Assembly: GCA_017513195.1 (NCBI GenBank)
Contig: JAFXGM010000005.1
Coordinates: 1-64,000 of the forward strand
Origin: Clostridia bacterium
Lineage (GTDB): Bacteria > Bacillota > Clostridia > Oscillospirales > Acutalibacteraceae
Length of the DNA stretch: 64,000 nucleotides
Reading direction: 5' to 3'
How positions within the stretch are numbered: position 1 is the first letter of the stretch; each line of letters opens with the position of its first letter. This document shows, piece after piece, positions 1 through 64,000 of the stretch. Below the pieces are notes generated by a model that searched no databases, had not been told where the DNA came from, and saw only the letters and a program-made list of their open reading frames with translations. Both the position numbers and the translations under genes were made by a program.

Positions 1-222
1 ATATTATCTCCACCCTAAAATTTAACCATCTGCTAATTGTTTGCTAATCGGTCACCGCAAAATATCATAAAATCAGCGGTAACGGCGTAACATAAGATAA
101 CACATTAACCTTAAAAATCCCCTGACAGCAGGGGATTTTTAGGTATTACAAGGGATACTGTTATCGTTTCCCTCGGTATCTGCTAAGGGTCAGTTGTACG
201 TTCGATTCGCGCAGGGGGTGCC
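1..222. other. gene-free left edge, possible end of an integrated element
   Basis: No convincing coding frame is visible; all frames are short and stop-rich. The stretch holds a direct repeat TGCTAAT at 31-37 and 42-48, a strong hairpin at 113-140 and, at its right end, a tRNA-3'-end-like sequence finishing in CCA. Tandem TGCTAAT-like repeats beside a tRNA-like terminus resemble the arm-type integrase sites and attachment core of Bacillota integrative elements. That reading is inference; any integrase would lie to the left of the window. Confidence 0.4.
113..140. terminator. bidirectional terminator-like hairpin
   Basis: A perfect 12-bp inverted repeat (AAAAATCCCCTG / CAGGGGATTTTT) around a 4-nt loop is flanked by A and T tracts on both sides, so it could end transcription in either direction. 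The gene it serves is outside the window or absent. Confidence 0.6.
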
Positions 223-223
223 A
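188..223 (+). other. tRNA 3'-end-like sequence (candidate attachment core)
   Basis: The sequence ends with a T-loop-like TTCGATT inside an imperfect T stem, a G-rich acceptor strand and a terminal GCCA, as in a tRNA 3' half. No D arm, anticodon arm or 5' acceptor strand precedes it, so it is not a complete tRNA gene. A 3' tRNA fragment of this kind is what tRNA-targeting integrases leave at one end of an element. It could also be chance resemblance. Confidence 0.35.
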
Positions 224-260
224 AAAAACGCTTGACTGAAAATTCAGTCAAGCGTTTTTT
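223..260. terminator. terminator with CTTGACTGAA palindrome
   Basis: An 18-bp perfect inverted repeat (arms 223-240 and 243-260) ends in six T residues on the plus strand and six on the minus strand. It overlaps the stop codon of the ECF S-component gene and ends that minus-strand operon. The inner arms CTTGACTGAA/TTCAGTCAAG recur in the hairpin at 51300-51331. Confidence 0.8.
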
Positions 261-777
261 ATTTTGCATATTTGTTTGTAAGTTTTAAAATTTTAACCGC
301 AGGCAAAATAAACAGTGTTCCTAAAATAAGGTTGCTGGTACCGTGAGTAATATCAGCGGGTATTCCTTTAATAAGCCACGGAATCATACGGCTAAAATCG
401 CCGTCAAAAAACAGCAGCACCTGACTTGGTGCATAGAGCAGACCAAACATATAACCGTGAAGTGCACAAACAGCAATGTATAATACATTTTTCGCCTTTT
501 GCGGCAAGCGTTGTGGTATTAGCATAACAAACAGCCATAGAAAATCCCACACGTATATGTAGCCTACCCACCACAAATTAAAGCCAGAAAGTAATCCTTG
601 CATAAGCACATAAACGTATATAGCCAGTATTGCCCACTTGCGATAAACGACTGTGGTCACAACAATTAAAACACCAACCAAATGGATGTTTGGAAGCATT
701 TCAAGCAATACATCACCTGCAAACATCAACGCGCCCATAAGGCTTAAAACAGCAACGTCTTTGAGTTTTAGCTTCAT
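259..777 (-). CDS. ECF transporter S component, probably corrinoid-related
   Basis: A 172-residue integral membrane protein with about five to six hydrophobic helices and a basic C-terminus, the size and shape of energy-coupling-factor substrate-binding (S) subunits. S components sit in the cytoplasmic membrane, bind a vitamin or its precursor, and dock on shared EcfA/A'/T proteins, none of which are in this window. It lies 1 nt after the DUF4430 lipoprotein gene, and both are downstream of a cobalamin riboswitch, which points to cobalamin or a corrinoid as cargo (CblT/CbrT-like). The family call rests on length, hydropathy and context; the substrate is inferred from the riboswitch. Confidence 0.65.
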   Translation of the reverse strand: MKLKLKDVAVLSLMGALMFAGDVLLEMLPNIHLVGVLIVVTTVVYRKWAILAIYVYVLMQGLLSGFNLWWVGYIYVWDFLWLFVMLIPQRLPQKAKNVLYIAVCALHGYMFGLLYAPSQVLLFFDGDFSRMIPWLIKGIPADITHGTSNLILGTLFILPAVKILKLTNKYAK

Positions 778-778
778 T

Positions 779-1207
779 TTATTCGGCCTTGAACGAATAG
801 GTTGCTCCCTCTACTATTTCGGTCGCATCAACACCTGTCATACCATATTCGCCATTTACGTAAAATGCCCAATACTTGCCGTCGGTATCATAGTCAAGCG
901 TAAGGCCGTTTACCGTTTTTACATATAGTCCGTATTGAGCGTTATCGCCTGAGATAAGGCCTTCATCTAAAAGAGCCTCGCCTACAGTGGCTTTTTCTGT
1001 AGTGATTTCAAAGCTTGTTTCCTTGCCTTCGGTATCAACTACAACAAAGGTAAAGTTTTTTTGTGCCTTTGGTGATTCGGTCACATCCGATGATACACCC
1101 GCTGATGTGATTGTGTTATCGTTACATCCTGCAAGTAGTGCCATAGCCGCAATAAGCACAATGCAAAAAGCAAACGACAACAATTTGGTAAATTGTGTCT
1201 TTTTCAT
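779..1207 (-). CDS. DUF4430 lipoprotein, candidate surface corrinoid-binding protein
   Basis: Starts with a lipoprotein signal ending in the lipobox LAGC, followed by a short Ser/Thr-rich linker and one DUF4430 domain (about residues 50-142) with the typical YWAFYVNGEY and TVGEALLDEG segments. DUF4430 resembles the small beta domain of intrinsic factor and transcobalamin, which touches cobalamin. I place the start at the ATG at 1207, because the AGGAG ribosome site is 10 nt upstream of it but only 1 nt from the ATG at 1216. It is the first gene behind the cobalamin riboswitch and probably hands a corrinoid to the ECF S component downstream. The ligand is inferred, not seen. Confidence 0.7.
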   Translation of the reverse strand: MKKTQFTKLLSFAFCIVLIAAMALLAGCNDNTITSAGVSSDVTESPKAQKNFTFVVVDTEGKETSFEITTEKATVGEALLDEGLISGDNAQYGLYVKTVNGLTLDYDTDGKYWAFYVNGEYGMTGVDATEIVEGATYSFKAE

Positions 1208-1264
1208 AATTTGCATTCTCCTAAAAAATATTTTATTTTCTCCTTTTAAGTCGGCGCTCGCAAC

Positions 1265-1432
1265 AAAGGACTGTGCCTAAAAAATATTCCGACTACGGCA
1301 CTAAACCATTTCACCTTCTCGGGTATTACCCCAATGGCTTGTCCTCTTTTTGCGGCAAAGAGTAGAAAAAGCTTTTACGTGCTTTACGGCGACGGGCTCG
1401 TACAGGATTTGCACCTGTTTCCTTTTTAGACA
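1265..1432 (-). promoter_or_regulatory. cobalamin (B12) riboswitch
   Basis: On the minus strand the conserved class features appear in order: GGTGCAAATCC (1405-1415), the GCCCGTCGCCGTAA core (1384-1397), then AAGCCATTGGG...CCCGAGAAGG (starting at 1340). These match the cobalamin aptamer consensus (GGTG..AATCC, GCCCGCCACTG, GAAGCCAGGAGACC). Downstream, GTGCC/GGCAC and AGTCGG/CCGACT pairings overlap and could form the on/off switch before the lipoprotein gene. In this family, bound adenosyl- or aquo-cobalamin normally represses the downstream genes. Confidence 0.9.
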
Positions 1433-1437
1433 CAAAT

Positions 1438-1466
1438 ATTATATTCTATCTTAAAGAAAATTTCAA
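1438..1466 (-). promoter_or_regulatory. sigma-A-type promoter of the riboswitch operon
   Basis: TTGAAA and TATAAT on the minus strand with a 17-nt spacer. The predicted start, about 1431, falls at the 5' edge of the cobalamin aptamer, which supports both calls. Confidence 0.75.
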
Positions 1467-1476
1467 CTTTTAATAG

Positions 1477-1505
1477 TTTACTTTTAATATTTAATATGTT
1501 AGAAT
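1477..1505 (+). promoter_or_regulatory. candidate promoter for the 1534 gene
   Basis: TTTACT-17 nt-TAGAAT on the plus strand, 28 nt before the start codon. It is back-to-back with the riboswitch promoter. Confidence 0.45.
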
Positions 1506-1533
1506 ATGTCAAAAAGATGTATATGGTGCAGGT

Positions 1534-2007
1534 ATGAGTGATTTAAAAAACAAGATTAAAAAATGGTTAAAAATCATAATAGAATTTTGCCTTAATCCAC
1601 GCTTGCTTCTATGCTTTGGTATTGGTTGGATGATAACCAACGGATGGGCATATATAGCAACCGCACTGGGCGCGTGGTTAGGTATTGATTGGCTTTTTGG
1701 AATAGGGGCCACTTATCTCACCGCATTATGGATTCCATTTACACCCGAAAAGATTATAACCGTAATTATCGCTATTTTTCTGCTTAAAAGGTTGTTCCCT
1801 AACGACAAAAAAACACTCGAACGACTATATAAAATGAAGGAAAGCATAAAATCTACCGCAAAAAAATATAAATCAAAACGAAAAGAAAAAAAGCTTAAAA
1901 TTATGGCGTTAAAAAAAGCAAAGCTTGAATACATGCAAAAAAGGCAGCAAAAACAAAAACGCAGAAGAAGTATTGCTAAAAAAAGCAGAAAATTTAATCG
2001 TGCATAA
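1534..2007 (+). CDS. unknown membrane protein with a long basic tail
   Basis: A 157-residue protein I do not recognise. Two or three hydrophobic segments (about residues 25-48, 50-68 and 75-88) are followed by a roughly 65-residue tail very rich in Lys, Arg and Gln, predicted helical and strongly positive. Such a tail could lie on the inner membrane face and bind nucleic acid or acidic lipid, but nothing proves this. It is a single gene with its own candidate promoter and a strong terminator directly after it. No homologous neighbour suggests a pathway. Confidence 0.6.
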   Translation: MSDLKNKIKKWLKIIIEFCLNPRLLLCFGIGWMITNGWAYIATALGAWLGIDWLFGIGATYLTALWIPFTPEKIITVIIAIFLLKRLFPNDKKTLERLYKMKESIKSTAKKYKSKRKEKKLKIMALKKAKLEYMQKRQQKQKRRRSIAKKSRKFNRA

Positions 2008-2011
2008 AATT

Positions 2012-2043
2012 AAATTCCCCAAGGAAAACTCCTTGGGGAATTT
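2012..2043. terminator. bidirectional terminator between convergent genes
   Basis: The inverted repeat AAATTCCCCAAGG / CCTTGGGGAATTT is flanked by A and T runs. It separates the plus-strand gene ending at 2007 from the minus-strand cohesin gene ending at 2058. Confidence 0.85.
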
Positions 2044-2057
2044 GTTTTTAATGGTTT

Positions 2058-3512
2058 TTATTCTATATCTTCCTCTGTTTCTTCATCCTCGTCATCATTA
2101 TCACGTTTTGGAGAAACTATTTTTACAATTATCAACACACCAATTACAACCAATATTAACGCGATGAATATTATCAAGAAAAATACCATCTTACCGGTTT
2201 TTGTCATACTGTCAAACCAAGATTTTTCGTCTGAAGTAGTAGTTTGCTGGCTATCTGCCGGTTGATCTACAATTGCGCCACTTTTAGCTGCTACAAAATC
2301 TGTTGCGCGCTGCATAGTGCCTTCTATAGTATCATAACGATAGTATTCATTTTCGGTTTTTCCTGCAACGTAGCAGTTAAAAATACAAAAATCGCCAAGT
2401 GCTTCATTCTTATACTTGATGGTATCAACAGTTTGACCGTCTAGCGTAAAATCTGCTCTTACAAAGCCGGACGGTAACGCGCTGCCGCCGTCGATGCTTT
2501 CAACAATATACATAACGTCATTTGCAACTATGTATGCAAGGCGTTTGAAATTATCGTTTTCATCACGCTTATACCAAGCGCCGTTTTCACCGTTTTGGTC
2601 AACCAACCAGCAAAGCTGGTATTTGCCCGATACGTCGTTCAAAACGGTTATTTCGCTTTCTTTGCGTGTAGCAGTGCCCTGTGTAAAGCCGGTTGGAATA
2701 GTTATGTCCTTTAAGTCGTTAACGATTGTATAATCTGCGCCATCAATTACAACAAGAAGCGGATTTGAATTTCTTGCATCTTCTTCAGCTGCAAGGGTTT
2801 CTTCCTCGGTCATACGTTTTATATTTATAATATATGACTTCTTTGTGCCGTCTTCGGCGGTTACGGTAAGAACGCACTCGTTGTTTCCAACCTGTAAGCC
2901 GACCGTGCCGCCGCCCGCTACTCGTGACTTACCGTCGGCAACAGAACCTGTAACGTTAATTTCATCAACGTCATATTTAACAGTAACGTTATAGTTAGTT
3001 GTATTTGCGTTAAACGCAGGAGACAAAGAACCGTTGCTTAATTTTATTGATGCCAAATTCGCGTTTGAAGATGGCTTTGGTGTAACAACCTTTACGTTAG
3101 CAGAGGTAGAAGCCTGTGACGTTGCCTCGCCACCACCAAGTACAGATGCAGATATTGTAGAGTTACCAGCTGCTATAGCTGTAAAGTTTAATGTGTACGA
3201 GCTTGTCTTTGATGGTTTTGTATTAGTAAAAGCATCATCTACAAGCTTGATTTTTCCGTTGTTGTTGGTAAACTCTGCACCCGAACCACTGTTAAACTTC
3301 AATACGCTCGGATTATAGCTTACATCCGCCTCAACCGCATAAAGTGTTGCATCCGCATTAAAACGAATGGTAACGTTAAAAGTTTTACCCACTTCGTATT
3401 CACCTGTGCCGCTTATTGTAGCGCTTGCCGCAGATACATTAAACGCAAAACACGAAACGGCAAAAACGATTACGATAAACAATGACAATAATGATTTCAT
3501 AGTTTTTTTCAT
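2058..3512 (-). CDS. membrane-anchored cohesin-domain protein
   Basis: A 484-residue surface protein. It has a signal peptide (residues 1-28), a cohesin-type beta sandwich (about 30-143, with the hallmark VEADVSYNPSVLKF and a later YTLNFTAIAAG strand), a cadherin-like beta-sandwich domain (about 150-232, motif YNVTVKYDVDEINV), an unrecognised 200-residue region, a transmembrane helix near 440-466 and an acidic cytosolic tail. Cohesins bind dockerins. The gene 11 nt upstream encodes a glucosaminidase with a C-terminal dockerin, so this protein is probably its membrane receptor. GAGGTAAG precedes the ATG. The domain call is firm by pattern; the pairing with the neighbour is inference. Confidence 0.8.
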   Translation of the reverse strand: MKKTMKSLLSLFIVIVFAVSCFAFNVSAASATISGTGEYEVGKTFNVTIRFNADATLYAVEADVSYNPSVLKFNSGSGAEFTNNNGKIKLVDDAFTNTKPSKTSSYTLNFTAIAAGNSTISASVLGGGEATSQASTSANVKVVTPKPSSNANLASIKLSNGSLSPAFNANTTNYNVTVKYDVDEINVTGSVADGKSRVAGGGTVGLQVGNNECVLTVTAEDGTKKSYIINIKRMTEEETLAAEEDARNSNPLLVVIDGADYTIVNDLKDITIPTGFTQGTATRKESEITVLNDVSGKYQLCWLVDQNGENGAWYKRDENDNFKRLAYIVANDVMYIVESIDGGSALPSGFVRADFTLDGQTVDTIKYKNEALGDFCIFNCYVAGKTENEYYRYDTIEGTMQRATDFVAAKSGAIVDQPADSQQTTTSDEKSWFDSMTKTGKMVFFLIIFIALILVVIGVLIIVKIVSPKRDNDDEDEETEEDIE

Positions 3513-3523
3513 TTTATCTTACC

Positions 3524-5173
3524 TCAACTAATTGTTTTTACACCTAAAATGTGCATTTTTATAGCCGCTAGATCAACAGCATTAATTTTACCATCGCCGT
3601 TGATGTCACCGGCTTTTGATGAATTACCTTCTAATTTTTTAACGCCTAATATATCCATTTTAACAGCCGCCAAATCGATAGCGTTTATTTTGTCATCGCC
3701 ATTTGTATCGCCTTTTTTAACCACCGGCTCTGGTGGAGGCGTTGGTGTAGATGGTGTGCTTGGTGTTGACGGAGTGCTCGGCGTCGATGGAGTACTCGGT
3801 GTACTAGGGCTTGACGGTGTATCAGGTGTTTCGCTTGGATTATCACCGCCGGTCTCCCCTGCGGTACCGGGTAATGGACACGCCTTTTGCGGCATATCGG
3901 CAAATACAGGAACCGAGAATGTAATTACAGCGTCAGTGCTTGTAGTACATCCTTTTTTAAGGTATTTTGCATTGGTCCACGCATCGTATAGAGCAGATGC
4001 ATATTGGTGATTCCAAATCTCTTTTACAACGTTAAAATCCTTGTAATAATACGTATCCTGTCCTATGCTTATATAACCGTCGGCATATTTTTGGGCGCCG
4101 CCTATTATAGATGCAGTGCGGGAATTCCAAGCGTTATTTTTAGCATAAGTAAGACCGGATTTTGCAATTTCATCCTTGGTAGAACCGCTTGCCGCGAAAT
4201 TAAAGAAGTTGTAAAATCCCTCAAAACCGGGGTATTTACCCGAAACAAGATGGGTTTCACCCTTTGTACCCTGTTCTACTATAATGGTTGCCGCAAGCAC
4301 GTATGGGCTAACCTTACTTTCTTTTGCAGCGGCAATTAAATCCTCGATATATGCGTCTTTATCGACGGTGCCGTCGCCATTTTTATCATAACCGTTTTCT
4401 AAAAACGTTCCTTTAATAATGGTGCGCAGATTGTCCTGCATTTTTTCGTCTTCTTGATACGATTGCTGCATAAAGGCGAAAATCATATCTTCGTTAAGTG
4501 AATTGCGCGGGTCCATAAAATATTCTATAGCCTCGCGCGAAGCATAGGTCCATCTACTTTCAAGAGTAAGCCACTGATTTGTTTCGGCATTATAGCCTCG
4601 CATATCACGCCACTCGTTACCGCCGTAAGTAAACTCTACCCATTTGCGCGTATCGGTAACCTTTGCCACGCCATACTGTGCCTCAACCGCCGCCTTAAAG
4701 GTTAAATCAAATTTGTTTGCAACAAATTTCCAATTGGGGTATTTGGCGTGCAGTGCTCGCAGTGCATCGCGATAGCTTTCGGGGAAGTTTTCAAGGTTCT
4801 TTTCGAAATCCTCGTCAAACTCATATTCATATTTTAAAGCCACTTTATTAACTACGGCATAACCAGTATTTTCAAAGTTTTCACCATAATTGATTTTATA
4901 CCATTTGTCACCGTCGCCGTCGGTTTCTTCGCCTAAAACCTTTACCTTATCACCATTTTTCAGCGTTGTAAGGTGTTGAGATTTATTTTTATCCTCGGGT
5001 TTTGCCTCGTGACCTGTTGTACCTGCCATAGAGTATATCTTGGCTTCGCCGTTGGTACTGGAGATTTCACCAAGCATAGGATATGTAACCGCCCTTACAG
5101 GCATATTAAAAAATCCAATCAAAGCAATCATTATGCATAATATAAGACTTGTAGTTCTTTTTATATGTTGCAA
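3524..5173 (-). CDS. dockerin-bearing cell-wall N-acetylglucosaminidase
   Basis: A 549-residue secreted protein: signal peptide (1-28), SH3-like domain (about 33-115), glucosaminidase catalytic domain (about 200-400, with the candidate acid E300 in IIVEQGTKG and the YNFFNF motif), a Ser/Thr/Pro linker of SPT-type repeats (about 445-483) and a type I dockerin (486-549). The dockerin has two calcium loops, DTNGDDKINAIDL and DINGDGKINAVDL. The enzyme should cleave the GlcNAc-MurNAc bond in peptidoglycan. A further EF-hand-like DKNGDGTVDKD loop sits inside the catalytic domain at 263-273. The start codon is TTG with GGGGTG 10 nt upstream. First gene of a two-gene operon with the cohesin protein. 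Confidence 0.88.
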   Translation of the reverse strand: MQHIKRTTSLILCIMIALIGFFNMPVRAVTYPMLGEISSTNGEAKIYSMAGTTGHEAKPEDKNKSQHLTTLKNGDKVKVLGEETDGDGDKWYKINYGENFENTGYAVVNKVALKYEYEFDEDFEKNLENFPESYRDALRALHAKYPNWKFVANKFDLTFKAAVEAQYGVAKVTDTRKWVEFTYGGNEWRDMRGYNAETNQWLTLESRWTYASREAIEYFMDPRNSLNEDMIFAFMQQSYQEDEKMQDNLRTIIKGTFLENGYDKNGDGTVDKDAYIEDLIAAAKESKVSPYVLAATIIVEQGTKGETHLVSGKYPGFEGFYNFFNFAASGSTKDEIAKSGLTYAKNNAWNSRTASIIGGAQKYADGYISIGQDTYYYKDFNVVKEIWNHQYASALYDAWTNAKYLKKGCTTSTDAVITFSVPVFADMPQKACPLPGTAGETGGDNPSETPDTPSSPSTPSTPSTPSTPSTPSTPSTPTPPPEPVVKKGDTNGDDKINAIDLAAVKMDILGVKKLEGNSSKAGDINGDGKINAVDLAAIKMHILGVKTIS

Positions 5174-5222
5174 CTTTCTTTTTCACCCCAAACGGATACT
5201 AACCCATTTTATTATATTTTAT

Positions 5223-5251
5223 ATTATATTATTTATGTCGTATTATGTCAA
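5223..5251 (-). promoter_or_regulatory. consensus sigma-A promoter of the dockerin/cohesin operon
   Basis: Perfect TTGACA and TATAAT boxes on the minus strand with a 17-nt spacer, about 50 nt before the glucosaminidase start and directly after the terminator of the preceding operon. Confidence 0.85.
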
Positions 5252-5254
5252 CCG

Positions 5255-5291
5255 AAAAAAATTGGATATAGGCCACATGCCTATATCCAAT
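5255..5291 (-). terminator. terminator of the MBOAT/DHHW operon
   Basis: ATTGGATATAGG / CCTATATCCAAT forms a 12-bp hairpin (5261-5291) followed on the minus strand by a run of T. It closes the operon ending with the DUF4358 gene. Confidence 0.9.
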
Positions 5292-5296
5292 TTATA

Positions 5297-5800
5297 CTAT
5301 TTTAATTTCTCTATTGCTTTGATTACTGCATCATTATCATTGGTTAACAACAGCATTACAAAATCGCCATCGGTTATAATTTTGGCGTCTTGCATTATCT
5401 TTTTAAAGTTAGGGTCGTATGCCGCCTGTGTACCGCCCTCAAGTGTTTTCTTACGTCTTTCAAAAAGTGACTCCAGCTTTGAGACGTCGTCTTTAGACTT
5501 TGCCTTTAGCACCGAAATTTCATAGGTTGTGTTATCGTTGCTGTAACAAATAGCGTAATCGTCAAGCAAATTAAACTCTTGGCACTCGTCAAACACACCG
5601 TCCGACCACATAGACATAATATTTGCATTAAAATCAGTTTTGCCTTTTATGTAATTTTTGGTATTATCATAAGATTCTACCACAGTGGCCGCATTTAAAA
5701 TTTGCTCACAGGTGGTATCAGACGTAAACTCTTTGCTTTCGTTACACGCTACACAAAAAAACAATGTCGCACAAACTAAAATTGTTATCAGCTTTCTCAT
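5297..5800 (-). CDS. DUF4358 lipoprotein
   Basis: A 167-residue protein with a lipoprotein signal (lipobox VACN) and a DUF4358 domain covering most of the rest. It has the characteristic helix SKLESLFERRKKTLEGG-like region and a C-terminal VMLLLTNDNDAVIKAIEKL strand-helix. No enzymatic motif is visible. In Clostridia this family is repeatedly encoded beside MBOAT and DHHW proteins, as here, where its ATG overlaps the end of the preceding gene by 4 nt. It is probably an extracytoplasmic accessory factor for envelope acylation; that role is inferred from context only. Confidence 0.75.
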   Translation of the reverse strand: MRKLITILVCATLFFCVACNESKEFTSDTTCEQILNAATVVESYDNTKNYIKGKTDFNANIMSMWSDGVFDECQEFNLLDDYAICYSNDNTTYEISVLKAKSKDDVSKLESLFERRKKTLEGGTQAAYDPNFKKIMQDAKIITDGDFVMLLLTNDNDAVIKAIEKLK

Positions 5801-6912
5801 TGGTCTATACCTCTTTTTAGATAAGAAATATTTTTTGTAGTGGCAAATTCACTCATACTTTCAAGGATTAGCACTTGACTTACGTTTTCACTAGCAACAA
5901 TTTGCTGAACGTTATCTGTAAAATATCGTAGATCTAGCATTATTAAATCGTAATGCATAGCCAAAAACGGTGCTATACTGTCGGCAAAGCTGTCGCGAAT
6001 TACTAAAAGCTTTGGCCTTCCCTCGCCTTTTTTTATATCAACACGGGCATGGTTGCCGCCAAGAAAAACTGCATATTGGTCGGTGTCCACGAGCCGTGAT
6101 GTGTCATACATTTGTATCTCTTTGCCATCGGCTGTGATGGTATAATCGTCATCACCGTCGTAACGAAGCAGAGTTATCACATCCTTTGGTGCTAAATAGA
6201 ATCCCGATGTACGCATTGAGGTACCACAAAAATTGCTCGATACCTTTTCCGCTTTAAAATATGACAACTCTTTTGGCGTATATGATAACACGTTGCCAAG
6301 CATACTATACGTATCATAAGCACCATAAATATTGTAGTGATGGTCGGTGTGGTAATAATTATTACCTTCACACAAATCATCATACAAATTAGGCGCTGTA
6401 AGATTATTTTGCTTTGCTTGAGTATAATAATCCTGCCACAACTTTTTATCATTTTCTGTAGGATAGGTATTTGGCAGATACTCTGCAAATATATCTACTG
6501 TGCGTGGAAGCACAGCCACACAAACCTTAGCGCCTGTTGCGTCACTAAATTCTTTTATTGTTTGTAAATTTTCGTTTAAACGATTATCTTTTATCTCGTC
6601 ACGCGCAATAAGTATATCATTTTCGGCATAGATAATACCGTTGTTTTCGCGCTTGCCAAGTACCAACTCGCTGTATGCTTTGGCCGAAACAAACTCATCA
6701 CGTGCAGGAAATTGGTCGCTTATATACATAGCAAGCTCGGCGGTATATTCGCCCGAAAAAAGTTGATCTATGCTAAAGCTTGGCGTTTGTGTGAGTGTGC
6801 GATTTTCTTTTTGTGACATAATTTTATCGGGTGTTACAAAAAACATAACCGCAAATATCACAATTACGAGTGAGCAAGAAACAATCGTTGCTATATTCAG
6901 TCTGTTTTTCAT
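5797..6912 (-). CDS. DHHW / AlgJ-AlgX-like SGNH protein (second copy)
   Basis: A 371-residue protein with an N-terminal membrane helix (about 8-28) and an extracytoplasmic SGNH-hydrolase-like fold. The family signature appears as TDHHYNIYGAY, with the late RDSFADS block carrying the Ser. An MSQKENRTLTQ-type segment after the helix is typical of DHHW proteins. AlgJ/AlgX-type proteins transfer or handle acetyl groups supplied by an MBOAT membrane acyltransferase, and the MBOAT gene is two genes upstream. It starts 1 nt after its paralogue and overlaps the DUF4358 gene. The acceptor polymer is unknown. Confidence 0.8.
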   Translation of the reverse strand: MKNRLNIATIVSCSLVIVIFAVMFFVTPDKIMSQKENRTLTQTPSFSIDQLFSGEYTAELAMYISDQFPARDEFVSAKAYSELVLGKRENNGIIYAENDILIARDEIKDNRLNENLQTIKEFSDATGAKVCVAVLPRTVDIFAEYLPNTYPTENDKKLWQDYYTQAKQNNLTAPNLYDDLCEGNNYYHTDHHYNIYGAYDTYSMLGNVLSYTPKELSYFKAEKVSSNFCGTSMRTSGFYLAPKDVITLLRYDGDDDYTITADGKEIQMYDTSRLVDTDQYAVFLGGNHARVDIKKGEGRPKLLVIRDSFADSIAPFLAMHYDLIMLDLRYFTDNVQQIVASENVSQVLILESMSEFATTKNISYLKRGIDQ

Positions 6913-6913
6913 A

Positions 6914-8428
6914 TTACCAGAAAAGATTCGTTAATCGAACGTCGGCGTTCATCATAACTTTAAGAAGATTGCGTTCGGACACTATGTATATTACGTAGTT
7001 TGGTTTGTTTTCTTTGATTGCACTTATTGCGTTTGAATAATCGTTTTCGGCAAGCCAGGTAACAGATGAAAATCTGTCGTTTACCATGTCGAAAGCTGTT
7101 CTGCCAAATGAATCGCGAACTATAACGGCGCTTGGTAGTCCAGAACCGTTTTTGTTAGTAAACTCATAGTATGATGCATTATCTTTTGTAAGATAAATGC
7201 TCTTTTTACCACGGGTTATTGTAGTCAAGGTATCGGTAGGCATTTTTAGATTGTACATGGTAGTAAGCTCCTTAATACCCGTTACACTTGTCTTACCGCT
7301 TGTAGATGCTGCCTGGCTATAATTTTCAAAGCCATTGTAGTCACCAAACGAGAATAGCGCATCACCGCCGTAAAGCTCGGTTGTATAAAAGCCCATTTCT
7401 TTCGCGGTGCGTGGCTTGGCACTTGGGTATTTGGGTGAGATTTTATTCATAAGGCTACTAACACCAAAATACGCGCCGTATGTAGTCCAGTGCGAGTCGC
7501 TGTGACTATATATTTTGTAACCCTCGCCATCGTTTTTGTGTGCATTTAGCTCATCAAGCGGGTAAAGCACCGTAGCGCCGCTTTGCTCGGCAATGCTTTT
7601 AAACGCTTTATAAAGTGTTTCACCCGATGCCGCTTTATATTCGCTTGGTACTGATTCGGGGTAAACAGCCGCCGAAGAAGGCACTACAAGATATATTACC
7701 TCGGCTCCAACCGATTTTGCCGTCTGTACAGTTTCAGATATATTTTGCTTTGCAAACTCTTTTTCGCCGTTTGATAAAAAGTTAGATTTGCTATAAGTTA
7801 AAATGGCACTATAAAAATGCATACGGCTATCTAGGCCGAAAACGGGTTGATAATCGCCTGATGTCATTTGATTCTTCATACCACTTTTAGTAGTTATGTA
7901 TCTTGATTCTGTTTTAGAAATATCTTTTCCCGTCTCTTTTGCACTTATGTCAACATAGGTGCTGTAATCTATTTGCACTTGGGCTGTAAAATAGCTTTTG
8001 TCTTTGCCCTTTGCGGGGGTTATTTTTTGTGTTTTTACACCGGCGCCATCAATTTGTATATACTCGGTAGCTTTAGAACAATTACCGCCTATTATATAAA
8101 TATTATTAGCAACCGGCGCAAACAAGGTAATTGTTGGCTGCGCACTAGCGTTGGGATTTTCTTCCTCGCTCGAAGTGTCCGGAACACTTGAAATAATGCT
8201 TGAATTATCGTCGGTTGAAGACGGATTACTGCTAGGAGTATCAACCGATGAATTATCAGCTTTATTATCGTCCTTTTCCGGTTTTGATGCAGTGCTTTGA
8301 TTATCGGTTTGGTCTATTATAACAGTATGAGTCTCGGTAGTAGATGATATATCACTGGTAACTTCGTTACAAGCACAAAGCGAAAGCATTAACGCAACCG
8401 CAATTAAAATGGACACTATTCTTTTCAT
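6914..8428 (-). CDS. DHHW / AlgX-like SGNH lipoprotein (first copy)
   Basis: A 504-residue lipoprotein (lipobox LCAC) with a Ser/Thr/Asp-rich linker of about 80 residues, then a small beta domain and an SGNH-like catalytic region. The region carries VVPSSAAVYPESVP, the signature DSHWTTYGAY and the RDSFGRTAF block. These Asp-His and Ser elements match the DHHW/AlgX family that O-acetylates exopolysaccharide or wall polymers outside the membrane. It differs from its downstream paralogue in being lipid-anchored with a long flexible linker. GGAGAAATTAAA precedes the ATG, and the MBOAT gene is 12 nt upstream. Confidence 0.8.
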   Translation of the reverse strand: MKRIVSILIAVALMLSLCACNEVTSDISSTTETHTVIIDQTDNQSTASKPEKDDNKADNSSVDTPSSNPSSTDDNSSIISSVPDTSSEEENPNASAQPTITLFAPVANNIYIIGGNCSKATEYIQIDGAGVKTQKITPAKGKDKSYFTAQVQIDYSTYVDISAKETGKDISKTESRYITTKSGMKNQMTSGDYQPVFGLDSRMHFYSAILTYSKSNFLSNGEKEFAKQNISETVQTAKSVGAEVIYLVVPSSAAVYPESVPSEYKAASGETLYKAFKSIAEQSGATVLYPLDELNAHKNDGEGYKIYSHSDSHWTTYGAYFGVSSLMNKISPKYPSAKPRTAKEMGFYTTELYGGDALFSFGDYNGFENYSQAASTSGKTSVTGIKELTTMYNLKMPTDTLTTITRGKKSIYLTKDNASYYEFTNKNGSGLPSAVIVRDSFGRTAFDMVNDRFSSVTWLAENDYSNAISAIKENKPNYVIYIVSERNLLKVMMNADVRLTNLFW

Positions 8429-8440
8429 TTTAATTTCTCC

Positions 8441-9847
8441 TTAAAATCTAAAATATAAAAACGGATTATATGACGAATCAACAAGATACGCAACGCACAG
8501 TAGCAGTACAAGCGGTAACACCGTGCACCATATTGTTGCAAAAATTGCATTGTCTTTTAGCTTGCAATACATTTTATACGGTAATTTTGTTGACGCAATT
8601 ATTAAAATACACAAGAACAAAATTCCTCGCATCAAATCATATATAGCAGTAGGTGAGACAAGCTGACCGCCAAACATAGCCGATAGATATTCGCCCGGGG
8701 TCTCAAGGTCGCACCAAATAAATATAAACCAGCCAAACAAAATTAAAGCTATGGCATAAATGTGAGAAATAAATCCCGGTAATTTATCAAGCAGCCCTCC
8801 CAAAAATGCCTTTTCTATTATTAAAATTACGGCAAAGTAAAGCCCCCATAACACAAAATTCCAGCTGGCACCGTGCCAAAGGCCTGTTAAAAACCATACG
8901 ATTAAAAGATTTAAAAAGGTTCTGCCTTTGCCCTTGCGGTTGCCGCCAAGCGGTATGTAAACGTATTCTCTAAACCACGTAGATAAGGTTATGTGCCACC
9001 TGCGCCAAAAGTCGGTAATACTTTTTGATATGTATGGGTAATTGAAATTTTCGGGGAATTTAAAGCCCATTATGCGCCCCAAACCTATTGCCATATCAGA
9101 ATAGCCCGAAAAATCAAAATAAATTTGAAACGCAAAGAATATGACGCCCATCCAAGAGCCCAATACGCTTGGAGTATCGTTTACACCCTGTGCAAAGCTT
9201 TCATAAAATGCACCTGCCGTATTTGCAAGTAAAACCTTTTTTGCAAGTCCGCACAAAAAACGTTTTATGCCGTCCGCCGCGTTTTGCAAGGTGTGCGAAC
9301 GCTCTCGCAAGGCGTCATCTACGTCACGGTAACGAACAATAGGACCCGCTATAAGCTGCGGAAACATTGTAACGTAGGAGCCAAACGTAGCAATATTTTT
9401 TTGCACCTTTGCTTCGCCTAAATACACGTCTAATGTGTAAGACATTGTCTGGAAGGTGTAAAATGAAATACCCACAGGAAGTGTTAAGCCTAGTGGTTTA
9501 ATACCCGAAAACATAGGTATTAACGACAGGTTTTCAATTATAAAGTCGGCATATTTAAAAAATGCTAATATACTAATGTTTATAACTATACTTGCAACAA
9601 GTGCCGCTTTCGCCTTTTTCGGAGCGACCTGCCCATACTTGCCAACCAGTCGTCCGCAGGTGTAATCTACCGCGATGGATAAAAACATTATCCATATATA
9701 TGACGGCTCGCTCCAGCCATAAAACAAAAGGCTTACTACCAAAAGCGCTAAATTTCTTGCCGCTAAAAATTTGGTGGGTATTAAAAAATAAATAAGGAGC
9801 ACCGCAGGCAGGTAAAAAAACAAAAACTCAAGTGACGAAAACACCAT
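8441..9847 (-). CDS. MBOAT family O-acyltransferase (AlgI/DltB/PatA-like)
   Basis: A 468-residue polytopic protein with about 11-12 membrane segments. It carries the MBOAT hallmarks: WRRWHITLSTWFREYVYIPLG, then LTGLWHGASWNFVLWGLYF with the presumed active-site His in LWHGA. MBOAT proteins of this branch move an acyl group, usually acetyl, from the cytosol across the membrane to an outer SGNH transferase. The two DHHW proteins downstream fit that partner role. First gene of a four-gene operon, with GGAGGACTGCAGT before the ATG. The polymer acylated (peptidoglycan, teichoic acid or exopolysaccharide) cannot be read from the sequence. Confidence 0.9.
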   Translation of the reverse strand: MVFSSLEFLFFYLPAVLLIYFLIPTKFLAARNLALLVVSLLFYGWSEPSYIWIMFLSIAVDYTCGRLVGKYGQVAPKKAKAALVASIVINISILAFFKYADFIIENLSLIPMFSGIKPLGLTLPVGISFYTFQTMSYTLDVYLGEAKVQKNIATFGSYVTMFPQLIAGPIVRYRDVDDALRERSHTLQNAADGIKRFLCGLAKKVLLANTAGAFYESFAQGVNDTPSVLGSWMGVIFFAFQIYFDFSGYSDMAIGLGRIMGFKFPENFNYPYISKSITDFWRRWHITLSTWFREYVYIPLGGNRKGKGRTFLNLLIVWFLTGLWHGASWNFVLWGLYFAVILIIEKAFLGGLLDKLPGFISHIYAIALILFGWFIFIWCDLETPGEYLSAMFGGQLVSPTAIYDLMRGILFLCILIIASTKLPYKMYCKLKDNAIFATIWCTVLPLVLLLCVAYLVDSSYNPFLYFRF

Positions 9848-9886
9848 ACTGCAGTCCTCCTTTTACATTGTATTTTATATATAAGT

Positions 9887-9916
9887 ATAATACCCTTTTT
9901 ATCCAGACTTTGTCAA
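9887..9916 (-). promoter_or_regulatory. promoter of the MBOAT operon
   Basis: TTGACA (9911-9916) and TATTAT (9887-9892) on the minus strand, 18-nt spacer, about 40 nt before the MBOAT start. Confidence 0.7.
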
Positions 9917-9930
9917 GATAGAAAGGGTAT
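9890..9930. repeat. inverted repeat spanning the MBOAT promoter
   Basis: Arms 9890-9903 (ATACCCTTTTTATC) and 9917-9930 (GATAGAAAGGGTAT) are nearly perfect inverted repeats that bracket the -35 box. There is no T run beyond the right side, so an operator is more likely than a terminator for the adjacent AraC gene. Confidence 0.45.
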
Positions 9931-9946
9931 TGTAACAATATTGTAA

Positions 9947-10777
9947 TTATTCTATGTTCTGCTGCTTAAATGTCCTATATTCCCTAGGAGTTTTGCCCAC
10001 GATTTCAATAAACGTTCTTTGCAAAGTGCGTTCGTTGGCAAAACCGCATTCCTCAGCAACGTCAAATATCTTAAGCTCGGTTGTTGCTAGTAAATTTTTT
10101 GCTTTATCAATTCGTAATGAATTTACCAATTTTCTAAAATTAACGTTTGGCATTGAGGATATACATCTTGATAGATAGGTTTTATTATATCCCAATTCCT
10201 TTGCCGCCGTTGTCAAATCTATATTTTCGGTATAATGCTCGTTTATATAAAGCAATAACTTTGTAAGAGCATTGTGATTAAGACTTGTTATCTTTTTGGG
10301 AATACGTCTCATATATTCAGTAAAAACCGAATACACTATTGATTTGATAGTACAATATCTTTGCAAATCGGAGTCTATATTAGACTGCATGCTATGAGGT
10401 CCGGGAAAAACTTCTGTTACGTAATCAAAAAGCGCTTTTGAAGGTGTAAAAACTGATTTTGTGCCACTGATATATAAGTTTTCTCCCGATAAAAAATCCT
10501 CTGCAAAATCCATAGATATAACCAATTGCCACACTGTACAACTTTCCGGTGTGTGCCAACTATGCGTCCTAAAAGGGGTTATTACGCAAATATCACCCTT
10601 CTTTGCAACCTCTGTAATACCATCGACAGTAAGCTCAAAACTACCATCAATAATGCATAGTATTTCTGGCAATTGATGCATTCTTTCAGGATATTCGCTT
10701 TTTCCGTTAAAGTAGCGCGTTTTTGCAGCCGCGTTAAATCCAAAATTTTGAAAATTAATATACATATCATACCTCAC
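9947..10777 (-). CDS. AraC family transcriptional regulator
   Basis: A 276-residue regulator: an N-terminal cupin-like sensing domain (about 20-110, with MHQLPEILCIIDG and KKGDICVITPFRTHSW) and a C-terminal pair of helix-turn-helix motifs (about 175-272, including TAAKELGYNKTYLSRCIS and VAEECGFANERTLQRTF). Such proteins sense a small ligand, often a sugar, and activate nearby genes. It is divergent from the LamG-metallophosphatase gene and sits just upstream of the MBOAT promoter, so either is a possible target. The gene is visibly more AT-rich than the housekeeping operons nearby. Confidence 0.9.
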   Translation of the reverse strand: MRYDMYINFQNFGFNAAAKTRYFNGKSEYPERMHQLPEILCIIDGSFELTVDGITEVAKKGDICVITPFRTHSWHTPESCTVWQLVISMDFAEDFLSGENLYISGTKSVFTPSKALFDYVTEVFPGPHSMQSNIDSDLQRYCTIKSIVYSVFTEYMRRIPKKITSLNHNALTKLLLYINEHYTENIDLTTAAKELGYNKTYLSRCISSMPNVNFRKLVNSLRIDKAKNLLATTELKIFDVAEECGFANERTLQRTFIEIVGKTPREYRTFKQQNIE

Positions 10778-10809
10778 AAGAAATAGTGAACGTAAACTTT
10801 TGTCGCTTT

Positions 10810-10838
10810 ATTATACTCTTTATATCGTAAATTGTCAA
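10810..10838 (-). promoter_or_regulatory. consensus promoter of the AraC gene
   Basis: Perfect TTGACA (10833-10838) and TATAAT (10810-10815) on the minus strand with a 17-nt spacer, about 35 nt before the AraC start. No comparably good plus-strand promoter for the divergent gene is seen, which fits activator dependence. Confidence 0.85.
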
Positions 10839-10888
10839 CGGTTGTGTGTTATTATCGTAGTATATATAATATATGGAGGAGACTCAAT

Positions 10889-13507
10889 ATGAAAAAGAAA
10901 ATTTTTGCACTATTTTTAACCGCGGCTTTGCTGATTTCTATGCTGCCGATTATCGCAGTCAGCATAAATGCAGCCGCGCCAACATCGGACACAACCGGTA
11001 TGACGTTTGATGACACCGGTAAAAACGTTTGGAAGACTAATAAACTTCTAACAACCGCACCTCACACCTTTGAAACTTGGGTGAAAGTTGCAAAAGACGA
11101 AGTCGGTGCAGGTAGCGGCCGTGTAGGCGGTATTTTTAACAACTATCTTGGCGATACCAAATACAGTATCTGCTTTGATATATACAATGGTGGCCAACCA
11201 CGTTTGTTCTATGGCTATACCGATGCAAATGGTGTAGAGCAGCAGGTTAACTCATACTTTACCAAAGTAGATATACGAACCGGAGAATGGTTGCATCTTG
11301 CAGTTGTTCTTGATGAAGTAAATCTTAAACTTCATTGCTATATAAATGGCGAACTCAAACAAACCTTGACTGTTAAATCTGGATATGATACCGAAAAAGA
11401 CCTTAACAGAATATTCTCTCTCGGTATGGATAACCGCGAAACAAGTTATAAGTATCATTTCTATGGTAGTATTGCAAACTTCTCATGTTATGGTGATACT
11501 TTAAGCGCTGCCGATATTGCAAATATATACGCTAACGGCCCAATGCTTGACAATGAATCTATAGTTTGCGCATACGACACTTCTACACAACCAACCGGTA
11601 ATAAAATCGGAGATCTTACCGACAACAACTACAACCTTTATATCACAGATCCTAAAGTTTGCACTCCTTATGAAGTAGAAGGCGAAGAAGACGATAACAC
11701 AGGCAATACCGATAGTGAAGTTGACAACGCTGTTAAAAAAGATTGCGCTTATTCTTTTGCAGTAGTAGGCGACACTCAATACCTCGTTAGAAATGACGTT
11801 AACAACGGGACTAATAATACCGCTACACTTTACGATTGGATACTCGCAAACAAGGATGCCAAGAAAATACATTCTGTGTTTGGATTGGGCGATATCACCG
11901 ATAGTCGTACCGTTGCTGCAGAATGGCAACATGCAAAAGACAACATAACCAAGCTTGAGGGCAAATTACCCTATTATGTTGTTCGCGGCAACCACGACAA
12001 TAGCGATATGTTTAATGAATATTTTAATAATGATTCATATAAATCACAATTTGTAGATCCTGATATTGCAGATCAAACCAAAGTTTTCTTTAGCAAAAAG
12101 TGGATTAACAACGGTTATACCAAATTTACTGTAGGCGGTACAAAATATCTTCTTATGATGCTTGACTACGGCGCAAAAGAAGATGCGATTGCCTGGGCTA
12201 ATGATGTGATTGCTTCTAATCCTACATATAAAGTAATCATTAACACCCACGCTTATCTCGGAGCAGATGGCACATGGCTTGACGATGAGACATATTCACC
12301 CGACCCTGAAAGCAACACAATTTTTAGCAACGGTAAGGAAATGTGGGAAAACTTGGTAAGCAAGCACGAAAATATTTTCCTTGTACTTTGTGGTCACGAT
12401 AACAAAGTACCTAACAGTGATATTATTAAGCTTCAAAGCAAAGGCGAAAAAGGTAATACTGTTACACAACTTATGATAAATCCTCAAACCATCGAAGAAA
12501 ACGCGGCCAGCCAGCAATATGGTATGGTAGCTATGCTTTACTTTAACGAAGATGGCAGTGAGGTTGAGGTTGAGTACATTTCTACAGTTCTTTCAACCGA
12601 AGGAAACGACTACCTTTACAGAGATGTAAACCAATTCAAATTTACAGTTAATCCCGAGTCAGAAAATGATGACGACACCAACACTACTGCACCTACTATT
12701 GAAATTAGTGCAGATGGTTACTGGGTAATTAATGGTGTTAAGACCGAATATAAGGCTATTGGTAGCGATGGTAAAGATGGTGTTGATGGCGAGGATGGTA
12801 AAGACGGCGTAACACCTTCCATCGAAATCAGTGCTGATGGCTACTGGGTAATTAACGGCGTTAAGACCGAATATAAGGCTATCGGCTCTGACGGTAAAGA
12901 TGGTGTCGATGGCGAAGACGGTGAAGACGGCAAGGACGGCGTAACACCTACTATCGAAATTAGTGCTGACGGCTACTGGGTAATTAACGGCGTTAAGACC
13001 GAACATAAGGCTATCGGCTCTGACGGTAAAGATGGTGCCGATGGTAAAGATGGCGCCGATGGCAAAGATGGCGCCGATGGCAAAGATGGTGCTGATGGTA
13101 AAGATGGCGTAACACCTACTATCGAAATCAGCGAAGACGGTTACTGGGTAATCAACGACGTTAAAACCGAGTATAAAGCTATTGGTACTGACGGTAAAGA
13201 CGGAAAAGATGGCAAGGATGGTACCAATGGTAAAGATGGTGTCAACGGCAAAGATGGCGCAGATGGTAAAGATGGCATCGACGGTAAAGATGGTGTTACA
13301 CCTACAATTGAAGTTGATAAAGACGGATATTGGGTTATAAACGGTGTTAAAACCGAATATAAAGCGACCGCAACTGTAGATGCTACTAGCAGCGACGTTG
13401 ACAGTGATAATGTCAACACATTGCCTATCGCTTGCGCAGCAGTTTGCCTTGTAAGTTGTCTTGGTACAATAATTTTCTGTATCTGTTATAAGAAAAAAGT
13501 AAAATAA
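10889..13507 (+). CDS. secreted LamG + calcineurin-like phosphoesterase with collagen-like stalk
   Basis: 872 residues from the ATG at 10889, chosen because GGAGGA lies 8 nt upstream; an upstream in-frame ATG has no ribosome site. Order: signal peptide (1-30), LamG/concanavalin-like domain (about 45-210), metallophosphoesterase (about 285-555), a stalk of five homologous units rich in G-K-D-G triplets (about 600-830), a C-terminal membrane helix and the basic end YKKKVK. Phosphoesterase motifs are GDTQ (294-297), GLGDITD, GNHD (367-370), NTHAYL and GHDN, so metal ligands look intact. The protein probably projects a phosphodiesterase or phosphatase from the cell surface; substrate unknown. Divergent from an AraC gene. 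Confidence 0.85.
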   Translation: MKKKIFALFLTAALLISMLPIIAVSINAAAPTSDTTGMTFDDTGKNVWKTNKLLTTAPHTFETWVKVAKDEVGAGSGRVGGIFNNYLGDTKYSICFDIYNGGQPRLFYGYTDANGVEQQVNSYFTKVDIRTGEWLHLAVVLDEVNLKLHCYINGELKQTLTVKSGYDTEKDLNRIFSLGMDNRETSYKYHFYGSIANFSCYGDTLSAADIANIYANGPMLDNESIVCAYDTSTQPTGNKIGDLTDNNYNLYITDPKVCTPYEVEGEEDDNTGNTDSEVDNAVKKDCAYSFAVVGDTQYLVRNDVNNGTNNTATLYDWILANKDAKKIHSVFGLGDITDSRTVAAEWQHAKDNITKLEGKLPYYVVRGNHDNSDMFNEYFNNDSYKSQFVDPDIADQTKVFFSKKWINNGYTKFTVGGTKYLLMMLDYGAKEDAIAWANDVIASNPTYKVIINTHAYLGADGTWLDDETYSPDPESNTIFSNGKEMWENLVSKHENIFLVLCGHDNKVPNSDIIKLQSKGEKGNTVTQLMINPQTIEENAASQQYGMVAMLYFNEDGSEVEVEYISTVLSTEGNDYLYRDVNQFKFTVNPESENDDDTNTTAPTIEISADGYWVINGVKTEYKAIGSDGKDGVDGEDGKDGVTPSIEISADGYWVINGVKTEYKAIGSDGKDGVDGEDGEDGKDGVTPTIEISADGYWVINGVKTEHKAIGSDGKDGADGKDGADGKDGADGKDGADGKDGVTPTIEISEDGYWVINDVKTEYKAIGTDGKDGKDGKDGTNGKDGVNGKDGADGKDGIDGKDGVTPTIEVDKDGYWVINGVKTEYKATATVDATSSDVDSDNVNTLPIACAAVCLVSCLGTIIFCICYKKKVK
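12691..13370 (+). repeat. five coding repeats: ISADGYWVING unit plus collagen-like GKDG runs
   Basis: Within the phosphoesterase gene, a roughly 30-residue unit (PTIEISADGYWVINGVKTEY) recurs five times, near 12691, 12821, 12947, 13108 and 13291. Between units run Gly-X-Asp triplets of varying number: short after units 1 and 2, longest after units 3 and 4. The near-identical DNA makes this a likely site of unit gain and loss. Confidence 0.85.
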
Positions 13508-13527
13508 TAAATTAAACTGTAAATAAC

Positions 13528-13567
13528 AAAGCACCCTAAGTATCGCTTGATAGTTAGGGTGCTTTTT
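13528..13567. terminator. terminator between convergent genes
   Basis: AAAGCACCCTAA / TTAGGGTGCTTT with a 14-nt loop and a T run on the plus strand. It separates the phosphoesterase gene from the end of the minus-strand rimP-type operon. Confidence 0.8.
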
Positions 13568-13572
13568 ATATA

Positions 13573-14760
13573 TTATTTAATCTTTCTAGCCTCAATATAA
13601 AAACGCTTATCGTCGGCGTGCCCCATAGAAAATGTCTTTCTGGGAAGTGAGCCGTCAGCATTTACAGCTTCGAAAAGCTCGCTTTTTTGCATACCGTCAA
13701 AGATAAAGCCTATTGCATTTGGACGTGATGCTAATTTTTTAAGCGAATCCTCACCGTGAATATAGTCGATCTCTGCCTCGGGGTGATTTTTTACATATTC
13801 ATCAAGGAAGGCTTGCAACGTGCCAACTGCTAATTGGGCGGTTGGGTTTACACCAATTTCTTTTACGGTATCGCCATAGATACACGTGAATTTTTGCGTT
13901 CCCTCACCCAAGGTTTTAACAAGCTCGTCAAGCAATTCTTCTGGATTTATGCCAAACACAACGCGGTAAATCGGCTCAAACTGTAGCGCTGTATCGTGAA
14001 TATTTACAATCTCGGTAAGCGCATAGCGTGATGCTTCGGTTTTGTTTAGATTATAACATTCTTTTGCAGTAGCAAGTGAGTGATTGCCGTCACCTACACA
14101 GAACAAAAATCCGTCATTTTGCTGCTTTAGGTCCTCTAGCATCGATAAAACAGTCTCTTTTGCCGCTTCATCTAAAAGATAGCCTGTAATACTGCCTGCG
14201 TTGCACATAAAAGTAAAGTCATACGCTTTTTCAAATTTGTCTTTATTTGTAACAAGATAAGAAAAAATTTGGTCCTTTACGTCATCAAAAAGCAACATTA
14301 CGTGTGGCAGTTCAAGCGGTGCATTTTTACGAATTTCTACACGGGGTGGAATTCGTGACAGCACCGTCTGCTCGGTAGCACGGATTTCGGCAGTTGTGCC
14401 TGCGTGATAATCGTAGCTTTCAAGGTCTATTTTACCTACTATTCCTCGGCGGCATTTACCGTCAGACTGTATGCGCTCAACGAATATAAGACTATCGTTA
14501 TAAGCGGTAAAAATATCGCTATCTAGATATTCTTGCATATTCTTGTTTATTCTTTCTATTCTTTCGCTATTATCGGCTGAAAGATAAACCTCGGGCAAAA
14601 CAATATTTAAAGCCGACGGTTTATCGCCTGCAGCTGTCTTAACCTTTTCCCAATATTCAGGCTCCGAAGTGTATTGGTCGCAAGCAATAACTGCCCAATT
14701 TTCAAAACTGCTCTTGGGCAATAATATATCTGCCGGTGAAAAAGAATGGTTGTATTTCAT
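13573..14760 (-). CDS. DUF1015 family protein
   Basis: A 395-residue cytosolic protein matching the DUF1015 family over its whole length. Typical segments include the N-terminal SFENWAVIACDQYTSEPEYW, a central FCVGDGNHSLATAKECY, and the C-terminal KTFSMGHADDKRFYIEARK. The GDGNHS block is the strongest hallmark. No biochemical function is firmly established for the family, though it is often found near serine or cofactor genes. It lies 12 nt after a lipoprotein gene at the tail of the long rimP-ribF operon, but nothing in the sequence links it to translation. Confidence 0.8.
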   Translation of the reverse strand: MKYNHSFSPADILLPKSSFENWAVIACDQYTSEPEYWEKVKTAAGDKPSALNIVLPEVYLSADNSERIERINKNMQEYLDSDIFTAYNDSLIFVERIQSDGKCRRGIVGKIDLESYDYHAGTTAEIRATEQTVLSRIPPRVEIRKNAPLELPHVMLLFDDVKDQIFSYLVTNKDKFEKAYDFTFMCNAGSITGYLLDEAAKETVLSMLEDLKQQNDGFLFCVGDGNHSLATAKECYNLNKTEASRYALTEIVNIHDTALQFEPIYRVVFGINPEELLDELVKTLGEGTQKFTCIYGDTVKEIGVNPTAQLAVGTLQAFLDEYVKNHPEAEIDYIHGEDSLKKLASRPNAIGFIFDGMQKSELFEAVNADGSLPRKTFSMGHADDKRFYIEARKIK

Positions 14761-14772
14761 GCTTTTACCTCT

Positions 14773-15504
14773 TTAATAATAAGAAAACTCTATAGCGTCA
14801 ATGTCGTCTTCTGCTGTATCAACGTAAATGGTAATACCGCTACGACGGTCTTCTTTGCTAATAAACCAATCAAGATAATATTTATTTTCGCTTACTCTAT
14901 AGAAATGAGACGGCGAGCCCAAAAGCTCGATAATATCGGTGATAGCAGAGATATTGCTTACGCCGTTTACCCAAAACTGTCCATAATTTGATTCGGGTAC
15001 GTTAAGTCCATTTTCTTTGATAATAAACTTAACGATAGGACATTCTTTTAAAGCGACAGAAGAATTTTTTCCGTTATAGAAAACTGCTGTGATTGTTTTC
15101 TTATACTCATTATTAAAATCTACGATTATTGACTTGCCTGCAAGTATTTGTGATTCTTCGCTATATTCGTCTGACGGAACCAATGTCCAGCCATCTGCAA
15201 CGATTTCCTTATAGGTCCAAGGCACTTTAACCGCACTGCCTGCATAGGTTACCTTAAACTTAAAGTTTTTGCCAAGATAAATATTTGCATAATTTTCTTC
15301 ATCATAAAGACTGATATCAACATAAGACGGCATAACCGGATCATCAGATTTAATTTCAGGTATTTTAATTTCTGTGTTTTCTAAATTTTCACTTGTATTC
15401 GAAGAATCTAATGTAGATACACCATAATCTTCGTCATATTCGCCACAAGCAGAAATACCTAATACAAAAGCACAACACAATAATATACTTAATAATTTTT
15501 TCAT
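14773..15504 (-). CDS. lipoprotein of unknown function
   Basis: About 243 residues from the ATG at 15504, chosen because AGGAGA lies 6 nt upstream. The signal ends in the lipobox ISAC and is followed by an acidic, Ser/Asn-rich linker, then a roughly 200-residue domain I do not recognise. It reads as two beta-rich parts: VDFNNEYKKTITAVFYNGK in the first, and a late part resembling DUF4830-type lipoproteins in which a segment predicts SP-(H)-FYRVSENKYYLDW. Encoded 10 nt after ribF, so co-transcribed. Function cannot be inferred. Confidence 0.65.
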   Translation of the reverse strand: MKKLLSILLCCAFVLGISACGEYDEDYGVSTLDSSNTSENLENTEIKIPEIKSDDPVMPSYVDISLYDEENYANIYLGKNFKFKVTYAGSAVKVPWTYKEIVADGWTLVPSDEYSEESQILAGKSIIVDFNNEYKKTITAVFYNGKNSSVALKECPIVKFIIKENGLNVPESNYGQFWVNGVSNISAITDIIELLGSPSHFYRVSENKYYLDWFISKEDRRSGITIYVDTAEDDIDAIEFSYY

Positions 15505-15514
15505 TGATTTTCTC

Positions 15515-16357
15515 CTATGCATCTAATAATTTCACATCATTTAAAATGGCACTTTTTAGTTCATCTATAGAATTGAATTTTTGTTCTTCTCTAATAAACT
15601 GTAACAGCTCGGTTTTCATAAGCTTTCCGTAAACGTCAAGTGAAAAATCCTTGATATACGTTTCGCAGCCTATCTCCTCAGTCTTGTAGGTTGGTCTTAC
15701 GCCAATGTTGGTAATAGCCTTGTAGCACTTACCCTCTATCTCAACACGCGAAATGTATACACCGAATTTTATTTTTAACAAATCTTTTGGGTATTCTTGA
15801 TTTGCGGTAGGAAATCCCAAATTTCTGCCACGCGCATCACCGTGTAATATGGGTGCTGTAAACGAAAAGCCTCCGTAAATTTGTGGCGCAGCCTCTAATA
15901 TCTTGCCCTCTTTTAAAAGATTTCGTATACCGGTTGATGAAACTACTGCTCCGTCAACCGCAACCTGAGGCACGCATATAAACTCTATATCATTTGCTTT
16001 GCAAAAATCAGCAATAAGTTTAGTGTCACCCACTGCGTTTTTACCAAAGCGATAATTAAATCCGCACACTATTCTTTGCGGATTATACTTTTGTTTTAAA
16101 TGTTTTAAATACTCGGCGGCCTCAACGTCTTTAACCTCGCTAAAGCGTTGCATATCTACTTTGTCGATGCCAAGCTTTTTAAGCCGCTCGGCGCGATCGG
16201 CAGGCAACATTAGCAGCTGTGGCTCACCGGTAAAAAAACTTTTTGGCGGTATATCAAACGTAACTGCAACGCTGTAAAAGCCGTCTGCTTTTTCAATTAC
16301 CGCGCGGTGTCCCGCGTGTAATCCGTCAAACGTACCAAGCACTATTGCAGTTTTCAT
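15515..16357 (-). CDS. ribF: bifunctional riboflavin kinase / FAD synthetase
   Basis: A 280-residue protein of the usual RibF length. The N-terminal FAD synthetase domain has the nucleotidyltransferase motif GTFDGLHAGHRAVI (residues 8-21) and a later SSTGIRNLL. The C-terminal riboflavin kinase domain has HGDARGRNLGFPTAN, the flavokinase signature, and a terminal RVEIEGKCY...NIGVRPT. It converts riboflavin to FMN and FMN to FAD in the cytosol. Its place after truB is the classical bacterial order. Confidence 0.95.
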   Translation of the reverse strand: MKTAIVLGTFDGLHAGHRAVIEKADGFYSVAVTFDIPPKSFFTGEPQLLMLPADRAERLKKLGIDKVDMQRFSEVKDVEAAEYLKHLKQKYNPQRIVCGFNYRFGKNAVGDTKLIADFCKANDIEFICVPQVAVDGAVVSSTGIRNLLKEGKILEAAPQIYGGFSFTAPILHGDARGRNLGFPTANQEYPKDLLKIKFGVYISRVEIEGKCYKAITNIGVRPTYKTEEIGCETYIKDFSLDVYGKLMKTELLQFIREEQKFNSIDELKSAILNDVKLLDA

Positions 16358-16360
16358 TTT

Positions 16361-17248
16361 TTACACCTGCCCCACTAAACATTCTATTTTTAATAGGTTT
16401 TGGCCTAGATCAGCTTGTCCTAAACCTAAAAACTTATCTTCATAATAAACACGATATAAACCATCGTTTTGAAAGTTGTCATATCGAACACGGTCAAGAC
16501 TTAACTGCCCGCCGTTACAAAATCTGATAGCCTGTTTTTCGCTCACAGAAATCTTTGGCAAATAATCGACTACCTTGTCGCACGGTATAATATATTCGCT
16601 AATATTTTCATCTGTTAAATCATCAAGACTTACACACCGTGAAATATCAAAGCCTGCTGTTTTTGTGCGGCACAAAGTCGTAAGTGTTGCACCACAGCCT
16701 AAGACTTTGCCAATATCGCGACAAAGCGAACGAATATATGTACCCTTTGACACGGTACAGTCTATAACAAATTCGTTTTGCTTGTTTAGGCAAGATTTTT
16801 TATCTAGCGAAAAAACCTCTATCTCGCGGGCGGGTATATCAACCGTTTCACCGCGGCGCGCTAATTCATACATACGAACGCCGTTTTGTTTTATTGCACT
16901 AAACATAGGTGGTGTCTGCATTTGACGCCCTAAAAACTGCCTTAAAACACATTCTATATCATTGTCTTTGCAATTAACGTCGCTTTGCGAGATAACATTA
17001 CCCGTAATATCGCAACTGTCGGTAGCAATACCCAACTTTATAGTAGCGTTATAGCTTTTATCGGCTTCTATAAGATACTGCGACAACACGGTTGCTCTGC
17101 CAACAAGTATTGGCAGTACACCCGTTGCCATAGGATCAAGCGTGCCGGTATGTCCGACACGTTTTTCGCCCGTAAGTTTTTTTATTTTTGCTACCGCACC
17201 AAAAGAGGTTATGCCCTCGGGCTTATCTAACAGCAGAAGTCCAAGCAT
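16361..17248 (-). CDS. truB: tRNA pseudouridine(55) synthase
   Basis: A 295-residue TruB. Motif GHTGTLDPMATGVLPILVG contains the catalytic Asp (in TLDP), and KGTYIRSLCRDIG is the second family block. It isomerises U55 in the T-loop of tRNAs. Its start lies inside the end of the nrnA gene (26-nt overlap), and ribF follows after 3 nt, so the three are translationally linked. Confidence 0.95.
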   Translation of the reverse strand: MLGLLLLDKPEGITSFGAVAKIKKLTGEKRVGHTGTLDPMATGVLPILVGRATVLSQYLIEADKSYNATIKLGIATDSCDITGNVISQSDVNCKDNDIECVLRQFLGRQMQTPPMFSAIKQNGVRMYELARRGETVDIPAREIEVFSLDKKSCLNKQNEFVIDCTVSKGTYIRSLCRDIGKVLGCGATLTTLCRTKTAGFDISRCVSLDDLTDENISEYIIPCDKVVDYLPKISVSEKQAIRFCNGGQLSLDRVRYDNFQNDGLYRVYYEDKFLGLGQADLGQNLLKIECLVGQV

Positions 17249-18221
17249 TTGTTTCCTCCATTTGCTGCTTTATAGCACATAAAACCTTATCTTTTACTTC
17301 TTGCAAGCTACCCTTTAATATCACTGCTGCGGCATTTTTGTGACCGCCACCGCCAAGGCTTACACATATTTGCGAAGCATTAAGCGGAGCATAGGTTCTA
17401 ATCGATATTTTATAAGTATTGTCATCGGTTTGCTTTATGGTAACACCGGCAAGCACACCATCAACACTGCGAGAAATATTGGTTATTCCCTCTAGCTGTG
17501 TACCCTTGCAGCCCGTCTTTTTAAGCATATCGGCAGTAACCGTAACTATCATACATTTATCATCAAAATGATATTCTGCGGTATCAAGCACCATTCGCTC
17601 AAGGGTTAATAAATCCTTGCTCTTGGTGTCGAACATTACTTTATTTATAACGTCGGCTTCAATATTATAGTCGTATAATGCCGCTGCTATTTTGTGTGTT
17701 TTTGCCGTAACACACGAATACTTAAAGCAACCTGTATCGGTAGAAATTCCTGTATAAAGAGCCTTTGCGATTGTGTCGTTTAATTTTACTTTAAGGCCCG
17801 ATAACACTTCATACATTATCTCACAAGTGGCAGATGCGTCAGAATCAAGATAAAGTGCTTTGGCATACCTTGTATTTGATATATGATGGTCAATATTTAG
17901 GTCTATAGACTCACCAAACTCCTCTTGGAGTGCGCCAAGCAAGCGTTTGTCGGCAATATCAACTGCAACAAGCGTTGCACCTTCGCGATTTACGTGATCG
18001 GTTTCACACAAAAAGAATGCATAATCCTGCGGTATTACGTCGGGGCAAACAACCTCAACTTGCTTTCCTAACTGTTTAAGACCATAATAAAGCGCATAGC
18101 CCGCACCCAGTGTATCACCATCGGGTGATGCGTGGGTCAAAATTATATAGTTATCGTTCTTTTTAAGAAATTTGATTGTTTCTTTTAAGGAAAAGTTAAT
18201 ACAATTATTCAAATGTGTCAC
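17223..18221 (-). CDS. nrnA: DHH family phosphoesterase, oligoribonuclease NrnA-like
   Basis: A 332-residue DHH/DHHA1 protein. Metal-binding motifs are HASPDGDTLGAGYAL, VDIAD, and NIDHHISN (the DHH box). The C-terminal DHHA1 part has SLGGGGHKNAAAV. NrnA-type enzymes degrade short RNA oligomers and pAp, and occupy this place between rbfA and truB in many Bacillota. The start codon is GTG at 18221, preceded by GGAAGT. NrnA versus a related DHH nuclease cannot be settled by eye. Confidence 0.88.
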   Translation of the reverse strand: MTHLNNCINFSLKETIKFLKKNDNYIILTHASPDGDTLGAGYALYYGLKQLGKQVEVVCPDVIPQDYAFFLCETDHVNREGATLVAVDIADKRLLGALQEEFGESIDLNIDHHISNTRYAKALYLDSDASATCEIMYEVLSGLKVKLNDTIAKALYTGISTDTGCFKYSCVTAKTHKIAAALYDYNIEADVINKVMFDTKSKDLLTLERMVLDTAEYHFDDKCMIVTVTADMLKKTGCKGTQLEGITNISRSVDGVLAGVTIKQTDDNTYKISIRTYAPLNASQICVSLGGGGHKNAAAVILKGSLQEVKDKVLCAIKQQMEETNAWTSAVR

Positions 18222-18247
18222 TTCCTTTCACCACATCTTTTGAGAAA

Positions 18248-18592
18248 TTATTTATCAAAAGATTCTATAATTTTTGAAATGTGAGCGCTGTTTTCAATAG
18301 AATTATCGGCAACAAAACGAAGCTCGGGCACTTTACGAAGCTTAAGTCGGCTTCCAAGCTCGCGGCGAATAAAGCCCGCCGCAGACTTGTTTAGTGCCTT
18401 TACAGATTCTTCGGTTTTTTCTTTGCCTTCAATAGCGCTTACGTAAACGGTGGCATAAGACATATCGCCCGTAACGTCAAGCTTTACGATGCTTAGCATC
18501 TTGCTTACGCGTGGGTCTTTTACGTCACGTAAAAGTTCAGACAAACAAAGTCTTATATCACTGGTCACTCGGTTAATTTTAAATCCAGCCAT
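18248..18592 (-). CDS. rbfA: 30S ribosome-binding factor A
   Basis: A 114-residue RbfA with the single KH-like domain and the family blocks LSELLRDVKDPRV and ATVYVSAIEG, ending in the usual HISKIIES region. It assists late maturation of the 16S rRNA 5' end and cold adaptation. Its ATG overlaps the infB stop codon by one base. Confidence 0.95.
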   Translation of the reverse strand: MAGFKINRVTSDIRLCLSELLRDVKDPRVSKMLSIVKLDVTGDMSYATVYVSAIEGKEKTEESVKALNKSAAGFIRRELGSRLKLRKVPELRFVADNSIENSAHISKIIESFDK

Positions 18593-21150
18593 TAGTCCTT
18601 ATATTCCTCCATAATAAAGGCTTCAAATACGTCGCCTTCTTTGATATCGGCAAATTTTTCAAGACCTATACCGCATTCATAACCCTGAGCCACTTCTTTA
18701 ACGTCATCCTTGAAGCGACGAAGCGATTTAATGGTATCTTCACTAATAACTATACCATCACGTACAACACGAATCTGGCAAGCACGTGTTACCTTGCCGT
18801 TTGTAACGTGGCAACCTGCAATAGTACCAACGTTTGAAATCTTGTAGGTATCACGAACCTCAACCGTACCAAGTATAACCTCACGGAATTTAGGAGCAAG
18901 CATACCCTTCATAGCGGCTTCAATCTCCTCGATTGCTTCGTAGATTACACGGTAGGTTCTAACGTCTACGCCGTCACGCTCGGCAGTAGCCTTTGCAACT
19001 GCATCAGGACGAACGTTAAAGCCAACGATAATAGCACCCGAAGCCTGAGCAAGCATTACGTCGGACTCGTTAATGGCGCCAACACCACCGTGAATAACGC
19101 TAACCTTAACCTCTTCATTAGAAAGCTTTTGTAGGCTATCTTTTACTGCCTCTACGCTACCTTGAACGTCGGCTTTAACAATGATGTTAAGCTCTTTGAG
19201 GTCACCGTCGCTAAGCTGGCTAAAGAGGTTATCAAGTGTAACCTTTTCTTTAGAACTGAATAATTCATTCTTAATCTTTTCTTTACGCTGTTCAACAAGC
19301 TCACGCGCAAGACGCTCGTCAGATACGGCGTCAAAGCCGTCACCTGCATCGGGTGTTTCGGCAAGACCTGTAATCTCTACAGGTACAGATGGACCTGCGC
19401 TCTTTACTACCTTGCCGTTTTCGTCAGTCATTTGACGAACACGACCAACGGCAGTGCCTGCAACGATTATATCGCCTGCGTTGAGTGTACCGTTTTGTAC
19501 AAGAAGCGTAGCAACAGGACCGCGGCCCTTGTCAAGACGTGCTTCAATTACAACACCCTTAGCACGACGATCGGGGTTAGCCTTAAGCTCAAGCATTTCG
19601 GCTACGAGCAATACGTTTTCAAGCAAATTATCTATACCGTCATGTGTCTTTGCAGATACAGGAACGCATATAACATCACCGCCCCATTCTTCCGGAACAA
19701 GCGAATGCTCGGTAAGCTGTTGCATAATTCTATCGGGATTGGCGGTTGGTTTATCCATTTTATTGATAGCAACAATAATTTGAACTTCAGCCGCTTTTGC
19801 GTGGTTTATAGCCTCAATTGTTTGTGGCATAATACCGTCATCAGCAGCTACTACAAGGATTGCAATATCGGTAGCCATAGCACCACGCTGACGCATAGCG
19901 GTAAAAGCTGCGTGTCCGGGTGTGTCAAGGAAGGTAATGTCCTGTCCCTTGCACTTAACGCGGTAAGCACCTATGTGCTGTGTAATACCGCCGGCTTCCG
20001 TATCGGTAACTGCAGTGTCACGAATAGCGTCAAGCAAGGATGTTTTACCGTGGTCAACGTGACCCATTACAACTACAACAGGGCTACGTGGCTTTAAGTC
20101 TTCTGCGGAGTCCTCGGTTACGTCCATAATCTTTTCTTCAATTGTCACTACAACAGCTCGTTCAATCTTTGCACCCATTTCGGTAACAACGATTTCGGCG
20201 GTATCATAGTCAATAACCTGGTTTACAGTTGCCATCATACCAAGCTTTAATAATTCTTTTATAACCTCAGCGGCAGTCTTTTTAAGAGCGGCAGCTAATT
20301 CACCTACGGTAATTTCGTCACCAACGGTAACTGTAATAGGTGTTTTCTTGATGCGCTCAAGCTGCATACGGCGCAGTTTGTCTGCCTCGGTTTCGCGCTT
20401 GGCACCCTGTGGACGCTTGTAATCCTGAGATTTTTGCTTAATCTTTTGCTTGCGTGAATAGTTATCGCGCATAGAGTTTGCAGGCGCGATGTTTTCATAT
20501 TTTTCGTTATATTTTTCGATATTAACGTTGGATGTACGCATATCTACGTTGCGAAGCTGAGCAGGACCACGGTTTGGAGCCTCGCCACCCTTTTTTTCCT
20601 TTTTAGGTGGAGCCACAAGTGGACCGTCGTAAGGCTTGGTTTCCTTCTTTTCGGCTTTTTTAGGCTCTTCCTTTTTAGCTTCGGGTTTCTTTGCTTCCTT
20701 CTTAGCGGCATCTGCTTTAGGCTCGGCCTTTTTCTCTGTCACCTTTGGAGTCTCTTCCTTTTTAGGAGCCGCCTTTTTAGGTTCTGCCTTCTTTGGCTCT
20801 TCCTTCTTAGGCTCGGGCTTCTTTTCCGGTGTTTTGCCTTCGGCAGCAGCGGCAGCGGCCTTTAACTGCTCAAGTATTGCCATCTGCTCGGCTAGCTTTC
20901 TGTCTTTTTCGTCCTGCTTTTTCTTAGCAGCGGCGGCGCGTGTTTCGGCGCCCATTGCAAAATATTCGTCAAAGCTTTTTACAGCGTGCTTTTTGGTAAG
21001 CGCGTCAAATACCATTGCAATTTCAGCTTCAATAAGCACGGTTGAAGATTTCTTTTCTTCACCGGTAAGCTCGGTTACGAGAGCTATAACGTCTTTTGAA
21101 GACATATTAAAATCTTTAGCTAAGTCACTAATCTTATATCTACTTATCAT
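18592..21150 (-). CDS. infB: translation initiation factor IF-2
   Basis: 852 residues. An N-terminal IF2N-like domain (1-52), a highly charged Lys/Glu/Ala/Pro linker (about 75-190), a second IF2N domain (about 275-325), then the GTPase domain near residue 355 with [24 protein letters not shown] and NKMD, followed by the beta-barrel and fMet-tRNA-binding C-terminal domains (ending in [16 protein letters not shown]). It guides initiator tRNA to the 30S subunit. The linker is long and low-complexity, as usual in Clostridia. It overlaps the ylxQ gene by 4 nt. Confidence 0.97.
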
Positions 21151-21467
21151 TTAAGTTCCTCCCTAAAATTGATTGCCGATAGCACTCCGTCTGCAAATGA
21201 TGAATCATTTACCGATATTATTCCGCATTTTCGACCCACAGCGTGTGAAAGAGTTTCCATATCATAAGACTGTAAAACCAAAACCTTGGTTTTAAATTTG
21301 TCTGCAAAAAACACAACCTCTTTTTGTGATTTTTGTGATAGGTCATTTGCTATCAGCACTAATTTGCTTTTGCTTTGTGCAAGCGCGGTTTTTACGGCGT
21401 CAAAGCCGTAAGAGAGTTTCCCCGCTTTTGTGGCAAACCCAAGCAGTGTTAAAATCTTGTCGTTCAA
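21147..21467 (-). CDS. ylxQ: L7Ae/YlxQ family K-turn-binding ribosomal protein
   Basis: A 106-residue member of the L7Ae/L30e fold, with [17 protein letters not shown] and [15 protein letters not shown] as family blocks. Bacterial YlxQ proteins bind kink-turn RNA; their exact cellular role is unsettled. It sits between rnpM and infB, overlapping both by 4 nt, which is the conserved Bacillota arrangement. Confidence 0.9.
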
Positions 21468-21730
21468 GAATTTTCACACTCCCTTAAAAGACTTTGGTAT
21501 ATCTCTTTTTCTATAGGTTGTGAAAAGGTATGCGCTAAAGCATTTATTTTTTCCGCCTTTTTAAGACAGTCACCACATTTACAAATATATGCACCACGAC
21601 CTGAAAGTTTATTTGTTTTATCAATAACAATTTTACCTTCCGGTGTTTTTACTATGCGGTAAAGCTCTGCCTTGGGCTTCATTTCGCGACAACCTATGCA
21701 CATTCGAAGCGGTATTTTTTTTGTTGCCAA
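21464..21730 (-). CDS. rnpM: YlxR / RnpM family RNase P-modulating protein
   Basis: 88 residues with the YlxR signature: RMCIGCREMKPKAELYRIV at the N-terminus and the GRGAYIC loop followed by a helix KKAEKINALAHTFSQPI. In B. subtilis the YlxR protein binds RNase P RNA and modulates its activity (hence RnpM). Four Cys residues (in CIGC and CKCGDC) could bind metal. It lies in the nusA-infB operon as expected. Confidence 0.92.
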   Translation of the reverse strand: MATKKIPLRMCIGCREMKPKAELYRIVKTPEGKIVIDKTNKLSGRGAYICKCGDCLKKAEKINALAHTFSQPIEKEIYQSLLRECENS

Positions 21731-21765
21731 AATAAAAACTCCCTTTAATAATCTAACTTAATATA

Positions 21766-22851
21766 TTATTCGCCGAAAAATCCGCTTTCGGGATGAATAT
21801 CAATCTTCCAGCCTGTAAGCTTTGCAGCAAGGCGAACGTTTTGGCCCTTGTTGCCGATTGCAAGTGACAGCTGTGATTCGGGAACACGTGCAACGCAAAC
21901 CTTTGGATCTGCGCTTTGAATGGTTACCGATACAACCTTTGCAGGAGAAAGTGCTTCGCTTACAAATTCAACAGGATCTTCGCTGTATTTTACTATATCA
22001 ATCTTTTCGCCGGCAAGCTCTTCAACAATCTTGTTTACACGAGCACCACGCTGACCGATACATGCACCAATAGCATCAATTTCGGTATTTTCACACCAAA
22101 CAGCCATCTTTGTACGGGCGCCTGCCTGACGAGAGATCGACTTAATTTCGATAGTGCCGTCAAATATTTCAGGAACCTCGGTTTCAAACAAACGCTTTAC
22201 AAGACCCGGATGTGTACGAGAAAGCATAATGCGCGGGCCACGATCGGTTTCTTTAACGTCAACAACGTAAACCTTGATGTGATCTCCCTCTTTGATAACC
22301 TCATCCGGAACCTGCTCTGCTTTTGGAAGAACAGCCTCGTTATGACCAATTTCAACCACTGCGTTACCGTTTGTTGGGTCAACACGCTTTACAAGAGCGG
22401 TTACAACCTCACGGTTATGGCTTTGGAACTCGGCAAGTGCCTGACCGCGTTCTGCCTCTTTAACGCCCTGACGGAAATTGTTTTTAGAGTTTTGAGCTAC
22501 GATTCTACCAAACTTTTTAGGATCAAGCTTGATATCTATAAAACCGTTTTCTACCGATTTTGCATCAATGGCTATTGCATCCTCGCGGCTGATTTGGGTG
22601 TATGGGTCTTCAACCACGTCTACAATTTCCTTTCTGGCAGTAACCGAGAAAATCTCATTTTCAATATCGATTACGCAGGTAACGATTTCATTACCGCCAA
22701 AATCCTTACGTGCCGCTACTGTGATAGCCTCTGAAATTTTGTCAGCAATAAACTCGCATGGAATACCTCTTTCCTGCTCCATAAGCTTTAGTGCTTCAAA
22801 AAATTCTTTGTTGCTTTTCTTTTCCTTTGCTGTCATTTTTACTCGTGCCAT
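21766..22851 (-). CDS. nusA: transcription termination/antitermination factor NusA
   Basis: 361 residues, the short Bacillota form. N-terminal RNA-polymerase-binding domain (1-125), S1 domain (about 132-200), then KH1 and KH2 with [19 protein letters not shown] and [23 protein letters not shown]. It lacks the acidic repeats of proteobacterial NusA. It binds paused RNA polymerase and nascent RNA, and it probably controls its own operon through the leader hairpin at 23362-23391. Confidence 0.97.
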
Positions 22852-22880
22852 TTTGTAATTACCTCTATCCTTGATGTATT

Positions 22881-23333
22881 TTAAATTGCTTCAAATATAT
22901 AAACCTTTGAATAACTGCCTTTTTTAAAAACTGTTTCTTCACCGTCGATTTCAACGCTTAAATCGCCGTCATATTTTTTAAGTACGCCGACAAATTCTTT
23001 TTTACCGTCAATTGCTTTAAACAGCTTTACGGTAATTTCTTTGCCAATACCGTAATCAAAATGATGCTCACGGCAAAGCTCACGATCAATACCGGGGGAG
23101 CAAACCTCTAAATAATAAGAGCAGTCAATGGGATCTGCCTCGTCAATTACGGGGTCAATAGCATGAGATACGTCGGTACAGTCGTTTATGCTAATGCCCT
23201 CGGGCTTGTCAATGAAAACGCGCAAATAATATGACGCGCCCTCCTTTACAAAGCGAACGTCCCAAAGGCTTATGCCGCACGACTCAACGGTCGGTTTTAC
23301 AAGGTCATAAACCTTATCGGCTATGCTTGCCAT
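22881..23333 (-). CDS. rimP: ribosome maturation factor RimP
   Basis: A 150-residue RimP: an N-terminal alpha/beta domain with LRVFIDKPEGISINDCTDVS, the central DYYLEVCSPGIDRELC-like block (here YYLEVCSPGIDREL), and a C-terminal SH3-like domain. It helps assemble the 30S subunit. First gene of the long minus-strand operon that continues through nusA to ribF; 30 nt separate it from nusA. Confidence 0.95.
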   Translation of the reverse strand: MASIADKVYDLVKPTVESCGISLWDVRFVKEGASYYLRVFIDKPEGISINDCTDVSHAIDPVIDEADPIDCSYYLEVCSPGIDRELCREHHFDYGIGKEITVKLFKAIDGKKEFVGVLKKYDGDLSVEIDGEETVFKKGSYSKVYIFEAI

Positions 23334-23361
23334 AAAACAATTTCATCCTTTCTTCGTACAT

Positions 23362-23391
23362 AAAAAGTGAGCGGACCTACGTCCACTCACC
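23362..23391 (-). terminator. leader hairpin / attenuator before rimP-nusA
   Basis: On the minus strand a 10-bp stem GTGAGTGGAC / GTCCGCTCAC with a GTAG loop is followed by only five T residues. It lies between the promoter at 23417-23444 and the rimP start, inside the operon leader. In B. subtilis the equivalent rimP-nusA leader has a NusA-dependent terminator that lets NusA limit its own synthesis. A short, weak U tract is what such terminators show. It could alternatively just end uppP transcripts. Confidence 0.6.
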
Positions 23392-23416
23392 TTTCCTAAA
23401 GTTATTCACTACACAT

Positions 23417-23444
23417 ATTATAACACAATTTTAAATAAAATCAA
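23417..23444 (-). promoter_or_regulatory. promoter of the rimP-nusA-infB operon
   Basis: TTGATT (23439-23444) and TATAAT (23417-23422) on the minus strand with a 16-nt spacer; shifting the -35 by one base to CTTGAT gives 17. It lies just beyond the uppP stop codon. Confidence 0.7.
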
Positions 23445-23452
23445 GTGTTTTT

Positions 23453-24352
23453 TTAATTCACAACCGCAAAGTATAAAATTACCAATATACCTAAAATTAT
23501 TCTATACACACCAAACACCTTAAAATCGTGCTTTTTGATGTATGACACCAAGAATTTGATTGCAAGAATTGATACCACGAAAGATACCGCGCAGCCAACA
23601 ATAAGTATTATGATTTCTGCGCTTGTAAAGCTAAGTCCGTCAGAAAAGAATTTTAGCAGCTTTATAGCGCTTGCGCCAAACATTGCGGGGATTCCTAAAA
23701 AGAAGGAAAATTCTGCCGCAACGGTGCGCGACGTACCCAAGAGTGATGCGCCCAAAATAGTCGAGCCGCTACGCGAGGTGCCCGGCACTAACGACAAACA
23801 CTGTATAAGACCAATATAAAGTGCTGTGCGATATGGCATTTTATTAAGGTCGGTAATTTTTTCTCGCTTTTTTAGGCTTTCTATTACTATAAACAATATA
23901 CCATAAGCTATAAGCGCACCTGCTACAACAAAGGCACGCATATCACCCGTAAGCATTGCGTCAATCTGGTCATCAAAAGCAAGACCTATTATTGCCGCAG
24001 GAACACTTGCTATAAGTATTTTTACCCAAAGCAAGATTTTGTCTACGTGAACGTAATTGTTGCAAGCCTTTTTAAGTGCAACAGCCTTACCCTCTTCTTT
24101 AAAGAAGGGTTTTACAGCCGTTTTCTTTAAATGAAATGGCCACAGCTTGCTCCAAAAGAGTATTACTACCGCCAAAATTGCGCCAAGCTGAATTACCACC
24201 AAAAAGATGTCCATAAAATCCTTGCGGACATCAAGCTTCATAAACTCGTCAACCAAAATCATATGGCCTGTACTGCTTATAGGAAGCCACTCGGTAATAC
24301 CCTCTACAATGCCGAGTATTACCGTTTTAATTATTTCTAAAATATCAGGCAT
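23453..24352 (-). CDS. uppP: undecaprenyl-diphosphate phosphatase
   Basis: 299 residues, a polytopic BacA/UppP protein. Signature motifs are GIVEGITEWLPISSTGHMIL (residues 15-34, with the catalytic Glu and Ser) and PGTSRSGSTILGASLLG. It recycles the undecaprenyl carrier for cell-wall synthesis and can confer bacitracin tolerance. It follows glgA by 57 nt and could be read through from the glycogen operon, although the two pathways are unrelated. Confidence 0.95.
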   Translation of the reverse strand: MPDILEIIKTVILGIVEGITEWLPISSTGHMILVDEFMKLDVRKDFMDIFLVVIQLGAILAVVILFWSKLWPFHLKKTAVKPFFKEEGKAVALKKACNNYVHVDKILLWVKILIASVPAAIIGLAFDDQIDAMLTGDMRAFVVAGALIAYGILFIVIESLKKREKITDLNKMPYRTALYIGLIQCLSLVPGTSRSGSTILGASLLGTSRTVAAEFSFFLGIPAMFGASAIKLLKFFSDGLSFTSAEIIILIVGCAVSFVVSILAIKFLVSYIKKHDFKVFGVYRIILGILVILYFAVVN

Positions 24353-24409
24353 AAAATATGTACCTCATTAAATTACAGGGCGCGCAATACGCCCTGCTGT
24401 GTTTTTTAA

Positions 24410-25834
24410 TTATTTTTTAGGGGCAAGTTCTTTATAAAGACCTATATAAGCGCCTGCCGATGCGCCCCAACTGTTGTTGCAGTTCATACCGCGACGGCGC
24501 AGTATGTCCCAGCCTTTTTTATCACTATAGCCCTGTAGTGCACGCCAAACAGAATTGAGCATTTCGTGGGCGTTAAAGTTTTTAAAGGTAAAGCCGTTGC
24601 CCTCGCCATCACCACTATCAGTAATAGTGTCGTTAAGACCGCCCGTTTCACGAACAATTGGCACAGTGCCGTAGCGAAGCGCCACCATTTGCGCAAGACC
24701 GCAAGGTTCGCTCTTGCTGGGCATTAGGAATATATCGGCACCTGCATAAATGCGGTGAGCAAGTGTTGCATCAAAGCCGATTTTAAGCCCAACCTTTTCA
24801 GGATATTTTTGTGACATTTCATAAAAAAAGCTTTCAAACTCGTATTCGCCCGAGCCTAAAATTGCAAACTGAACATCGGCCTGTAATATCTCTTCAAAAA
24901 CGTGCTTTACAAGGTCAAGTCCTTTATGCTTTACAAGTCGGGTAACAATACCAACCAGCGGTGTATCTGCCTTTTGGGGAAGTCCCATCTGTTTTTGAAG
25001 TTCGGATTTATTTACCGCCTTATCTGCCAATGTATCTACCGTAAAGTTTTTAAATATCATTGGGTCGGTTTCGGGGTTATAGACGTCATAATCTATGCCG
25101 TTTACTATACCCGTAAGCTTGTAGGTAAACTGTTTTAAAATGTTGTCAAGACCGTGTGAATAGTAAGGCTCTAATATCTCGCGAGCATAGGTAGGAGATA
25201 CGGTTGTAACCTTGTCAGCACACTGAATAGCGCCCTTCATAAGATTAACACAGCCATCATATTCAACAAGGCTTTCGCGACCGGGTTGTAGGCCTAATAG
25301 GTCGTTATAAAGCTCCATACCGTATTTGCCTTGATACTGAATATTATGAATTGTAAATACAGTTTTTATATCGGTATAAAGCGGGTCTGCCTTGTAATAC
25401 TCGTTAAGATATACCGGCACCATAGCGGTTTGCCAGTCGTTACAGTGAATTATATCCGGCTTAAAGTCGATATATGGTAATATTTCAAGCACCGCACGAG
25501 AGAAAAAGGCAAAACGCTCGGCATCATCATAATGGCCGTAAAGCATATCACGTTTAAAGTAATATTCATTATCTATAAGGTAATAAATAACACCGTCCAT
25601 ATGAGCTTCGAATATGCCGCAGTATTGACGTCGCCAAGAAACCGGCACGGTAATGCTTCCTACAAAGGTCATTTTTTCACGAAGCTCGGGCTTTATGGTG
25701 CTGTAAAGAGGCATTACCACACGGCAACCTACAAGTCGGCGGCGAAGCGCTTTAGGTAAAGCGCCCGAAACGTCGGCAAGACCGCCCGACATAGCAAAAG
25801 GCAGTGCCTCACTTGTTGCAAATAGTATTTTCAT
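24410..25834 (-). CDS. glgA: glycogen synthase (ADP-glucose type, GT5)
   Basis: 474 residues, full-length GlgA. The N-terminal ADP-glucose site reads SGGLADVSGALPKAL (residues 17-31, a KxGGL-like motif with S-G-G-L). The C-terminal domain has IGFDATLAHRIYAGADIFLMPS and EPCGLAQMVALRYGTVPIVRETGGL. It extends alpha-1,4-glucan from ADP-glucose made by GlgC/GlgD, encoded directly upstream (17-nt gap). Confidence 0.95.
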   Translation of the reverse strand: MKILFATSEALPFAMSGGLADVSGALPKALRRRLVGCRVVMPLYSTIKPELREKMTFVGSITVPVSWRRQYCGIFEAHMDGVIYYLIDNEYYFKRDMLYGHYDDAERFAFFSRAVLEILPYIDFKPDIIHCNDWQTAMVPVYLNEYYKADPLYTDIKTVFTIHNIQYQGKYGMELYNDLLGLQPGRESLVEYDGCVNLMKGAIQCADKVTTVSPTYAREILEPYYSHGLDNILKQFTYKLTGIVNGIDYDVYNPETDPMIFKNFTVDTLADKAVNKSELQKQMGLPQKADTPLVGIVTRLVKHKGLDLVKHVFEEILQADVQFAILGSGEYEFESFFYEMSQKYPEKVGLKIGFDATLAHRIYAGADIFLMPSKSEPCGLAQMVALRYGTVPIVRETGGLNDTITDSGDGEGNGFTFKNFNAHEMLNSVWRALQGYSDKKGWDILRRRGMNCNNSWGASAGAYIGLYKELAPKK

Positions 25835-25851
25835 AAATTGCTCCTAAATTT

Positions 25852-26970
25852 TTAAAGTGTCTGATTCTTTTCTACAAAGAACGCTTTATCATCGGTTCCT
25901 TTTACAACCATACCTGTACTTACGGTTGCGTTTTTGTCTGATACAACGTTATCAAGCTGAGCGCCCTCGGCTACGGTTACGCCCTGCATCAAGATACTGT
26001 TTTCTACAACGGCGCCCTTTTCAACCTTAACGCCTCTGAAAAGCACAGAGTTTTTAACCGTACCTTCTATAACGCAGCCCTCGGCTATTAAAGAATTAGT
26101 AACGCTTGACTGTGTGCCATAGCGTGTTGGCATATCGTCGCGTGTTTTTGTATAGATTGGACGCTGGGCATTAAACAAATCCTTGCGAATGTCGGCATTT
26201 AAAAGCTCGAAGTTTGCGCGGCGATAAGCCTTTGGACAGTCCATAATAGCGGCATAGCCCTTGTGCTCATAAGCCATAACATTTAAGGTGTCAAGATTTG
26301 CAGAAATAAGGTCGTCGTTAATAGTGTCTCCACCTGTTTCATAGGAATTCTTAACAATTTCAACTAGCTTGTCACGTGTGAAAACGTATACACCCATACT
26401 GCGAATATCGTCGGCGGCAATCTTTTCGGGGAAGCCTGTCAGCACTACCTTGCCCTCTTTGTTTACGTCAAGTGCCATTGTGTTATCACCGTTGGTAATT
26501 TTAAGGCCTCTGCGGCAAACAACAGTAATGTCTGCTTTTGAATCAATGTGCTGTTTTACAACCTCGCGAATATCTATGTTGGCTACGGTACGCGCATCAT
26601 AAATTACGATATATTTTTCTTTACAACGGGTCATAAAGTCCATTGCGCCATAAAGTGCTTCAACGTGGTTTTGGTAAAGACGTACACGACTTACGTTAAA
26701 AGGAGGCAATATACGTATACCACCGCTCTTGCGGTCGAGATCCCAGTGCATACCGCTGCCAAGATGGTCCATAAGAGAACGATATTTTTCTCTTGTAATA
26801 ATACCAATATTTGAAACGCCGGCATTAACAAGATTTGACAAACAAAAATCTATAAGACGATATCTGCCGCCAAAAGGCACAGATGCAATTGAGCGCTTTT
26901 GGGTTAGTTTTTCTATTGCTTCGTCATGAGCATTTGCAAAAACAATGCCTGCTACACTTGATGAAATCAT
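25852..26970 (-). CDS. glgD: glucose-1-phosphate adenylyltransferase subunit GlgD
   Basis: 372 residues. A nucleotidyltransferase-like N-terminal domain with FGGRYRLIDFCLSNLVNAGVS and LGSGMHWDLDRKSGGIRILPPF, then a left-handed beta-helix C-terminal domain. Compared with GlgC it lacks the N-terminal GGxGxRL pyrophosphorylase loop: after the start it reads SSVAGIVFANAHDEAIEKLT. That is the usual state of the Bacillota GlgD subunit, which pairs with GlgC and tunes its activity. Its ATG overlaps the end of glgC. Confidence 0.93.
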   Translation of the reverse strand: MISSSVAGIVFANAHDEAIEKLTQKRSIASVPFGGRYRLIDFCLSNLVNAGVSNIGIITREKYRSLMDHLGSGMHWDLDRKSGGIRILPPFNVSRVRLYQNHVEALYGAMDFMTRCKEKYIVIYDARTVANIDIREVVKQHIDSKADITVVCRRGLKITNGDNTMALDVNKEGKVVLTGFPEKIAADDIRSMGVYVFTRDKLVEIVKNSYETGGDTINDDLISANLDTLNVMAYEHKGYAAIMDCPKAYRRANFELLNADIRKDLFNAQRPIYTKTRDDMPTRYGTQSSVTNSLIAEGCVIEGTVKNSVLFRGVKVEKGAVVENSILMQGVTVAEGAQLDNVVSDKNATVSTGMVVKGTDDKAFFVEKNQTL

Positions 26971-28178
26971 TATGCTTCCTCCTTTACGTCTTCTGTTATC
27001 ATTTCTTTTGCGCCTACCGTGGCACCCTTGCCCACCGTTACACCGCTACCGATTACGGTAATGCCGAAATCTTCGGGCGATAATTCGGTTGGGTCTTTAC
27101 CGATTGTAGCGTTTTCTTCTACTACAACGTCCTCGGCAATTATAGAATATTTAACCTTGGCACCCTTTTTGATTACAGCACCCGGCATTACAAGTGAATA
27201 CTCTACGCTAGCGCCCTCTTCGACGGTAACGTTTTCAAAAAGAATTGAATAGTCAAGCGTACCTGCTACCTCGCAGCCATCGGTTATAAGCGAATGCTCT
27301 ACCTTTGCACTGTCGGCAATGTACTGTGGCGGAAGTGCAACTGTGCGAGAGTAAATTCGCCAATCCTTGTCCGAAAGATTAAGGTCAATTTTTGGATTAA
27401 GCAGGTCAAGATTTGCTTCCCAAAGGGAATCAACCGTACCAACGTCTTTCCAATAATCGCTAAAGCGGTAAACCATCATAAGCTCACCATTATTAAGCAT
27501 TAGTGGAATTACGTTTTTACCAAAGTCGTTATCAGAATCGGGATTTGCGTCATCCTCGGTAAGATATTTCTTAAGCTTTTCCCAAGTGAACACGTATATA
27601 CCCATAGAAGCAAGCTGGCTCTTAGGCTGCTTTGGCTTTTCCTCAAACTCGTAGATACTGCCGTCCTCGTTGGTGTTCATAATACCGAAACGAGAAGCCT
27701 CTTCAAGCGATACCTCTAAAACCGAGATTGTGCAAGCGGCACCCGTGGCCTCGTGCTGTTCAATCATTTTAGAGTAGTCCATTTTGTAGATATGGTCACC
27801 CGAAAGAATTAGCACGTACTCAGGGTTATAACGCTCAATAAAGCCAAGGTTTTGGTAAATAGCATTAGCTGTACCCTTGTACCAATCGCCGCCCTTTTGA
27901 CCTTGGTATGGCGGCAAAATATGCACACCGCCATTTAAGCGGTCAAGATCCCAAGGCTTGCCCGAACCTACGTAATCGTTAAGCTCAAGCGGCTTGTACT
28001 GTGTAAGAATACCAACTGTATCAATTCCGGAATTGGTACAGTTTGATAGTGGAAAGTCTATAATTCGGTACTTACCACCGTAAGGCACCGCGGGTTTTGC
28101 AATTTTACCGGTAAGCACACCAAGACGGCTACCCTGTCCACCCGCAAGAAGCATTGCAACACATTTTTTCTTAATCAC
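26970..28178 (-). CDS. glgC: glucose-1-phosphate adenylyltransferase GlgC
   Basis: 402 residues. It has the intact nucleotide loop [27 protein letters not shown], with GGQGSRL at residues 13-19, then [14 protein letters not shown] and the [11 protein letters not shown] sugar-phosphate site, followed by a beta-helix domain. It makes ADP-glucose from glucose-1-phosphate and ATP, the committed step of glycogen synthesis, probably as a heterotetramer with GlgD. Confidence 0.95.
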
Positions 28179-28213
28179 AAAAACATCTCCTTTTTTGATT
28201 AACCCTTGTATGA

Positions 28214-30088
28214 TTATTTTTTTGCATTTTTTCTTTTTTTAGGTACTTTATAATATGTTACCGAAAGCGCGGGTATGTCAAGCGAGATTGAATTTTCATA
28301 TCCGTGCATAGCAGTATCATCACTCTTGTAAGCATCAGCCACGCCACCCGAGCCGCCGTATTTTGCATCGGCCGAGCTAAACAGCTTTTTATAACTGCCG
28401 CTTACGGGTACGCCTATGCGGTAATCGTGACGGTCAACCGGCACAAAGTTGCAAACACAGATAATTTCATCACCGTCGCGATTTATGCGGCGGAAAGAAA
28501 TTATACTTTGTGCATAGTCGTCGTTAGATATCCAGCTAAAGCCCTCCCAAGAGTAGTCTATCTCCCAAAGCTCGCTATTTTTAAGATAGAATTTATTAAG
28601 GTCTTTAACATATTCGTGCATTTGTTTATGCGCATCGTAATCGAGCAACAACCAATCAAGTGCCGAATCATACTTCCACTCGATAAATTGAGCAAATTCT
28701 TGCCCCATAAACAGCAGCTTTTTGCCGGGGTGTGCCATCATATATGCGTAAAAAGCGCGTAGATTATCAAACTTTTGGCTGTATTCGCCCGGCATTTTAT
28801 TTATAAGTGAGCATTTGCCGTGCACCACCTCGTCGTGCGAAATTGGTAGCACAAAATTTTCGCTAAATGCGTAAAAGAACGAAAAAGTCAAACAGTCGTG
28901 ATTATGTTTTCTAAAGAATGGGTCGAGCGACATATAGCGAAGCATATCATTCATCCAACCCATATTCCATTTAAAGTTGAAGCCAAGACCGCCGTCACAA
29001 GCGGGCTTTGTAACCATAGGCCAAGCAGTTGATTCCTCGGCAATCATCATAACCTTTGGGTTTGCGCTAAATGCAGCCTCGTTTACTCGGCGCAGCAGTT
29101 CAATTGCCTCTAAATGCTCACGTCCACCGTAGCTGTTTGGCAACCATTCGCCACCGTTACGGCCATAATCGAGGTAAAGCATAGACGCTACCGCATCAAC
29201 ACGAAGGCCGTCTATATGATATTCTTTAAGCCAGAACACCGCGCTGGAAATAAGGAAGTTCATAACCTGAACCTTGCCGTAGTCGAACACGCAGGTTCCC
29301 CACTCTTTGTGTTCACCCTTACGGTCATCGGCATACTCATAACACGGAGTACCGTCAAAACGGTATAGGCCGAATTCATCTTTAGGAAAGTGAGCAGGCA
29401 CCCAATCGAGTATTACGCCAATTCCTGCGCCATGCATAATATCTACAAACTTTTTAAAGTCTGCAGGTGTGCCGAAGCGTGAGGTTGGTGCAAAATAGCC
29501 CGTCACCTGATATCCCCACGAGCCTTCAAACGGATGCTCGGTAAGCGGCATTAGCTCTATGTGGGTGTAACCCATCTTTTTTACGTATTTTGAAATTTCT
29601 TTTGCGGCGGTTACGTAGTCATAAGTATTGCCGTCAGCAAAGCGGTTCCAAGAACCTAAGTGAACCTCGTAAATATTTACGGGCGAATTCATTATATCTT
29701 TTTCGTTTTGAGTCGCAATCCACTCATCGTCGCCCCAAGTGTAGTCGTCATCGGCATACACCTTTGACGCGTTTGCAGGCGCCGTTTCAAAATGGCGCGC
29801 ATACGGGTCGCTTTTAAGCGTAACCTTGCCGTCGGGCGAGGTTATGGCGTATTTGTAGATTTCAAAATTTTTGATGCCGTCAATCTGCGTTTCCCAAACG
29901 CCATCAGCAATGCGCATCATTGGATTGGCGCCGGTGTTCCAATCGTTGAAGTTACCCACAACACTTACAGCCGTTGCGGCAGGCGCCCAAACACGAAAGG
30001 TGGCCCTGTCGCCAGTTAAAAACGAGCCCAAATATTCATAAGCGTTATTTGTAATTTGACAGTTAAAGGCGTTATCAAAATCCCTCAT
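28214..30088 (-). CDS. glgB: 1,4-alpha-glucan branching enzyme (GH13)
   Basis: 624 residues. CBM48-like N-terminal domain (about 20-110, [20 protein letters not shown]), then a GH13 barrel. Catalytic blocks are [18 protein letters not shown] (nucleophile Asp), [11 protein letters not shown] (acid Glu), and [11 protein letters not shown]. It introduces alpha-1,6 branches into glycogen. First gene of the glgB-glgC-glgD-glgA operon, behind a good promoter, with GAAAGGACG upstream of the ATG. Confidence 0.96.
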
Positions 30089-30129
30089 CTTTACGTCCTT
30101 TCTTTAAAACTATACATTTTTACGCATTT

Positions 30130-30158
30130 ATTATATCAAAACATCATTTTATTTTCAA
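30130..30158 (-). promoter_or_regulatory. promoter of the glycogen operon
   Basis: TTGAAA (30153-30158) and TATAAT (30130-30135) on the minus strand with a 17-nt spacer, about 40 nt before glgB. Confidence 0.75.
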
Positions 30159-30262
30159 TAGTTTTTGTTAAAAAATGGGAAATAATTTTGTTGGTAATTT
30201 GTGTTTTTTGTATAAAATGCACAAAAATTTACCACTTTTCTACATAAAACACTTATTTATAT

Positions 30263-30532
30263 TTACCTTTTTCTTTTTTCGCTTATAAAAAACGTCGGAT
30301 CGGTGTTTACAAGTATGGTTTCGTTACCTATTACTTTTATGTCGTCCCACGGTATTATTATATCTTCCTCTTTACCAAAAAGCCCAAATAATTTAAAACG
30401 GCCAAAGATTATAATAGAAGTAAGATTTCCACTTTCGGTGTCAAGCTCTATATCTGATACGTAGCCTAAAACGCCGCCGTCTTTTACACAAACCACTTGT
30501 TTGTTTTTAAGTTCGTCAATTCTACAAAGCAT
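30263..30532 (-). CDS. YlmC/YmxH family PRC-barrel protein
   Basis: About 89 residues from the ATG at 30532, preceded by GAGGAG. A longer reading frame exists but would run across the tRNA-Thr gene on the other strand. A single PRC-barrel: VVCVKDGGVLGYVSDIELD, then IIFGRFKLFGLFGKEEDIIIPWDDIKVIG. YlmC/YmxH proteins are found in spore-forming Clostridia and Bacilli, and their role is unclear; some are linked to sporulation. The gene is isolated from the glycogen operon by about 170 nt. Confidence 0.85.
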   Translation of the reverse strand: MLCRIDELKNKQVVCVKDGGVLGYVSDIELDTESGNLTSIIIFGRFKLFGLFGKEEDIIIPWDDIKVIGNETILVNTDPTFFISEKRKR

Positions 30533-30624
30533 ATTGTCACTCCTCATATTATTTGTATGAGAAAGCACAAAATAACTTGACTTAATAAATGTAAATTGAT
30601 ATAATAATTTAGCAATTTTTCTTC

Positions 30625-30700
30625 GCTGGTGTGGCGCAGCCGGTAGCGCAACTGATTCGTAATCAGTAGGTCGACAGTTCAAATCTGTTCACCAGCTCCA
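30625..30700 (+). tRNA. tRNA-Thr (anticodon CGU)
   Basis: Complete cloverleaf: acceptor GCTGGTG / CACCAGC, anticodon stem ACTGA / TCAGT around loop TTCGTAA, T-loop TTCAAAT, and encoded CCA end. Confidence 0.95.
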
Positions 30701-30733
30701 AAAAACACTCGTTCAAGAGAACGAGTGTTTTTT
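30700..30733 (+). terminator. terminator of tRNA-Thr
   Basis: AAAAAACACTCGTT / AACGAGTGTTTTTT hairpin with a 6-nt loop starting at the last base of the tRNA and ending in a T run. Confidence 0.9.
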
Positions 30734-30774
30734 TATCCATTGCTTACGGAATTGATGAGATACAATGCTTCGCA

Positions 30775-30803
30775 TTGATTTATTATCGCTTTTATGCTAT
30801 AAT
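30775..30803 (+). promoter_or_regulatory. promoter of the PHP gene
   Basis: TTGATT (30775-30780), 17-nt spacer, TATAAT (30798-30803). Confidence 0.8.
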
Positions 30804-30859
30804 ACACCAAAGCATGTATACACAAATTCTTTGCTTTTATGCGAAAGGGAATTTTAATT

Positions 30860-31537
30860 ATGTATAAATATGACTTGCACATTCATACGGCTGAATGTGA
30901 TAAATACGCGTGGGTCGGCGGAGCGGAAATTGTAAGGCGTTATAAAGACACAGGTTATGACGGACTTGTTATTACCGACCATTATGAAAGCAGGATGCTC
31001 GATTGGTTCAAGGACGAAATCGGTACAAATGATAAAGAAAAAATTATTAACCGATATCTGCGCGGATATTATTCTGCACGAAACGAGGCTGAAAAAATAG
31101 GCTTTACTGTTCTCTGTGGCGCGGAGGTGCGCTTTGAAGGTAATATAAATGATTATCTTATCTATGGTCTTGAAGAGCAGGATTTTTATAGCCTACCCCT
31201 TTTAAACAAACTGCAAAACATTGAAGAACTATCAGCCGTACTACCCCAAAATGCCATAATTGTGCAGGCACATCCCTTTAGAAATGGTATGACTGTATGT
31301 TCTTCAAATAATATTTTCGGCATAGAAGGATATAACGGCTGTACCGAAAAATTCCGTAACGAAATGGCAAAAATGTTTGCAAGTCATTACAAAAAAGCGA
31401 TTACTTCCGGTTCGGATTTTCACGAGATTTCAACGCTTGCTAAGGGCGGTATAGAAACACACAAAAAAATCAATTCTCCTATTGATTTAGTTAATATACT
31501 AAAAAGCGGTGATTATAAAATAATTGAAAGCTATTAG
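30860..31537 (+). CDS. PHP domain phosphoesterase
   Basis: 225 residues from the ATG at 30860, which has AAGGGA 9 nt upstream; an in-frame ATG 21 nt earlier has no ribosome site. The N-terminal metal motif is YDLHIHTAECDKY, with ITDHYES, CGAEVRFEG, QAHPFRNG and SGSDFHE following. These are the His/Asp/Glu ligands of PHP phosphoesterases. PHP proteins hydrolyse phosphomonoesters or nucleotides, or act as exonucleases; the specific substrate cannot be told. A monocistronic gene with its own consensus promoter. Confidence 0.88.
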   Translation: MYKYDLHIHTAECDKYAWVGGAEIVRRYKDTGYDGLVITDHYESRMLDWFKDEIGTNDKEKIINRYLRGYYSARNEAEKIGFTVLCGAEVRFEGNINDYLIYGLEEQDFYSLPLLNKLQNIEELSAVLPQNAIIVQAHPFRNGMTVCSSNNIFGIEGYNGCTEKFRNEMAKMFASHYKKAITSGSDFHEISTLAKGGIETHKKINSPIDLVNILKSGDYKIIESY

Positions 31538-31589
31538 ACTGAAAATAAAAATTATTTTTGTCAATACTAAAATCGGACTCGATATATTG

Positions 31590-31618
31590 TTGAATTATGT
31601 CAAAAAATATGATAAAAT
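31590..31618 (+). promoter_or_regulatory. promoter of the asparagine synthetase-like gene
   Basis: TTGAAT (31590-31595), 17-nt spacer, TAAAAT (31613-31618), about 40 nt before the start codon. Confidence 0.7.
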
Positions 31619-31656
31619 GTTTTTATTAAAACTTAGACCGATGGGAGTCTAACTAA

Positions 31657-33195
31657 ATGATAGAAATTAAAACATATTGCGGTCATATCCGCAACTGGAA
31701 ATTGCTTTGTAAAGAGCTTGATATTGATAATTCTCTTTCCCGTGCAGAGCGCGAGGAGGCTATAATTATTGCCGCATACAAAAAATGGGGCGGCGATATG
31801 GCAAATCACATCTACGGTATGTTTAGCTTTGCTTTATACGACACCGATACCGATACCCTGTTTTGCATGCGTGACCAGTTTGGCACCAAGCCGTTTTATT
31901 ATTACGTTACCGATAGCGGCAAGCTGCTTTACGGCACCACCATACGTGAAATTATGGACGGGGACGGTTTTATAAAAAAGCTTAATCAAAAAATGCTTCA
32001 GATATATCTAACCATGACCTACACCACAGGTGAGGAAACCTTTTTTGAGGGTGTTAAAAAGTTGTTGCCCGGTCGGTTTATGACCTTTAAAAACGGTGAA
32101 ATTAAAATCACCCGTTACTTCCGCCCTACCTTTGAACCCGACAACACAAAAGCCCTTGACGAGTGGGCAGACGATATTCACAACACCCTCGAACAAATTA
32201 TGACCGAAGTTAAATCAAGCGACGAATACGTTGAGTCATTCCTTTCGGGCGGCGTTGATTCGTCTTATGTTTTAGCGGTGTCTGATGCGCCTGCAGCTAA
32301 TAGCTGCGGCTATGACGACAGCCGACTTGACGAATCAGGGCTTGCACGCGAAACCGCCGATATTTTAGGTCGTAAATTTAACCGCTGTGTTATAACACCC
32401 CAAGAGTATTTCGACATAGTACCCTACGTAATGTATAATATGGAGCAGCCTTTGGGTGATGCGTCAGCTGTGGCGTTTGCCTTGGGTTGTATTGCTACCG
32501 CCAAGGGTACAGGTATTTGCTATTCGGGCGAGGGCGCCGACGAATTTTTTGGCGGATACAATATGTACCGCAATGCCGAGCGCTACGGTGATAATCTTAA
32601 AACCTTTTACGTTGGCAACACCAACATTATGAAGGAAGACGAAAAGCGCAAAATTCTTAAAAAATATTATGAAAACTTTGAGCCGATTGATTTAGTTCGT
32701 GACATATACACCGAAAACGAAGGTCTTGACCCACTTTCTAAAATGTCGGACGTAGATATTCAGGTTTGGCTTGAGGGCGATATTTACCTAAACGTTGACA
32801 AAATGAGTCGCGCCGCAGGGCTGGAAGTTCGTATGCCACTTACCGATATGCGTATCTTTGATATAGCACGCCGTATGCCGTCGTGTTATAAGGTAAACGA
32901 CGAGCAAAACAAGGTAGCTCTTCGTACCGCCGCCGCAAAGGTGTTGCCTGAAGAAATCGCATTCCGTAAAAAACTCGGCTTTGTAGTGCCGATACGTATG
33001 TGGATGGCAGACGAGCGATATAACAGCGACGTAATTCGCCTTTTTAACAGCGATATTGCGGACAAGTTCTTTAACCGTGATGAGATAAACAAAATATTTA
33101 ACGATTATCTAAACGTTGACTCTGACAACTGGCGCAAGGTATGGACAATATACACCTTCCTTGTATGGTATGAGGAGTATTTTGTAAAAAGATAG
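31657..33195 (+). CDS. asparagine synthetase B-like protein without the glutaminase cysteine
   Basis: 512 residues. The C-terminal synthetase domain is intact, with the PP-loop SGGVDSS (197-203) and the block SGEGADEFFGGYNMYR. The N-terminal glutaminase domain starts late: residues 7-90 align with the middle and end of a class II amidotransferase domain (GMFSFALYD, MRDQFGTKPFYYY). The usual MCGI start, with its Cys1 nucleophile, and about 50-60 residues are missing. An in-frame TAA directly precedes the ATG and only 119 nt of non-coding DNA lies upstream, so no start was overlooked. It may use ammonia or serve another amidation. It shares an operon with a lipoprotein. Confidence 0.85.
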   Translation: MIEIKTYCGHIRNWKLLCKELDIDNSLSRAEREEAIIIAAYKKWGGDMANHIYGMFSFALYDTDTDTLFCMRDQFGTKPFYYYVTDSGKLLYGTTIREIMDGDGFIKKLNQKMLQIYLTMTYTTGEETFFEGVKKLLPGRFMTFKNGEIKITRYFRPTFEPDNTKALDEWADDIHNTLEQIMTEVKSSDEYVESFLSGGVDSSYVLAVSDAPAANSCGYDDSRLDESGLARETADILGRKFNRCVITPQEYFDIVPYVMYNMEQPLGDASAVAFALGCIATAKGTGICYSGEGADEFFGGYNMYRNAERYGDNLKTFYVGNTNIMKEDEKRKILKKYYENFEPIDLVRDIYTENEGLDPLSKMSDVDIQVWLEGDIYLNVDKMSRAAGLEVRMPLTDMRIFDIARRMPSCYKVNDEQNKVALRTAAAKVLPEEIAFRKKLGFVVPIRMWMADERYNSDVIRLFNSDIADKFFNRDEINKIFNDYLNVDSDNWRKVWTIYTFLVWYEEYFVKR

Positions 33196-33207
33196 CGAGG
33201 TTTTATT

Positions 33208-33840
33208 ATGAAAATTTCAAGAATCTTATTGTCGCTCGCTTTAATTACGGTTTTACTGTGCGGTTGTGTATCAGCCGACAAAACTACCGACACAAATTCT
33301 GAAAGTGCTGTTGTTTCTACAAACAATAGCTCTAAAGTAGACTCCGACGATTTATTAAAAGACTTTATTTCCTCAAAAGCTTATTTAGAATATACGTCAT
33401 CATATAACGGCGAATGCGAGCTGTCATACGCGATTTTTGATATAAACAATGACGGCACAAACGAGCTTTTAATTAACGCTGACGAGGGAACCGGTTTTAA
33501 TAACTCTTGGTTGTTTGCGATTGACAATAATAAAATCACACTAGTAAAAGAGCATTACGGCTTTGGTACCTTTAGATATTCGCAAGCTCAAGATGCTATT
33601 ATTCTACCGCCCGAATTTAGACCGTTTATAGGCGCGTCTTATTATGAGTTTTGCACCTTAACCCAAAACAAATTAGATATAAAATTTGTAATTGGTGCCG
33701 ACCCCGACGACCAATCACCCCAACGCGAAAAGTATTATTACAAAACATCTGACACAAAGAAAGACATAACAAGCGACGAATTTATGGCATATTTTAATGA
33801 TACCGTTTCTTTTGAGTGGACAAAAATAGATAGTAAATAA
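33208..33840 (+). CDS. lipoprotein of unknown function
   Basis: 210 residues: a lipoprotein signal with lipobox LCGC, a Ser/Thr/Asp-rich linker, then a globular domain. The domain contains FDINNDGTNELLINADEG, a Ca-loop/FG-GAP-like motif seen in many clostridial lipoproteins that read out small beta blades. No catalytic motif is visible. It begins 12 nt after the asparagine synthetase-like gene and shares its transcript. Confidence 0.7.
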   Translation: MKISRILLSLALITVLLCGCVSADKTTDTNSESAVVSTNNSSKVDSDDLLKDFISSKAYLEYTSSYNGECELSYAIFDINNDGTNELLINADEGTGFNNSWLFAIDNNKITLVKEHYGFGTFRYSQAQDAIILPPEFRPFIGASYYEFCTLTQNKLDIKFVIGADPDDQSPQREKYYYKTSDTKKDITSDEFMAYFNDTVSFEWTKIDSK

Positions 33841-33843
33841 AAT

Positions 33844-33880
33844 AAACACCCAAACCGTTTGGTTTGGGTGTTTGTTTTTT
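33844..33880 (+). terminator. terminator after the lipoprotein gene
   Basis: AAACACCCAAACC / GGTTTGGGTGTTT with a GTTT loop, then a run of T. Confidence 0.9.
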
Positions 33881-33911
33881 AAGATTCTATTAAATATCTT
33901 TTAATCATCTT

Positions 33912-33940
33912 GCCCATACTTTTAGCAAATGATATAATAA
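33912..33940 (+). promoter_or_regulatory. promoter of the ydcF-like gene
   Basis: TTGCCC (33912-33917), 17-nt spacer, TATAAT (33935-33940), only 13 nt before the start codon, so the leader is very short. Confidence 0.65.
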
Positions 33941-33953
33941 CCACGGTGATTAT

Positions 33954-34682
33954 ATGAAATCTGTTTTAAAAATAATTGTTGCGGCCGTTGGTGCGGTTAT
34001 TGCGCTAAACGGTGCGGCACTGTTTTTTGTATCAAACGTAAACCTTGGTAATTTTTTAAGTATTGGCTTGGGTGCTGTAATTATTTTTGTTGCAGTATTC
34101 TTTAATAAAATTGCCAAATGGCTTAAAATTTTACTGTTTACTTGTATTGGTTCGGTAGTAATCTTATCGTCATTTTTAATTATAAACGGCAAAAGCGATA
34201 CCGTTACCTATACCGAGGATGCCATTATAGTTTTAGGCGCGGCAGTGCACGGCAAAACGCCAAGCCTTACATTGAAAAGGCGACTTGACAAAGCGGTAGA
34301 ATATCACACGCAAAACCCCGATGCAGTAATTGTAGTAAGCGGAGGTCAAGGTGCGCAGGAAGATATATCTGAAGCCGAAGCTATGAAAATATATCTGATA
34401 GAAAACGGTGTCAAATCTAATAAAATTATAAAAGAAGACAAATCGACAAGCACAACCGAAAACTTTGCCTTTTCAAAAGAAATATTAGATAAAACTTTCG
34501 GCCATGATTATACCGCGGCGTTTATTACAAACGAATACCATATATCGCGCGCAGCGTTTTGCGCCGACAATGCAGGGCTTGACAATACAACCCACATACA
34601 TTCAAACACTAGTACGTCTTATCTATTGTCGGGCGTACTGCGTGAATGCTTTGCATTTATATACCACTTGATTTTAGACTAA
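33954..34682 (+). CDS. YdcF/SanA/ElyC (DUF218) family membrane protein
   Basis: 242 residues. Three hydrophobic helices at the N-terminus (about 1-82), then the DUF218 domain with AIIVLGAAVHGKTPSLTLKRRL, VIVVSGGQGAQEDISEAEAM and TNEYHISRAAFCADNAGL. Members (ElyC, SanA) act in envelope and peptidoglycan precursor homeostasis in enterobacteria; the Clostridia role is not established. Own promoter and terminator. Confidence 0.88.
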   Translation: MKSVLKIIVAAVGAVIALNGAALFFVSNVNLGNFLSIGLGAVIIFVAVFFNKIAKWLKILLFTCIGSVVILSSFLIINGKSDTVTYTEDAIIVLGAAVHGKTPSLTLKRRLDKAVEYHTQNPDAVIVVSGGQGAQEDISEAEAMKIYLIENGVKSNKIIKEDKSTSTTENFAFSKEILDKTFGHDYTAAFITNEYHISRAAFCADNAGLDNTTHIHSNTSTSYLLSGVLRECFAFIYHLILD

Positions 34683-34683
34683 C

Positions 34684-34716
34684 AAAAACCTCCCTTATGT
34701 AAAGGGAGGTTTTTTT
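34684..34716. terminator. bidirectional terminator
   Basis: AAAAACCTCCCTT / AAAGGGAGGTTTTT hairpin with a strong T run on the plus strand. It serves the ydcF-like gene and overlaps the stop of the greA-like gene on the opposite strand. Confidence 0.9.
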
Positions 34717-35218
34717 AATATTTCCTTATTTCCAAAGAATCGTCATCGGTGCCTTTTTCTATTTTGCGAATGACAATATAGTAGCTGTAATCGGGGTTCA
34801 CCTTTACCTCTACCCTGTCGCCCACTCGCTTACCCATTATGGCGCTGCCCAGAGGTGACTCTTTGCTTATGATACTTTGAAACGGGTCACGACGAAGTGA
34901 GGTGGCAATACGCACCGTTTCTTCCTCGGCGTCTTCTTCTACATAATAGGTCACAGTATCAAATAAACCTACTACGTCGTCGGCACTTTCGGTATCAATA
35001 ATAATTGCAGTCTTAATCATATTTCGCAAATATCTTATACGGCTCTCGTTTTTTCCGCGCTCTCGTTTTGCGGCGTGGTACTCAAAATTTTCGGACAAAT
35101 CGCCAAAGCTACGGGTGAATTTTACCTCTTCAAGTATTTTAGGGCGCAAAACGCCTATGCGGTAATCAAGCTCGTCCTGCATCTTTTTTATATCTACTTT
35201 TGTAAGTTCGTCATACAT
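34715..35218 (-). CDS. GreA/GreB family transcription elongation factor
   Basis: 167 residues. N-terminal coiled-coil domain (about 5-80) and a C-terminal FKBP-like domain with SPLGSAIMGKRVGDRVEVKV, the GreA/GreB signature. The coiled-coil tip has ESAD rather than a clear acidic D-x-x-E pair in the usual place, so cleavage activity is less certain. Gre factors rescue backtracked RNA polymerase by RNA cleavage. A second, canonical greA may exist elsewhere in the genome. Confidence 0.85.
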   Translation of the reverse strand: MYDELTKVDIKKMQDELDYRIGVLRPKILEEVKFTRSFGDLSENFEYHAAKRERGKNESRIRYLRNMIKTAIIIDTESADDVVGLFDTVTYYVEEDAEEETVRIATSLRRDPFQSIISKESPLGSAIMGKRVGDRVEVKVNPDYSYYIVIRKIEKGTDDDSLEIRKY

Positions 35219-35267
35219 TTAATATCACCTATCTTTAAAAACAGTATAACATTATAACGCTTTAATT

Positions 35268-35945
35268 TCAAGCCGATTGCCGCTTTTGCATCCTTTTCCA
35301 ACTGATAAAGCCGTACAAATCGTTAAACAAAAATATAATAAAGCACACCACCGCCGAAACGTAAGACATATCACGAATTGACGCTAACACCCACAGTACT
35401 ATAAGCACAATATCGTTTAATGCGTACACAAATGCAAAATACGGACTGCGCCTAAAGGTTAGATATGCCGCTATAAAGCTTGTGGTAACAGACACCGTGC
35501 TTGGCAGCAAATTCGACGTGCCCAATGCTTTTAATATAAAATAAAAGATTATTGTTACTAAAACAGATAAGCACAGCATAAAAACAATTTCTTGCTTGCT
35601 GATTTTATTTACGGCAACCTCGGATTTATTATTTTTGTACGGATTTTTAAGCCATGTAACAAGCGCTACAATAGCCATTGGCACCGTCATGCCAAGATAT
35701 GTTATCATCTCACCAAAGTAGGCAAACGAATAAGAGATAACGCCATAAAGCGCACCAAATATTATCATTAAAACCTGACCTATAGGATTGCCCTTTGCAC
35801 AATATATAAGCGAGGTTGCACCTACAAGTGACGCTACCAAGGTCAAATATCCATCGCCACCAAACGCAAGGAACGATATTATTATAAACAAAAGTGAAGA
35901 CAGCCACAACGCCCACTCAACGTTTGAAAAATATTTTAATTTCAT
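35268..35945 (-). CDS. pnuC: PnuC-family transporter (probable nicotinamide riboside uptake)
   Basis: About 225 residues from the ATG at 35945, which has GAGGTG 8 nt upstream. Seven or so membrane segments and the family block ALNDIVLIVLW; the C-terminus reads FNDLYGFISWKRM, typical of PnuC. PnuC proteins facilitate nicotinamide riboside entry, while related ones take thiamine or riboflavin. No TPP or FMN aptamer precedes it, which mildly favours the NAD-precursor role. A leader with a strong terminator ends 12 nt before the ribosome site. Confidence 0.8.
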   Translation of the reverse strand: MKLKYFSNVEWALWLSSLLFIIISFLAFGGDGYLTLVASLVGATSLIYCAKGNPIGQVLMIIFGALYGVISYSFAYFGEMITYLGMTVPMAIVALVTWLKNPYKNNKSEVAVNKISKQEIVFMLCLSVLVTIIFYFILKALGTSNLLPSTVSVTTSFIAAYLTFRRSPYFAFVYALNDIVLIVLWVLASIRDMSYVSAVVCFIIFLFNDLYGFISWKRMQKRQSA

Positions 35946-35956
35946 TATAAAACACC

Positions 35957-36043
35957 TCAAAAAAAGTATCCGTACTATACATCTTCAAAGACCTAACGAT
36001 GTATAAACGGATACTTATGTATCTCACTACCCGGTGGCAGTAT
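35957..36043 (-). promoter_or_regulatory. structured leader with terminator before pnuC
   Basis: Minus-strand order: hairpin ACTGCC-ACCG-GGTAGT (ends near 36043 and 36027), hairpin GATAC-ATAA-GTATC (36010-36023), then a near-perfect 18-20 bp stem (35964-36016) followed by seven T. The middle hairpin shares GTATC with the 5' arm of the terminator, so the two exclude one another. The pnuC ribosome site follows at once. This could be a riboswitch-like attenuator or simply the terminator of the upstream lipoprotein gene. Confidence 0.6.
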
Positions 36044-36050
36044 GTATTAT

Positions 36051-36572
36051 TTAGTTGCATTTAACGGTTTTTGCATACTTGCAAATATCTGAATAATGCT
36101 CGGAATAATCATCCTCTTCTGCGCCAAATGTTACAAGCCATATACCGTGCTCCGCCTTGTAAAACGCAAGAAGATATATCATTTTTTCGCCTTTTTCGTC
36201 TATTGTGGTATGTTCTATAGTGGGTATGGTGTCAAGAAGTGTTACCTCGGACGGATCAGATTCTGATAAGTTGTCGCGGAAAGCCTGTGCATATTCAAAA
36301 GCGTCCATATTTTGTAAAATGTCATCCTCAAATTCAGAGTAGAGTCCCATAACAGTGACGTCACCCGAACCCCAAATAAAATTATATGTGTCGTCAATAA
36401 AATTCATAGTCATAAAATCATTTGTAAGCTCTATACTAAGGTCATCACACCGAAATGTTTTAACAGTTTCGGCTTTGTTTTCTGCAGCTTCAACAATTCT
36501 TTTACTAAAACCGCACGCCGTAAGTGACAATACCATTGATACACAAAGCAGTATCAAAACAAGTTTCTTCAC
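36051..36572 (-). CDS. lipoprotein of unknown function
   Basis: About 173 residues from the GTG at 36572, chosen because AGAGGTGG sits 4-5 nt upstream; an ATG 30 nt earlier has no ribosome site. Lipobox LTAC, then a domain in the style of PsbP-like clostridial lipoproteins, with an early LSIELTNDFMTMNF strand region and a late MIYLLAFYKAEHGIWLVTF. The latter pattern (a short antiparallel sheet reporting on a bound ligand) has no assigned function. Co-oriented with pnuC. Confidence 0.65.
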   Translation of the reverse strand: MKKLVLILLCVSMVLSLTACGFSKRIVEAAENKAETVKTFRCDDLSIELTNDFMTMNFIDDTYNFIWGSGDVTVMGLYSEFEDDILQNMDAFEYAQAFRDNLSESDPSEVTLLDTIPTIEHTTIDEKGEKMIYLLAFYKAEHGIWLVTFGAEEDDYSEHYSDICKYAKTVKCN

Positions 36573-36613
36573 AAAACCACCTCTTTTGAAAAATAATATC
36601 ACAAAAGCAACAA

Positions 36614-36640
36614 AAAAGCAAGGCGTAGCACCTTGCTTTT
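36614..36640 (-). terminator. terminator after the EEP-family gene
   Basis: AAAAGCAAGG / CCTTGCTTTT hairpin with a 7-nt loop and flanking A/T runs, just beyond the stop codon at 36645. Confidence 0.8.
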
Positions 36641-36644
36641 AAAC

Positions 36645-37346
36645 TTATAATTTAACCGTTGCCGTGTGTGGACGGTGGTCGGCTGCCACTATTGCAGGAA
36701 TATCGGCCTCTGTTACCTCAATGTCACTACTTACAAAAATATAGTCTATCTTTATTTCGGGTTTATCTGATGGGAAAGACAGCTTTGGCTCGTCAAAATA
36801 TTTAGCAGTGTCAACCATACGCTCACGAATAGGGTTTAAAATGGGATTATCAGGTTCCATATTAAAATCACCCATAAGAATACAGCGCTCATTAGCTAAA
36901 TTTTCTATTATTGTTTTAACGGCGTTTTCTTGTTCGTCGGGGTTAAGGCCCATATGCGTTATAAGCACGGTGATATCGCTAGCGAGCTTTGCTTTAAGCA
37001 CGCAGCGTGTTTCATAATAACCGTCGTACTTTTTAGGATTAGGGTCGGGAATTATTATGGTTTCGGCTGAGATTATCGGCAATTTTGTAAGCATAGCATT
37101 ACCATAAGGCTTTATACCGCCAAATTTTATAGCCTCGGCGAAATAATAGTTTTGAATTCCTGTAAGGCGCGATAAAATCGCCGTTTGGTCGGCATAATCT
37201 GCCGCCTTATCGCACTCGCCGCGCATTTCGTTAAGGCCTATAATATCAGCATCACACTTTTTAATAGCGTCTGCCATAATATCAAAGTCAATCTTTTGCT
37301 CAAGATAATTTAAGCAGTGCTGTGTGTTAAATGTCATAATTTTCAT
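36645..37346 (-). CDS. endonuclease/exonuclease/phosphatase family hydrolase
   Basis: 233 residues with the EEP fold motifs in order: MTFNTQHCLNYL, IIGLNEMRGE (metal Glu), ITHMGLNPDE, LMGDFNMEPDNP and a final DHRPHTATVKL. These supply the Glu, Asp, Asn and His of the DNase I-like active site. The family includes sphingomyelinases, inositol phosphatases and nucleases. The small size without a signal peptide suggests a cytosolic phosphodiesterase; substrate unknown. Confidence 0.87.
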   Translation of the reverse strand: MKIMTFNTQHCLNYLEQKIDFDIMADAIKKCDADIIGLNEMRGECDKAADYADQTAILSRLTGIQNYYFAEAIKFGGIKPYGNAMLTKLPIISAETIIIPDPNPKKYDGYYETRCVLKAKLASDITVLITHMGLNPDEQENAVKTIIENLANERCILMGDFNMEPDNPILNPIRERMVDTAKYFDEPKLSFPSDKPEIKIDYIFVSSDIEVTEADIPAIVAADHRPHTATVKL

Positions 37347-37415
37347 AAAATCACCCTAGAAGTATTTTATTCTATTATACTATCAAAAACAACAAATGCA
37401 ATAATAATTATAAAC

Positions 37416-37441
37416 AAAAAAGACACCCTAAAGGTGTCTTT
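37416..37441. terminator. hairpin beside the T-arm element
   Basis: AAAGACACC / GGTGTCTTT stem preceded by A and followed by T. It sits where a terminator would be if the element at 37448-37548 were a tRNA 3' end on the minus strand. Confidence 0.7.
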
Positions 37442-37447
37442 CTTGCT

Positions 37448-37548
37448 TGGTGGGAGATGGTGGATTCGCCTAAAGGACCGCGGGTTAAAAACAGTCCACC
37501 GGACTGTTTTTGACGTTCATAAACGCCACACCCTGTTCGAATCCACCA
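37448..37548. repeat. T-arm-derived palindromic element (tRNA-Tyr 3'-end copy)
   Basis: The 21 bases 37448-37468 equal the 3' end of the real tRNA-Tyr gene (37601-37621). The rest of the tRNA is absent. Instead an inverted copy of the T-arm stem (CGAATCCACCA, 37538-37548) closes the unit, so the ends TGGTGGATTCG and CGAATCCACCA pair. In the middle lies AAAAACAGTCC-ACC-GGACTGTTTTT (37487-37511). The unit is therefore a nested palindrome, not a tRNA. A related unit is at 38172-38226. Confidence 0.6.
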
Positions 37549-37560
37549 CATATTAACAAA

Positions 37561-37600
37561 AATTAAAGAGCACCAACCTAACGGAAGGTACTCTTTAATT
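37561..37600 (-). terminator. terminator of the tRNA-Thr/tRNA-Tyr transcript
   Basis: AATTAAAGAG / CTCTTTAATT outer stem with an inner CACC / GGTA continuation. It begins one base past the tRNA-Tyr CCA end. Confidence 0.85.
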
Positions 37601-37686
37601 TGGTGGGAGATGGTGGATTCGAACCACCGAAGGCTTAGCCAGCAGATTTACAGTCTGTCCCCTTTGGCCACTCGGGAAATCTCCCA
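37601..37686 (-). tRNA. tRNA-Tyr (anticodon GUA)
   Basis: Complete type II tRNA: acceptor TGGGAGA / TCTCCCA, anticodon loop CTGTAAA on a CAGA / TCTG stem, a variable arm, T stem GGTGG / CCACC, and encoded CCA. Confidence 0.95.
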
Positions 37687-37704
37687 TATTCTGTTTATGC
37701 ACGT

Positions 37705-37780
37705 TGGAGCTGGTGGACGGACTCGAACCCCCGACCTGCTGATTACAAATCAGCTGCTCTACCAACTGAGCTACACCAGC
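37705..37780 (-). tRNA. tRNA-Thr (anticodon UGU)
   Basis: Complete cloverleaf: acceptor GCTGGTG / CACCAGC, anticodon loop TTTGTAA on GCTGA / TCAGC, T-loop TTCGAGT, encoded CCA. It lies 18 nt upstream of tRNA-Tyr on the same strand. Confidence 0.95.
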
Positions 37781-37901
37781 ATTTTTCGTGCCAAAATAAT
37801 ATACCACACTTGTCACACATTGTCAAGCAAAATTTTGAAAAATTTTAATAAAGTTATTGTTGACAATTGATTTTGTTTATGTTAAAATGGCTTTTGCACA
37901 C

Positions 37902-37988
37902 GGAGAGGTATCGAAGCGGTCATAACGAGGCGGTCTTGAAAACCGTTTGGCGCAAGCCACAAGGGTTCGAATCCCTTCCTCTCCGCCA
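37902..37988 (+). tRNA. tRNA-Ser (anticodon UGA)
   Basis: Type II tRNA: acceptor GGAGAGG / CCTCTCC, anticodon loop CTTGAAA, variable arm TGGCGCAAGCCA, T stem AAGGG / CCCTT, encoded CCA. Confidence 0.94.
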
Positions 37989-38028
37989 TTTTTTTATTTT
38001 TAGATATACAAATAGAACGTAAGCATTT

Positions 38029-38118
38029 GGAGTAGTACTCAAGTGGTGACGAGGCGCCCCTGCTAAGGGCGTAGGTCGGGAAACCGGCGCGAGAGTTCAA
38101 GTCTCTCCTACTCCGCCA
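38029..38118 (+). tRNA. tRNA-Ser (anticodon GCU)
   Basis: Type II tRNA: acceptor GGAGTAG / CTACTCC, anticodon loop CTGCTAA on CGCCC / GGGCG, variable arm with GTCGGGAAACCGGC, T stem GAGAG / CTCTC, encoded CCA. Confidence 0.94.
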
Positions 38119-38121
38119 AGT

Positions 38122-38152
38122 AAAAGAGCATACCTTTATGGTGTGCTCTTTT
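38122..38152 (+). terminator. terminator of the tRNA-Ser pair
   Basis: AAAAGAGCATACC / GGTGTGCTCTTTT hairpin with a TTTAT loop, 4 nt after the second tRNA-Ser. Confidence 0.9.
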
Positions 38153-38171
38153 GCTTTTGTGTTTTGGTTGA

Positions 38172-38226
38172 AGAGACTTGAAAAGAACGTCGGCTTTAGC
38201 CGATTTTAAATGTCCGGTGGACATTT
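38172..38226. repeat. second T-arm-type palindromic element (tRNA-Ser-derived)
   Basis: AGAGACTTGAA (38172-38182) is the reverse complement of the T arm of the tRNA-Ser ending at 38118. It is followed by the palindrome CGGCTTTAGCCG (38191-38202) and by AAATGTCC-GGT-GGACATTT (38208-38226). The core GTCCGGTGGAC is the reverse complement of GTCCACCGGAC in the unit at 37448-37548. This copy lacks a closing T-arm arm, so it is partial. Confidence 0.5.
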
Positions 38227-38237
38227 GTTTCTATCAT

Positions 38238-38266
38238 TTGACATACATATTATAAATTGGTATAAT
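38238..38266 (+). promoter_or_regulatory. consensus promoter of pepD
   Basis: Perfect TTGACA (38238-38243) and TATAAT (38261-38266) with a 17-nt spacer. Confidence 0.88.
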
Positions 38267-38315
38267 TCTATCAAACTAATATATGATTGATTTTTAAATT
38301 ATAAGGAGAAAGTTT

Positions 38316-39761
38316 ATGCCTGCACTCGAAAATCTTAATCCTAACAGGGTGTTTTACTATTTTAAAAAAATATCATCTATTCCGCACGGCTCCGGCGATA
38401 TGGATGCTATTGCAAAATTTTGTACCGACTTTGCCATAGAGCATAACCTAAAATTTATACGTGATGATGCTAACAATGTAATTATTTATAAAAGCGGCAC
38501 TGTGGGTTATGAAAATTCAGCCCCCATAATTTTGCAGGGGCATCTTGATATGGTGTGTCAAAAGACACCTGAAAGTACGGTTGATTTTCTAAAAGACGGT
38601 CTTGATTTGTACGTGGACGGTGATTTTGTAAAAGCTCGTGGCACTACGCTTGGCGCCGATAACGGTATTGCCGTAGCGATGGTGCTAAGCATACTAGAAA
38701 GCCAAGATATTCCCCACCCACCCATTGAGGCGGTATTTACCACCGACGAAGAAACGGGTATGATAGGTGCACGCGCACTTGATATGAGCGTATTGAATGG
38801 TAAACGCATGATAAACCTTGACTCTGAAACCGAGGATATTGTTACAGTATCATGCGCAGGCGGTAGTGATTTTAAGGTTAATATACCTATTAAATCAGTC
38901 GCAAAGCAAGGCACACTTGTAACCCTTGAAATAAAAGGGCTCCAAGGTGGTCACTCGGGTGTAGAGATTAACAAAAACCGCGTTAATTCCAACATAATAG
39001 CAGGACGCATCTTAAACGAGCTAAACACACATATACCATTCGATATAGTAAGCATAAACGGTGGCGATAAAGCAAACGCTATACCCAATCGCTGCATTGT
39101 TACCCTTTGCACCGAATATGCCGATGATATAAAAGTTTTTGTAAACAATTTTTATTATAGTCCTCTAAAAAACGAACTGTCTGATCGAGAACCAAATCTT
39201 ATAATCAATACCATTGTCGGTAAAAAAGGCGAATATGACGCTTGGACAGACGAAATAAAAAAACAAATCATATATACCCTGCTTTGCGCACCCAACGGCG
39301 TTGTAGAAATGAGTGCCAGCATTGAGGGTCTTGTGCAAACGTCGCTTAATTTGGGCGTATTAATGACAACAAAAGAAAGTATCATTATACATTTTTCGCT
39401 TCGCAGTAACAAGAACTCTTCTCTGGACTTTTTAGAAGAGCGTCTTTGTGCATTTTTTGATAATTTGGATTTATGCTATGAGACCTTTGGTCATTATCCA
39501 GCTTGGCAATATAAAACAGACTCTGCTTTACGCGAGATTTATTGTGACACCTATTTCGAAATGTTTGGCACACAACCAAGGGTAAAGGCAATTCACGCAG
39601 GTCTTGAGTGCGGCGTGTTTACAGGGAACATAGAAGGTTTCGACTGTATATCGGTAGGTCCCGAAATGCACGACGTGCACACAACCCAAGAAAGATTAAG
39701 CATTTCATCCACACAAAATATTTACAACATACTTATAAAAATATTGGGCAAACTTAAATAA
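38316..39761 (+). CDS. pepD: aminoacyl-histidine dipeptidase (PepD, M20)
   Basis: 481 residues, the usual PepD length. Metal and catalytic blocks: ILQGHLDMVCQK, GADNGIAVAM, FTTDEETGMIGA, LDSETEDIVTVSCAGG, and a late ECGVFTG / GPEMHDVHTTQE. It hydrolyses Xaa-His dipeptides and other short peptides in the cytosol. AAGGAGAAAG precedes the ATG. The OPT-family transporter gene follows after 18 nt, suggesting uptake and cleavage of small peptides as one unit. Confidence 0.93.
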   Translation: MPALENLNPNRVFYYFKKISSIPHGSGDMDAIAKFCTDFAIEHNLKFIRDDANNVIIYKSGTVGYENSAPIILQGHLDMVCQKTPESTVDFLKDGLDLYVDGDFVKARGTTLGADNGIAVAMVLSILESQDIPHPPIEAVFTTDEETGMIGARALDMSVLNGKRMINLDSETEDIVTVSCAGGSDFKVNIPIKSVAKQGTLVTLEIKGLQGGHSGVEINKNRVNSNIIAGRILNELNTHIPFDIVSINGGDKANAIPNRCIVTLCTEYADDIKVFVNNFYYSPLKNELSDREPNLIINTIVGKKGEYDAWTDEIKKQIIYTLLCAPNGVVEMSASIEGLVQTSLNLGVLMTTKESIIIHFSLRSNKNSSLDFLEERLCAFFDNLDLCYETFGHYPAWQYKTDSALREIYCDTYFEMFGTQPRVKAIHAGLECGVFTGNIEGFDCISVGPEMHDVHTTQERLSISSTQNIYNILIKILGKLK

Positions 39762-39779
39762 AAACCATAAGGAGTTTTT

Positions 39780-41684
39780 ATGGACAATAAAAACAGTTTT
39801 AAGCCCTATATTTCAAAAAAACATACAACCGCCGAGCTCACCCTTACCTCAATTATTACGGGTGTGATTTTGGCGGTTGTTTTTAGTGCGGCAAACGCAT
39901 ACTTGGGACTTCGTGTTGGCCTTACAGTATCGGCATCAATTCCTGCAGCAGTAATATCTATGGGTGTTATACGAATATTGCTTCGCCGCAACTCTATTCT
40001 TGAAAACAATATAGTACAAACTATAGGCTCTGCGGGCGAATCAGTAGCGGCGGGCGCAATATTTACCCTTCCGGCACTGTTTTTGTGGGCCGGAGAAGGA
40101 GTTGCACAAAAGCCAAGTCTTTTAGAAATAACCCTTATTTCACTAATGGGTGGCTTGCTTGGTGTGTTTTTTATGATACCGCTTCGTAATGCGCTTATTG
40201 TAAAAGAACACAATACTCTGCCCTATCCCGAAGGCTCGGCCTGCGCTAAGGTTCTGCTTGCGGGAGAAAAAGATTCGGCAAACACCTCTACTGTATTTAT
40301 AGGAATGGGTTTTGCCGCCGCTATTAAATTTATAATAGATGGTTTAAAGCTTGTGTCAAGCGAAATAAGTTTAAAAATTAAAGGCTTTGCCGGTGAAATA
40401 GGCACACAAATTTACCCCGCCGTTATAAGTGTGGGTTATATATGCGGTGCACGCATTTCGGCATATATGTTTGCGGGCGGTGTTATTAGTTGGCTTGTAC
40501 TGATTCCGCTGATTGTACTTTTTGGCGCAGACACCACTCTGTACCCTGCCGACGCTTCAATTAATCAGCTTTACGAGTCGGGCGGTGCTGATGCTATATG
40601 GGGCAACTATATACGTTACATTGGTGCAGGTGCGCTTGCGGCAGGCGGTGTAATAAGCCTTGTAAAAACCTTTCCGCTTATCATAAAAACCTTTAAGGGT
40701 GCTGTTAAAAACATCAAGTTTACTAAATCCTCACCACAAAGCCGCACGTCACACGACATAAATATTAAAATAGTTTTGCTGTCAATTATAATACTAACCT
40801 TACTTATATGGCTTATCCCTGCTGTACCCGTAAGTATTATAGGCGCTATTATTATTGTTGTGTTTGGTTTCTTTTTTGCTACTGTATCGTCACGTATGGT
40901 GGGGCTTGTAGGCAGTAGTAACAACCCCGTTTCGGGTATGGCAATAGCAACTCTGCTTGTGGCTACGCTTACTCTTAAACTAACCGGCTCCGATGGCATT
41001 TCGGGAATGCTAAGCGCCATTGCAATAGGTTCGATTATTTGTATTGTTTCGGCTATTGCGGGTGACACATCGCAAGACCTTAAAACCGGTTATATATTAG
41101 GCGCTACTCCACGCAAGCAACAAATTGGTGAAATTATAGGTGTTGTGGTAGCCTCGCTTGTGATAGGTGGAACGCTTTATCTGCTTGACAGCGCATGGGG
41201 CTTTGGCTCTGAAGAGCTTGCCGCGCCTCAAGCAACGCTTATGAAAATAATTGTCGAGGGCGTTATGGGGGGCAACTTACCCTGGGGGCTGGTGCTGACC
41301 GGCGTATTTATATCTGTAGCGGCGGAAATTGTTGGTATATCGGTACTTCCCTTTGCAATAGGCATATATTTACCGGTGCATCTAAATGCCTGCATTATGA
41401 TTGGCGGACTGCTTCGCTTGATGGTAGAAAAAAGCAATAGCGCACACAAAGAAACAAAGGTTAACAACGGCATTTTGTTTGCGTCGGGTATGATTGCAGG
41501 CGAGGGACTTGTTGGTGTTATATTGGCAATTTTGGCAGTATTTGGAATTAGCGGTACCATCGATTTGTCGGGCAAAATTCCAGACTTTGTTTATACGTAT
41601 GGCAGTATTATCATATTGTTGATAGTGGTTGTCACCACATTAAAATTCACCCTATGGAAAAAGCACAAAACCAATACAAACTAA
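39780..41684 (+). CDS. OPT family oligopeptide transporter
   Basis: 634 residues with about 14-16 membrane segments. N-terminal ISKKHTTAELTLTSIITGVI...AYLGLRVGLTVSASIPAA is the OPT signature, with LPYPEGSACAKVL and GSSNNPVSGMAIAT as further blocks. OPT proteins import small peptides or metal-chelate complexes; the pepD gene directly upstream favours peptides. Same operon as pepD, closed by a terminator at 41683-41710. Confidence 0.92.
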   Translation: MDNKNSFKPYISKKHTTAELTLTSIITGVILAVVFSAANAYLGLRVGLTVSASIPAAVISMGVIRILLRRNSILENNIVQTIGSAGESVAAGAIFTLPALFLWAGEGVAQKPSLLEITLISLMGGLLGVFFMIPLRNALIVKEHNTLPYPEGSACAKVLLAGEKDSANTSTVFIGMGFAAAIKFIIDGLKLVSSEISLKIKGFAGEIGTQIYPAVISVGYICGARISAYMFAGGVISWLVLIPLIVLFGADTTLYPADASINQLYESGGADAIWGNYIRYIGAGALAAGGVISLVKTFPLIIKTFKGAVKNIKFTKSSPQSRTSHDINIKIVLLSIIILTLLIWLIPAVPVSIIGAIIIVVFGFFFATVSSRMVGLVGSSNNPVSGMAIATLLVATLTLKLTGSDGISGMLSAIAIGSIICIVSAIAGDTSQDLKTGYILGATPRKQQIGEIIGVVVASLVIGGTLYLLDSAWGFGSEELAAPQATLMKIIVEGVMGGNLPWGLVLTGVFISVAAEIVGISVLPFAIGIYLPVHLNACIMIGGLLRLMVEKSNSAHKETKVNNGILFASGMIAGEGLVGVILAILAVFGISGTIDLSGKIPDFVYTYGSIIILLIVVVTTLKFTLWKKHKTNTN

Positions 41685-41710
41685 AGAGCAAGGTTTACCT
41701 TGCTCTTTTT
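41683..41710 (+). terminator. terminator of pepD-OPT
   Basis: AAAGAGCAAGG / CCTTGCTCTTT hairpin with a TTTA loop, then T run. Its 3' arm also supplies the -35 box of the next promoter. Confidence 0.88.
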
Positions 41711-41728
41711 CAAGTATAATGATATAAT
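41700..41728 (+). promoter_or_regulatory. promoter of malQ, overlapping the terminator
   Basis: TTGCTC (41700-41705), 17-nt spacer, TATAAT (41723-41728), 30 nt before malQ. Confidence 0.65.
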
Positions 41729-41757
41729 AAGCAATATCATCTTTTAGGAGCGATTTT

Positions 41758-43242
41758 ATGCGCAAAAGCGGAATTTTAATGCCTATATTTTCACTGCCGT
41801 CACCCTATGGCATAGGAACCTTCGGGCACGCGGCATACGATTTTATAGACTTTTTACATAAAGCAAAACAAAGCTATTGGCAAATACTGCCACTAAACCC
41901 AACCAACTTTGGCGACTCGCCATATCAATCCTTTTCCTCATTTGCAGGCAATCCTTATTTCATAGACCTTGATTTATTGGTAAGCGACGGCTTGCTGACC
42001 GTCGACGAAATCAAAAGCTTTGATTTTGGCGAAGATATAGAGAATATTGACTATGAAAAGCTTTATAACAATCGTTATAAAGTGTTAAGGCTTGCTTTTA
42101 ACCGTTTTAAACCAAACGCCGCGTATGCCGAGTTTGAAAACAAAAATTCTCATTGGTTAGACGATTATTCGCTTTTTATGGCAATAAAATCGGCAAACGA
42201 TTACAAGGCTTGGTACGAATGGCCCGATAATCTAAAAGCTAGAGAGAAAAACGCCCTCAAGGCTGCTCAAAAAGAGTTTATTGATGATATAAATTTCCAT
42301 AAATTTTTACAATTTAAGTTTAACGAGCAGTGGTCTGCACTCAAAGAATATGCCAATAAATACGGCATAGAGATTATAGGTGATATTCCCATCTACGTGG
42401 CACTTGACTCGGCTGACGTATGGTCTAATCCTAAACAGTTTCAGCTAGATGATGAATATATCCCACGCGCGGTTTCTGGTGTACCACCCGATGCGTTTAG
42501 CGAAGACGGTCAGCTTTGGGGCAATCCACTTTACGATTGGGATTATATGAAAAAGACCGACTACTCTTGGTGGAAGCAATATCTTGGCAAAGCGCTCGAA
42601 CGTTATGATACCGTGCGTATCGACCATTTTCGCGGATTTGAATCGTATTTTGCTATTCCTTATGGCGACGAAAACGCAAAGGGCGGTAAATGGGTAAAGG
42701 GCCCAGACGCCGATTTGTTTGATGCGCTTAAGGCAGAGTTTGGTAAAAATTTGCCTATTATTGCCGAGGACCTTGGCGTTATTACCCCTGCTGTTCGCAA
42801 ATTGCTAAAATACACCAAGTTTCCGGGTATGAAGGTTTTACAGTTTGCATTTGACAGTGATAACCTTAACGCCTATTTACCCCATAATTATACAAACAAT
42901 TGTGTTGTTTATACCGGCACACATGACAACGATACAATTATGGGTTGGCTTGAAAATAGTGATAAAGCAACTATAAAACACGCAAAAGATTATTTGAATC
43001 ACCAAGACGATAACAGCTTTAACTGGGCTTTGATGAAAGCGGCAATGTCAAGTATTGCCGACACCTGCATACTTATGATGGGTGACCTTTTAGGTCTTGA
43101 TTCGCGCGGCAGAATAAACACCCCGTCAACACTAGGCCGTAACTGGCAATGGCGCATAAAGGGTGAGTGTATAAACGACTGGCTTGCCAATATTTTAAAA
43201 GAAAACACCGTTCTTTACGGTAGAGAAAGAAAAACACAATAA
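41758..43242 (+). CDS. malQ: 4-alpha-glucanotransferase (GH77)
   Basis: 494 residues of full-length GH77. Conserved blocks are FSLPSPYGIGTFG, YWQILPLNPTNFGDSPYQSFSSFAGN, RIDHFRGFE (nucleophile Asp), PIIAEDLGVI (acid Glu) and YTGTHDNDTIMGW. It transfers maltosyl or longer alpha-1,4-glucan segments, so it works on maltodextrin and glycogen in the cytosol. AGGAGCGATTTT precedes the ATG. The rest of the glycogen genes are 13 kb away at 24410-30088, so it is regulated separately. Confidence 0.96.
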   Translation: MRKSGILMPIFSLPSPYGIGTFGHAAYDFIDFLHKAKQSYWQILPLNPTNFGDSPYQSFSSFAGNPYFIDLDLLVSDGLLTVDEIKSFDFGEDIENIDYEKLYNNRYKVLRLAFNRFKPNAAYAEFENKNSHWLDDYSLFMAIKSANDYKAWYEWPDNLKAREKNALKAAQKEFIDDINFHKFLQFKFNEQWSALKEYANKYGIEIIGDIPIYVALDSADVWSNPKQFQLDDEYIPRAVSGVPPDAFSEDGQLWGNPLYDWDYMKKTDYSWWKQYLGKALERYDTVRIDHFRGFESYFAIPYGDENAKGGKWVKGPDADLFDALKAEFGKNLPIIAEDLGVITPAVRKLLKYTKFPGMKVLQFAFDSDNLNAYLPHNYTNNCVVYTGTHDNDTIMGWLENSDKATIKHAKDYLNHQDDNSFNWALMKAAMSSIADTCILMMGDLLGLDSRGRINTPSTLGRNWQWRIKGECINDWLANILKENTVLYGRERKTQ

Positions 43243-43244
43243 TC

Positions 43245-43278
43245 AAAAACTCTGCTTGAAAAATCAGGCAGAGTTTTT
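43245..43278. terminator. terminator between convergent genes
   Basis: AAAAACTCTGCTTGA / TCAGGCAGAGTTTTT, with one G-T pair, and T run on the plus strand; shared by malQ and the histidine phosphatase gene. Confidence 0.88.
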
Positions 43279-43282
43279 ACTA

Positions 43283-43999
43283 TTAAATATAAAAAGCATT
43301 ACTATATTTTGTAGGTAATCCCTCACGATAAATGTGAGAATCGTTTGAAAGTGTAAGAATTGTTGGTAATACGTAACCATCTTTTTCGGGAAATTCAATA
43401 ACCGTCACGCCCGTATGCGTCATATCAAAGCGTGTACTAAAGGTGGGATAAGGAATTAATGAAATTATACTAAGCAGTAATAGCCCCATTCCTTGATGCG
43501 CAAAAAGCGCCACTCGTTTGTTACCCTTGGCGGTGCATTTATACATTCCCTTTTGCTCATCGTATGTAAAACCAAACCCTGTCAAAAACTCAAAGGCTTT
43601 TTTGCGTGTAACCTCTATTCCCTCTTTAAAGTTTTTGTCGGCAAAATCGGTGTGCTCGTACCACTTGTCACCTAAATCGACAACCTCTTTTGATGCAAAT
43701 TTCTCAATATAGCTTGGCTGTGCAAAAACCCAGCCACGCTCACCGTTTTTACTGTCAAAGAAAAAATATTTTGCCGCCACAGCCTCGTGACACCATTCAA
43801 GTATGGTGGCTTCTTTTTTTAGTATCTCACAGGTGGGCTGTGATGTAAGTATTGCACGATTAGAGCTTGAAGAATATATTTCATCAATGCCGTGAAGTGC
43901 AAGTCTTTTTGCTACTGCTTCCGCCTGCCTGTGACCGAGTGGTGTAAGGCTGTCGGGATTGTAGATAGGGTCACCGTGTCTTACGTAATATAAAAGCAT
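43283..43999 (-). CDS. histidine phosphatase family protein
   Basis: About 238 residues from the ATG at 43999, preceded by AAGGAGAATT; an earlier in-frame ATG lies inside the MFS gene. The N-terminal RHG motif is YYVRHGDPIYNP with TPLGHRQAEAVAKRL after it, and a later HQGMGLLLL supplies the second catalytic His region. The family covers phosphoglycerate mutase-like phosphatases with sugar-phosphate or other substrates. Third gene of the amidohydrolase-MFS-phosphatase operon. Confidence 0.88.
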   Translation of the reverse strand: MLLYYVRHGDPIYNPDSLTPLGHRQAEAVAKRLALHGIDEIYSSSSNRAILTSQPTCEILKKEATILEWCHEAVAAKYFFFDSKNGERGWVFAQPSYIEKFASKEVVDLGDKWYEHTDFADKNFKEGIEVTRKKAFEFLTGFGFTYDEQKGMYKCTAKGNKRVALFAHQGMGLLLLSIISLIPYPTFSTRFDMTHTGVTVIEFPEKDGYVLPTILTLSNDSHIYREGLPTKYSNAFYI

Positions 44000-44022
44000 A
44001 ATAATTCTCCTTAAATTTATGT

Positions 44023-45252
44023 TTATTTTTTTGTACCTTTGCGGCAAATTGCTATCATAAACGGTATTGCAAGCAGTGGGAATATAGCACCTGAAAGTAT
44101 GCCTATTTTCATGCTTAACTGCTCGGTTGTAAGAGACAGCTGTGTTGCAAGCTCGTTTACGGCAGGTATTGTCATTGCCTTATCGGTAACCGAGCCTAAA
44201 AGTTGTGGACCTAATGCCGCACCCAAATCGCCGCCCGATGCCATCATAGCAAAAATGAACACACCACCCGATGGAAAACGCTCGGACGATACGAGTATGC
44301 TGCCGGGCCAAAGCATAGATACGCAAAATCCCGTGAATACGCAAGCAATAATTCCAACTATAGCATTACTTGTAAGTGCCGCTGTTATGTAGCAGATAAA
44401 TGCGCCTGCCGAGCCGAAAATCAAAACCCTGCTAACACTTTTGCCCCTTGCGCTGTAAATTGTGCGGCCCAGTCCCAAAAATAGTGCAAAAAGCGCCATG
44501 CCCAATAGGTCACCCCAAATTTTTGGAATACCCATTGATTTTTCAAGATAAGCCGAACACCACTGTGTCATTGTCATCTCGGCGGCACCGCCAAAGAATA
44601 TTGCCGTAACGCATAGCCAAAGCATTTTGTTTTTTAGCAACTTTACAATTCCCGACGCCTTTTGTGGTGTTTCTATTTCGGGCATATCGGTAGAGAAAAA
44701 CAAAGCGGTTGAGGTTATGGGAATAAGTAAAAACAGCATTGCCAACCACTGCCAATTCTCACTACCTACAAAAAACAAAAACGCAGTGCCCACAATTATT
44801 ACACCAACTACACCCCAAGGGTATACCGCGTGTAATTTGCTGATTTCTTTGTCGGGGTTATCGGACGGAATAGACAGTATTAGCGGATTTGCCAAAACCT
44901 CGTTAAAGCCGCTTGATGCAGAGAAAATTACCGTGCCTATTACAAGCCCCGTATATACGTGGTTTGGGAAAACAAACGGAAATACTGCATATATTAAAAG
45001 TCCTGTTGTCACAAGCACGGGAATAAGTCGCACGGTTTTTTTGATGTTAAATTTATGCGGAATAAACGACAGCATCAAATCAATGCCAAGCTGGGTTAAA
45101 AAGTTTATTAAAACAAGAAGTCCAAGCTTGGTGAAAGAAATGCCATAAAGTGTACGAAAAGTTACAAACAGCAGCGGCGAAAGACAGGCCACCACCGACA
45201 TTGAAAGATTGGCGGTATATGCCGCCCATTTAAGACGATTATAGTTTATCAT
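44023..45252 (-). CDS. MFS transporter
   Basis: 409 residues with about 12 membrane helices in two halves. The central loop (about residues 185-205, DMPEIETPQKASGIVKLLKN) is typical of nucleoside/sugar-type MFS proteins such as the FucP or GPH-like groups, but no substrate-specific motif is clear. Its ATG overlaps the amidohydrolase stop by 4 nt, so the two proteins are made together. The paired amidohydrolase suggests the transported compound is hydrolysed after entry. Confidence 0.85.
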   Translation of the reverse strand: MINYNRLKWAAYTANLSMSVVACLSPLLFVTFRTLYGISFTKLGLLVLINFLTQLGIDLMLSFIPHKFNIKKTVRLIPVLVTTGLLIYAVFPFVFPNHVYTGLVIGTVIFSASSGFNEVLANPLILSIPSDNPDKEISKLHAVYPWGVVGVIIVGTAFLFFVGSENWQWLAMLFLLIPITSTALFFSTDMPEIETPQKASGIVKLLKNKMLWLCVTAIFFGGAAEMTMTQWCSAYLEKSMGIPKIWGDLLGMALFALFLGLGRTIYSARGKSVSRVLIFGSAGAFICYITAALTSNAIVGIIACVFTGFCVSMLWPGSILVSSERFPSGGVFIFAMMASGGDLGAALGPQLLGSVTDKAMTIPAVNELATQLSLTTEQLSMKIGILSGAIFPLLAIPFMIAICRKGTKK

Positions 45253-46046
45253 TTTTCTATCCCCAATAGCTTCCCGGCGTTTTTGTGTGTGATTTTGTCC
45301 ATATCTTCGACCGATAAACCAAGTGTATTAAGCAATCTTTTTTCCATATCGGGCGTATGCCACGGAGTATCGGTACCAAAAAGCATACGGTCGGGTGTGT
45401 GAAGCGACATAATCTTTTCGGCGTAATATTTTGGCATCATTGCATAGCCAAACGAAATATCAAAATAAATATCCTTTCCGCAAAGATATTTAATTACATC
45501 CTCGTTACAGTTAATGCCGCCCCAATGAGCCGCTACCACAGGCGTGCTAAACCACTCAAGCGCACGTGCCATTTTGTCGGGCGTGGCGCCGTAAGGCGGT
45601 GCAAAGCCATAGTCAAACCCTGCATGGAAAACGGTGATAAGTCCAAGCTCCGAAATCTTTTTATAAAGCGGTTTAAGTCGAATATCGTCAACATTAAAGC
45701 CCTGATAATCGGGATGCAGCTTAACACCCTTAAGACCTAACTCTTTTATGCGTTCAAGCTCGTCGAACGCATCCTCGCTGAACGGAAAAACCGAACCAAA
45801 CGAAAAAATAGTTTTATTATCATTTATCGACGCGGCAAAGTCGTTTACACTGTGTTGCTGATGCGCGTTAGTGGCAATATTTAACACCACCGCTGCATCT
45901 ACCCCACCCTTTTTCATAGAGTCTTTAAGTCCACTAACCGTGCCATCGGTATAGGGGGTCAGTCCTCCCGAAGTAAAGCTTAATTTTTCGATAGCTTTAG
46001 GCGCTATTTTGTCGGGGAAACAGTGGGTATGAAAATCTATAAGCAT
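45249..46046 (-). CDS. amidohydrolase family (TIM-barrel metal hydrolase)
   Basis: 265 residues. N-terminal metal motif IDFHTHCFPDKI, then VKLHPDYQGF, VFHAGFDYG, VVAAHWGG and FGTDTPWHT. These are the metal ligands of amidohydrolase-2 type enzymes (decarboxylases, lactonases or small hydrolases). Substrate not recognised. First gene of its operon, with a terminator upstream separating it from the small gene at 46140. Confidence 0.88.
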   Translation of the reverse strand: MLIDFHTHCFPDKIAPKAIEKLSFTSGGLTPYTDGTVSGLKDSMKKGGVDAAVVLNIATNAHQQHSVNDFAASINDNKTIFSFGSVFPFSEDAFDELERIKELGLKGVKLHPDYQGFNVDDIRLKPLYKKISELGLITVFHAGFDYGFAPPYGATPDKMARALEWFSTPVVAAHWGGINCNEDVIKYLCGKDIYFDISFGYAMMPKYYAEKIMSLHTPDRMLFGTDTPWHTPDMEKRLLNTLGLSVEDMDKITHKNAGKLLGIEK

Positions 46047-46101
46047 TTAAAAAACCTTCTTTTTTGAGATAATATTATTATCTCATATATCGCCAAACAA
46101 A

Positions 46102-46131
46102 TTCGGCGCGGCGTAAAATCGCCACGCCGAA
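46102..46131 (-). terminator. terminator after the 76-residue gene
   Basis: TTCGGCGCGGCG / CGCCACGCCGAA stem with a 6-nt AT-rich loop; minus strand continues with TTTGTTTGG. GC-rich relative to the surroundings. Confidence 0.7.
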
Positions 46132-46139
46132 AATTTTAA

Positions 46140-46370
46140 TTAGTGAGCCTTACGCCACTCGTCAGCCTTTTCGGCAGACATTCTTTTAATATTTTCTTCG
46201 GGGTGAATTGAATCTACACCACCGTTTACGTAAAGAAAATATTTACCGCTTTCGGTTACGTAAAGGCTTTCTTCGTAACCGTCGGTATCACCAAATGCGC
46301 CGTATGTATGCTTTTTGATAAGAGCTGCGGTTTCGGTATCGTATTCTACCTTGCAAATAATCTTTTTCAT
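46140..46370 (-). CDS. small protein of unknown function
   Basis: 76 residues, no signal peptide or membrane helix. A patterned sequence: YDTETAALI near the start, TYGAFGDTDGYEESLYVT in the middle, YFLYVNGGVDS, and a C-terminal helix SAEKADEWRKAH. Sequences with this YDTETA / GYEE-LY / YFLYxxGG pattern are common in Clostridia, often on mobile elements, but I know of no function. A ribosome site (AGGAGAAAG) precedes the ATG, so it is expressed. Confidence 0.7.
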   Translation of the reverse strand: MKKIICKVEYDTETAALIKKHTYGAFGDTDGYEESLYVTESGKYFLYVNGGVDSIHPEENIKRMSAEKADEWRKAH

Positions 46371-46456
46371 TTACTTTCTCCTTTATTTTTGTCGTGTATA
46401 TTATATAGTATTAATTTAAAAATTTCAACCGAAAATATAATACATATTTTCTAAAA

Positions 46457-47236
46457 CTATAATTTTATTCCTAGCAACATACGATATCGAATGTTTTCTT
46501 GAATTTTTCTTGTGCTTTCCATAGTTTGCGAAATGGAAAGCACATCTTCATCACTAATTAATTGATATTCTTTAAGAATACTTTTTGGTGATAATGGTGG
46601 ATTAAGATAATACGCGGTTGGTAAAAGTGGGTCTACCTTTTTTAATGGCACAAGTAATTTTGTGTTCTCGTTACTTACTTCTAAATATATTGCAACTGTT
46701 TTTGGCGGATAAGCACAAAAATTCTTAAATACATCTTGAACTCTTTTCCAATAAAATTGCCTTTCAACACAATCATTATAGCAATAAAAATTATTGTCAA
46801 TTATTGGCTCTATAGACTTAATCTTTTTATTAGCATCAAAAATCCAAACCACTCTGTAACCACAGTTTATATAAAACTTATTTCTTGTTGTAAAATCTTC
46901 GTATGAAATCGGACTATGTTGAAATTCAAAAATTGTATTTTCGAATATCGCATCCGCACGATGAATTTCACCATTCTTTTCAATTATTTGTTCTCGACAT
47001 TCGATTGGAAAACATTCCTGCCAATTATAATGCCATTCGCTCATATCATATTTCCAATTATCAAGACAATCTGTGCCTCGTTTGTGTGCAAAATGCATTT
47101 TGACACTTGTTGAATTTTGTGCTTTTATAGAAAGTTTATTATTACAAATAGGGCAAAAATATTCCTCTCCTTCAATAGCATCTTCTATAGAAACTCTCTT
47201 TTTATCTTTACCAATTGCAACAAACATAATATTCAC
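46457..47236 (-). CDS. CoiA-like nuclease-domain protein
   Basis: 259 residues. N-terminal zinc-finger-like site C28, C31, H48, H51 (FCPICNNKL ... HFAHKRG), then a nuclease-like core: D95 in HRADAIF and E104-x-Q106 in FEFQHSPIS, the pattern of CoiA-type PD-(D/E)xK relatives. CoiA acts in natural transformation in streptococci; here no other competence gene is nearby. The gene is clearly AT-richer than its neighbours, suggesting recent transfer. It could instead be a defence or phage-type nuclease. The family match is good; the role is unsure. Confidence 0.75.
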   Translation of the reverse strand: MNIMFVAIGKDKKRVSIEDAIEGEEYFCPICNNKLSIKAQNSTSVKMHFAHKRGTDCLDNWKYDMSEWHYNWQECFPIECREQIIEKNGEIHRADAIFENTIFEFQHSPISYEDFTTRNKFYINCGYRVVWIFDANKKIKSIEPIIDNNFYCYNDCVERQFYWKRVQDVFKNFCAYPPKTVAIYLEVSNENTKLLVPLKKVDPLLPTAYYLNPPLSPKSILKEYQLISDEDVLSISQTMESTRKIQENIRYRMLLGIKL

Positions 47237-47283
47237 CCCTTAATAAAAATATATTATAACATTAAGTCGCATTATAAACAACT

Positions 47284-47310
47284 AAAAAGCCGAGAAAATC
47301 TCGGCTTTTT
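47284..47310. terminator. bidirectional terminator
   Basis: AAAAAGCCGAGA / TCTCGGCTTTTT with an AAA loop; ends the alpha-mannosidase gene and separates it from the CoiA-like gene. Confidence 0.9.
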
Positions 47311-47317
47311 ATATAAA

Positions 47318-50300
47318 TTATTTCGCAAACTTAAGTGTTACTATCTCAAAGTTTGACACAGGAACGGTGACCTTGTTGCCGTCGAATTTAAGTTCCTCTA
47401 TTTCGTTTTCCATAAGGTCGCAAAGATATGCCGCCTTAAAGCCGTCTGCTACGGTGATGGTAGCGTTTGCACGGCGGTTAAATGCATCGTACATACGCAC
47501 TATCATGCCGTCGTCTGCCTCTGCCTTTTTAACCGTTTCAACAATAACGTTTGGCTTGTCGCAAGAAACAAGCGAGAAGGTATCGGCAAGCGAGCCGCTG
47601 TTTGCCTTGACCTCGGCTACGGTAAATGGCTGATTTAGCGCATACGCTTCGTTTATAAGACTTGCATCGCAGAAATTGCCCTCATAAGTCATAATTGAAT
47701 AGGTAAGCTTATGCTCGCCCTGGTCGGCCTCGGCATTGGGGTACTGACTACATTTAAGCACAGTAAGTTTCATTGTACTGCCCTCGGTATTAAAACCGTA
47801 TTTGCAGTCGTTAAGCAGTCCCACACCATAACCGCTATCAGCAACGGTAATCCACTTGTGAGCGCAAACCTCAAATTTAGCGGCATCCCAGCTGGTGTTT
47901 GCGTGGGTTGGACGCTCGATATGACCGAACTGTGTCTCATAAGTTGCGGTATTGGCAAGCACGTCCACAGGGAAAGCAACCTTTAATACCTGATGATGCT
48001 CGTGCCAGTCGAGTGTGGTGTCAAAGTCAATACGACCTGTATCGGAATAGAGCCAAATGTTTTGTGCAATTTCGGAATCGAGGTATTTTTTAACCACCTT
48101 AAAGCCTGCGCGAGAGCCGTCGATAATAGGTGTAATGGTAGCCTCGTCATCAAGCACCCATTTCTTTTCCTTATAATAATCGGTGATTTCCCAGTTATCA
48201 TAAAGGCGTGGGTAATCCTCGAATGCTTGGAATTCGTTGCCTAATTCGCCCTGCTTTAACACCTGTCGGTCTGCCTTTTTGTCATAAAGCTCTACTATTC
48301 TACCCGCGTTATCGAGTGTCATTTTATAGAACTTGTTTTCGGCGGTAAGGCCGTTCAGTGTAACGTCAGCTTTATCGTTGTAGCTGTTTATAACCTTAAA
48401 GCCGAATGCAGGAATGCTGTCGGTAAGCTCTACTGTTTTACCGCCTACAGTTGCAATACCCTTACGTTCAAAGCCTGATGGGTTGTAAACCAATACACCG
48501 CCGTCTGTGGTAATATTGTTTGCAATAACATCCATCTTTTCATTTATAACGCTGTCGGTATATTCGGCAATTTGTTTGTAATCGATATCGGTGCCGTCAT
48601 AAACCTCTTTAATAGAAGAACCGGGGATAATATCGTGGAACTGGTTGTGAAGAACAAGGTTCCAGTTGTGATATAGACCCTTTGCGTCGTAATTACTGCC
48701 AAGCATTGAGCCTATGTATGAAAGCCCCTCTGCCTTGCCGAGTGCCATTTCGCTTAGTCGGTTGCCGCGCTTGTTTTTTGCCATAGAGGTATATGTGCCG
48801 CGGTGCAGCTCAAGATATAGCTCGCCCACCCATTTTGGTGTGCGCTTTAGTTTCTTACAAGCGGCGTCAAATTCCTCTCGCTTGGTGTCAAGATGCTCTA
48901 GTAATGTTGGCAATTTTGTAACCGGCATACCGGGAATACCCTTTGCCATACGGCGCTGTTTTTCAAGCATTTCTTTGGTAGGACCGCCGCCGCCGTCACC
49001 AAAGCCGTAGGTTGTAAGCGCGTGGTTAGAGTACTGCTTGTTTGCAAACTTGTTCCAAGTGCCCTTGATTTCATTAGGATTGTTGTGCGCTACGTAGGTT
49101 GTATATCTGTCGGGGTCTATGCCGTGATAGGCCTGTGCGGTAATAAAGTTTGTAAATATTTCGGTACCATCAAGGCCCTGCCACATAAACGTGTCAACAG
49201 GCATTGTATTGGTTTCGTTCCAAGAAATTTTAGAGGTTACAAAGTGGCGAATACCACTCTTTTTAAGTATCTGAGGTAGTGCAGCAGAATAGCCGAAAAC
49301 GTCGGGCAAGAAGAGTATTTTATTTTCAACACCAAACTCGTCTTTAAAGAACTTTTTGCCCTGATAAATTTGACGAACAAGGCTTTCGCCGCTTATAAGG
49401 TTACAGTCAGCTTCAACGTACATTGAGCCTTCAGGCTCCCATCTGCCCTCGGCAATAAGCTGCTTTAATTCCTCATACTTTTCGGGAGCCTCTTCCTTTA
49501 GATAGCGGTAAAGCTCGGGCTGAGAAAGCATAAACTTATATTCGGGGTACTTTTTCATAAGCGCCAATGCGTTTGTAAAGCTGCGCTGAATTTTTTCTCT
49601 TGTTTGTGCACGCGCCCAAAGCCATTCTATGTCGATATGGGTATGAGCTATGCAGTCAACAATAGGCTTGCCCTCTTCGGTGCAAAGCTTGTCGTAAAAT
49701 TCTTTTGCAATAAAGTCTCCGGCTTTAGCAACACTTGCCTTATACTCGTCGCTGCGGGGCTTGCGAAAATCTATAAGGTTACAGGTTTGCTCAAGCACGG
49801 GTATAATGATTTCGTGTGGATCCTCGTTTTGCTTGTGCATCATAAATACGTCATAGGGCACACGAATATCATAGTAAAGTTGTTCGCTTTTTTCGTCTAA
49901 TTCAAACATAGACATAAAAAGCGGAACGTTGTTTTTTTCAAGTCCTAAATAAAAATAGTTGTACATGGTATATTCGGTATCAGCATCAAGATAAATCTCG
50001 GTGTGGTTGGTGTCTATACCCTGTACCATTTCGCCGTTTAAGAAAATAAGGCCCTGTGGATTTGTGCCGTCCCACTGACCTTCATAGCCTGTGGTGCACT
50101 TAATATAATAAGAAGTATTCTCTTTTTTAGGCGGAGTTTTAAAACTGGTTCTAATCCAGTAGTGCGCGTCACGGCCGGTCATTCGGGTATCTCGGGTAAA
50201 GGGTCGCCACGCGGCATCATCACCGGGTAAAATGTTGTCGGTTTTGTAGTCACACTGCAAATATTCGGCATCTACAATGTCGTAGAGCTTTGTGTTTGCA

Positions 50301-50353
50301 AACTGATTAAGTTTTTGCCATGTTATTCTGATTTTTTCATCAATAAATGCCAT
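47318..50353 (-). CDS. GH38 alpha-mannosidase
   Basis: 1011 residues from the ATG at 50353; GGCGGA sits 6 nt upstream, while the ATG 18 nt earlier has no ribosome site. The catalytic domain (about 235-560) has IAHTHIDIEWLWARAQTREK and FLPDVFGYSAALPQIL with the nucleophile Asp. The middle and C-terminal beta domains follow (about 600-1010). GH38 enzymes remove alpha-mannose from N-glycans and mannans. There is no signal peptide, so it acts on imported oligosaccharide. An AraC gene diverges from it, and a GH130 phosphorylase gene is 1 kb downstream of that. Confidence 0.93.
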   Translation of the reverse strand: MAFIDEKIRITWQKLNQFANTKLYDIVDAEYLQCDYKTDNILPGDDAAWRPFTRDTRMTGRDAHYWIRTSFKTPPKKENTSYYIKCTTGYEGQWDGTNPQGLIFLNGEMVQGIDTNHTEIYLDADTEYTMYNYFYLGLEKNNVPLFMSMFELDEKSEQLYYDIRVPYDVFMMHKQNEDPHEIIIPVLEQTCNLIDFRKPRSDEYKASVAKAGDFIAKEFYDKLCTEEGKPIVDCIAHTHIDIEWLWARAQTREKIQRSFTNALALMKKYPEYKFMLSQPELYRYLKEEAPEKYEELKQLIAEGRWEPEGSMYVEADCNLISGESLVRQIYQGKKFFKDEFGVENKILFLPDVFGYSAALPQILKKSGIRHFVTSKISWNETNTMPVDTFMWQGLDGTEIFTNFITAQAYHGIDPDRYTTYVAHNNPNEIKGTWNKFANKQYSNHALTTYGFGDGGGGPTKEMLEKQRRMAKGIPGMPVTKLPTLLEHLDTKREEFDAACKKLKRTPKWVGELYLELHRGTYTSMAKNKRGNRLSEMALGKAEGLSYIGSMLGSNYDAKGLYHNWNLVLHNQFHDIIPGSSIKEVYDGTDIDYKQIAEYTDSVINEKMDVIANNITTDGGVLVYNPSGFERKGIATVGGKTVELTDSIPAFGFKVINSYNDKADVTLNGLTAENKFYKMTLDNAGRIVELYDKKADRQVLKQGELGNEFQAFEDYPRLYDNWEITDYYKEKKWVLDDEATITPIIDGSRAGFKVVKKYLDSEIAQNIWLYSDTGRIDFDTTLDWHEHHQVLKVAFPVDVLANTATYETQFGHIERPTHANTSWDAAKFEVCAHKWITVADSGYGVGLLNDCKYGFNTEGSTMKLTVLKCSQYPNAEADQGEHKLTYSIMTYEGNFCDASLINEAYALNQPFTVAEVKANSGSLADTFSLVSCDKPNVIVETVKKAEADDGMIVRMYDAFNRRANATITVADGFKAAYLCDLMENEIEELKFDGNKVTVPVSNFEIVTLKFAK

Positions 50354-50391
50354 AAATAGTCCGCCTTTCAAACATATAGTTTTATGATTTT

Positions 50392-50420
50392 ATTTTATTA
50401 TTAAACCGCTTGAAATTCAA
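50392..50420 (-). promoter_or_regulatory. promoter of the alpha-mannosidase gene
   Basis: TTGAAT (50415-50420) and TAAAAT (50392-50397) on the minus strand with a 17-nt spacer. Confidence 0.65.
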
Positions 50421-50425
50421 GTGGT
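50405..50425. promoter_or_regulatory. palindromic operator candidate
   Basis: ACCGCTTGAA-A-TTCAAGTGGT, 9 of 10 positions symmetric, covers the -35 box of the mannosidase promoter. It fits a repressor or activator operator; the divergent AraC protein or an unlinked LacI-type regulator are candidates. Confidence 0.45.
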
Positions 50426-50470
50426 AATGTGATACTATAATTATGGTATTTTGATATTTGCGGAGGCGCT

Positions 50471-51313
50471 ATGGAACCGAAACTGCTTACAAATGAATAC
50501 GAATTTAATAATAATCTTGAATGCTTATACCGCTATGTTTACAGTGATACCGAGCATTTTGACCCACACTATCACGAATTTTATGAGTTCTTTATCATTT
50601 TAGAGGGTAATGCCTATCACCTTATAAACGGCAGTAAAACCAAGCTCACCAAGGGCAGCCTTGTGTTTATTCGCCCTAGTGACACGCACGATTATGTAGC
50701 TATAAATTCAAAACCGTTTGTTTTTTTAAACATTTCTTTTTCTGCAAATACGGCTGCAAAAATATTTGATTTTTTAGGTGACGGTTTTCCAAGCAAGCAG
50801 CTTATAAGCTCGCCAATGCCGCCCGAAATTCACCTCAATGACTATGACCTGAAGCGTTTTACCAACCGTTTTGAAAGCATAAAGGCCATAGATCCACAAA
50901 ACACCCCCGCGCTTAAAACCGCGATGAGAAGCTTTTTGTTCAATACCTTTACGCGCTATTTTGCCGCAGGTGAGCAAATACACGAGGATATGCCCGTATG
51001 GCTTGAGCAAATGTGTGAAAAAATGAAACGTGACGGTAATTTTGCGCTCGGTTCTGATTACTTTTTTAGTCTAAGCGACAAAAGCCGCGAGCATATATCG
51101 CGCTCAATTAAACAATATACCGGTATGACGGTCAGCGAATATATAAATTCACTGAGGCTTAACTTTATTGCAAATATGCTTCGCAATTCTAACTACAGCA
51201 TATCGCAAATTATTTTCGATAGTGGTTTTAATAATATTAGCTGGGCATCGGAATGTTTTAAATTAAAATACGGTGTCACAATGCGTGAATACCGACAAAA
51301 AACACTTGACTGA
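50471..51313 (+). CDS. AraC family transcriptional regulator
   Basis: 280 residues. N-terminal cupin-like sensing domain (about 20-100, HFDPHYHEFYEFFIILEGNA and LTKGSLVFIRPSDTHDYV) and a C-terminal helix-turn-helix pair (about 175-278, GMTVSEYINSLRLNFIANML and YSISQIIFDSGFNNISWASECFKLKYG). Divergent from the alpha-mannosidase gene and convergent with the GH130 gene, so a mannoside-responsive activator is a reasonable guess. GCGGAGGCGC precedes the ATG. Confidence 0.9.
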   Translation: MEPKLLTNEYEFNNNLECLYRYVYSDTEHFDPHYHEFYEFFIILEGNAYHLINGSKTKLTKGSLVFIRPSDTHDYVAINSKPFVFLNISFSANTAAKIFDFLGDGFPSKQLISSPMPPEIHLNDYDLKRFTNRFESIKAIDPQNTPALKTAMRSFLFNTFTRYFAAGEQIHEDMPVWLEQMCEKMKRDGNFALGSDYFFSLSDKSREHISRSIKQYTGMTVSEYINSLRLNFIANMLRNSNYSISQIIFDSGFNNISWASECFKLKYGVTMREYRQKTLD

Positions 51314-51331
51314 ATTTTCAGTCAAGTGTTT
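51300..51331. terminator. terminator with CTTGACTGAA palindrome (second copy)
   Basis: AAACACTTGACTGAA / TTCAGTCAAGTGTTT around TT, overlapping the AraC stop codon. The central 20 bases of the stem match those of the terminator at 223-260 apart from the loop. Confidence 0.8.
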
Positions 51332-51337
51332 CTAACT

Positions 51338-52327
51338 TTAAAGCGAATTTTCTTTTGTAAATTTAATAAGCTCGTCAACGGTTGTAAAGGCTACGCCTAC
51401 GTAAGTGTCAGCCGCACCGTAGTAAAGAGCTATTCTGCCTGTGTCGGCATCGCATAGAGTTGATACAGGGAACACAACGTTTGGCACGTCGCCCACGCAC
51501 TCGTAAAGCTCGCGAGGGCTTAGTATGTATTTCTTACTGCGGTAAAGAACCTTTGTAGGATCATCCAAATCAAGAATAGCCACCCCCGCATAATAGCAAA
51601 GACCGTTACAGGTTTTCTTTACACCGTGATAGATAAGCAGCCAACCCTCATCGGTCTCGATAGGGGTAGGTCCACTACCTATCTTACAAGATTGCCAGCC
51701 GCCTTTTGGCCCCATAACAAAGCTATGGTGTCCCCAAAATTCCAAATCCTTACTCTTGCTTGCATAGATACTGCCAACGGTTGGAAGATTTGGTGCCATT
51801 GGGCGAGAAAACATCAGGTAGTAGCCGTTTATCTTGCGAGGAAATAGTGAGCCATTGCGGTTATATGGCAAAAATGGATTTTGCATAAGGTGAAAACTTT
51901 CGAAATCCTCGGTCCAAGCCATACCTAAGGTTGGGTCCCAGTTGCTTGTTGCTGAATTTCTGCACCAGATGATATAATACTTGCCTTCAAGCTCACAAAT
52001 ACGTGGGTCATAGCCATATTCATAACGCTGACCTTCAACCTCGTTTTCAAACTTGAGCGGCTCGTCGTCAATATCCCAGTTGATACCGTCTTTACTTTTT
52101 CCCTTATGAAGAAGCGGAAGCATATCGGTTTTATCGCAACGGAATATGCCGCGGAATTCACCCTTATACGCTATAACAGAGCTGTTAAAAAGACTGTTTG
52201 CGTCCTCAATATCGTCACGCGTAAGAATTGGATTGTGGCTGCTGCGCCAACAAACATCTTTACAAGAAGCAGGCTTTTCTTCCCACGGGATATTTGGTAT
52301 AGATGTACCGTTAAGTACCTTTGCCAT
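51338..52327 (-). CDS. GH130 family glycoside phosphorylase, probably mannoside-specific
   Basis: 329 residues from the ATG at 52327, preceded by AGGAG; an earlier ATG lacks a site. Five-bladed propeller fold with GH130 blocks: PILTRDDIEDAN-SLFN, YGYDPRICELEGKYYIIW (the catalytic Asp region), NGSLFPRKINGYYLMFSR, GSGPTPIETDEGWLLIYHG. GH130 enzymes phosphorolyse beta-mannosides such as beta-1,4-mannooligosaccharides or Man-GlcNAc, giving mannose-1-phosphate. Cytosolic, with no signal peptide. Separated from the upstream AraC gene by 78 nt. Confidence 0.9.
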   Translation of the reverse strand: MAKVLNGTSIPNIPWEEKPASCKDVCWRSSHNPILTRDDIEDANSLFNSSVIAYKGEFRGIFRCDKTDMLPLLHKGKSKDGINWDIDDEPLKFENEVEGQRYEYGYDPRICELEGKYYIIWCRNSATSNWDPTLGMAWTEDFESFHLMQNPFLPYNRNGSLFPRKINGYYLMFSRPMAPNLPTVGSIYASKSKDLEFWGHHSFVMGPKGGWQSCKIGSGPTPIETDEGWLLIYHGVKKTCNGLCYYAGVAILDLDDPTKVLYRSKKYILSPRELYECVGDVPNVVFPVSTLCDADTGRIALYYGAADTYVGVAFTTVDELIKFTKENSL

Positions 52328-52404
52328 ATAATCAACTCCTAATTTATTTTTCAACATAAATATAGCATTTATCGCAAAAAATAACAAGAAGTATTTAAAC
52401 CTTT

Positions 52405-53214
52405 TCAGGAATTATTTTTACTTTTTACGTACTCTTTTGGTGTAATTCCATACTTTTGTTTAAATCGACGGCTAAAATTACGTACGGTACCAAAACCGCT
52501 TTCAAGGCAAGCGTCAATTACCCTATTTCCATTTCTGAGTAGCTTTTGAGCATAATCGAAACGCTTTTCTGCAAGGTAATCATTAAAACACATACCCGTA
52601 CGGCGCTTAAATTCGCGGCTAAAGTATGCCGGCGAAATATTAAACCGGTCTTTTATTACATTAAGGGTAATTTCTTGTCTGAAATTTATATTTATATATC
52701 CTATCGCCTGCGAAACGCCGTCTGAAGCATACTTTTGTTCAAAGCTAAACGCCTTACTGCCAAAAAGGTCAAGAATAATTATTTCTATAACATTTTTAAT
52801 TTGTAAAATAGCGTAGTTACGGTTAGCTTTAAAAACCTTTACAAGATATTCTAAATCGGCAACCGTTTTTTCGCCTACACCCTTTACAATATCGGCGTTA
52901 AGGAAGCCAAGTATTTGCGCAATTTCTGGTGACATATCTTTTGCAAAAAAGTGAAGTGTTATGGTTTTTATATTTTGGGTTTCAAAGCCATGAAAATCCA
53001 TAGGAGTAATAAACAGCAAATCACCCTTTTGCACAGAATATGACTTATCGTTTATAAGATGGGTGCCGCTACCCTCGGTTATATATTCTATTTCATAAAA
53101 ATCGTGCTGATGAAGTGGATGATTTTGGTTAAGCACATTTTCACAAACCAAAAAATCCCCTATTTTTCGTCGGTGCTGTTGGTTGTATATTAAAGGAATA
53201 TTTTTCTTTTTCAT
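52405..53214 (-). CDS. AraC family transcriptional regulator
   Basis: 269 residues: cupin-like N-terminal domain (HQHDFYEIEYITEGSGTHL, SVQKGDLLFITPMDFHGF) and C-terminal helix-turn-helix region (LNVIKDRFNISPAYFSREF, DACLESGFGTVRNFSRRFK). GTAGGAAAAT precedes the ATG. It begins 5 nt after the DUF4097 gene but is probably functionally tied to the GH130 gene downstream, for which it is a likely activator. Both are inferences from position. Confidence 0.9.
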   Translation of the reverse strand: MKKKNIPLIYNQQHRRKIGDFLVCENVLNQNHPLHQHDFYEIEYITEGSGTHLINDKSYSVQKGDLLFITPMDFHGFETQNIKTITLHFFAKDMSPEIAQILGFLNADIVKGVGEKTVADLEYLVKVFKANRNYAILQIKNVIEIIILDLFGSKAFSFEQKYASDGVSQAIGYININFRQEITLNVIKDRFNISPAYFSREFKRRTGMCFNDYLAEKRFDYAQKLLRNGNRVIDACLESGFGTVRNFSRRFKQKYGITPKEYVKSKNNS

Positions 53215-53218
53215 AAAA

Positions 53219-54178
53219 TTATTTTCCTACATTTATTTGAATGTCGCCTGTGTCGGTGGTTATTTCGCATCTGCCACCCGTTATAGTTTTAGGAACGTCA
53301 ATATCGCCTGTTTCGCTTCTACATATAAACACTTTATCAGTAAGCAAAGTGCCACTAACATCACCAGTGTCGGTTGTTATATAAAGCTCCTTAGCATCGC
53401 AACCATCAAATTTAATATCTCCTGTGCTTCTCGTAATCTCAAAAACACCTGCTGCGTCAACATCCTTTAATGTGATATCACCCGTGCTACCGTTAGAAAT
53501 TAAATTATTACATTTTATATTAATAAAGTTTGTTTTTCCGGTAGATACATTTGCTTCAATTTTAGAACTACATTCAACCGATTTTGCATTTATTTGGCCG
53601 GTGGAGGTTGTAAGCGTTATATTGCCGGCGCTTGTATTTTCAACATTGATTTGTCCCGTAGATAGCTTGATTTTTAAATTGTCTACAACTGCAGCTTTAC
53701 AGTTTACATCTCCCGTAGAAGCCTTAATATCAACACTTTTAAAGGAGAAATTGTTTGGTATTTCAATATTGCCCGTGCTTGAATTTATTACAAGCGACTC
53801 GTATTCATCTTGCGGCAGGTGCACCGTGATTTCGGGTGTTCTAAAGGAAAAAACTGTTATTTGCTCATACCATTTTCTCGTATCGTTTATCTCGATAGTA
53901 AGAGTTTCGTTTTGCACCTTTGCTGTGTGACCCACCTTGGCTGGTTGCTTAACGTCTACCAAGCACTCGCTATCACCTTTAACAAACGTTATATTTGATT
54001 CGTTTGCGTTTATTAATACCTTTTTAAAGCTTTCATCTATGCGATATACCTTGGTTATATACTCCGTAGTGTCAAGACTGTTAAAGTCCCAGTTGATTAT
54101 GCTCATCATACTTACAAAAATGATACCGCCTGCAACAATAAAACATATTGCCGCAATTATCCATTTTTTTGTTTTCAT
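53219..54178 (-). CDS. DUF4097 beta-helix membrane protein
   Basis: 319 residues: one N-terminal membrane helix (about 8-30) and a long extracellular right-handed beta-helix. The helix shows about nine repeats centred on S/T-TG-D/N/Q-I (STGNIEI, STGDVNC, STGQINV, STGKTNF, STGDITL, STGDIKF, DTGDVSG, ETGDIDV, DTGDIQI). DUF4097 proteins are coexpressed with PadR and DUF1700 proteins and often linked to envelope stress or antibiotic response. Its start overlaps the DUF1700 gene by 4 nt. Confidence 0.88.
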   Translation of the reverse strand: MKTKKWIIAAICFIVAGGIIFVSMMSIINWDFNSLDTTEYITKVYRIDESFKKVLINANESNITFVKGDSECLVDVKQPAKVGHTAKVQNETLTIEINDTRKWYEQITVFSFRTPEITVHLPQDEYESLVINSSTGNIEIPNNFSFKSVDIKASTGDVNCKAAVVDNLKIKLSTGQINVENTSAGNITLTTSTGQINAKSVECSSKIEANVSTGKTNFINIKCNNLISNGSTGDITLKDVDAAGVFEITRSTGDIKFDGCDAKELYITTDTGDVSGTLLTDKVFICRSETGDIDVPKTITGGRCEITTDTGDIQINVGK

Positions 54179-54780
54179 TGCGCTCTCTCCTTTCTTAAAA
54201 AGCAGGATTTAATTCGGAGCGTTAATTTTTTGGTAAGCAGTACCATACCTTTGGTAGATGCTCTGCACACAAAGAAGAAAAGTATGCTAATACCTATTAG
54301 AACCAGCGCTGCCGCCACCATAATAGAAGCCGCAAAAATATCTCCCTCACTTGCAAATAGGCACACCGACGCTATCGCGCCGCCAAGTGCACTGCCGCAA
54401 AAAGCCGCTTCACACGCCCAAAGTGACACCACCGCCGCCCACAGCGATACGTAAACCGAAACCACAACCGCGATTGCAGCAATCAGTAATGACAGCCATA
54501 TTGGCGAGCCTAGTATTAAAAACATTATCTCTAACGTGCTTATTTTGTGCTTTGGTTTTATTCTTTGTTTTACAAGCTTAAGTATCGGAGTATCTGCTAA
54601 TATTTGCTTTGCAATTTCTTGCGGATTACCTACCTGCGATACCGAATCCTCTTCTGTAAAGCCATCTTCTATGTGGTCGTCAATTATTTCACTATAATAA
54701 TCTAACGAGCTTTGTATATCATTGTCGGGTAGACCGCATAAAATTTCCTTAAGCTCGGTTAAAAATTGTGACTTGTTCAT
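54175..54780 (-). CDS. HAAS/DUF1700 membrane protein
   Basis: 201 residues: a cytosolic N-terminal helical domain (FLTELKEILCGLPDNDIQSSLDYYSEIIDDHIEDG, with E-S/D pairs) and about four membrane helices behind it. HAAS/DUF1700 proteins sense or relay signals alongside PadR regulators; the motif SQVGNPQEIAKQIL is a family hallmark. It overlaps the padR gene by 32 nt, which suggests strict co-translation. Exact function not known. Confidence 0.87.
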   Translation of the reverse strand: MNKSQFLTELKEILCGLPDNDIQSSLDYYSEIIDDHIEDGFTEEDSVSQVGNPQEIAKQILADTPILKLVKQRIKPKHKISTLEIMFLILGSPIWLSLLIAAIAVVVSVYVSLWAAVVSLWACEAAFCGSALGGAIASVCLFASEGDIFAASIMVAAALVLIGISILFFFVCRASTKGMVLLTKKLTLRIKSCFLRKERAQ

Positions 54781-55090
54781 CTTGAGCCTCCCTTGTTACA
54801 AAGTTGTAAATCGAGATTATCTCTTGCCATTCAAGTTTAAAATCTTCTATTCTTTTAAGACCTGCCTGCGTTATGTGATAATATTTTCTAAGTCTACCGT
54901 TGTGCTCAACGCTTCTTGCGGTAAGCTGATTTGCCGATTCGAGTCGGCGCAAAATTGGATATAATGTTGATTCGGAAATTTCCACAAAAGGTTTAATATC
55001 TTTTATAATCTGATATCCGTAAGAATCCTCGCTTTTTATTGCTGCAAGAACACAAATATCTAAAAGTCCACGTTTTAGTTGAATGTCCAT
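54749..55090 (-). CDS. PadR family transcriptional repressor
   Basis: About 113 residues from the ATG at 55090, which has GGAGG 6 nt upstream; an ATG 51 nt earlier has no site. Winged helix domain with LKRGLLDICVLAAIKSEDSYGYQIIKDI and LYPILRRLESANQLTARSVEHNGRLRKYYHIT. PadR proteins repress their own operon and are released by stress or small ligands. It heads the PadR-HAAS-DUF4097 operon. Direct ATAACAC repeats near its promoter may be its operator. Confidence 0.9.
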   Translation of the reverse strand: MDIQLKRGLLDICVLAAIKSEDSYGYQIIKDIKPFVEISESTLYPILRRLESANQLTARSVEHNGRLRKYYHITQAGLKRIEDFKLEWQEIISIYNFVTREAQDEQVTIFNRA

Positions 55091-55112
55091 GCTATACCTC
55101 CCTTTGTATAAC

Positions 55113-55141
55113 ACTATATAACACACAGTATTGTTTGTCAA
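55113..55141 (-). promoter_or_regulatory. promoter of the PadR operon with repeat-rich -10 region
   Basis: TTGACA (55136-55141), 17-nt spacer, TATAGT (55113-55118) on the minus strand. The stretch contains repeated ATAACAC/GTGTTAT units around the -10 box, a candidate PadR autorepression site. Confidence 0.75.
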
Positions 55142-55150
55142 GTTTTTTCA

Positions 55151-55179
55151 TTGACATTGTTCGACTGCTTTGTTATAAT
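55151..55179 (+). promoter_or_regulatory. consensus promoter of the zinc-ribbon gene
   Basis: TTGACA (55151-55156), 17-nt spacer, TATAAT (55174-55179) on the plus strand; its -35 lies 10 nt from the divergent PadR promoter. Confidence 0.85.
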
Positions 55180-55210
55180 TATTTCATAATATTTTAAGGG
55201 GGATTTTATT

Positions 55211-55777
55211 ATGACAATGGATGTAGTTTCTATTCTTGCGGCAATCACCGCTCTTGCCGCTGCTATTCTAGCATTTATTTTTATCGTTCCTGAAAAAAGA
55301 CGTGTAAAACTTAACCAGTTTGGTAAATTTTTACATGACTTGTGCAACTTCAAATTCTTGATTATTGAAAAGATTTTGCAGTTCTGCTATGTGCTTGCAA
55401 CGGCTTTTTCTATCGCAGCAGGCTTCTTTATGCTGTTTGCAGTAGAAGAACATTATAGCTACAGTTACTACGGTGGTGGCTATAGTTATTCAGAATGGAT
55501 AGGTTATTACGGCTTTATTGTAATGATCCTTGGACCTATCGCTGTAAGAATCGGTTACGAGTTAATGATGATGGCATTGCTTGCTGTTAAAAACATCATT
55601 CAAATAAACAACAAGCTCAAAAATCAGAACGAAGAAACTGCTGATGCTGATCCATTTACAGCACCTACTGTAACTGAGTACATACCTCAGCAACAACCTG
55701 TTGTGAACGCTTTCTGCCCGAACTGTGGAACTCCAAAAGCTCCGGATGAATTTTGTCCTAACTGCGGTCAGAAATAA
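55211..55777 (+). CDS. membrane protein with C-terminal double zinc ribbon
   Basis: 188 residues. Three hydrophobic segments (about 8-27, 55-80 and 95-130, the last two close together) with a tyrosine-rich patch YSYSYYGGGYSYSEW between, and a C-terminal pair CPNCG-T-P / CPNCGQ (FCPNCGTPKAPDEFCPNCGQK region) that could bind one or two zinc ions. The body resembles DUF4282-type proteins. No function assigned. GGGGATTTT precedes the ATG and a terminator follows. Confidence 0.75.
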   Translation: MTMDVVSILAAITALAAAILAFIFIVPEKRRVKLNQFGKFLHDLCNFKFLIIEKILQFCYVLATAFSIAAGFFMLFAVEEHYSYSYYGGGYSYSEWIGYYGFIVMILGPIAVRIGYELMMMALLAVKNIIQINNKLKNQNEETADADPFTAPTVTEYIPQQQPVVNAFCPNCGTPKAPDEFCPNCGQK

Positions 55778-55792
55778 TTCATTTGTAAAATT

Positions 55793-55825
55793 AAAACTGC
55801 GTGAAATAATTTCACGCAGTTTTTT
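55793..55825. terminator. bidirectional terminator
   Basis: AAAACTGCGTGAAA / TTTCACGCAGTTTT with a TAA loop, between convergent genes. Confidence 0.9.
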
Positions 55826-55830
55826 ATTTT

Positions 55831-57777
55831 TTAAATTTCGTTATCAAGTATTTCCATTTGAACTTTAAACTTATGTGTTTTTGCTTTGTCGCTAGGTGAA
55901 ATTATTACCTTTCCCCAGCCACACTCACGGTTCTCGGTTTTATCGCTTGGAACAGGAATACCAACTGTGGTAAAGCGCATATCGCCACCGCCAATGTCTG
56001 TAATGCTTGCGTTTTGTGGCTCAAGCACTGTGCAACGCAATTTGCCGCCCTTGTGTGTGATAGTAATCACATTACCGTTAATGATTGGTTCTTCCATCAT
56101 GTGCAAATGGAAGCATTTGATAAATTCTTCACTTTTGGCGGTTACTTCATCTTCGACTGTAAAGACACCGTTTTCGCCCAATTTTGGCAAGAAGGTCATT
56201 TTTCTTATCACCTTATCACAAGTGTGAGCATAGGCAGTAGTTAAATCGCCAACAACTTGAACCTCGTCTTCGGTTTCGGTATGCGATAACACCTTTGCCA
56301 TTTGGCAATCACGTTGCCAAGCTGCCGCTAAATCGGGTTCAAGATTATAGTCGGTGGTAGGTTTTGGCCTGCGTGTTCCGCCATCGTTTATAAGGTCAAA
56401 ATCTTTGCCCCATTCCGTTATGTGGCCAAGTGTTTTAACCTCGGGATCGCGAATGGTAAGACAGTTGTGTGACGAAGTAACGGTATCATAGTTGTAAAAA
56501 TGCTCGCAACCGTACCAGTAATATGCGCCTGAGCTTGATGCCAATATACCATTGTGATATATCTGAAAATCACCCGTGTCATAATGCTCGTGTCCCTCGC
56601 ACCAAAGCTCACCTATCTTCATATAAATGGTAGTGTTTTTTTCTTCATCCTTATAAATTGTAGTACCTGCGGGATATTTAAAATGCCTTGTCTTTTCGTA
56701 AGGCGCAGGTGTGACTGGTGGCGCAATAAGGTTAAACACCAAATGCACTACCGGTGAATAAAGCCCCTCGCCATAAGTGGTATCTTTATAAAGGTCTCTG
56801 CCGTAGTGGGTAGGCATCATAACCTCGTCACGATAGTTATCCAGAAAGTCTTTTTTATAATTGGTGTTACCCGACGCAGCTGCTGCAAAAAAGTTTACGA
56901 TGGTAAACGGATGCTTTACAACATGGCCGCCACCCTTGTCATCATTACAGTCGTTACCAATGCGCAGGCTTTCACCATCGGCACGCGTTAAATAGTGGTA
57001 ACTATCGGCATTCTCGACACAGCGGTCAAATATTCGCTGACCGCTCATTTGATAGAAAATAAGCTGTGCCCAAAGAGCCGACACCTGACGGTAGCTACCA
57101 TAAGCGGGACCTTGATTATGAAGTCCGCAAGAAAAACTAAATTTGTAAAAGGGCACCAAGTCGTCAATTATTCTACCAACGATAAAATCGTAAATGTCGG
57201 GACGCTCGTCGTAAGTAGCAATTGAGAACGCCAACATATCGCGAAGATACTGCGCCTCATGAGAATGTGAATGGGTATTACGCTGTTTAACAGGTGGGTA
57301 ACCCACCTCCATAGCGGCTTCTAAAAACTGCTCACACTTTTCTATAAAAAACAATTTTTCTTGTTCACTTAAATACTTGTAAAGCCAGTCGTATACAAGC
57401 GATACAACAAAAACCACGTGGCCGGTATGACGGCAAAGCATAAGGTTTACATTGCGGTCAATGCTATAGCGCTCTACTATCTTTTTAGTGTTATCGATAA
57501 CGTCACGTGCCTTTTTTTCATCATCCTCTACCCACGCTTCAAAAGCCTTTGATTCTATCATAAAGCAAACCATCAGGTTGTATTTACCTGTGGCTATATC
57601 GTCATAAAACTGACGAAAATCTTTTTTGCATATACGCTTCCACAGCTCATAAGCACGGCGATTTTCCTCGTGTGCAAAATTGTTTACAATTCTTTGCTTG
57701 TCCGACTGTCTGAACATAACGCGCGGATGCTCGTTAGGTGGAGTTATATATGGTTTTTTATAAGGTGAATTAAGCAT
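55831..57777 (-). CDS. heparinase II/III-like polysaccharide lyase family protein
   Basis: 648 residues, no signal peptide. An N-terminal alpha/alpha toroid (about 20-370, with NTHSHSHEAQYLRD, SFSCGLHNQGPAYGSY, and the late HYGRDLYKDTTYGEGLY) and a C-terminal beta-sandwich (about 380-645) starting GHEHYDTGDFQIYHNGILASSSG. The catalytic Asn/His/Tyr set typical of the family is plausible (HSHEAQ, HNQGPAYGS, GHEHYD). Members cleave uronic-acid glycans or act on related substrates; the glycan here is unknown. Second gene after the 2-hydroxyacid dehydrogenase. Confidence 0.8.
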   Translation of the reverse strand: MLNSPYKKPYITPPNEHPRVMFRQSDKQRIVNNFAHEENRRAYELWKRICKKDFRQFYDDIATGKYNLMVCFMIESKAFEAWVEDDEKKARDVIDNTKKIVERYSIDRNVNLMLCRHTGHVVFVVSLVYDWLYKYLSEQEKLFFIEKCEQFLEAAMEVGYPPVKQRNTHSHSHEAQYLRDMLAFSIATYDERPDIYDFIVGRIIDDLVPFYKFSFSCGLHNQGPAYGSYRQVSALWAQLIFYQMSGQRIFDRCVENADSYHYLTRADGESLRIGNDCNDDKGGGHVVKHPFTIVNFFAAAASGNTNYKKDFLDNYRDEVMMPTHYGRDLYKDTTYGEGLYSPVVHLVFNLIAPPVTPAPYEKTRHFKYPAGTTIYKDEEKNTTIYMKIGELWCEGHEHYDTGDFQIYHNGILASSSGAYYWYGCEHFYNYDTVTSSHNCLTIRDPEVKTLGHITEWGKDFDLINDGGTRRPKPTTDYNLEPDLAAAWQRDCQMAKVLSHTETEDEVQVVGDLTTAYAHTCDKVIRKMTFLPKLGENGVFTVEDEVTAKSEEFIKCFHLHMMEEPIINGNVITITHKGGKLRCTVLEPQNASITDIGGGDMRFTTVGIPVPSDKTENRECGWGKVIISPSDKAKTHKFKVQMEILDNEI

Positions 57778-57787
57778 ATTTATCTCC

Positions 57788-58792
57788 TTAAAATTTAGAC
57801 ATACTTGTTGCTTTTGATGCTAATATTTCATTTTTTACAGGTATACCCTTATCAATAAAATCCGCGCTTTCTTGAAGCAAATCATGGGTAAGCACCGCAC
57901 GCAAATTAACCGTAACACCCGCTTGATGCGGAAGCATCAAAACGTTAGGCAAAGCAAGCATTGGGTTATCCATATTAATTGGCTCGCTTTCATAAACATC
58001 AAGTGCCGCTTTAAAGTCACCTTTTTCAAGATGCTTTATCATAGCCTGCTCATCAATCACCGCACCGCGAGCGGTATTAACAAGCAATGCGCCCGGTTTA
58101 ATTCTCGACAATAACGCATCATCAATCATATGATGTGTGCTGTTGTTGTAAGCAAGGTGTATTGATATAATATCACAGGTTTCAAAAATTTCTTCCATGG
58201 TGCACTGTGTAAAGCCAAAAAGTTTTTTATCTTCTTCGGGCAATTCGCGGCGGGCACTTATTTTCATATCAACGTCAAAAGTACTAAGCATTTTTGCAAC
58301 ATAGCGTCCCACACCGCCGTAACCAACAAGACCTACCTTTTTGTATAAGACGCTATCGGTATAATCGTCTATTTCGCGCCAAATTCTTTTTTCTTTTAAT
58401 CTGTCGTTATAAAAAGGAATGTCGCGCATTGCCGCAAGCATATATGCCACAGCACCTTCGGCGGTAGATTTTGAAAAATAGTCAAAACCGCTTATTACTT
58501 TTATGTCGCGTTCATAAACCTCGTCGCACACTACGGGTGCTACGGTAGAGCCCAAGTGTGTTAATAGTTTTAATTTGGGTGCGCAATCTAAAATCTCGAG
58601 ACTAAGTGCAGGCGAACCCCAACAGGTAACGTAGGTATCACAATCCCTGATTTTTTCTTTTAATTCTTCAATACCTTCTACCGCGGTATCAAGCCAAACT
58701 ATTTCACCAAGTGATTCTGCAAACTTAATGTTTTCTTCAGTAAAAAAAGTGTCAAAAGTTTTATCCTTTTTTATGGCAACTAAAGCTTTCAT
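57788..58792 (-). CDS. D-isomer-specific 2-hydroxyacid dehydrogenase family protein
   Basis: 334 residues from the ATG at 58792 (GAGAGGTG upstream); a longer frame has no site. The NAD-binding part has VGLVGYGGVGRYVAKML, then AYNNSTHHMIDDALLSRIKPGALLVNTARGAVIDE, the conserved NARG/VIDE block, and a catalytic LPHQAG His. It is probably NAD(P)H-dependent, but substrate is unknown. It is divergent from an AraC gene and shares an operon with a heparinase II/III-like gene, so a sugar acid is likely. Confidence 0.87.
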   Translation of the reverse strand: MKALVAIKKDKTFDTFFTEENIKFAESLGEIVWLDTAVEGIEELKEKIRDCDTYVTCWGSPALSLEILDCAPKLKLLTHLGSTVAPVVCDEVYERDIKVISGFDYFSKSTAEGAVAYMLAAMRDIPFYNDRLKEKRIWREIDDYTDSVLYKKVGLVGYGGVGRYVAKMLSTFDVDMKISARRELPEEDKKLFGFTQCTMEEIFETCDIISIHLAYNNSTHHMIDDALLSRIKPGALLVNTARGAVIDEQAMIKHLEKGDFKAALDVYESEPINMDNPMLALPNVLMLPHQAGVTVNLRAVLTHDLLQESADFIDKGIPVKNEILASKATSMSKF

Positions 58793-58828
58793 ACTACACC
58801 TCTCATAATATCGTAATTGTTCATTTTT

Positions 58829-58857
58829 ATAATATAACAAAAAAATGTTTTTTTCAA
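58829..58857 (-). promoter_or_regulatory. promoter of the dehydrogenase-heparinase operon
   Basis: TTGAAA (58852-58857), 17-nt spacer, TATTAT (58829-58834) on the minus strand. Confidence 0.6.
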
Positions 58858-58899
58858 TATAATTCACGCTCTATTTATATAACAATTCGCTCATTTGCC

Positions 58900-58928
58900 T
58901 TGACAAGATTTTAAAATTTTATTACAAT
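58900..58928 (+). promoter_or_regulatory. promoter of the third AraC gene
   Basis: TTGACA (58900-58905), 17-nt spacer, TACAAT (58923-58928). Confidence 0.75.
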
Positions 58929-58957
58929 AGGTCTATCTTTTTAAAAGGACTTGTTTT

Positions 58958-59752
58958 ATGAACACCATTAAAGATTTTGATAATTTTACAGCAAATCCCA
59001 TAACAGCCTTTAAAAACGCGGGTTATTACAGGCATAGAACCGGTTGGAACTGTACCCAAAAGACAGAACACGCTGTATTTTTTTGTGTAGAATCGGGGAA
59101 AATGCAAGTTTATACAAAAGATCTTAACAGCATTTGTAGTGCCGGAGACATAGTTTTTATTAAAAGTTTTGAAGCGGTCAAGTTGACAAATGCTTCTAGC
59201 GAAGATCTGTCATATTATTTTGTTTCTTTTTTCTGTGAACGCGACTTTGATTTCCAAATAAACACAATAACAAAAGAGGCTAACGCCTTAAGACTTTTCA
59301 AAGATATCAGCGAAACACATCGCTCGGGTGCATATCTTTCTAAGATTAAAATCGCTGAGTTGCTTTTAAAACTGATTTATATGCTTTGCTACCAAAGTTT
59401 GCAAAAGAGCAAGTATTATGCTGACACTCACAAACTTTTATCAACGGTTGAATACATAAATATAAATTATTACAAGAAGATAACTCCCGAATACCTTTCC
59501 AAACTTTCGGGTTATTCACCCGCACATTTACGACGACTCTTTATTAAAAATTTTGGCGTTCCGCCAACCGAATATATTTTAAACAAAAAGGTTGATATGG
59601 CAAAAGAGATACTGCTTGATGCGCCAGAAAAAACAATTCAAGAAATAGCCGATTTAGTAGGTTTTTGCTCGGCATCATATCTGTGCAAAACGTTTAAAAG
59701 CAGGGTTGGAATATCACCAGCCGAATACAAGAGACGAAATTCTTACATTTAA
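58958..59752 (+). CDS. AraC family transcriptional regulator
   Basis: 264 residues with the same two-part plan: a cupin-like sensing domain (about 15-95, HAVFFCVESGKMQVYT, SAGDIVFIKSFEAVKL) and a C-terminal helix-turn-helix pair (LSKLSGYSPAHLRRLFIKNFG and IADLVGFCSASYLCKTFKSRVG). Divergent from the dehydrogenase-heparinase operon, so it is the likely local regulator of that pair. It is convergent with the ATP synthase genes. Confidence 0.9.
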   Translation: MNTIKDFDNFTANPITAFKNAGYYRHRTGWNCTQKTEHAVFFCVESGKMQVYTKDLNSICSAGDIVFIKSFEAVKLTNASSEDLSYYFVSFFCERDFDFQINTITKEANALRLFKDISETHRSGAYLSKIKIAELLLKLIYMLCYQSLQKSKYYADTHKLLSTVEYININYYKKITPEYLSKLSGYSPAHLRRLFIKNFGVPPTEYILNKKVDMAKEILLDAPEKTIQEIADLVGFCSASYLCKTFKSRVGISPAEYKRRNSYI

Positions 59753-59767
59753 ATCTGATAAATATAT

Positions 59768-59791
59768 AAAGCACCGCTAGAGCGGTGCTTT
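59768..59791. terminator. terminator between AraC and ATP synthase genes
   Basis: AAAGCACCGCT / AGCGGTGCTTT with a 2-nt loop and T run; overlaps neither stop codon. Confidence 0.85.
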
Positions 59792-59795
59792 GTTT

Positions 59796-60055
59796 TTAAT
59801 CCCACTTGAAATCACTGCAAAGCAGTGTGGTTTTATCGTTTTGAACGGTAAGAATTCCACCGCCGATAGTAGCGGTCTTTTCGCTCGATTCCGACAAGGC
59901 AATCTTGCACTTTCCGGGCTTTACCGCCGTTATAAATGGAATATGCCCTGCCATTACAGCAAGCTCACCCTCGGTGCCACGAACAACCAAGATTTCGGCA
60001 TTGTCATCAAACACACTACCGTCAGGTGTAGAGATTATAAGCTTATAGGTATTCA

Positions 60056-60056
<1 letters not shown>
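59796..60056 (-). CDS. atpC: ATP synthase epsilon subunit, N-terminal domain only
   Basis: 86 residues, all of it the beta-sandwich N-terminal domain (YKLIISTPDGSVFDDNAEILVV, GELAVMAGHIPFITAVKPG, IGGGILTVQND). The C-terminal helical hairpin found in typical epsilon subunits of about 130 residues is missing, and the stop falls only 44 nt before the convergent AraC gene, so it is a true short form. The beta domain holds the subunit to gamma and the c-ring. The C-terminal helices that inhibit ATP hydrolysis in other bacteria are absent, so that control is probably lacking here. Confidence 0.88.
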
Positions 60057-61477
<1,421 letters not shown>

Positions 61478-61480
61478 TTA

Positions 61481-62287
61481 TCAGTTGCCTGCACCGGCAA
61501 CAATTTCAGTAATTTCTTGTGTAATCGCACCCTGACGCGCGCGGTTATACTCAAGCTGTAGTTCGTCAATCATTTGCTGTGCGTTTTTACCCGCAGAATC
61601 CATTGCCATACGACGTGCAGCAACCTCACTTGCAAAACTTTCACGAACGCAGGATACAATCATACCCGAAAGGTATTCGGGCACTGCTATATCAAGTATT
61701 GTGCACTCATCAGGTTCAAAAACTGCTGCTGTGTTTTGAGCATTTTCGCTTTTAGTAAGTGGTAATACCCACTTTATATCGGGCGTTTGAGTCATCATTG
61801 AGATATAGTTTGTAGAAACTATACCGAGTCGGTCAAATTCGCCGTTTGCAAACTGTTCGCAAAGCTCTTTAGCAAGACGGAAAGCATCAGCGGCATAAAA
61901 CTTTTCGCTTGATACTATTTCTTTGCCGTATCTTTCGCAAGCACGTTTACCAATAGGTATAATTTCGGCTTCATTAAAATCGCGAACAGTACGGAAAATG
62001 TTGGCGTTGTAGCCACCTGCCAAGCCTCTGTCGCCCGCAATCACTATAAGTCGGGTTTTACCACCGTCTTTATACTCGCGCATAAACGGACTGCTTTGAC
62101 AATCGGGTACTGCAGTTAGTAAATCAACTACATTTTGCACAGCTTTTTCATACTGGCGACCGGCCGCCATTGCAAGATTTGCCTTACGCATTTTAGAAGA
62201 TGCCACAAGACCCATCGCCTTTGTCAGATGGAGCGTTGAGTCAACACTTTTTATACGCAGTTTGAGCGTTTTGGTGTTTCCTGACAT
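61481..62287 (-). CDS. atpG: ATP synthase subunit gamma
   Basis: 268 residues, near the lower limit for gamma. N-terminal helix SGNTKTLKLRIKSVDSTLHLTKAMGLVASSKM, a central Rossmann-like part, and C-terminal helix MIDELQLEYNRARQGAITQEITEIVAGA, which form the coiled-coil shaft. Between atpA and atpD as usual. Confidence 0.95.
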   Translation of the reverse strand: MSGNTKTLKLRIKSVDSTLHLTKAMGLVASSKMRKANLAMAAGRQYEKAVQNVVDLLTAVPDCQSSPFMREYKDGGKTRLIVIAGDRGLAGGYNANIFRTVRDFNEAEIIPIGKRACERYGKEIVSSEKFYAADAFRLAKELCEQFANGEFDRLGIVSTNYISMMTQTPDIKWVLPLTKSENAQNTAAVFEPDECTILDIAVPEYLSGMIVSCVRESFASEVAARRMAMDSAGKNAQQMIDELQLEYNRARQGAITQEITEIVAGAGN

Positions 62288-62293
62288 CTATCG

Positions 62294-63787
62294 TCACCTC
62301 GTCATTTCACTAAGGGTTTCTTCAAGTGATGCTATATCTTCATCTTCGAAATAACCCTCTTCAAAACGCTTTAGCAACGCTGATTTCTGGTTTTGTAATT
62401 TTTCGTACAAACGCTCTTCAAAATCCTTTACCTTATTTACAGGGATTGTATCAAGCCAGCCCTTTGTAACGGCATAAATTATTGCAACCTGACAACCAAC
62501 GGAGATTGGGTTGTTACGGCTTTGCTTTAGTACCTCAACTATACGCTCACCAAGCGCAAGACGCGCCTTTGTATCAGCATCAAGGTCACTACCAAACTGA
62601 GCAAACGCCTGAAGCTCACGATACTGTGAATATAAAAGTTTAAGTTCACCGGAAACCTTTTTCATACTCTTTTTCTGAGCAGAGCCACCAACACGGCTTA
62701 CGGAAATACCGGGGTTTATAGCCGGCATAACGCCAGCGTGGAAAAGCTCGGTTTCAAGGAATATTTGTCCGTCGGTAATAGAGATAACGTTTGTCGGAAT
62801 ATATGCCGAAACGTCACCCGCTTGTGTTTCAATTATAGGCAGTGCCGTAATTGAACCGCCACCGTATTCGGGTGCCACGCAAGCAGCGCGTTCAAGCAAA
62901 CGCGAATGCAAATAGAATACGTCGCCGGGGTATGCCTCACGGCCGGGTGGACGGCGGATAAGAAGCGACAGCGCACGATATGCTACTGCGTGCTTACTTA
63001 AATCGTCATATATTATAAGAACATCCTTACCCTGTGCTCTGAAATATTCTGCCATAGCACAACCTGAATATGGCGCGATATACTGCAAGGGGGCACTCTC
63101 GGACGCCGACGCTGATACTACAATTGTGTAGTCCATAGCGCCTGCTTTTGTAAGGTTGTTTACAAGGCTTACAACCGATGTGTTCTTTTGACCGATTGCT
63201 ACGTAAATACATATAACGTCGGTGTTCTTTTGATTTATAATCGTATCAATTGCAATTTCGGTTTTACCTGTTTGACGGTCGCCAATTATAAGCTCACGCT
63301 GGCCGCGACCGATAGGTATCATACTGTCAATAGCCTTAATACCTGTCTGTAACGGTACCGATACGCTCTTACGTTCAATAATACCGGGAGCCTCGGCTTC
63401 AATAGGACCCCATCCGCTATACTCAATCGGTCCTTTACCGTCAATCGGCTCACCAAGTGCGTTTACAACACGGCCGAGCATTTTTTCACCTACAGGCACC
63501 GACAAAACCTTGCCTGTACGACGAACAACAGTACCCTCGCGGACGCTGTTTTCGTTTGAAAGCATAGCTACAGATACGGTGTCTTCCTCAAGGTTTTGAG
63601 CAAGACCTGCCGAGCCATCTTCAAATTCGAGTAGCTCGTTTGCCATACAGTTTGTGAGGCCATAAACACGTGCGATACCGTCACCGACAAGAATTACTCT
63701 GCCGGTTTCTTTCATTTCGATTTGTGAGCGATAATTTTTTATCTGCTCTTTTATAATATAGCTAATTTCTTGTTGCTTTTCGCTCAT
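62294..63787 (-). CDS. atpA: ATP synthase subunit alpha
   Basis: 497 residues. P-loop [49 protein letters not shown] and the arginine-finger block [17 protein letters not shown], all conserved. Slightly short at the C-terminus relative to some relatives. It is read from the same transcript as atpH upstream, with a 4-nt overlap. Confidence 0.97.
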
Positions 63788-64000
63788 ACGCTAATCACTT
63801 CCCTTGCGCGTTTTAAGTTGGATTTAACGCTACCGTCAAGCAGCTGTCCGTCAAGCTCGACCGCTATACCGCCAATCACCGTACTGTCAATAACACAATT
63901 AAGCATTATCTTTTTACCAGTGCGCTTTTCGAGCGCTTTGGTAAGCTCTGTTTTTTGAGTGTCGGTTAGCTCGACCGCAGTTTTCACAACGGCTACGGCG
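63784..64000 (-). CDS. atpH: ATP synthase subunit delta, C-terminal part (cut by window end)
   Basis: Only the last 70 or so residues are present; the start lies beyond 64000. The visible part reads [36 protein letters not shown] and [16 protein letters not shown], the conserved C-terminal delta signature. It joins F1 to Fo. Genes for a, b and c would be expected further right. Confidence 0.93.

Follow-up and report, generated by a model that had tools for sequence, protein, structure and literature searches.

In the accessible portions of the sources cited here, several systems are described that resemble the locus reported below. The glucosaminidase SagB of Staphylococcus aureus is membrane-associated, and SpdC is a CAAX-protease-like membrane protein (PMC10581084). 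Dockerin-bearing wall hydrolases have been reported for the cellulosome of Ruminococcus champanellensis, where they associate with scaffoldin (PMC6403190). In R. flavefaciens, an NlpC/P60-like protein carries a dockerin (PMC3573020), and the dockerin of a peptidase binds the cohesin of the ScaE anchor, which is common to other proteins (PMC5301203). Single-cohesin proteins with a C-terminal transmembrane helix have been listed as possible 'nonSLH-anchoring scaffoldins', the partners of which were called unclear for two species (PMC11557425). The accessible text of that paper does not contain glucosaminidase, and contains peptidoglycan once, in another context. Most work on cohesin-dockerin binding concerns plant fibre and starch. 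A non-cellulosomal, non-fibre use is found in Clostridium perfringens, in which glycosidases (NagJ and others) form enzyme-to-enzyme complexes through these domains.

The locus studied here lies in the window, the whole 64,000-nucleotide stretch of DNA that was analysed. It encodes a glucosaminidase with a dockerin and, directly downstream in the same operon, a membrane cohesin protein. Comparison with related loci indicates that the two probably form a private, non-covalent cohesin-dockerin membrane tether for a peptidoglycan glucosaminidase. The features are as follows.

3524-5173, (-) strand: hydrolase gene, 549 aa, TTG start; predicted secreted SH3 / SagB-like glucosaminidase with a C-terminal dockerin
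4880..4984, (-) strand: SH3_3 domain, residues 64-98; 31.0 bits (cut-off 27) when the N-terminal part is scanned alone
3959..4588, (-) strand: SagB-like glucosaminidase region, residues 196-405
4274-4276, (-) strand: codon of the invariant Glu300, within the SagB-like region
3722..3856, (-) strand: Pro/Ser/Thr-rich linker, about residues 440-484
3545..3715, (-) strand: two-repeat type I dockerin, residues 487-543
3513-3523: intergenic gap of 11 nt, from hydrolase stop to cohesin ATG
2058-3512, (-) strand: cohesin gene, 484 aa, ATG start; membrane cohesin protein
3081..3422, (-) strand: cohesin domain, PF00963
3339-3341, (-) strand: codon of Tyr58, the cohesin column covarying most with dockerin position 14
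2814..3041, (-) strand: cadherin-like beta-sandwich domain, residues 158-233; 35.6 bits, cut-off 24.2
2253..2765, (-) strand: membrane-proximal region, conserved among partners, with a YRYDxxExTxQR consensus near its end in alignment A2
2118..2207, (-) strand: C-terminal transmembrane segment, about residues 436-465; an acidic tail comes after it

Both reading frames are intact, and a GAGGT motif resembling a ribosome-binding site, read from the sequence, overlaps the hydrolase stop codon. A sequence-only reading of this DNA had described a secreted glucosaminidase with a two-repeat type I dockerin, followed 11 nt later by a transmembrane cohesin protein. The first description is borne out by the gene position and the Pfam match to both dockerin repeats, and the second by the open reading frames, the PF00963 match and the C-terminal hydrophobic segment. 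The genes lie as placed in the span 2058..5251 given by that reading, although its end at 5251 takes in upstream non-coding DNA.

The glucosaminidase region has no Pfam match over cut-off in full-length or isolated-domain scans, and the NCBIfam SagB model scores 40.8 bits, far below its cut-off of 425. A profile built from 20 relatives finds PDB chain 6u0o_B as its best PDB match (E 4.9e-30), named 'LYZ2 domain-containing protein' in the PDB table; 6u0o is the SagB-SpdC entry. Glu300, which is invariant in 20/20 and 19/19 sequences of two alignments, aligns with the Glu of an LLETGA stretch in this chain, presumably the catalytic residue. The SH3_3 match reaches 26.7 bits (cut-off 27) when the whole hydrolase is scanned, and many relatives carry a cadherin-like domain around the position of the linker. 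By simple hydropathy, the hydrolase has a single hydrophobic segment, starting at residue 8; across the family, 62/67 hydrolases have an N-terminal TM-like segment and 0/67 have one beyond residue 80. The SagB-like catalytic domain, taken together with the membrane anchor, suggests that the glucosaminidase would act on the cell's own wall.

The dockerin (PF00404) scores 57.4 bits when scanned in isolation (cut-off 22.9) and covers profile positions 1-57 of 57, including both repeats. In both repeats, Asp occupies positions 1, 5 and 12 of the loop (Asp489, 493, 500 and 523, 527, 534), and these positions are invariant or at least 90% conserved in alignments. Positions 10, 11, 14, 15, 17 and 18, which we assume to be the recognition positions, read AIAAKM in repeat 1 and AVAAKM in repeat 2. 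Within a protein, the repeats carry the same residue at these positions in 57-99% of cases (68 proteins), versus 12-34% between proteins (z 10.8-15.5); the excess is not limited to the six, as it also appears at positions 9, 13, 20, 21 and 22 (z 6.2-12.6). Because the two faces are nearly equivalent, the enzyme could dock in two orientations. Contacts cited for a cohesin-dockerin complex involve the Ser/Thr motifs Ser11/Thr12 and Ser45/Thr46 of the dockerin and Asn37, Asp39, Gly123 and Ala125 of the cohesin (accessible part of PMC5772552).

The cohesin domain of the partner scores 32.0 bits in isolation and 31.7 bits in a six-frame search (cut-off 24.1). The match appears real but modest, since Cohesin is not listed in the full-length hmmscan of the protein and is found at E <= 0.01 in only 12/25 family members scanned at full length. 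The profile of the anchor family has the NagJ chain 2o4e_A among its PDB matches (E 2.6e-5). The cadherin-like domain is matched in 24/25 members of alignment A3, the window protein included, and no Pfam model matches the membrane-proximal region. By simple hydropathy, hydrophobic segments of the cohesin protein start at residues 4 and 436. Among complete downstream partners, a C-terminal TM-like segment is present in 67/67, an N-terminal hydrophobic stretch in 63/67 and an LPxTG motif in 0/67. The sequence-only reading had the hydrolase held at the surface by its neighbour; the comparisons give good support to holding through the dockerin, but the C-terminal segments and the absence of LPxTG in these partners point to the outer face of the membrane as the site, rather than the cell surface.

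The pairing recurs among relatives. Among 74 distinct glucosaminidase-dockerin ORFs, from loci fetched by their hydrolase match, a cohesin gene lies immediately downstream in 56, divergently upstream in 6 and upstream in 1; the rest have no cohesin neighbour (6), a weak cohesin-like neighbour (3) or a contig end (2). With all loci counted, the tally stands at 86 distinct cases (cohesin downstream in 68, divergent in 6, upstream in 1 and weak in 3, with 2 at contig edges and 6 lacking one); it is inflated by L104-L107 and L218-L257, which were fetched for a cohesin-protein match and are excluded from the 74; a bias remains in that alignment A1, which seeded the profile search of genome contigs, came mostly from paired genes. 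The downstream gap has a median of 11 nt, with 68/72 between -20 and 60 (all loci). Adjacent glucosaminidase-dockerin and cohesin genes occur in genomes of 23 genera (counted by group codes), besides named MAGs, and this recurrence shows that the pair is more than a chance arrangement. Flanking genes are rarely shared with the window: 12/160 loci, many of them short, have any match to 13 flank proteins, and the infB-DUF1015 cluster of the window is common to four to five close relatives. The arrangement is widespread and common among Clostridia of the gut, and wall hydrolases with dockerins had been reported earlier (accessible part of PMC6403190); the pair is not a peculiarity of this locus, and the earlier view of it as unusual needs changing.

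Variations on the arrangement are also seen. Six Ruminococcus-type loci have a divergent cohesin gene, with a domain-only Pfam match over cut-off in 5/6; in the remaining one (L138), the cohesin region of R. bicirculans is matched at 1.3e-37. In Ruminococcus bicirculans 80/3, the autolysin is the only detected dockerin protein and the cohesin protein is divergently adjacent (53.1 bits). A second protein of the cohesin-cadherin type is encoded elsewhere in this genome (21.6 bits, sub-threshold; family profile E 1.4e-45), and R. bicirculans is not strictly one-to-one. In genome G532, the cohesin match was flagged with two stops, but its ORF is open over 468 aa.

Comparative evidence supports the binding of the dockerin by the neighbour's cohesin and a joint change of the two. 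In partial Mantel tests on 63 pairs, with the hydrolase, the rest of the anchor protein and the other dockerin residues as controls, the recognition residues of the dockerin track the cohesin (0.271; 0/1000 permutations as high) but not the remainder of the anchor (0.018; 351/1000). Across 31 disjoint near-relative pairs, the partial r of the recognition residues is 0.65 with the cohesin (p = 0.0001) and -0.05 with the rest. The other dockerin residues follow the cohesin more weakly (partial Mantel 0.135, 9/1000; disjoint pairs partial r 0.32, p 0.085). The symmetry, partial Mantel, position-14 and disjoint-pair tests draw on pairs from all loci and share the bias of that set. The partial-distance tests are relied on because mutual information alone is not decisive: per dockerin position, its top values are no higher with the cohesin than with the hydrolase's own catalytic domain.

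The two top-scoring column pairs join position 14 of each dockerin repeat to the Tyr58 column of the cohesin; by comparison with the CipA sequence, Tyr58 presumably lies next to the residue matching Asn37. Ala14 occurs mostly with Tyr (11/16) and Leu14 always with Gly/Ala/Ser (26/26) in this column, a size swap that rests on few independent changes, as the class at position 14 changes only 4 times on the tree. An independent-switch test of position 14 against the cohesin column is not significant with 2 usable pairs. The same holds for dockerin against cohesin presence (median p 0.219, 6 usable pairs), computed without 3 weak cases and without 12 loci that are split or lie at an edge; an earlier positive version (median p 0.031) was rejected, as loci cut by contig ends had been scored as lacking genes.

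The system is not a cellulosome. A multi-cohesin scaffold over cut-off was not found in this genome (97.8% complete), and the earlier term 'minimal cellulosome' was an overstatement. The genome holds three cohesins over cut-off, on three different contigs and ORFs, the other two being on C23 and C5; a further, sub-threshold cohesin match falls in a frame on C12 that also holds a dockerin match. The check for competing dockerins that had been suggested turned up two other dockerin genes, encoding large proteins on C15 and C12, beside the two other cohesin genes, and the pairing in this genome may consequently not be exclusive. Roughly 1000 residues read of each of these dockerin proteins gave no other Pfam match; a possible GH16-like motif in them is likewise without a Pfam match in these stretches.

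In the proposed tether, the sequence shows a hydrolase with an N-terminal hydrophobic signal, no other membrane segment and a two-faced type I dockerin at its end. The anchor consists of a signal, one cohesin, a cadherin-like spacer, the membrane-proximal region and, at the C-terminus, one transmembrane helix. Calcium-dependent docking would hold the SagB-like enzyme near the membrane's outer face; there it may cut glycan strands in wall newly made by the same cell, and the SH3 domain may add wall binding.

The presence of other cohesins raises an alternative in which docking is promiscuous: the dockerin would bind one, two or all three of the genome's single-cohesin proteins, and adjacency would reflect only shared ancestry or co-transcription. 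The two other cohesins do outscore the neighbour in Pfam (55.6 and 49.9 vs 31.7 bits), and in L108, which lies nearest in the tree (66% identity over 298 catalytic columns), the hydrolase has a different dockerin and lacks a neighbouring cohesin gene; the L108 genome has 21 dockerin and 7 cohesin matches. This alternative is nevertheless unlikely, as the recognition residues track the neighbour's cohesin. Furthermore, in four genomes (G180, G072, G027 and G049) Dockerin_1 and Cohesin are each matched exactly once over cut-off, by the pair itself, and the family profile found no second cohesin-covering protein in them. The same-genus genome G066 has 32 dockerin matches; there, the code of the autolysin (GKAMKS/GKAIKM) is unlike all 18 other dockerins read, 16 of which have NKTRFQ in both repeats. 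Docking could also be the lesser part of an older or broader partnership, in which the anchor regulates or positions the enzyme through other domains, the candidates being the conserved membrane-proximal region and the cadherin-like domains, and the dockerin is optional reinforcement. This reading, which is compatible with the tether, is possible but not favoured. Among 39 dockerin-less hydrolases (9 of them cut by contig ends), 9 lie beside a cohesin-like membrane gene, and 8 of these 9 genomes (completeness not given) have no Dockerin_1 match, so that the hydrolase-anchor partnership can exist without a dockerin. In addition, relatives carry cadherin-like domains on both partners, and at L123 and L176 a dockerin hydrolase without a recognised cohesin neighbour is followed by a large signal-bearing protein with no Pfam-named cohesin. 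However, the dockerin-less pairs fall in three places of the tree near or inside dockerin-bearing pairs (3 changes), a pattern that fits later dockerin loss on a root placed by midpoint only, and no additional covariation links the recognition face to the remainder of the anchor.

Two further readings carry little weight beside the tether. That the domains are relics without binding function is suggested by the modest cohesin score, but is highly improbable given intact frames and a recognition face kept symmetrical across 68 proteins while changing with the cohesin. It is also quite improbable that the enzyme targets walls of other bacteria or host glycans rather than its own wall: a membrane anchor would put it under or within the wall of its own cell, and SagB, the best PDB match, acts on strands of its own cell (accessible part of PMC10581084), although a multi-enzyme 'lyticome' for bacterial lysis has been floated, following the report of dockerin-bearing wall hydrolases for the R. 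champanellensis cellulosome (accessible part of PMC6403190).

A pair that is conserved, encoded in one operon and dedicated to a wall glucosaminidase would be a case of the cohesin-dockerin bond in housekeeping, and might explain single-cohesin membrane proteins whose partners were called unclear. The 68 distinct pairs would also give protein engineering dozens of cohesin-dockerin partners that coevolved in nature and are apparently private. As a named isolate, Ruminococcus bicirculans 80/3 makes the idea testable outside uncultured genomes. A bolder and rather doubtful extension is that holding the cell's own wall hydrolase, rather than fibre digestion, was an original and widespread job of cohesins and dockerins in gut Clostridia, with a private lock and key per lineage (one glucosaminidase, one membrane anchor), and that cohesin-dockerin pools for fibre degradation arose beside it, sometimes capturing an autolysin by dockerin swap. 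L108 may be one such capture, and another may be L115, where a homologous autolysin has an NKTRFQ-type dockerin and no cohesin after it.

Among the closest known systems is SagB-SpdC, in which a dedicated partner likewise keeps a glucosaminidase of the same family (6u0o_B) at the membrane. In S. aureus SagB is scaffolded at the membrane by SpdC, whereas here a plug and socket would replace the direct membrane anchor. The enzyme is apparently secreted free and lies far under the NCBIfam SagB cut-off (40.8 vs 425), and the adjacent partner is not a polytopic SpdC-type protein but a single-pass cohesin protein, with one TM-like segment besides its signal. Cellulosomes and amylosomes share the same Pfam domains, the symmetrical two-repeat dockerin and a cohesin on an anchored protein; unlike them, this locus combines one cohesin and one wall-type hydrolase in one operon with a membrane anchor. 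In contrast to both Ruminococcus cases, the hydrolase has its own adjoining cohesin gene, and the operon-encoded membrane anchor sets it apart from the C. perfringens NagJ system. The 'nonSLH-anchoring scaffoldins', as described in the accessible part of PMC11557425, resemble the anchor in having one cohesin and a C-terminal TM helix.

The sequence-only reading had described a secreted glucosaminidase with a two-repeat dockerin, followed 11 nt on by a gene for a transmembrane cohesin protein, and the domain reading of both genes bears this out:

3524-5173, minus strand: secreted hydrolase of 549 residues with an N-terminal hydrophobic signal, SH3_3 and a SagB-like glucosaminidase region, ending after a Pro/Ser/Thr linker in a complete Dockerin_1 with two repeats
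2058-3512, minus strand: anchor protein of 484 residues in which a signal, a cohesin and a cadherin-like domain are followed by a conserved region that Pfam does not match, a single C-terminal transmembrane segment and an acidic tail

The catalytic domain of the hydrolase received no Pfam call. A profile from 20 hydrolase relatives matched PDB 6u0o_B (E 4.9e-30; LYZ2 domain-containing protein in the table), which we take to be SagB, as well as other autolysin structures and, lower in the list, many dockerins. The anchor-protein profile matched cellulosomal scaffoldin cohesins and the NagJ module in the PDB. The membrane-proximal region of the anchor (2253-2765, minus strand) is conserved among partners, matched no Pfam model and is a candidate new domain. 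Downstream of the pair (259-1216, minus strand), a DUF4430 gene adjoins one for a small hydrophobic protein that matches no Pfam model and resembles an ECF-type S component.

The pair is real and conserved. Among 200 family-level genomes, the hydrolase was matched in 53 (E <= 1e-10; some matches span the dockerin alone) and the anchor protein in 59 (E <= 1e-5; many span the cadherin-like part alone), while the anchor-protein alignment was matched at 1e-20 in 53 of 394 genomes across the order. At least 521 hydrolase relatives occur in named genomes, and the 80 retained are mostly MAGs labelled Clostridia, Bacillota, Oscillospiraceae, Ruminococcaceae or Lachnospiraceae, with the isolate Ruminococcus bicirculans 80/3 among them. 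The window and 160 loci from relatives were scanned with profiles built from the hydrolase and anchor alignments (A1 and A2), and neighbours were tallied in the 117 loci, window included, fetched by hydrolase match. These contain 74 distinct glucosaminidase-dockerin ORFs, with a cohesin ORF downstream in 56, a divergent cohesin upstream in 6, an upstream cohesin in 1, a weak cohesin-like neighbour in 3, a contig end in 2 and no cohesin neighbour in 6 (L086, L108, L115, L123, L170, L176). The median of 72 downstream gaps, all loci included, is 11 nt.

The surroundings of the pair vary. In the window, about 8 kb (5297-13534) separate a DUF1015 gene (13573-14760) from the hydrolase and encode MBOAT, DUF4358, a pair of ALGX/DHHW-type proteins and a phosphoesterase protein with collagen repeats, along with what looks by eye like an AraC-type regulator; this stretch has no counterpart in L068, L073/L114, L110 or L116, where DUF1015 lies less than 1 kb before the pair. 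In the Ruminococcus-type loci (L129, L138, L146, L152, L163, L183) the cohesin gene is divergent, 402-520 nt away, and its last hydrophobic stretch is preceded by NPxTG (L146, L152, L183) or by NPxTS or NPxTD (L129, L163, L138), perhaps a sortase-type signal rather than a plain membrane anchor. The same-genus genome G532 has an intact pair (L221) and a second cohesin-type anchor gene (L222:3326-4771, minus strand) that adjoins a ribF/truB/infB cluster; the 9 kb read there contain no hydrolase.

Four lines of comparative evidence indicate that the hydrolase dockerin probably binds the neighbouring cohesin. In a test of 30 genomes, the sole dockerin match sits in the hydrolase in nine (G180, G075, G178, G168, G049, G072, G027, G117, G022), and in five of these the sole cohesin match is the hydrolase's neighbour: G180 (99% complete), G027 (94%), G049 (87%), G072 (84%) and G117 (71%; cohesin match below cut-off). 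A family-profile search found no second cohesin-covering protein in G180, G072, G027 or G049. Furthermore, when repeats were compared in 68 distinct proteins, those of one dockerin agreed in 57-99% of cases at positions 10, 11, 14, 15, 17 and 18, compared to 12-34% for randomly paired proteins; positions 9, 13, 20, 21 and 22 likewise show excess within-protein agreement. At seven recognition positions, agreement is 80% within a protein vs 49% with its nearest relative; for seven other positions the values are 48% vs 42%. Such symmetry is what a dual-binding dockerin would be expected to show.

With hydrolase divergence removed, divergence of the recognition face tracks that of the cohesin (0.271 with three controls, 0/1000 as high; across 31 disjoint pairs, partial r 0.65). 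The remainder of the anchor protein shows no such relation to the recognition face (0.018; in disjoint pairs, -0.05). Other dockerin residues also track the cohesin, more weakly (0.135, 9/1000; 0.32, p 0.085). The dockerin codes, read as the letters at the six recognition positions of repeat 1/repeat 2, form the fourth line. The same-genus genome G066 has 32 dockerin matches, and its autolysin reads GKAMKS/GKAIKM; 18 other dockerins were read, of which 16 have NKTRFQ in both repeats, the exceptions being L259 (an NKTRFQ variant) and L262 (AAAMKR). The homologous autolysin of L115 ends in an NKDLTRLFQ-type dockerin with no cohesin after it, its 5' side lying off the contig. The tree places L108 nearest; its autolysin has a different type of dockerin, neither flank showed a cohesin in 17.5 kb, and the locus lacks the DUF1015 gene located ahead of the pair in L068, L073/L114, L110 and L116.

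Evidence against a simple pairing comes from the 39 dockerin-less hydrolases among the 117 hydrolase-fetched loci, nine of which have a cohesin-like neighbour, in each case a membrane protein (nine others are cut by contig ends). A Dockerin_1 match is absent from eight of those nine genomes (completeness not given). Since these hydrolases keep a cohesin-like neighbour, either the anchor has another use or those cohesins have drifted. Dockerin-less pairs fall in three places of an unrooted tree, near or inside dockerin-bearing pairs, which suggests that they may have arisen by dockerin loss; strict independent-switch tests were not significant. The sequence-only reading, which had the hydrolase held by its neighbour, called for a search for competing dockerins, and others exist: the window's genome has two further dockerin genes and two other cohesin proteins. 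Those two dockerins are asymmetric or partly matched, unlike that of the hydrolase, and cross-binding among the cohesins and dockerins of this genome may occur.

Dockerin proteins other than glucosaminidases also adjoin cohesin genes. Another thirteen dockerin ORFs, in loci mostly fetched by cohesin match, lack a glucosaminidase match and have a cohesin ORF after them. Four of these dockerin ORFs are short (109-294 aa), and the one in L229 appears to be the end of a split glucosaminidase gene. Among seven scanned for domains, a phage-type lysozyme domain (L246:912-3377, plus strand) and a VgrG3-like C-terminal domain (L247:4149-6623, minus strand) occur in proteins preceding a cohesin gene, and an Amidase_3 domain (L257:3052-4686, plus strand) in one whose cohesin gene follows after 390 nt. 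Of the remaining four, two contain leucine-rich or repeat domains, and the others show just the dockerin.

Dockerin-bearing wall hydrolases have been noted with regard to the R. champanellensis cellulosome, and a 'lyticome' floated, in a review (PMC6403190). A survey of cellulosome genomes describes single-cohesin proteins with a C-terminal transmembrane helix, the partners of two being called unclear (PMC11557425). No description of this operon was found in listings and excerpts of open-licence full texts; one may be published elsewhere.

The pair most likely serves to tether a wall glucosaminidase to the membrane through a cohesin-dockerin bond dedicated to it. The hydrolase would be exported and its dockerin would fold with calcium, as expected from the families; the neighbour's cohesin would catch it at the outer face of the membrane, a docking that is supported by comparison only. 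Newly made glycan strands would be within reach of the SagB-like glucosaminidase there, and its family suggests that it would trim them. SagB of S. aureus is scaffolded for this purpose by SpdC, a membrane protein (PMC10581084). The hydrolase of the window would likewise be held by a membrane partner, in its case the cohesin protein.
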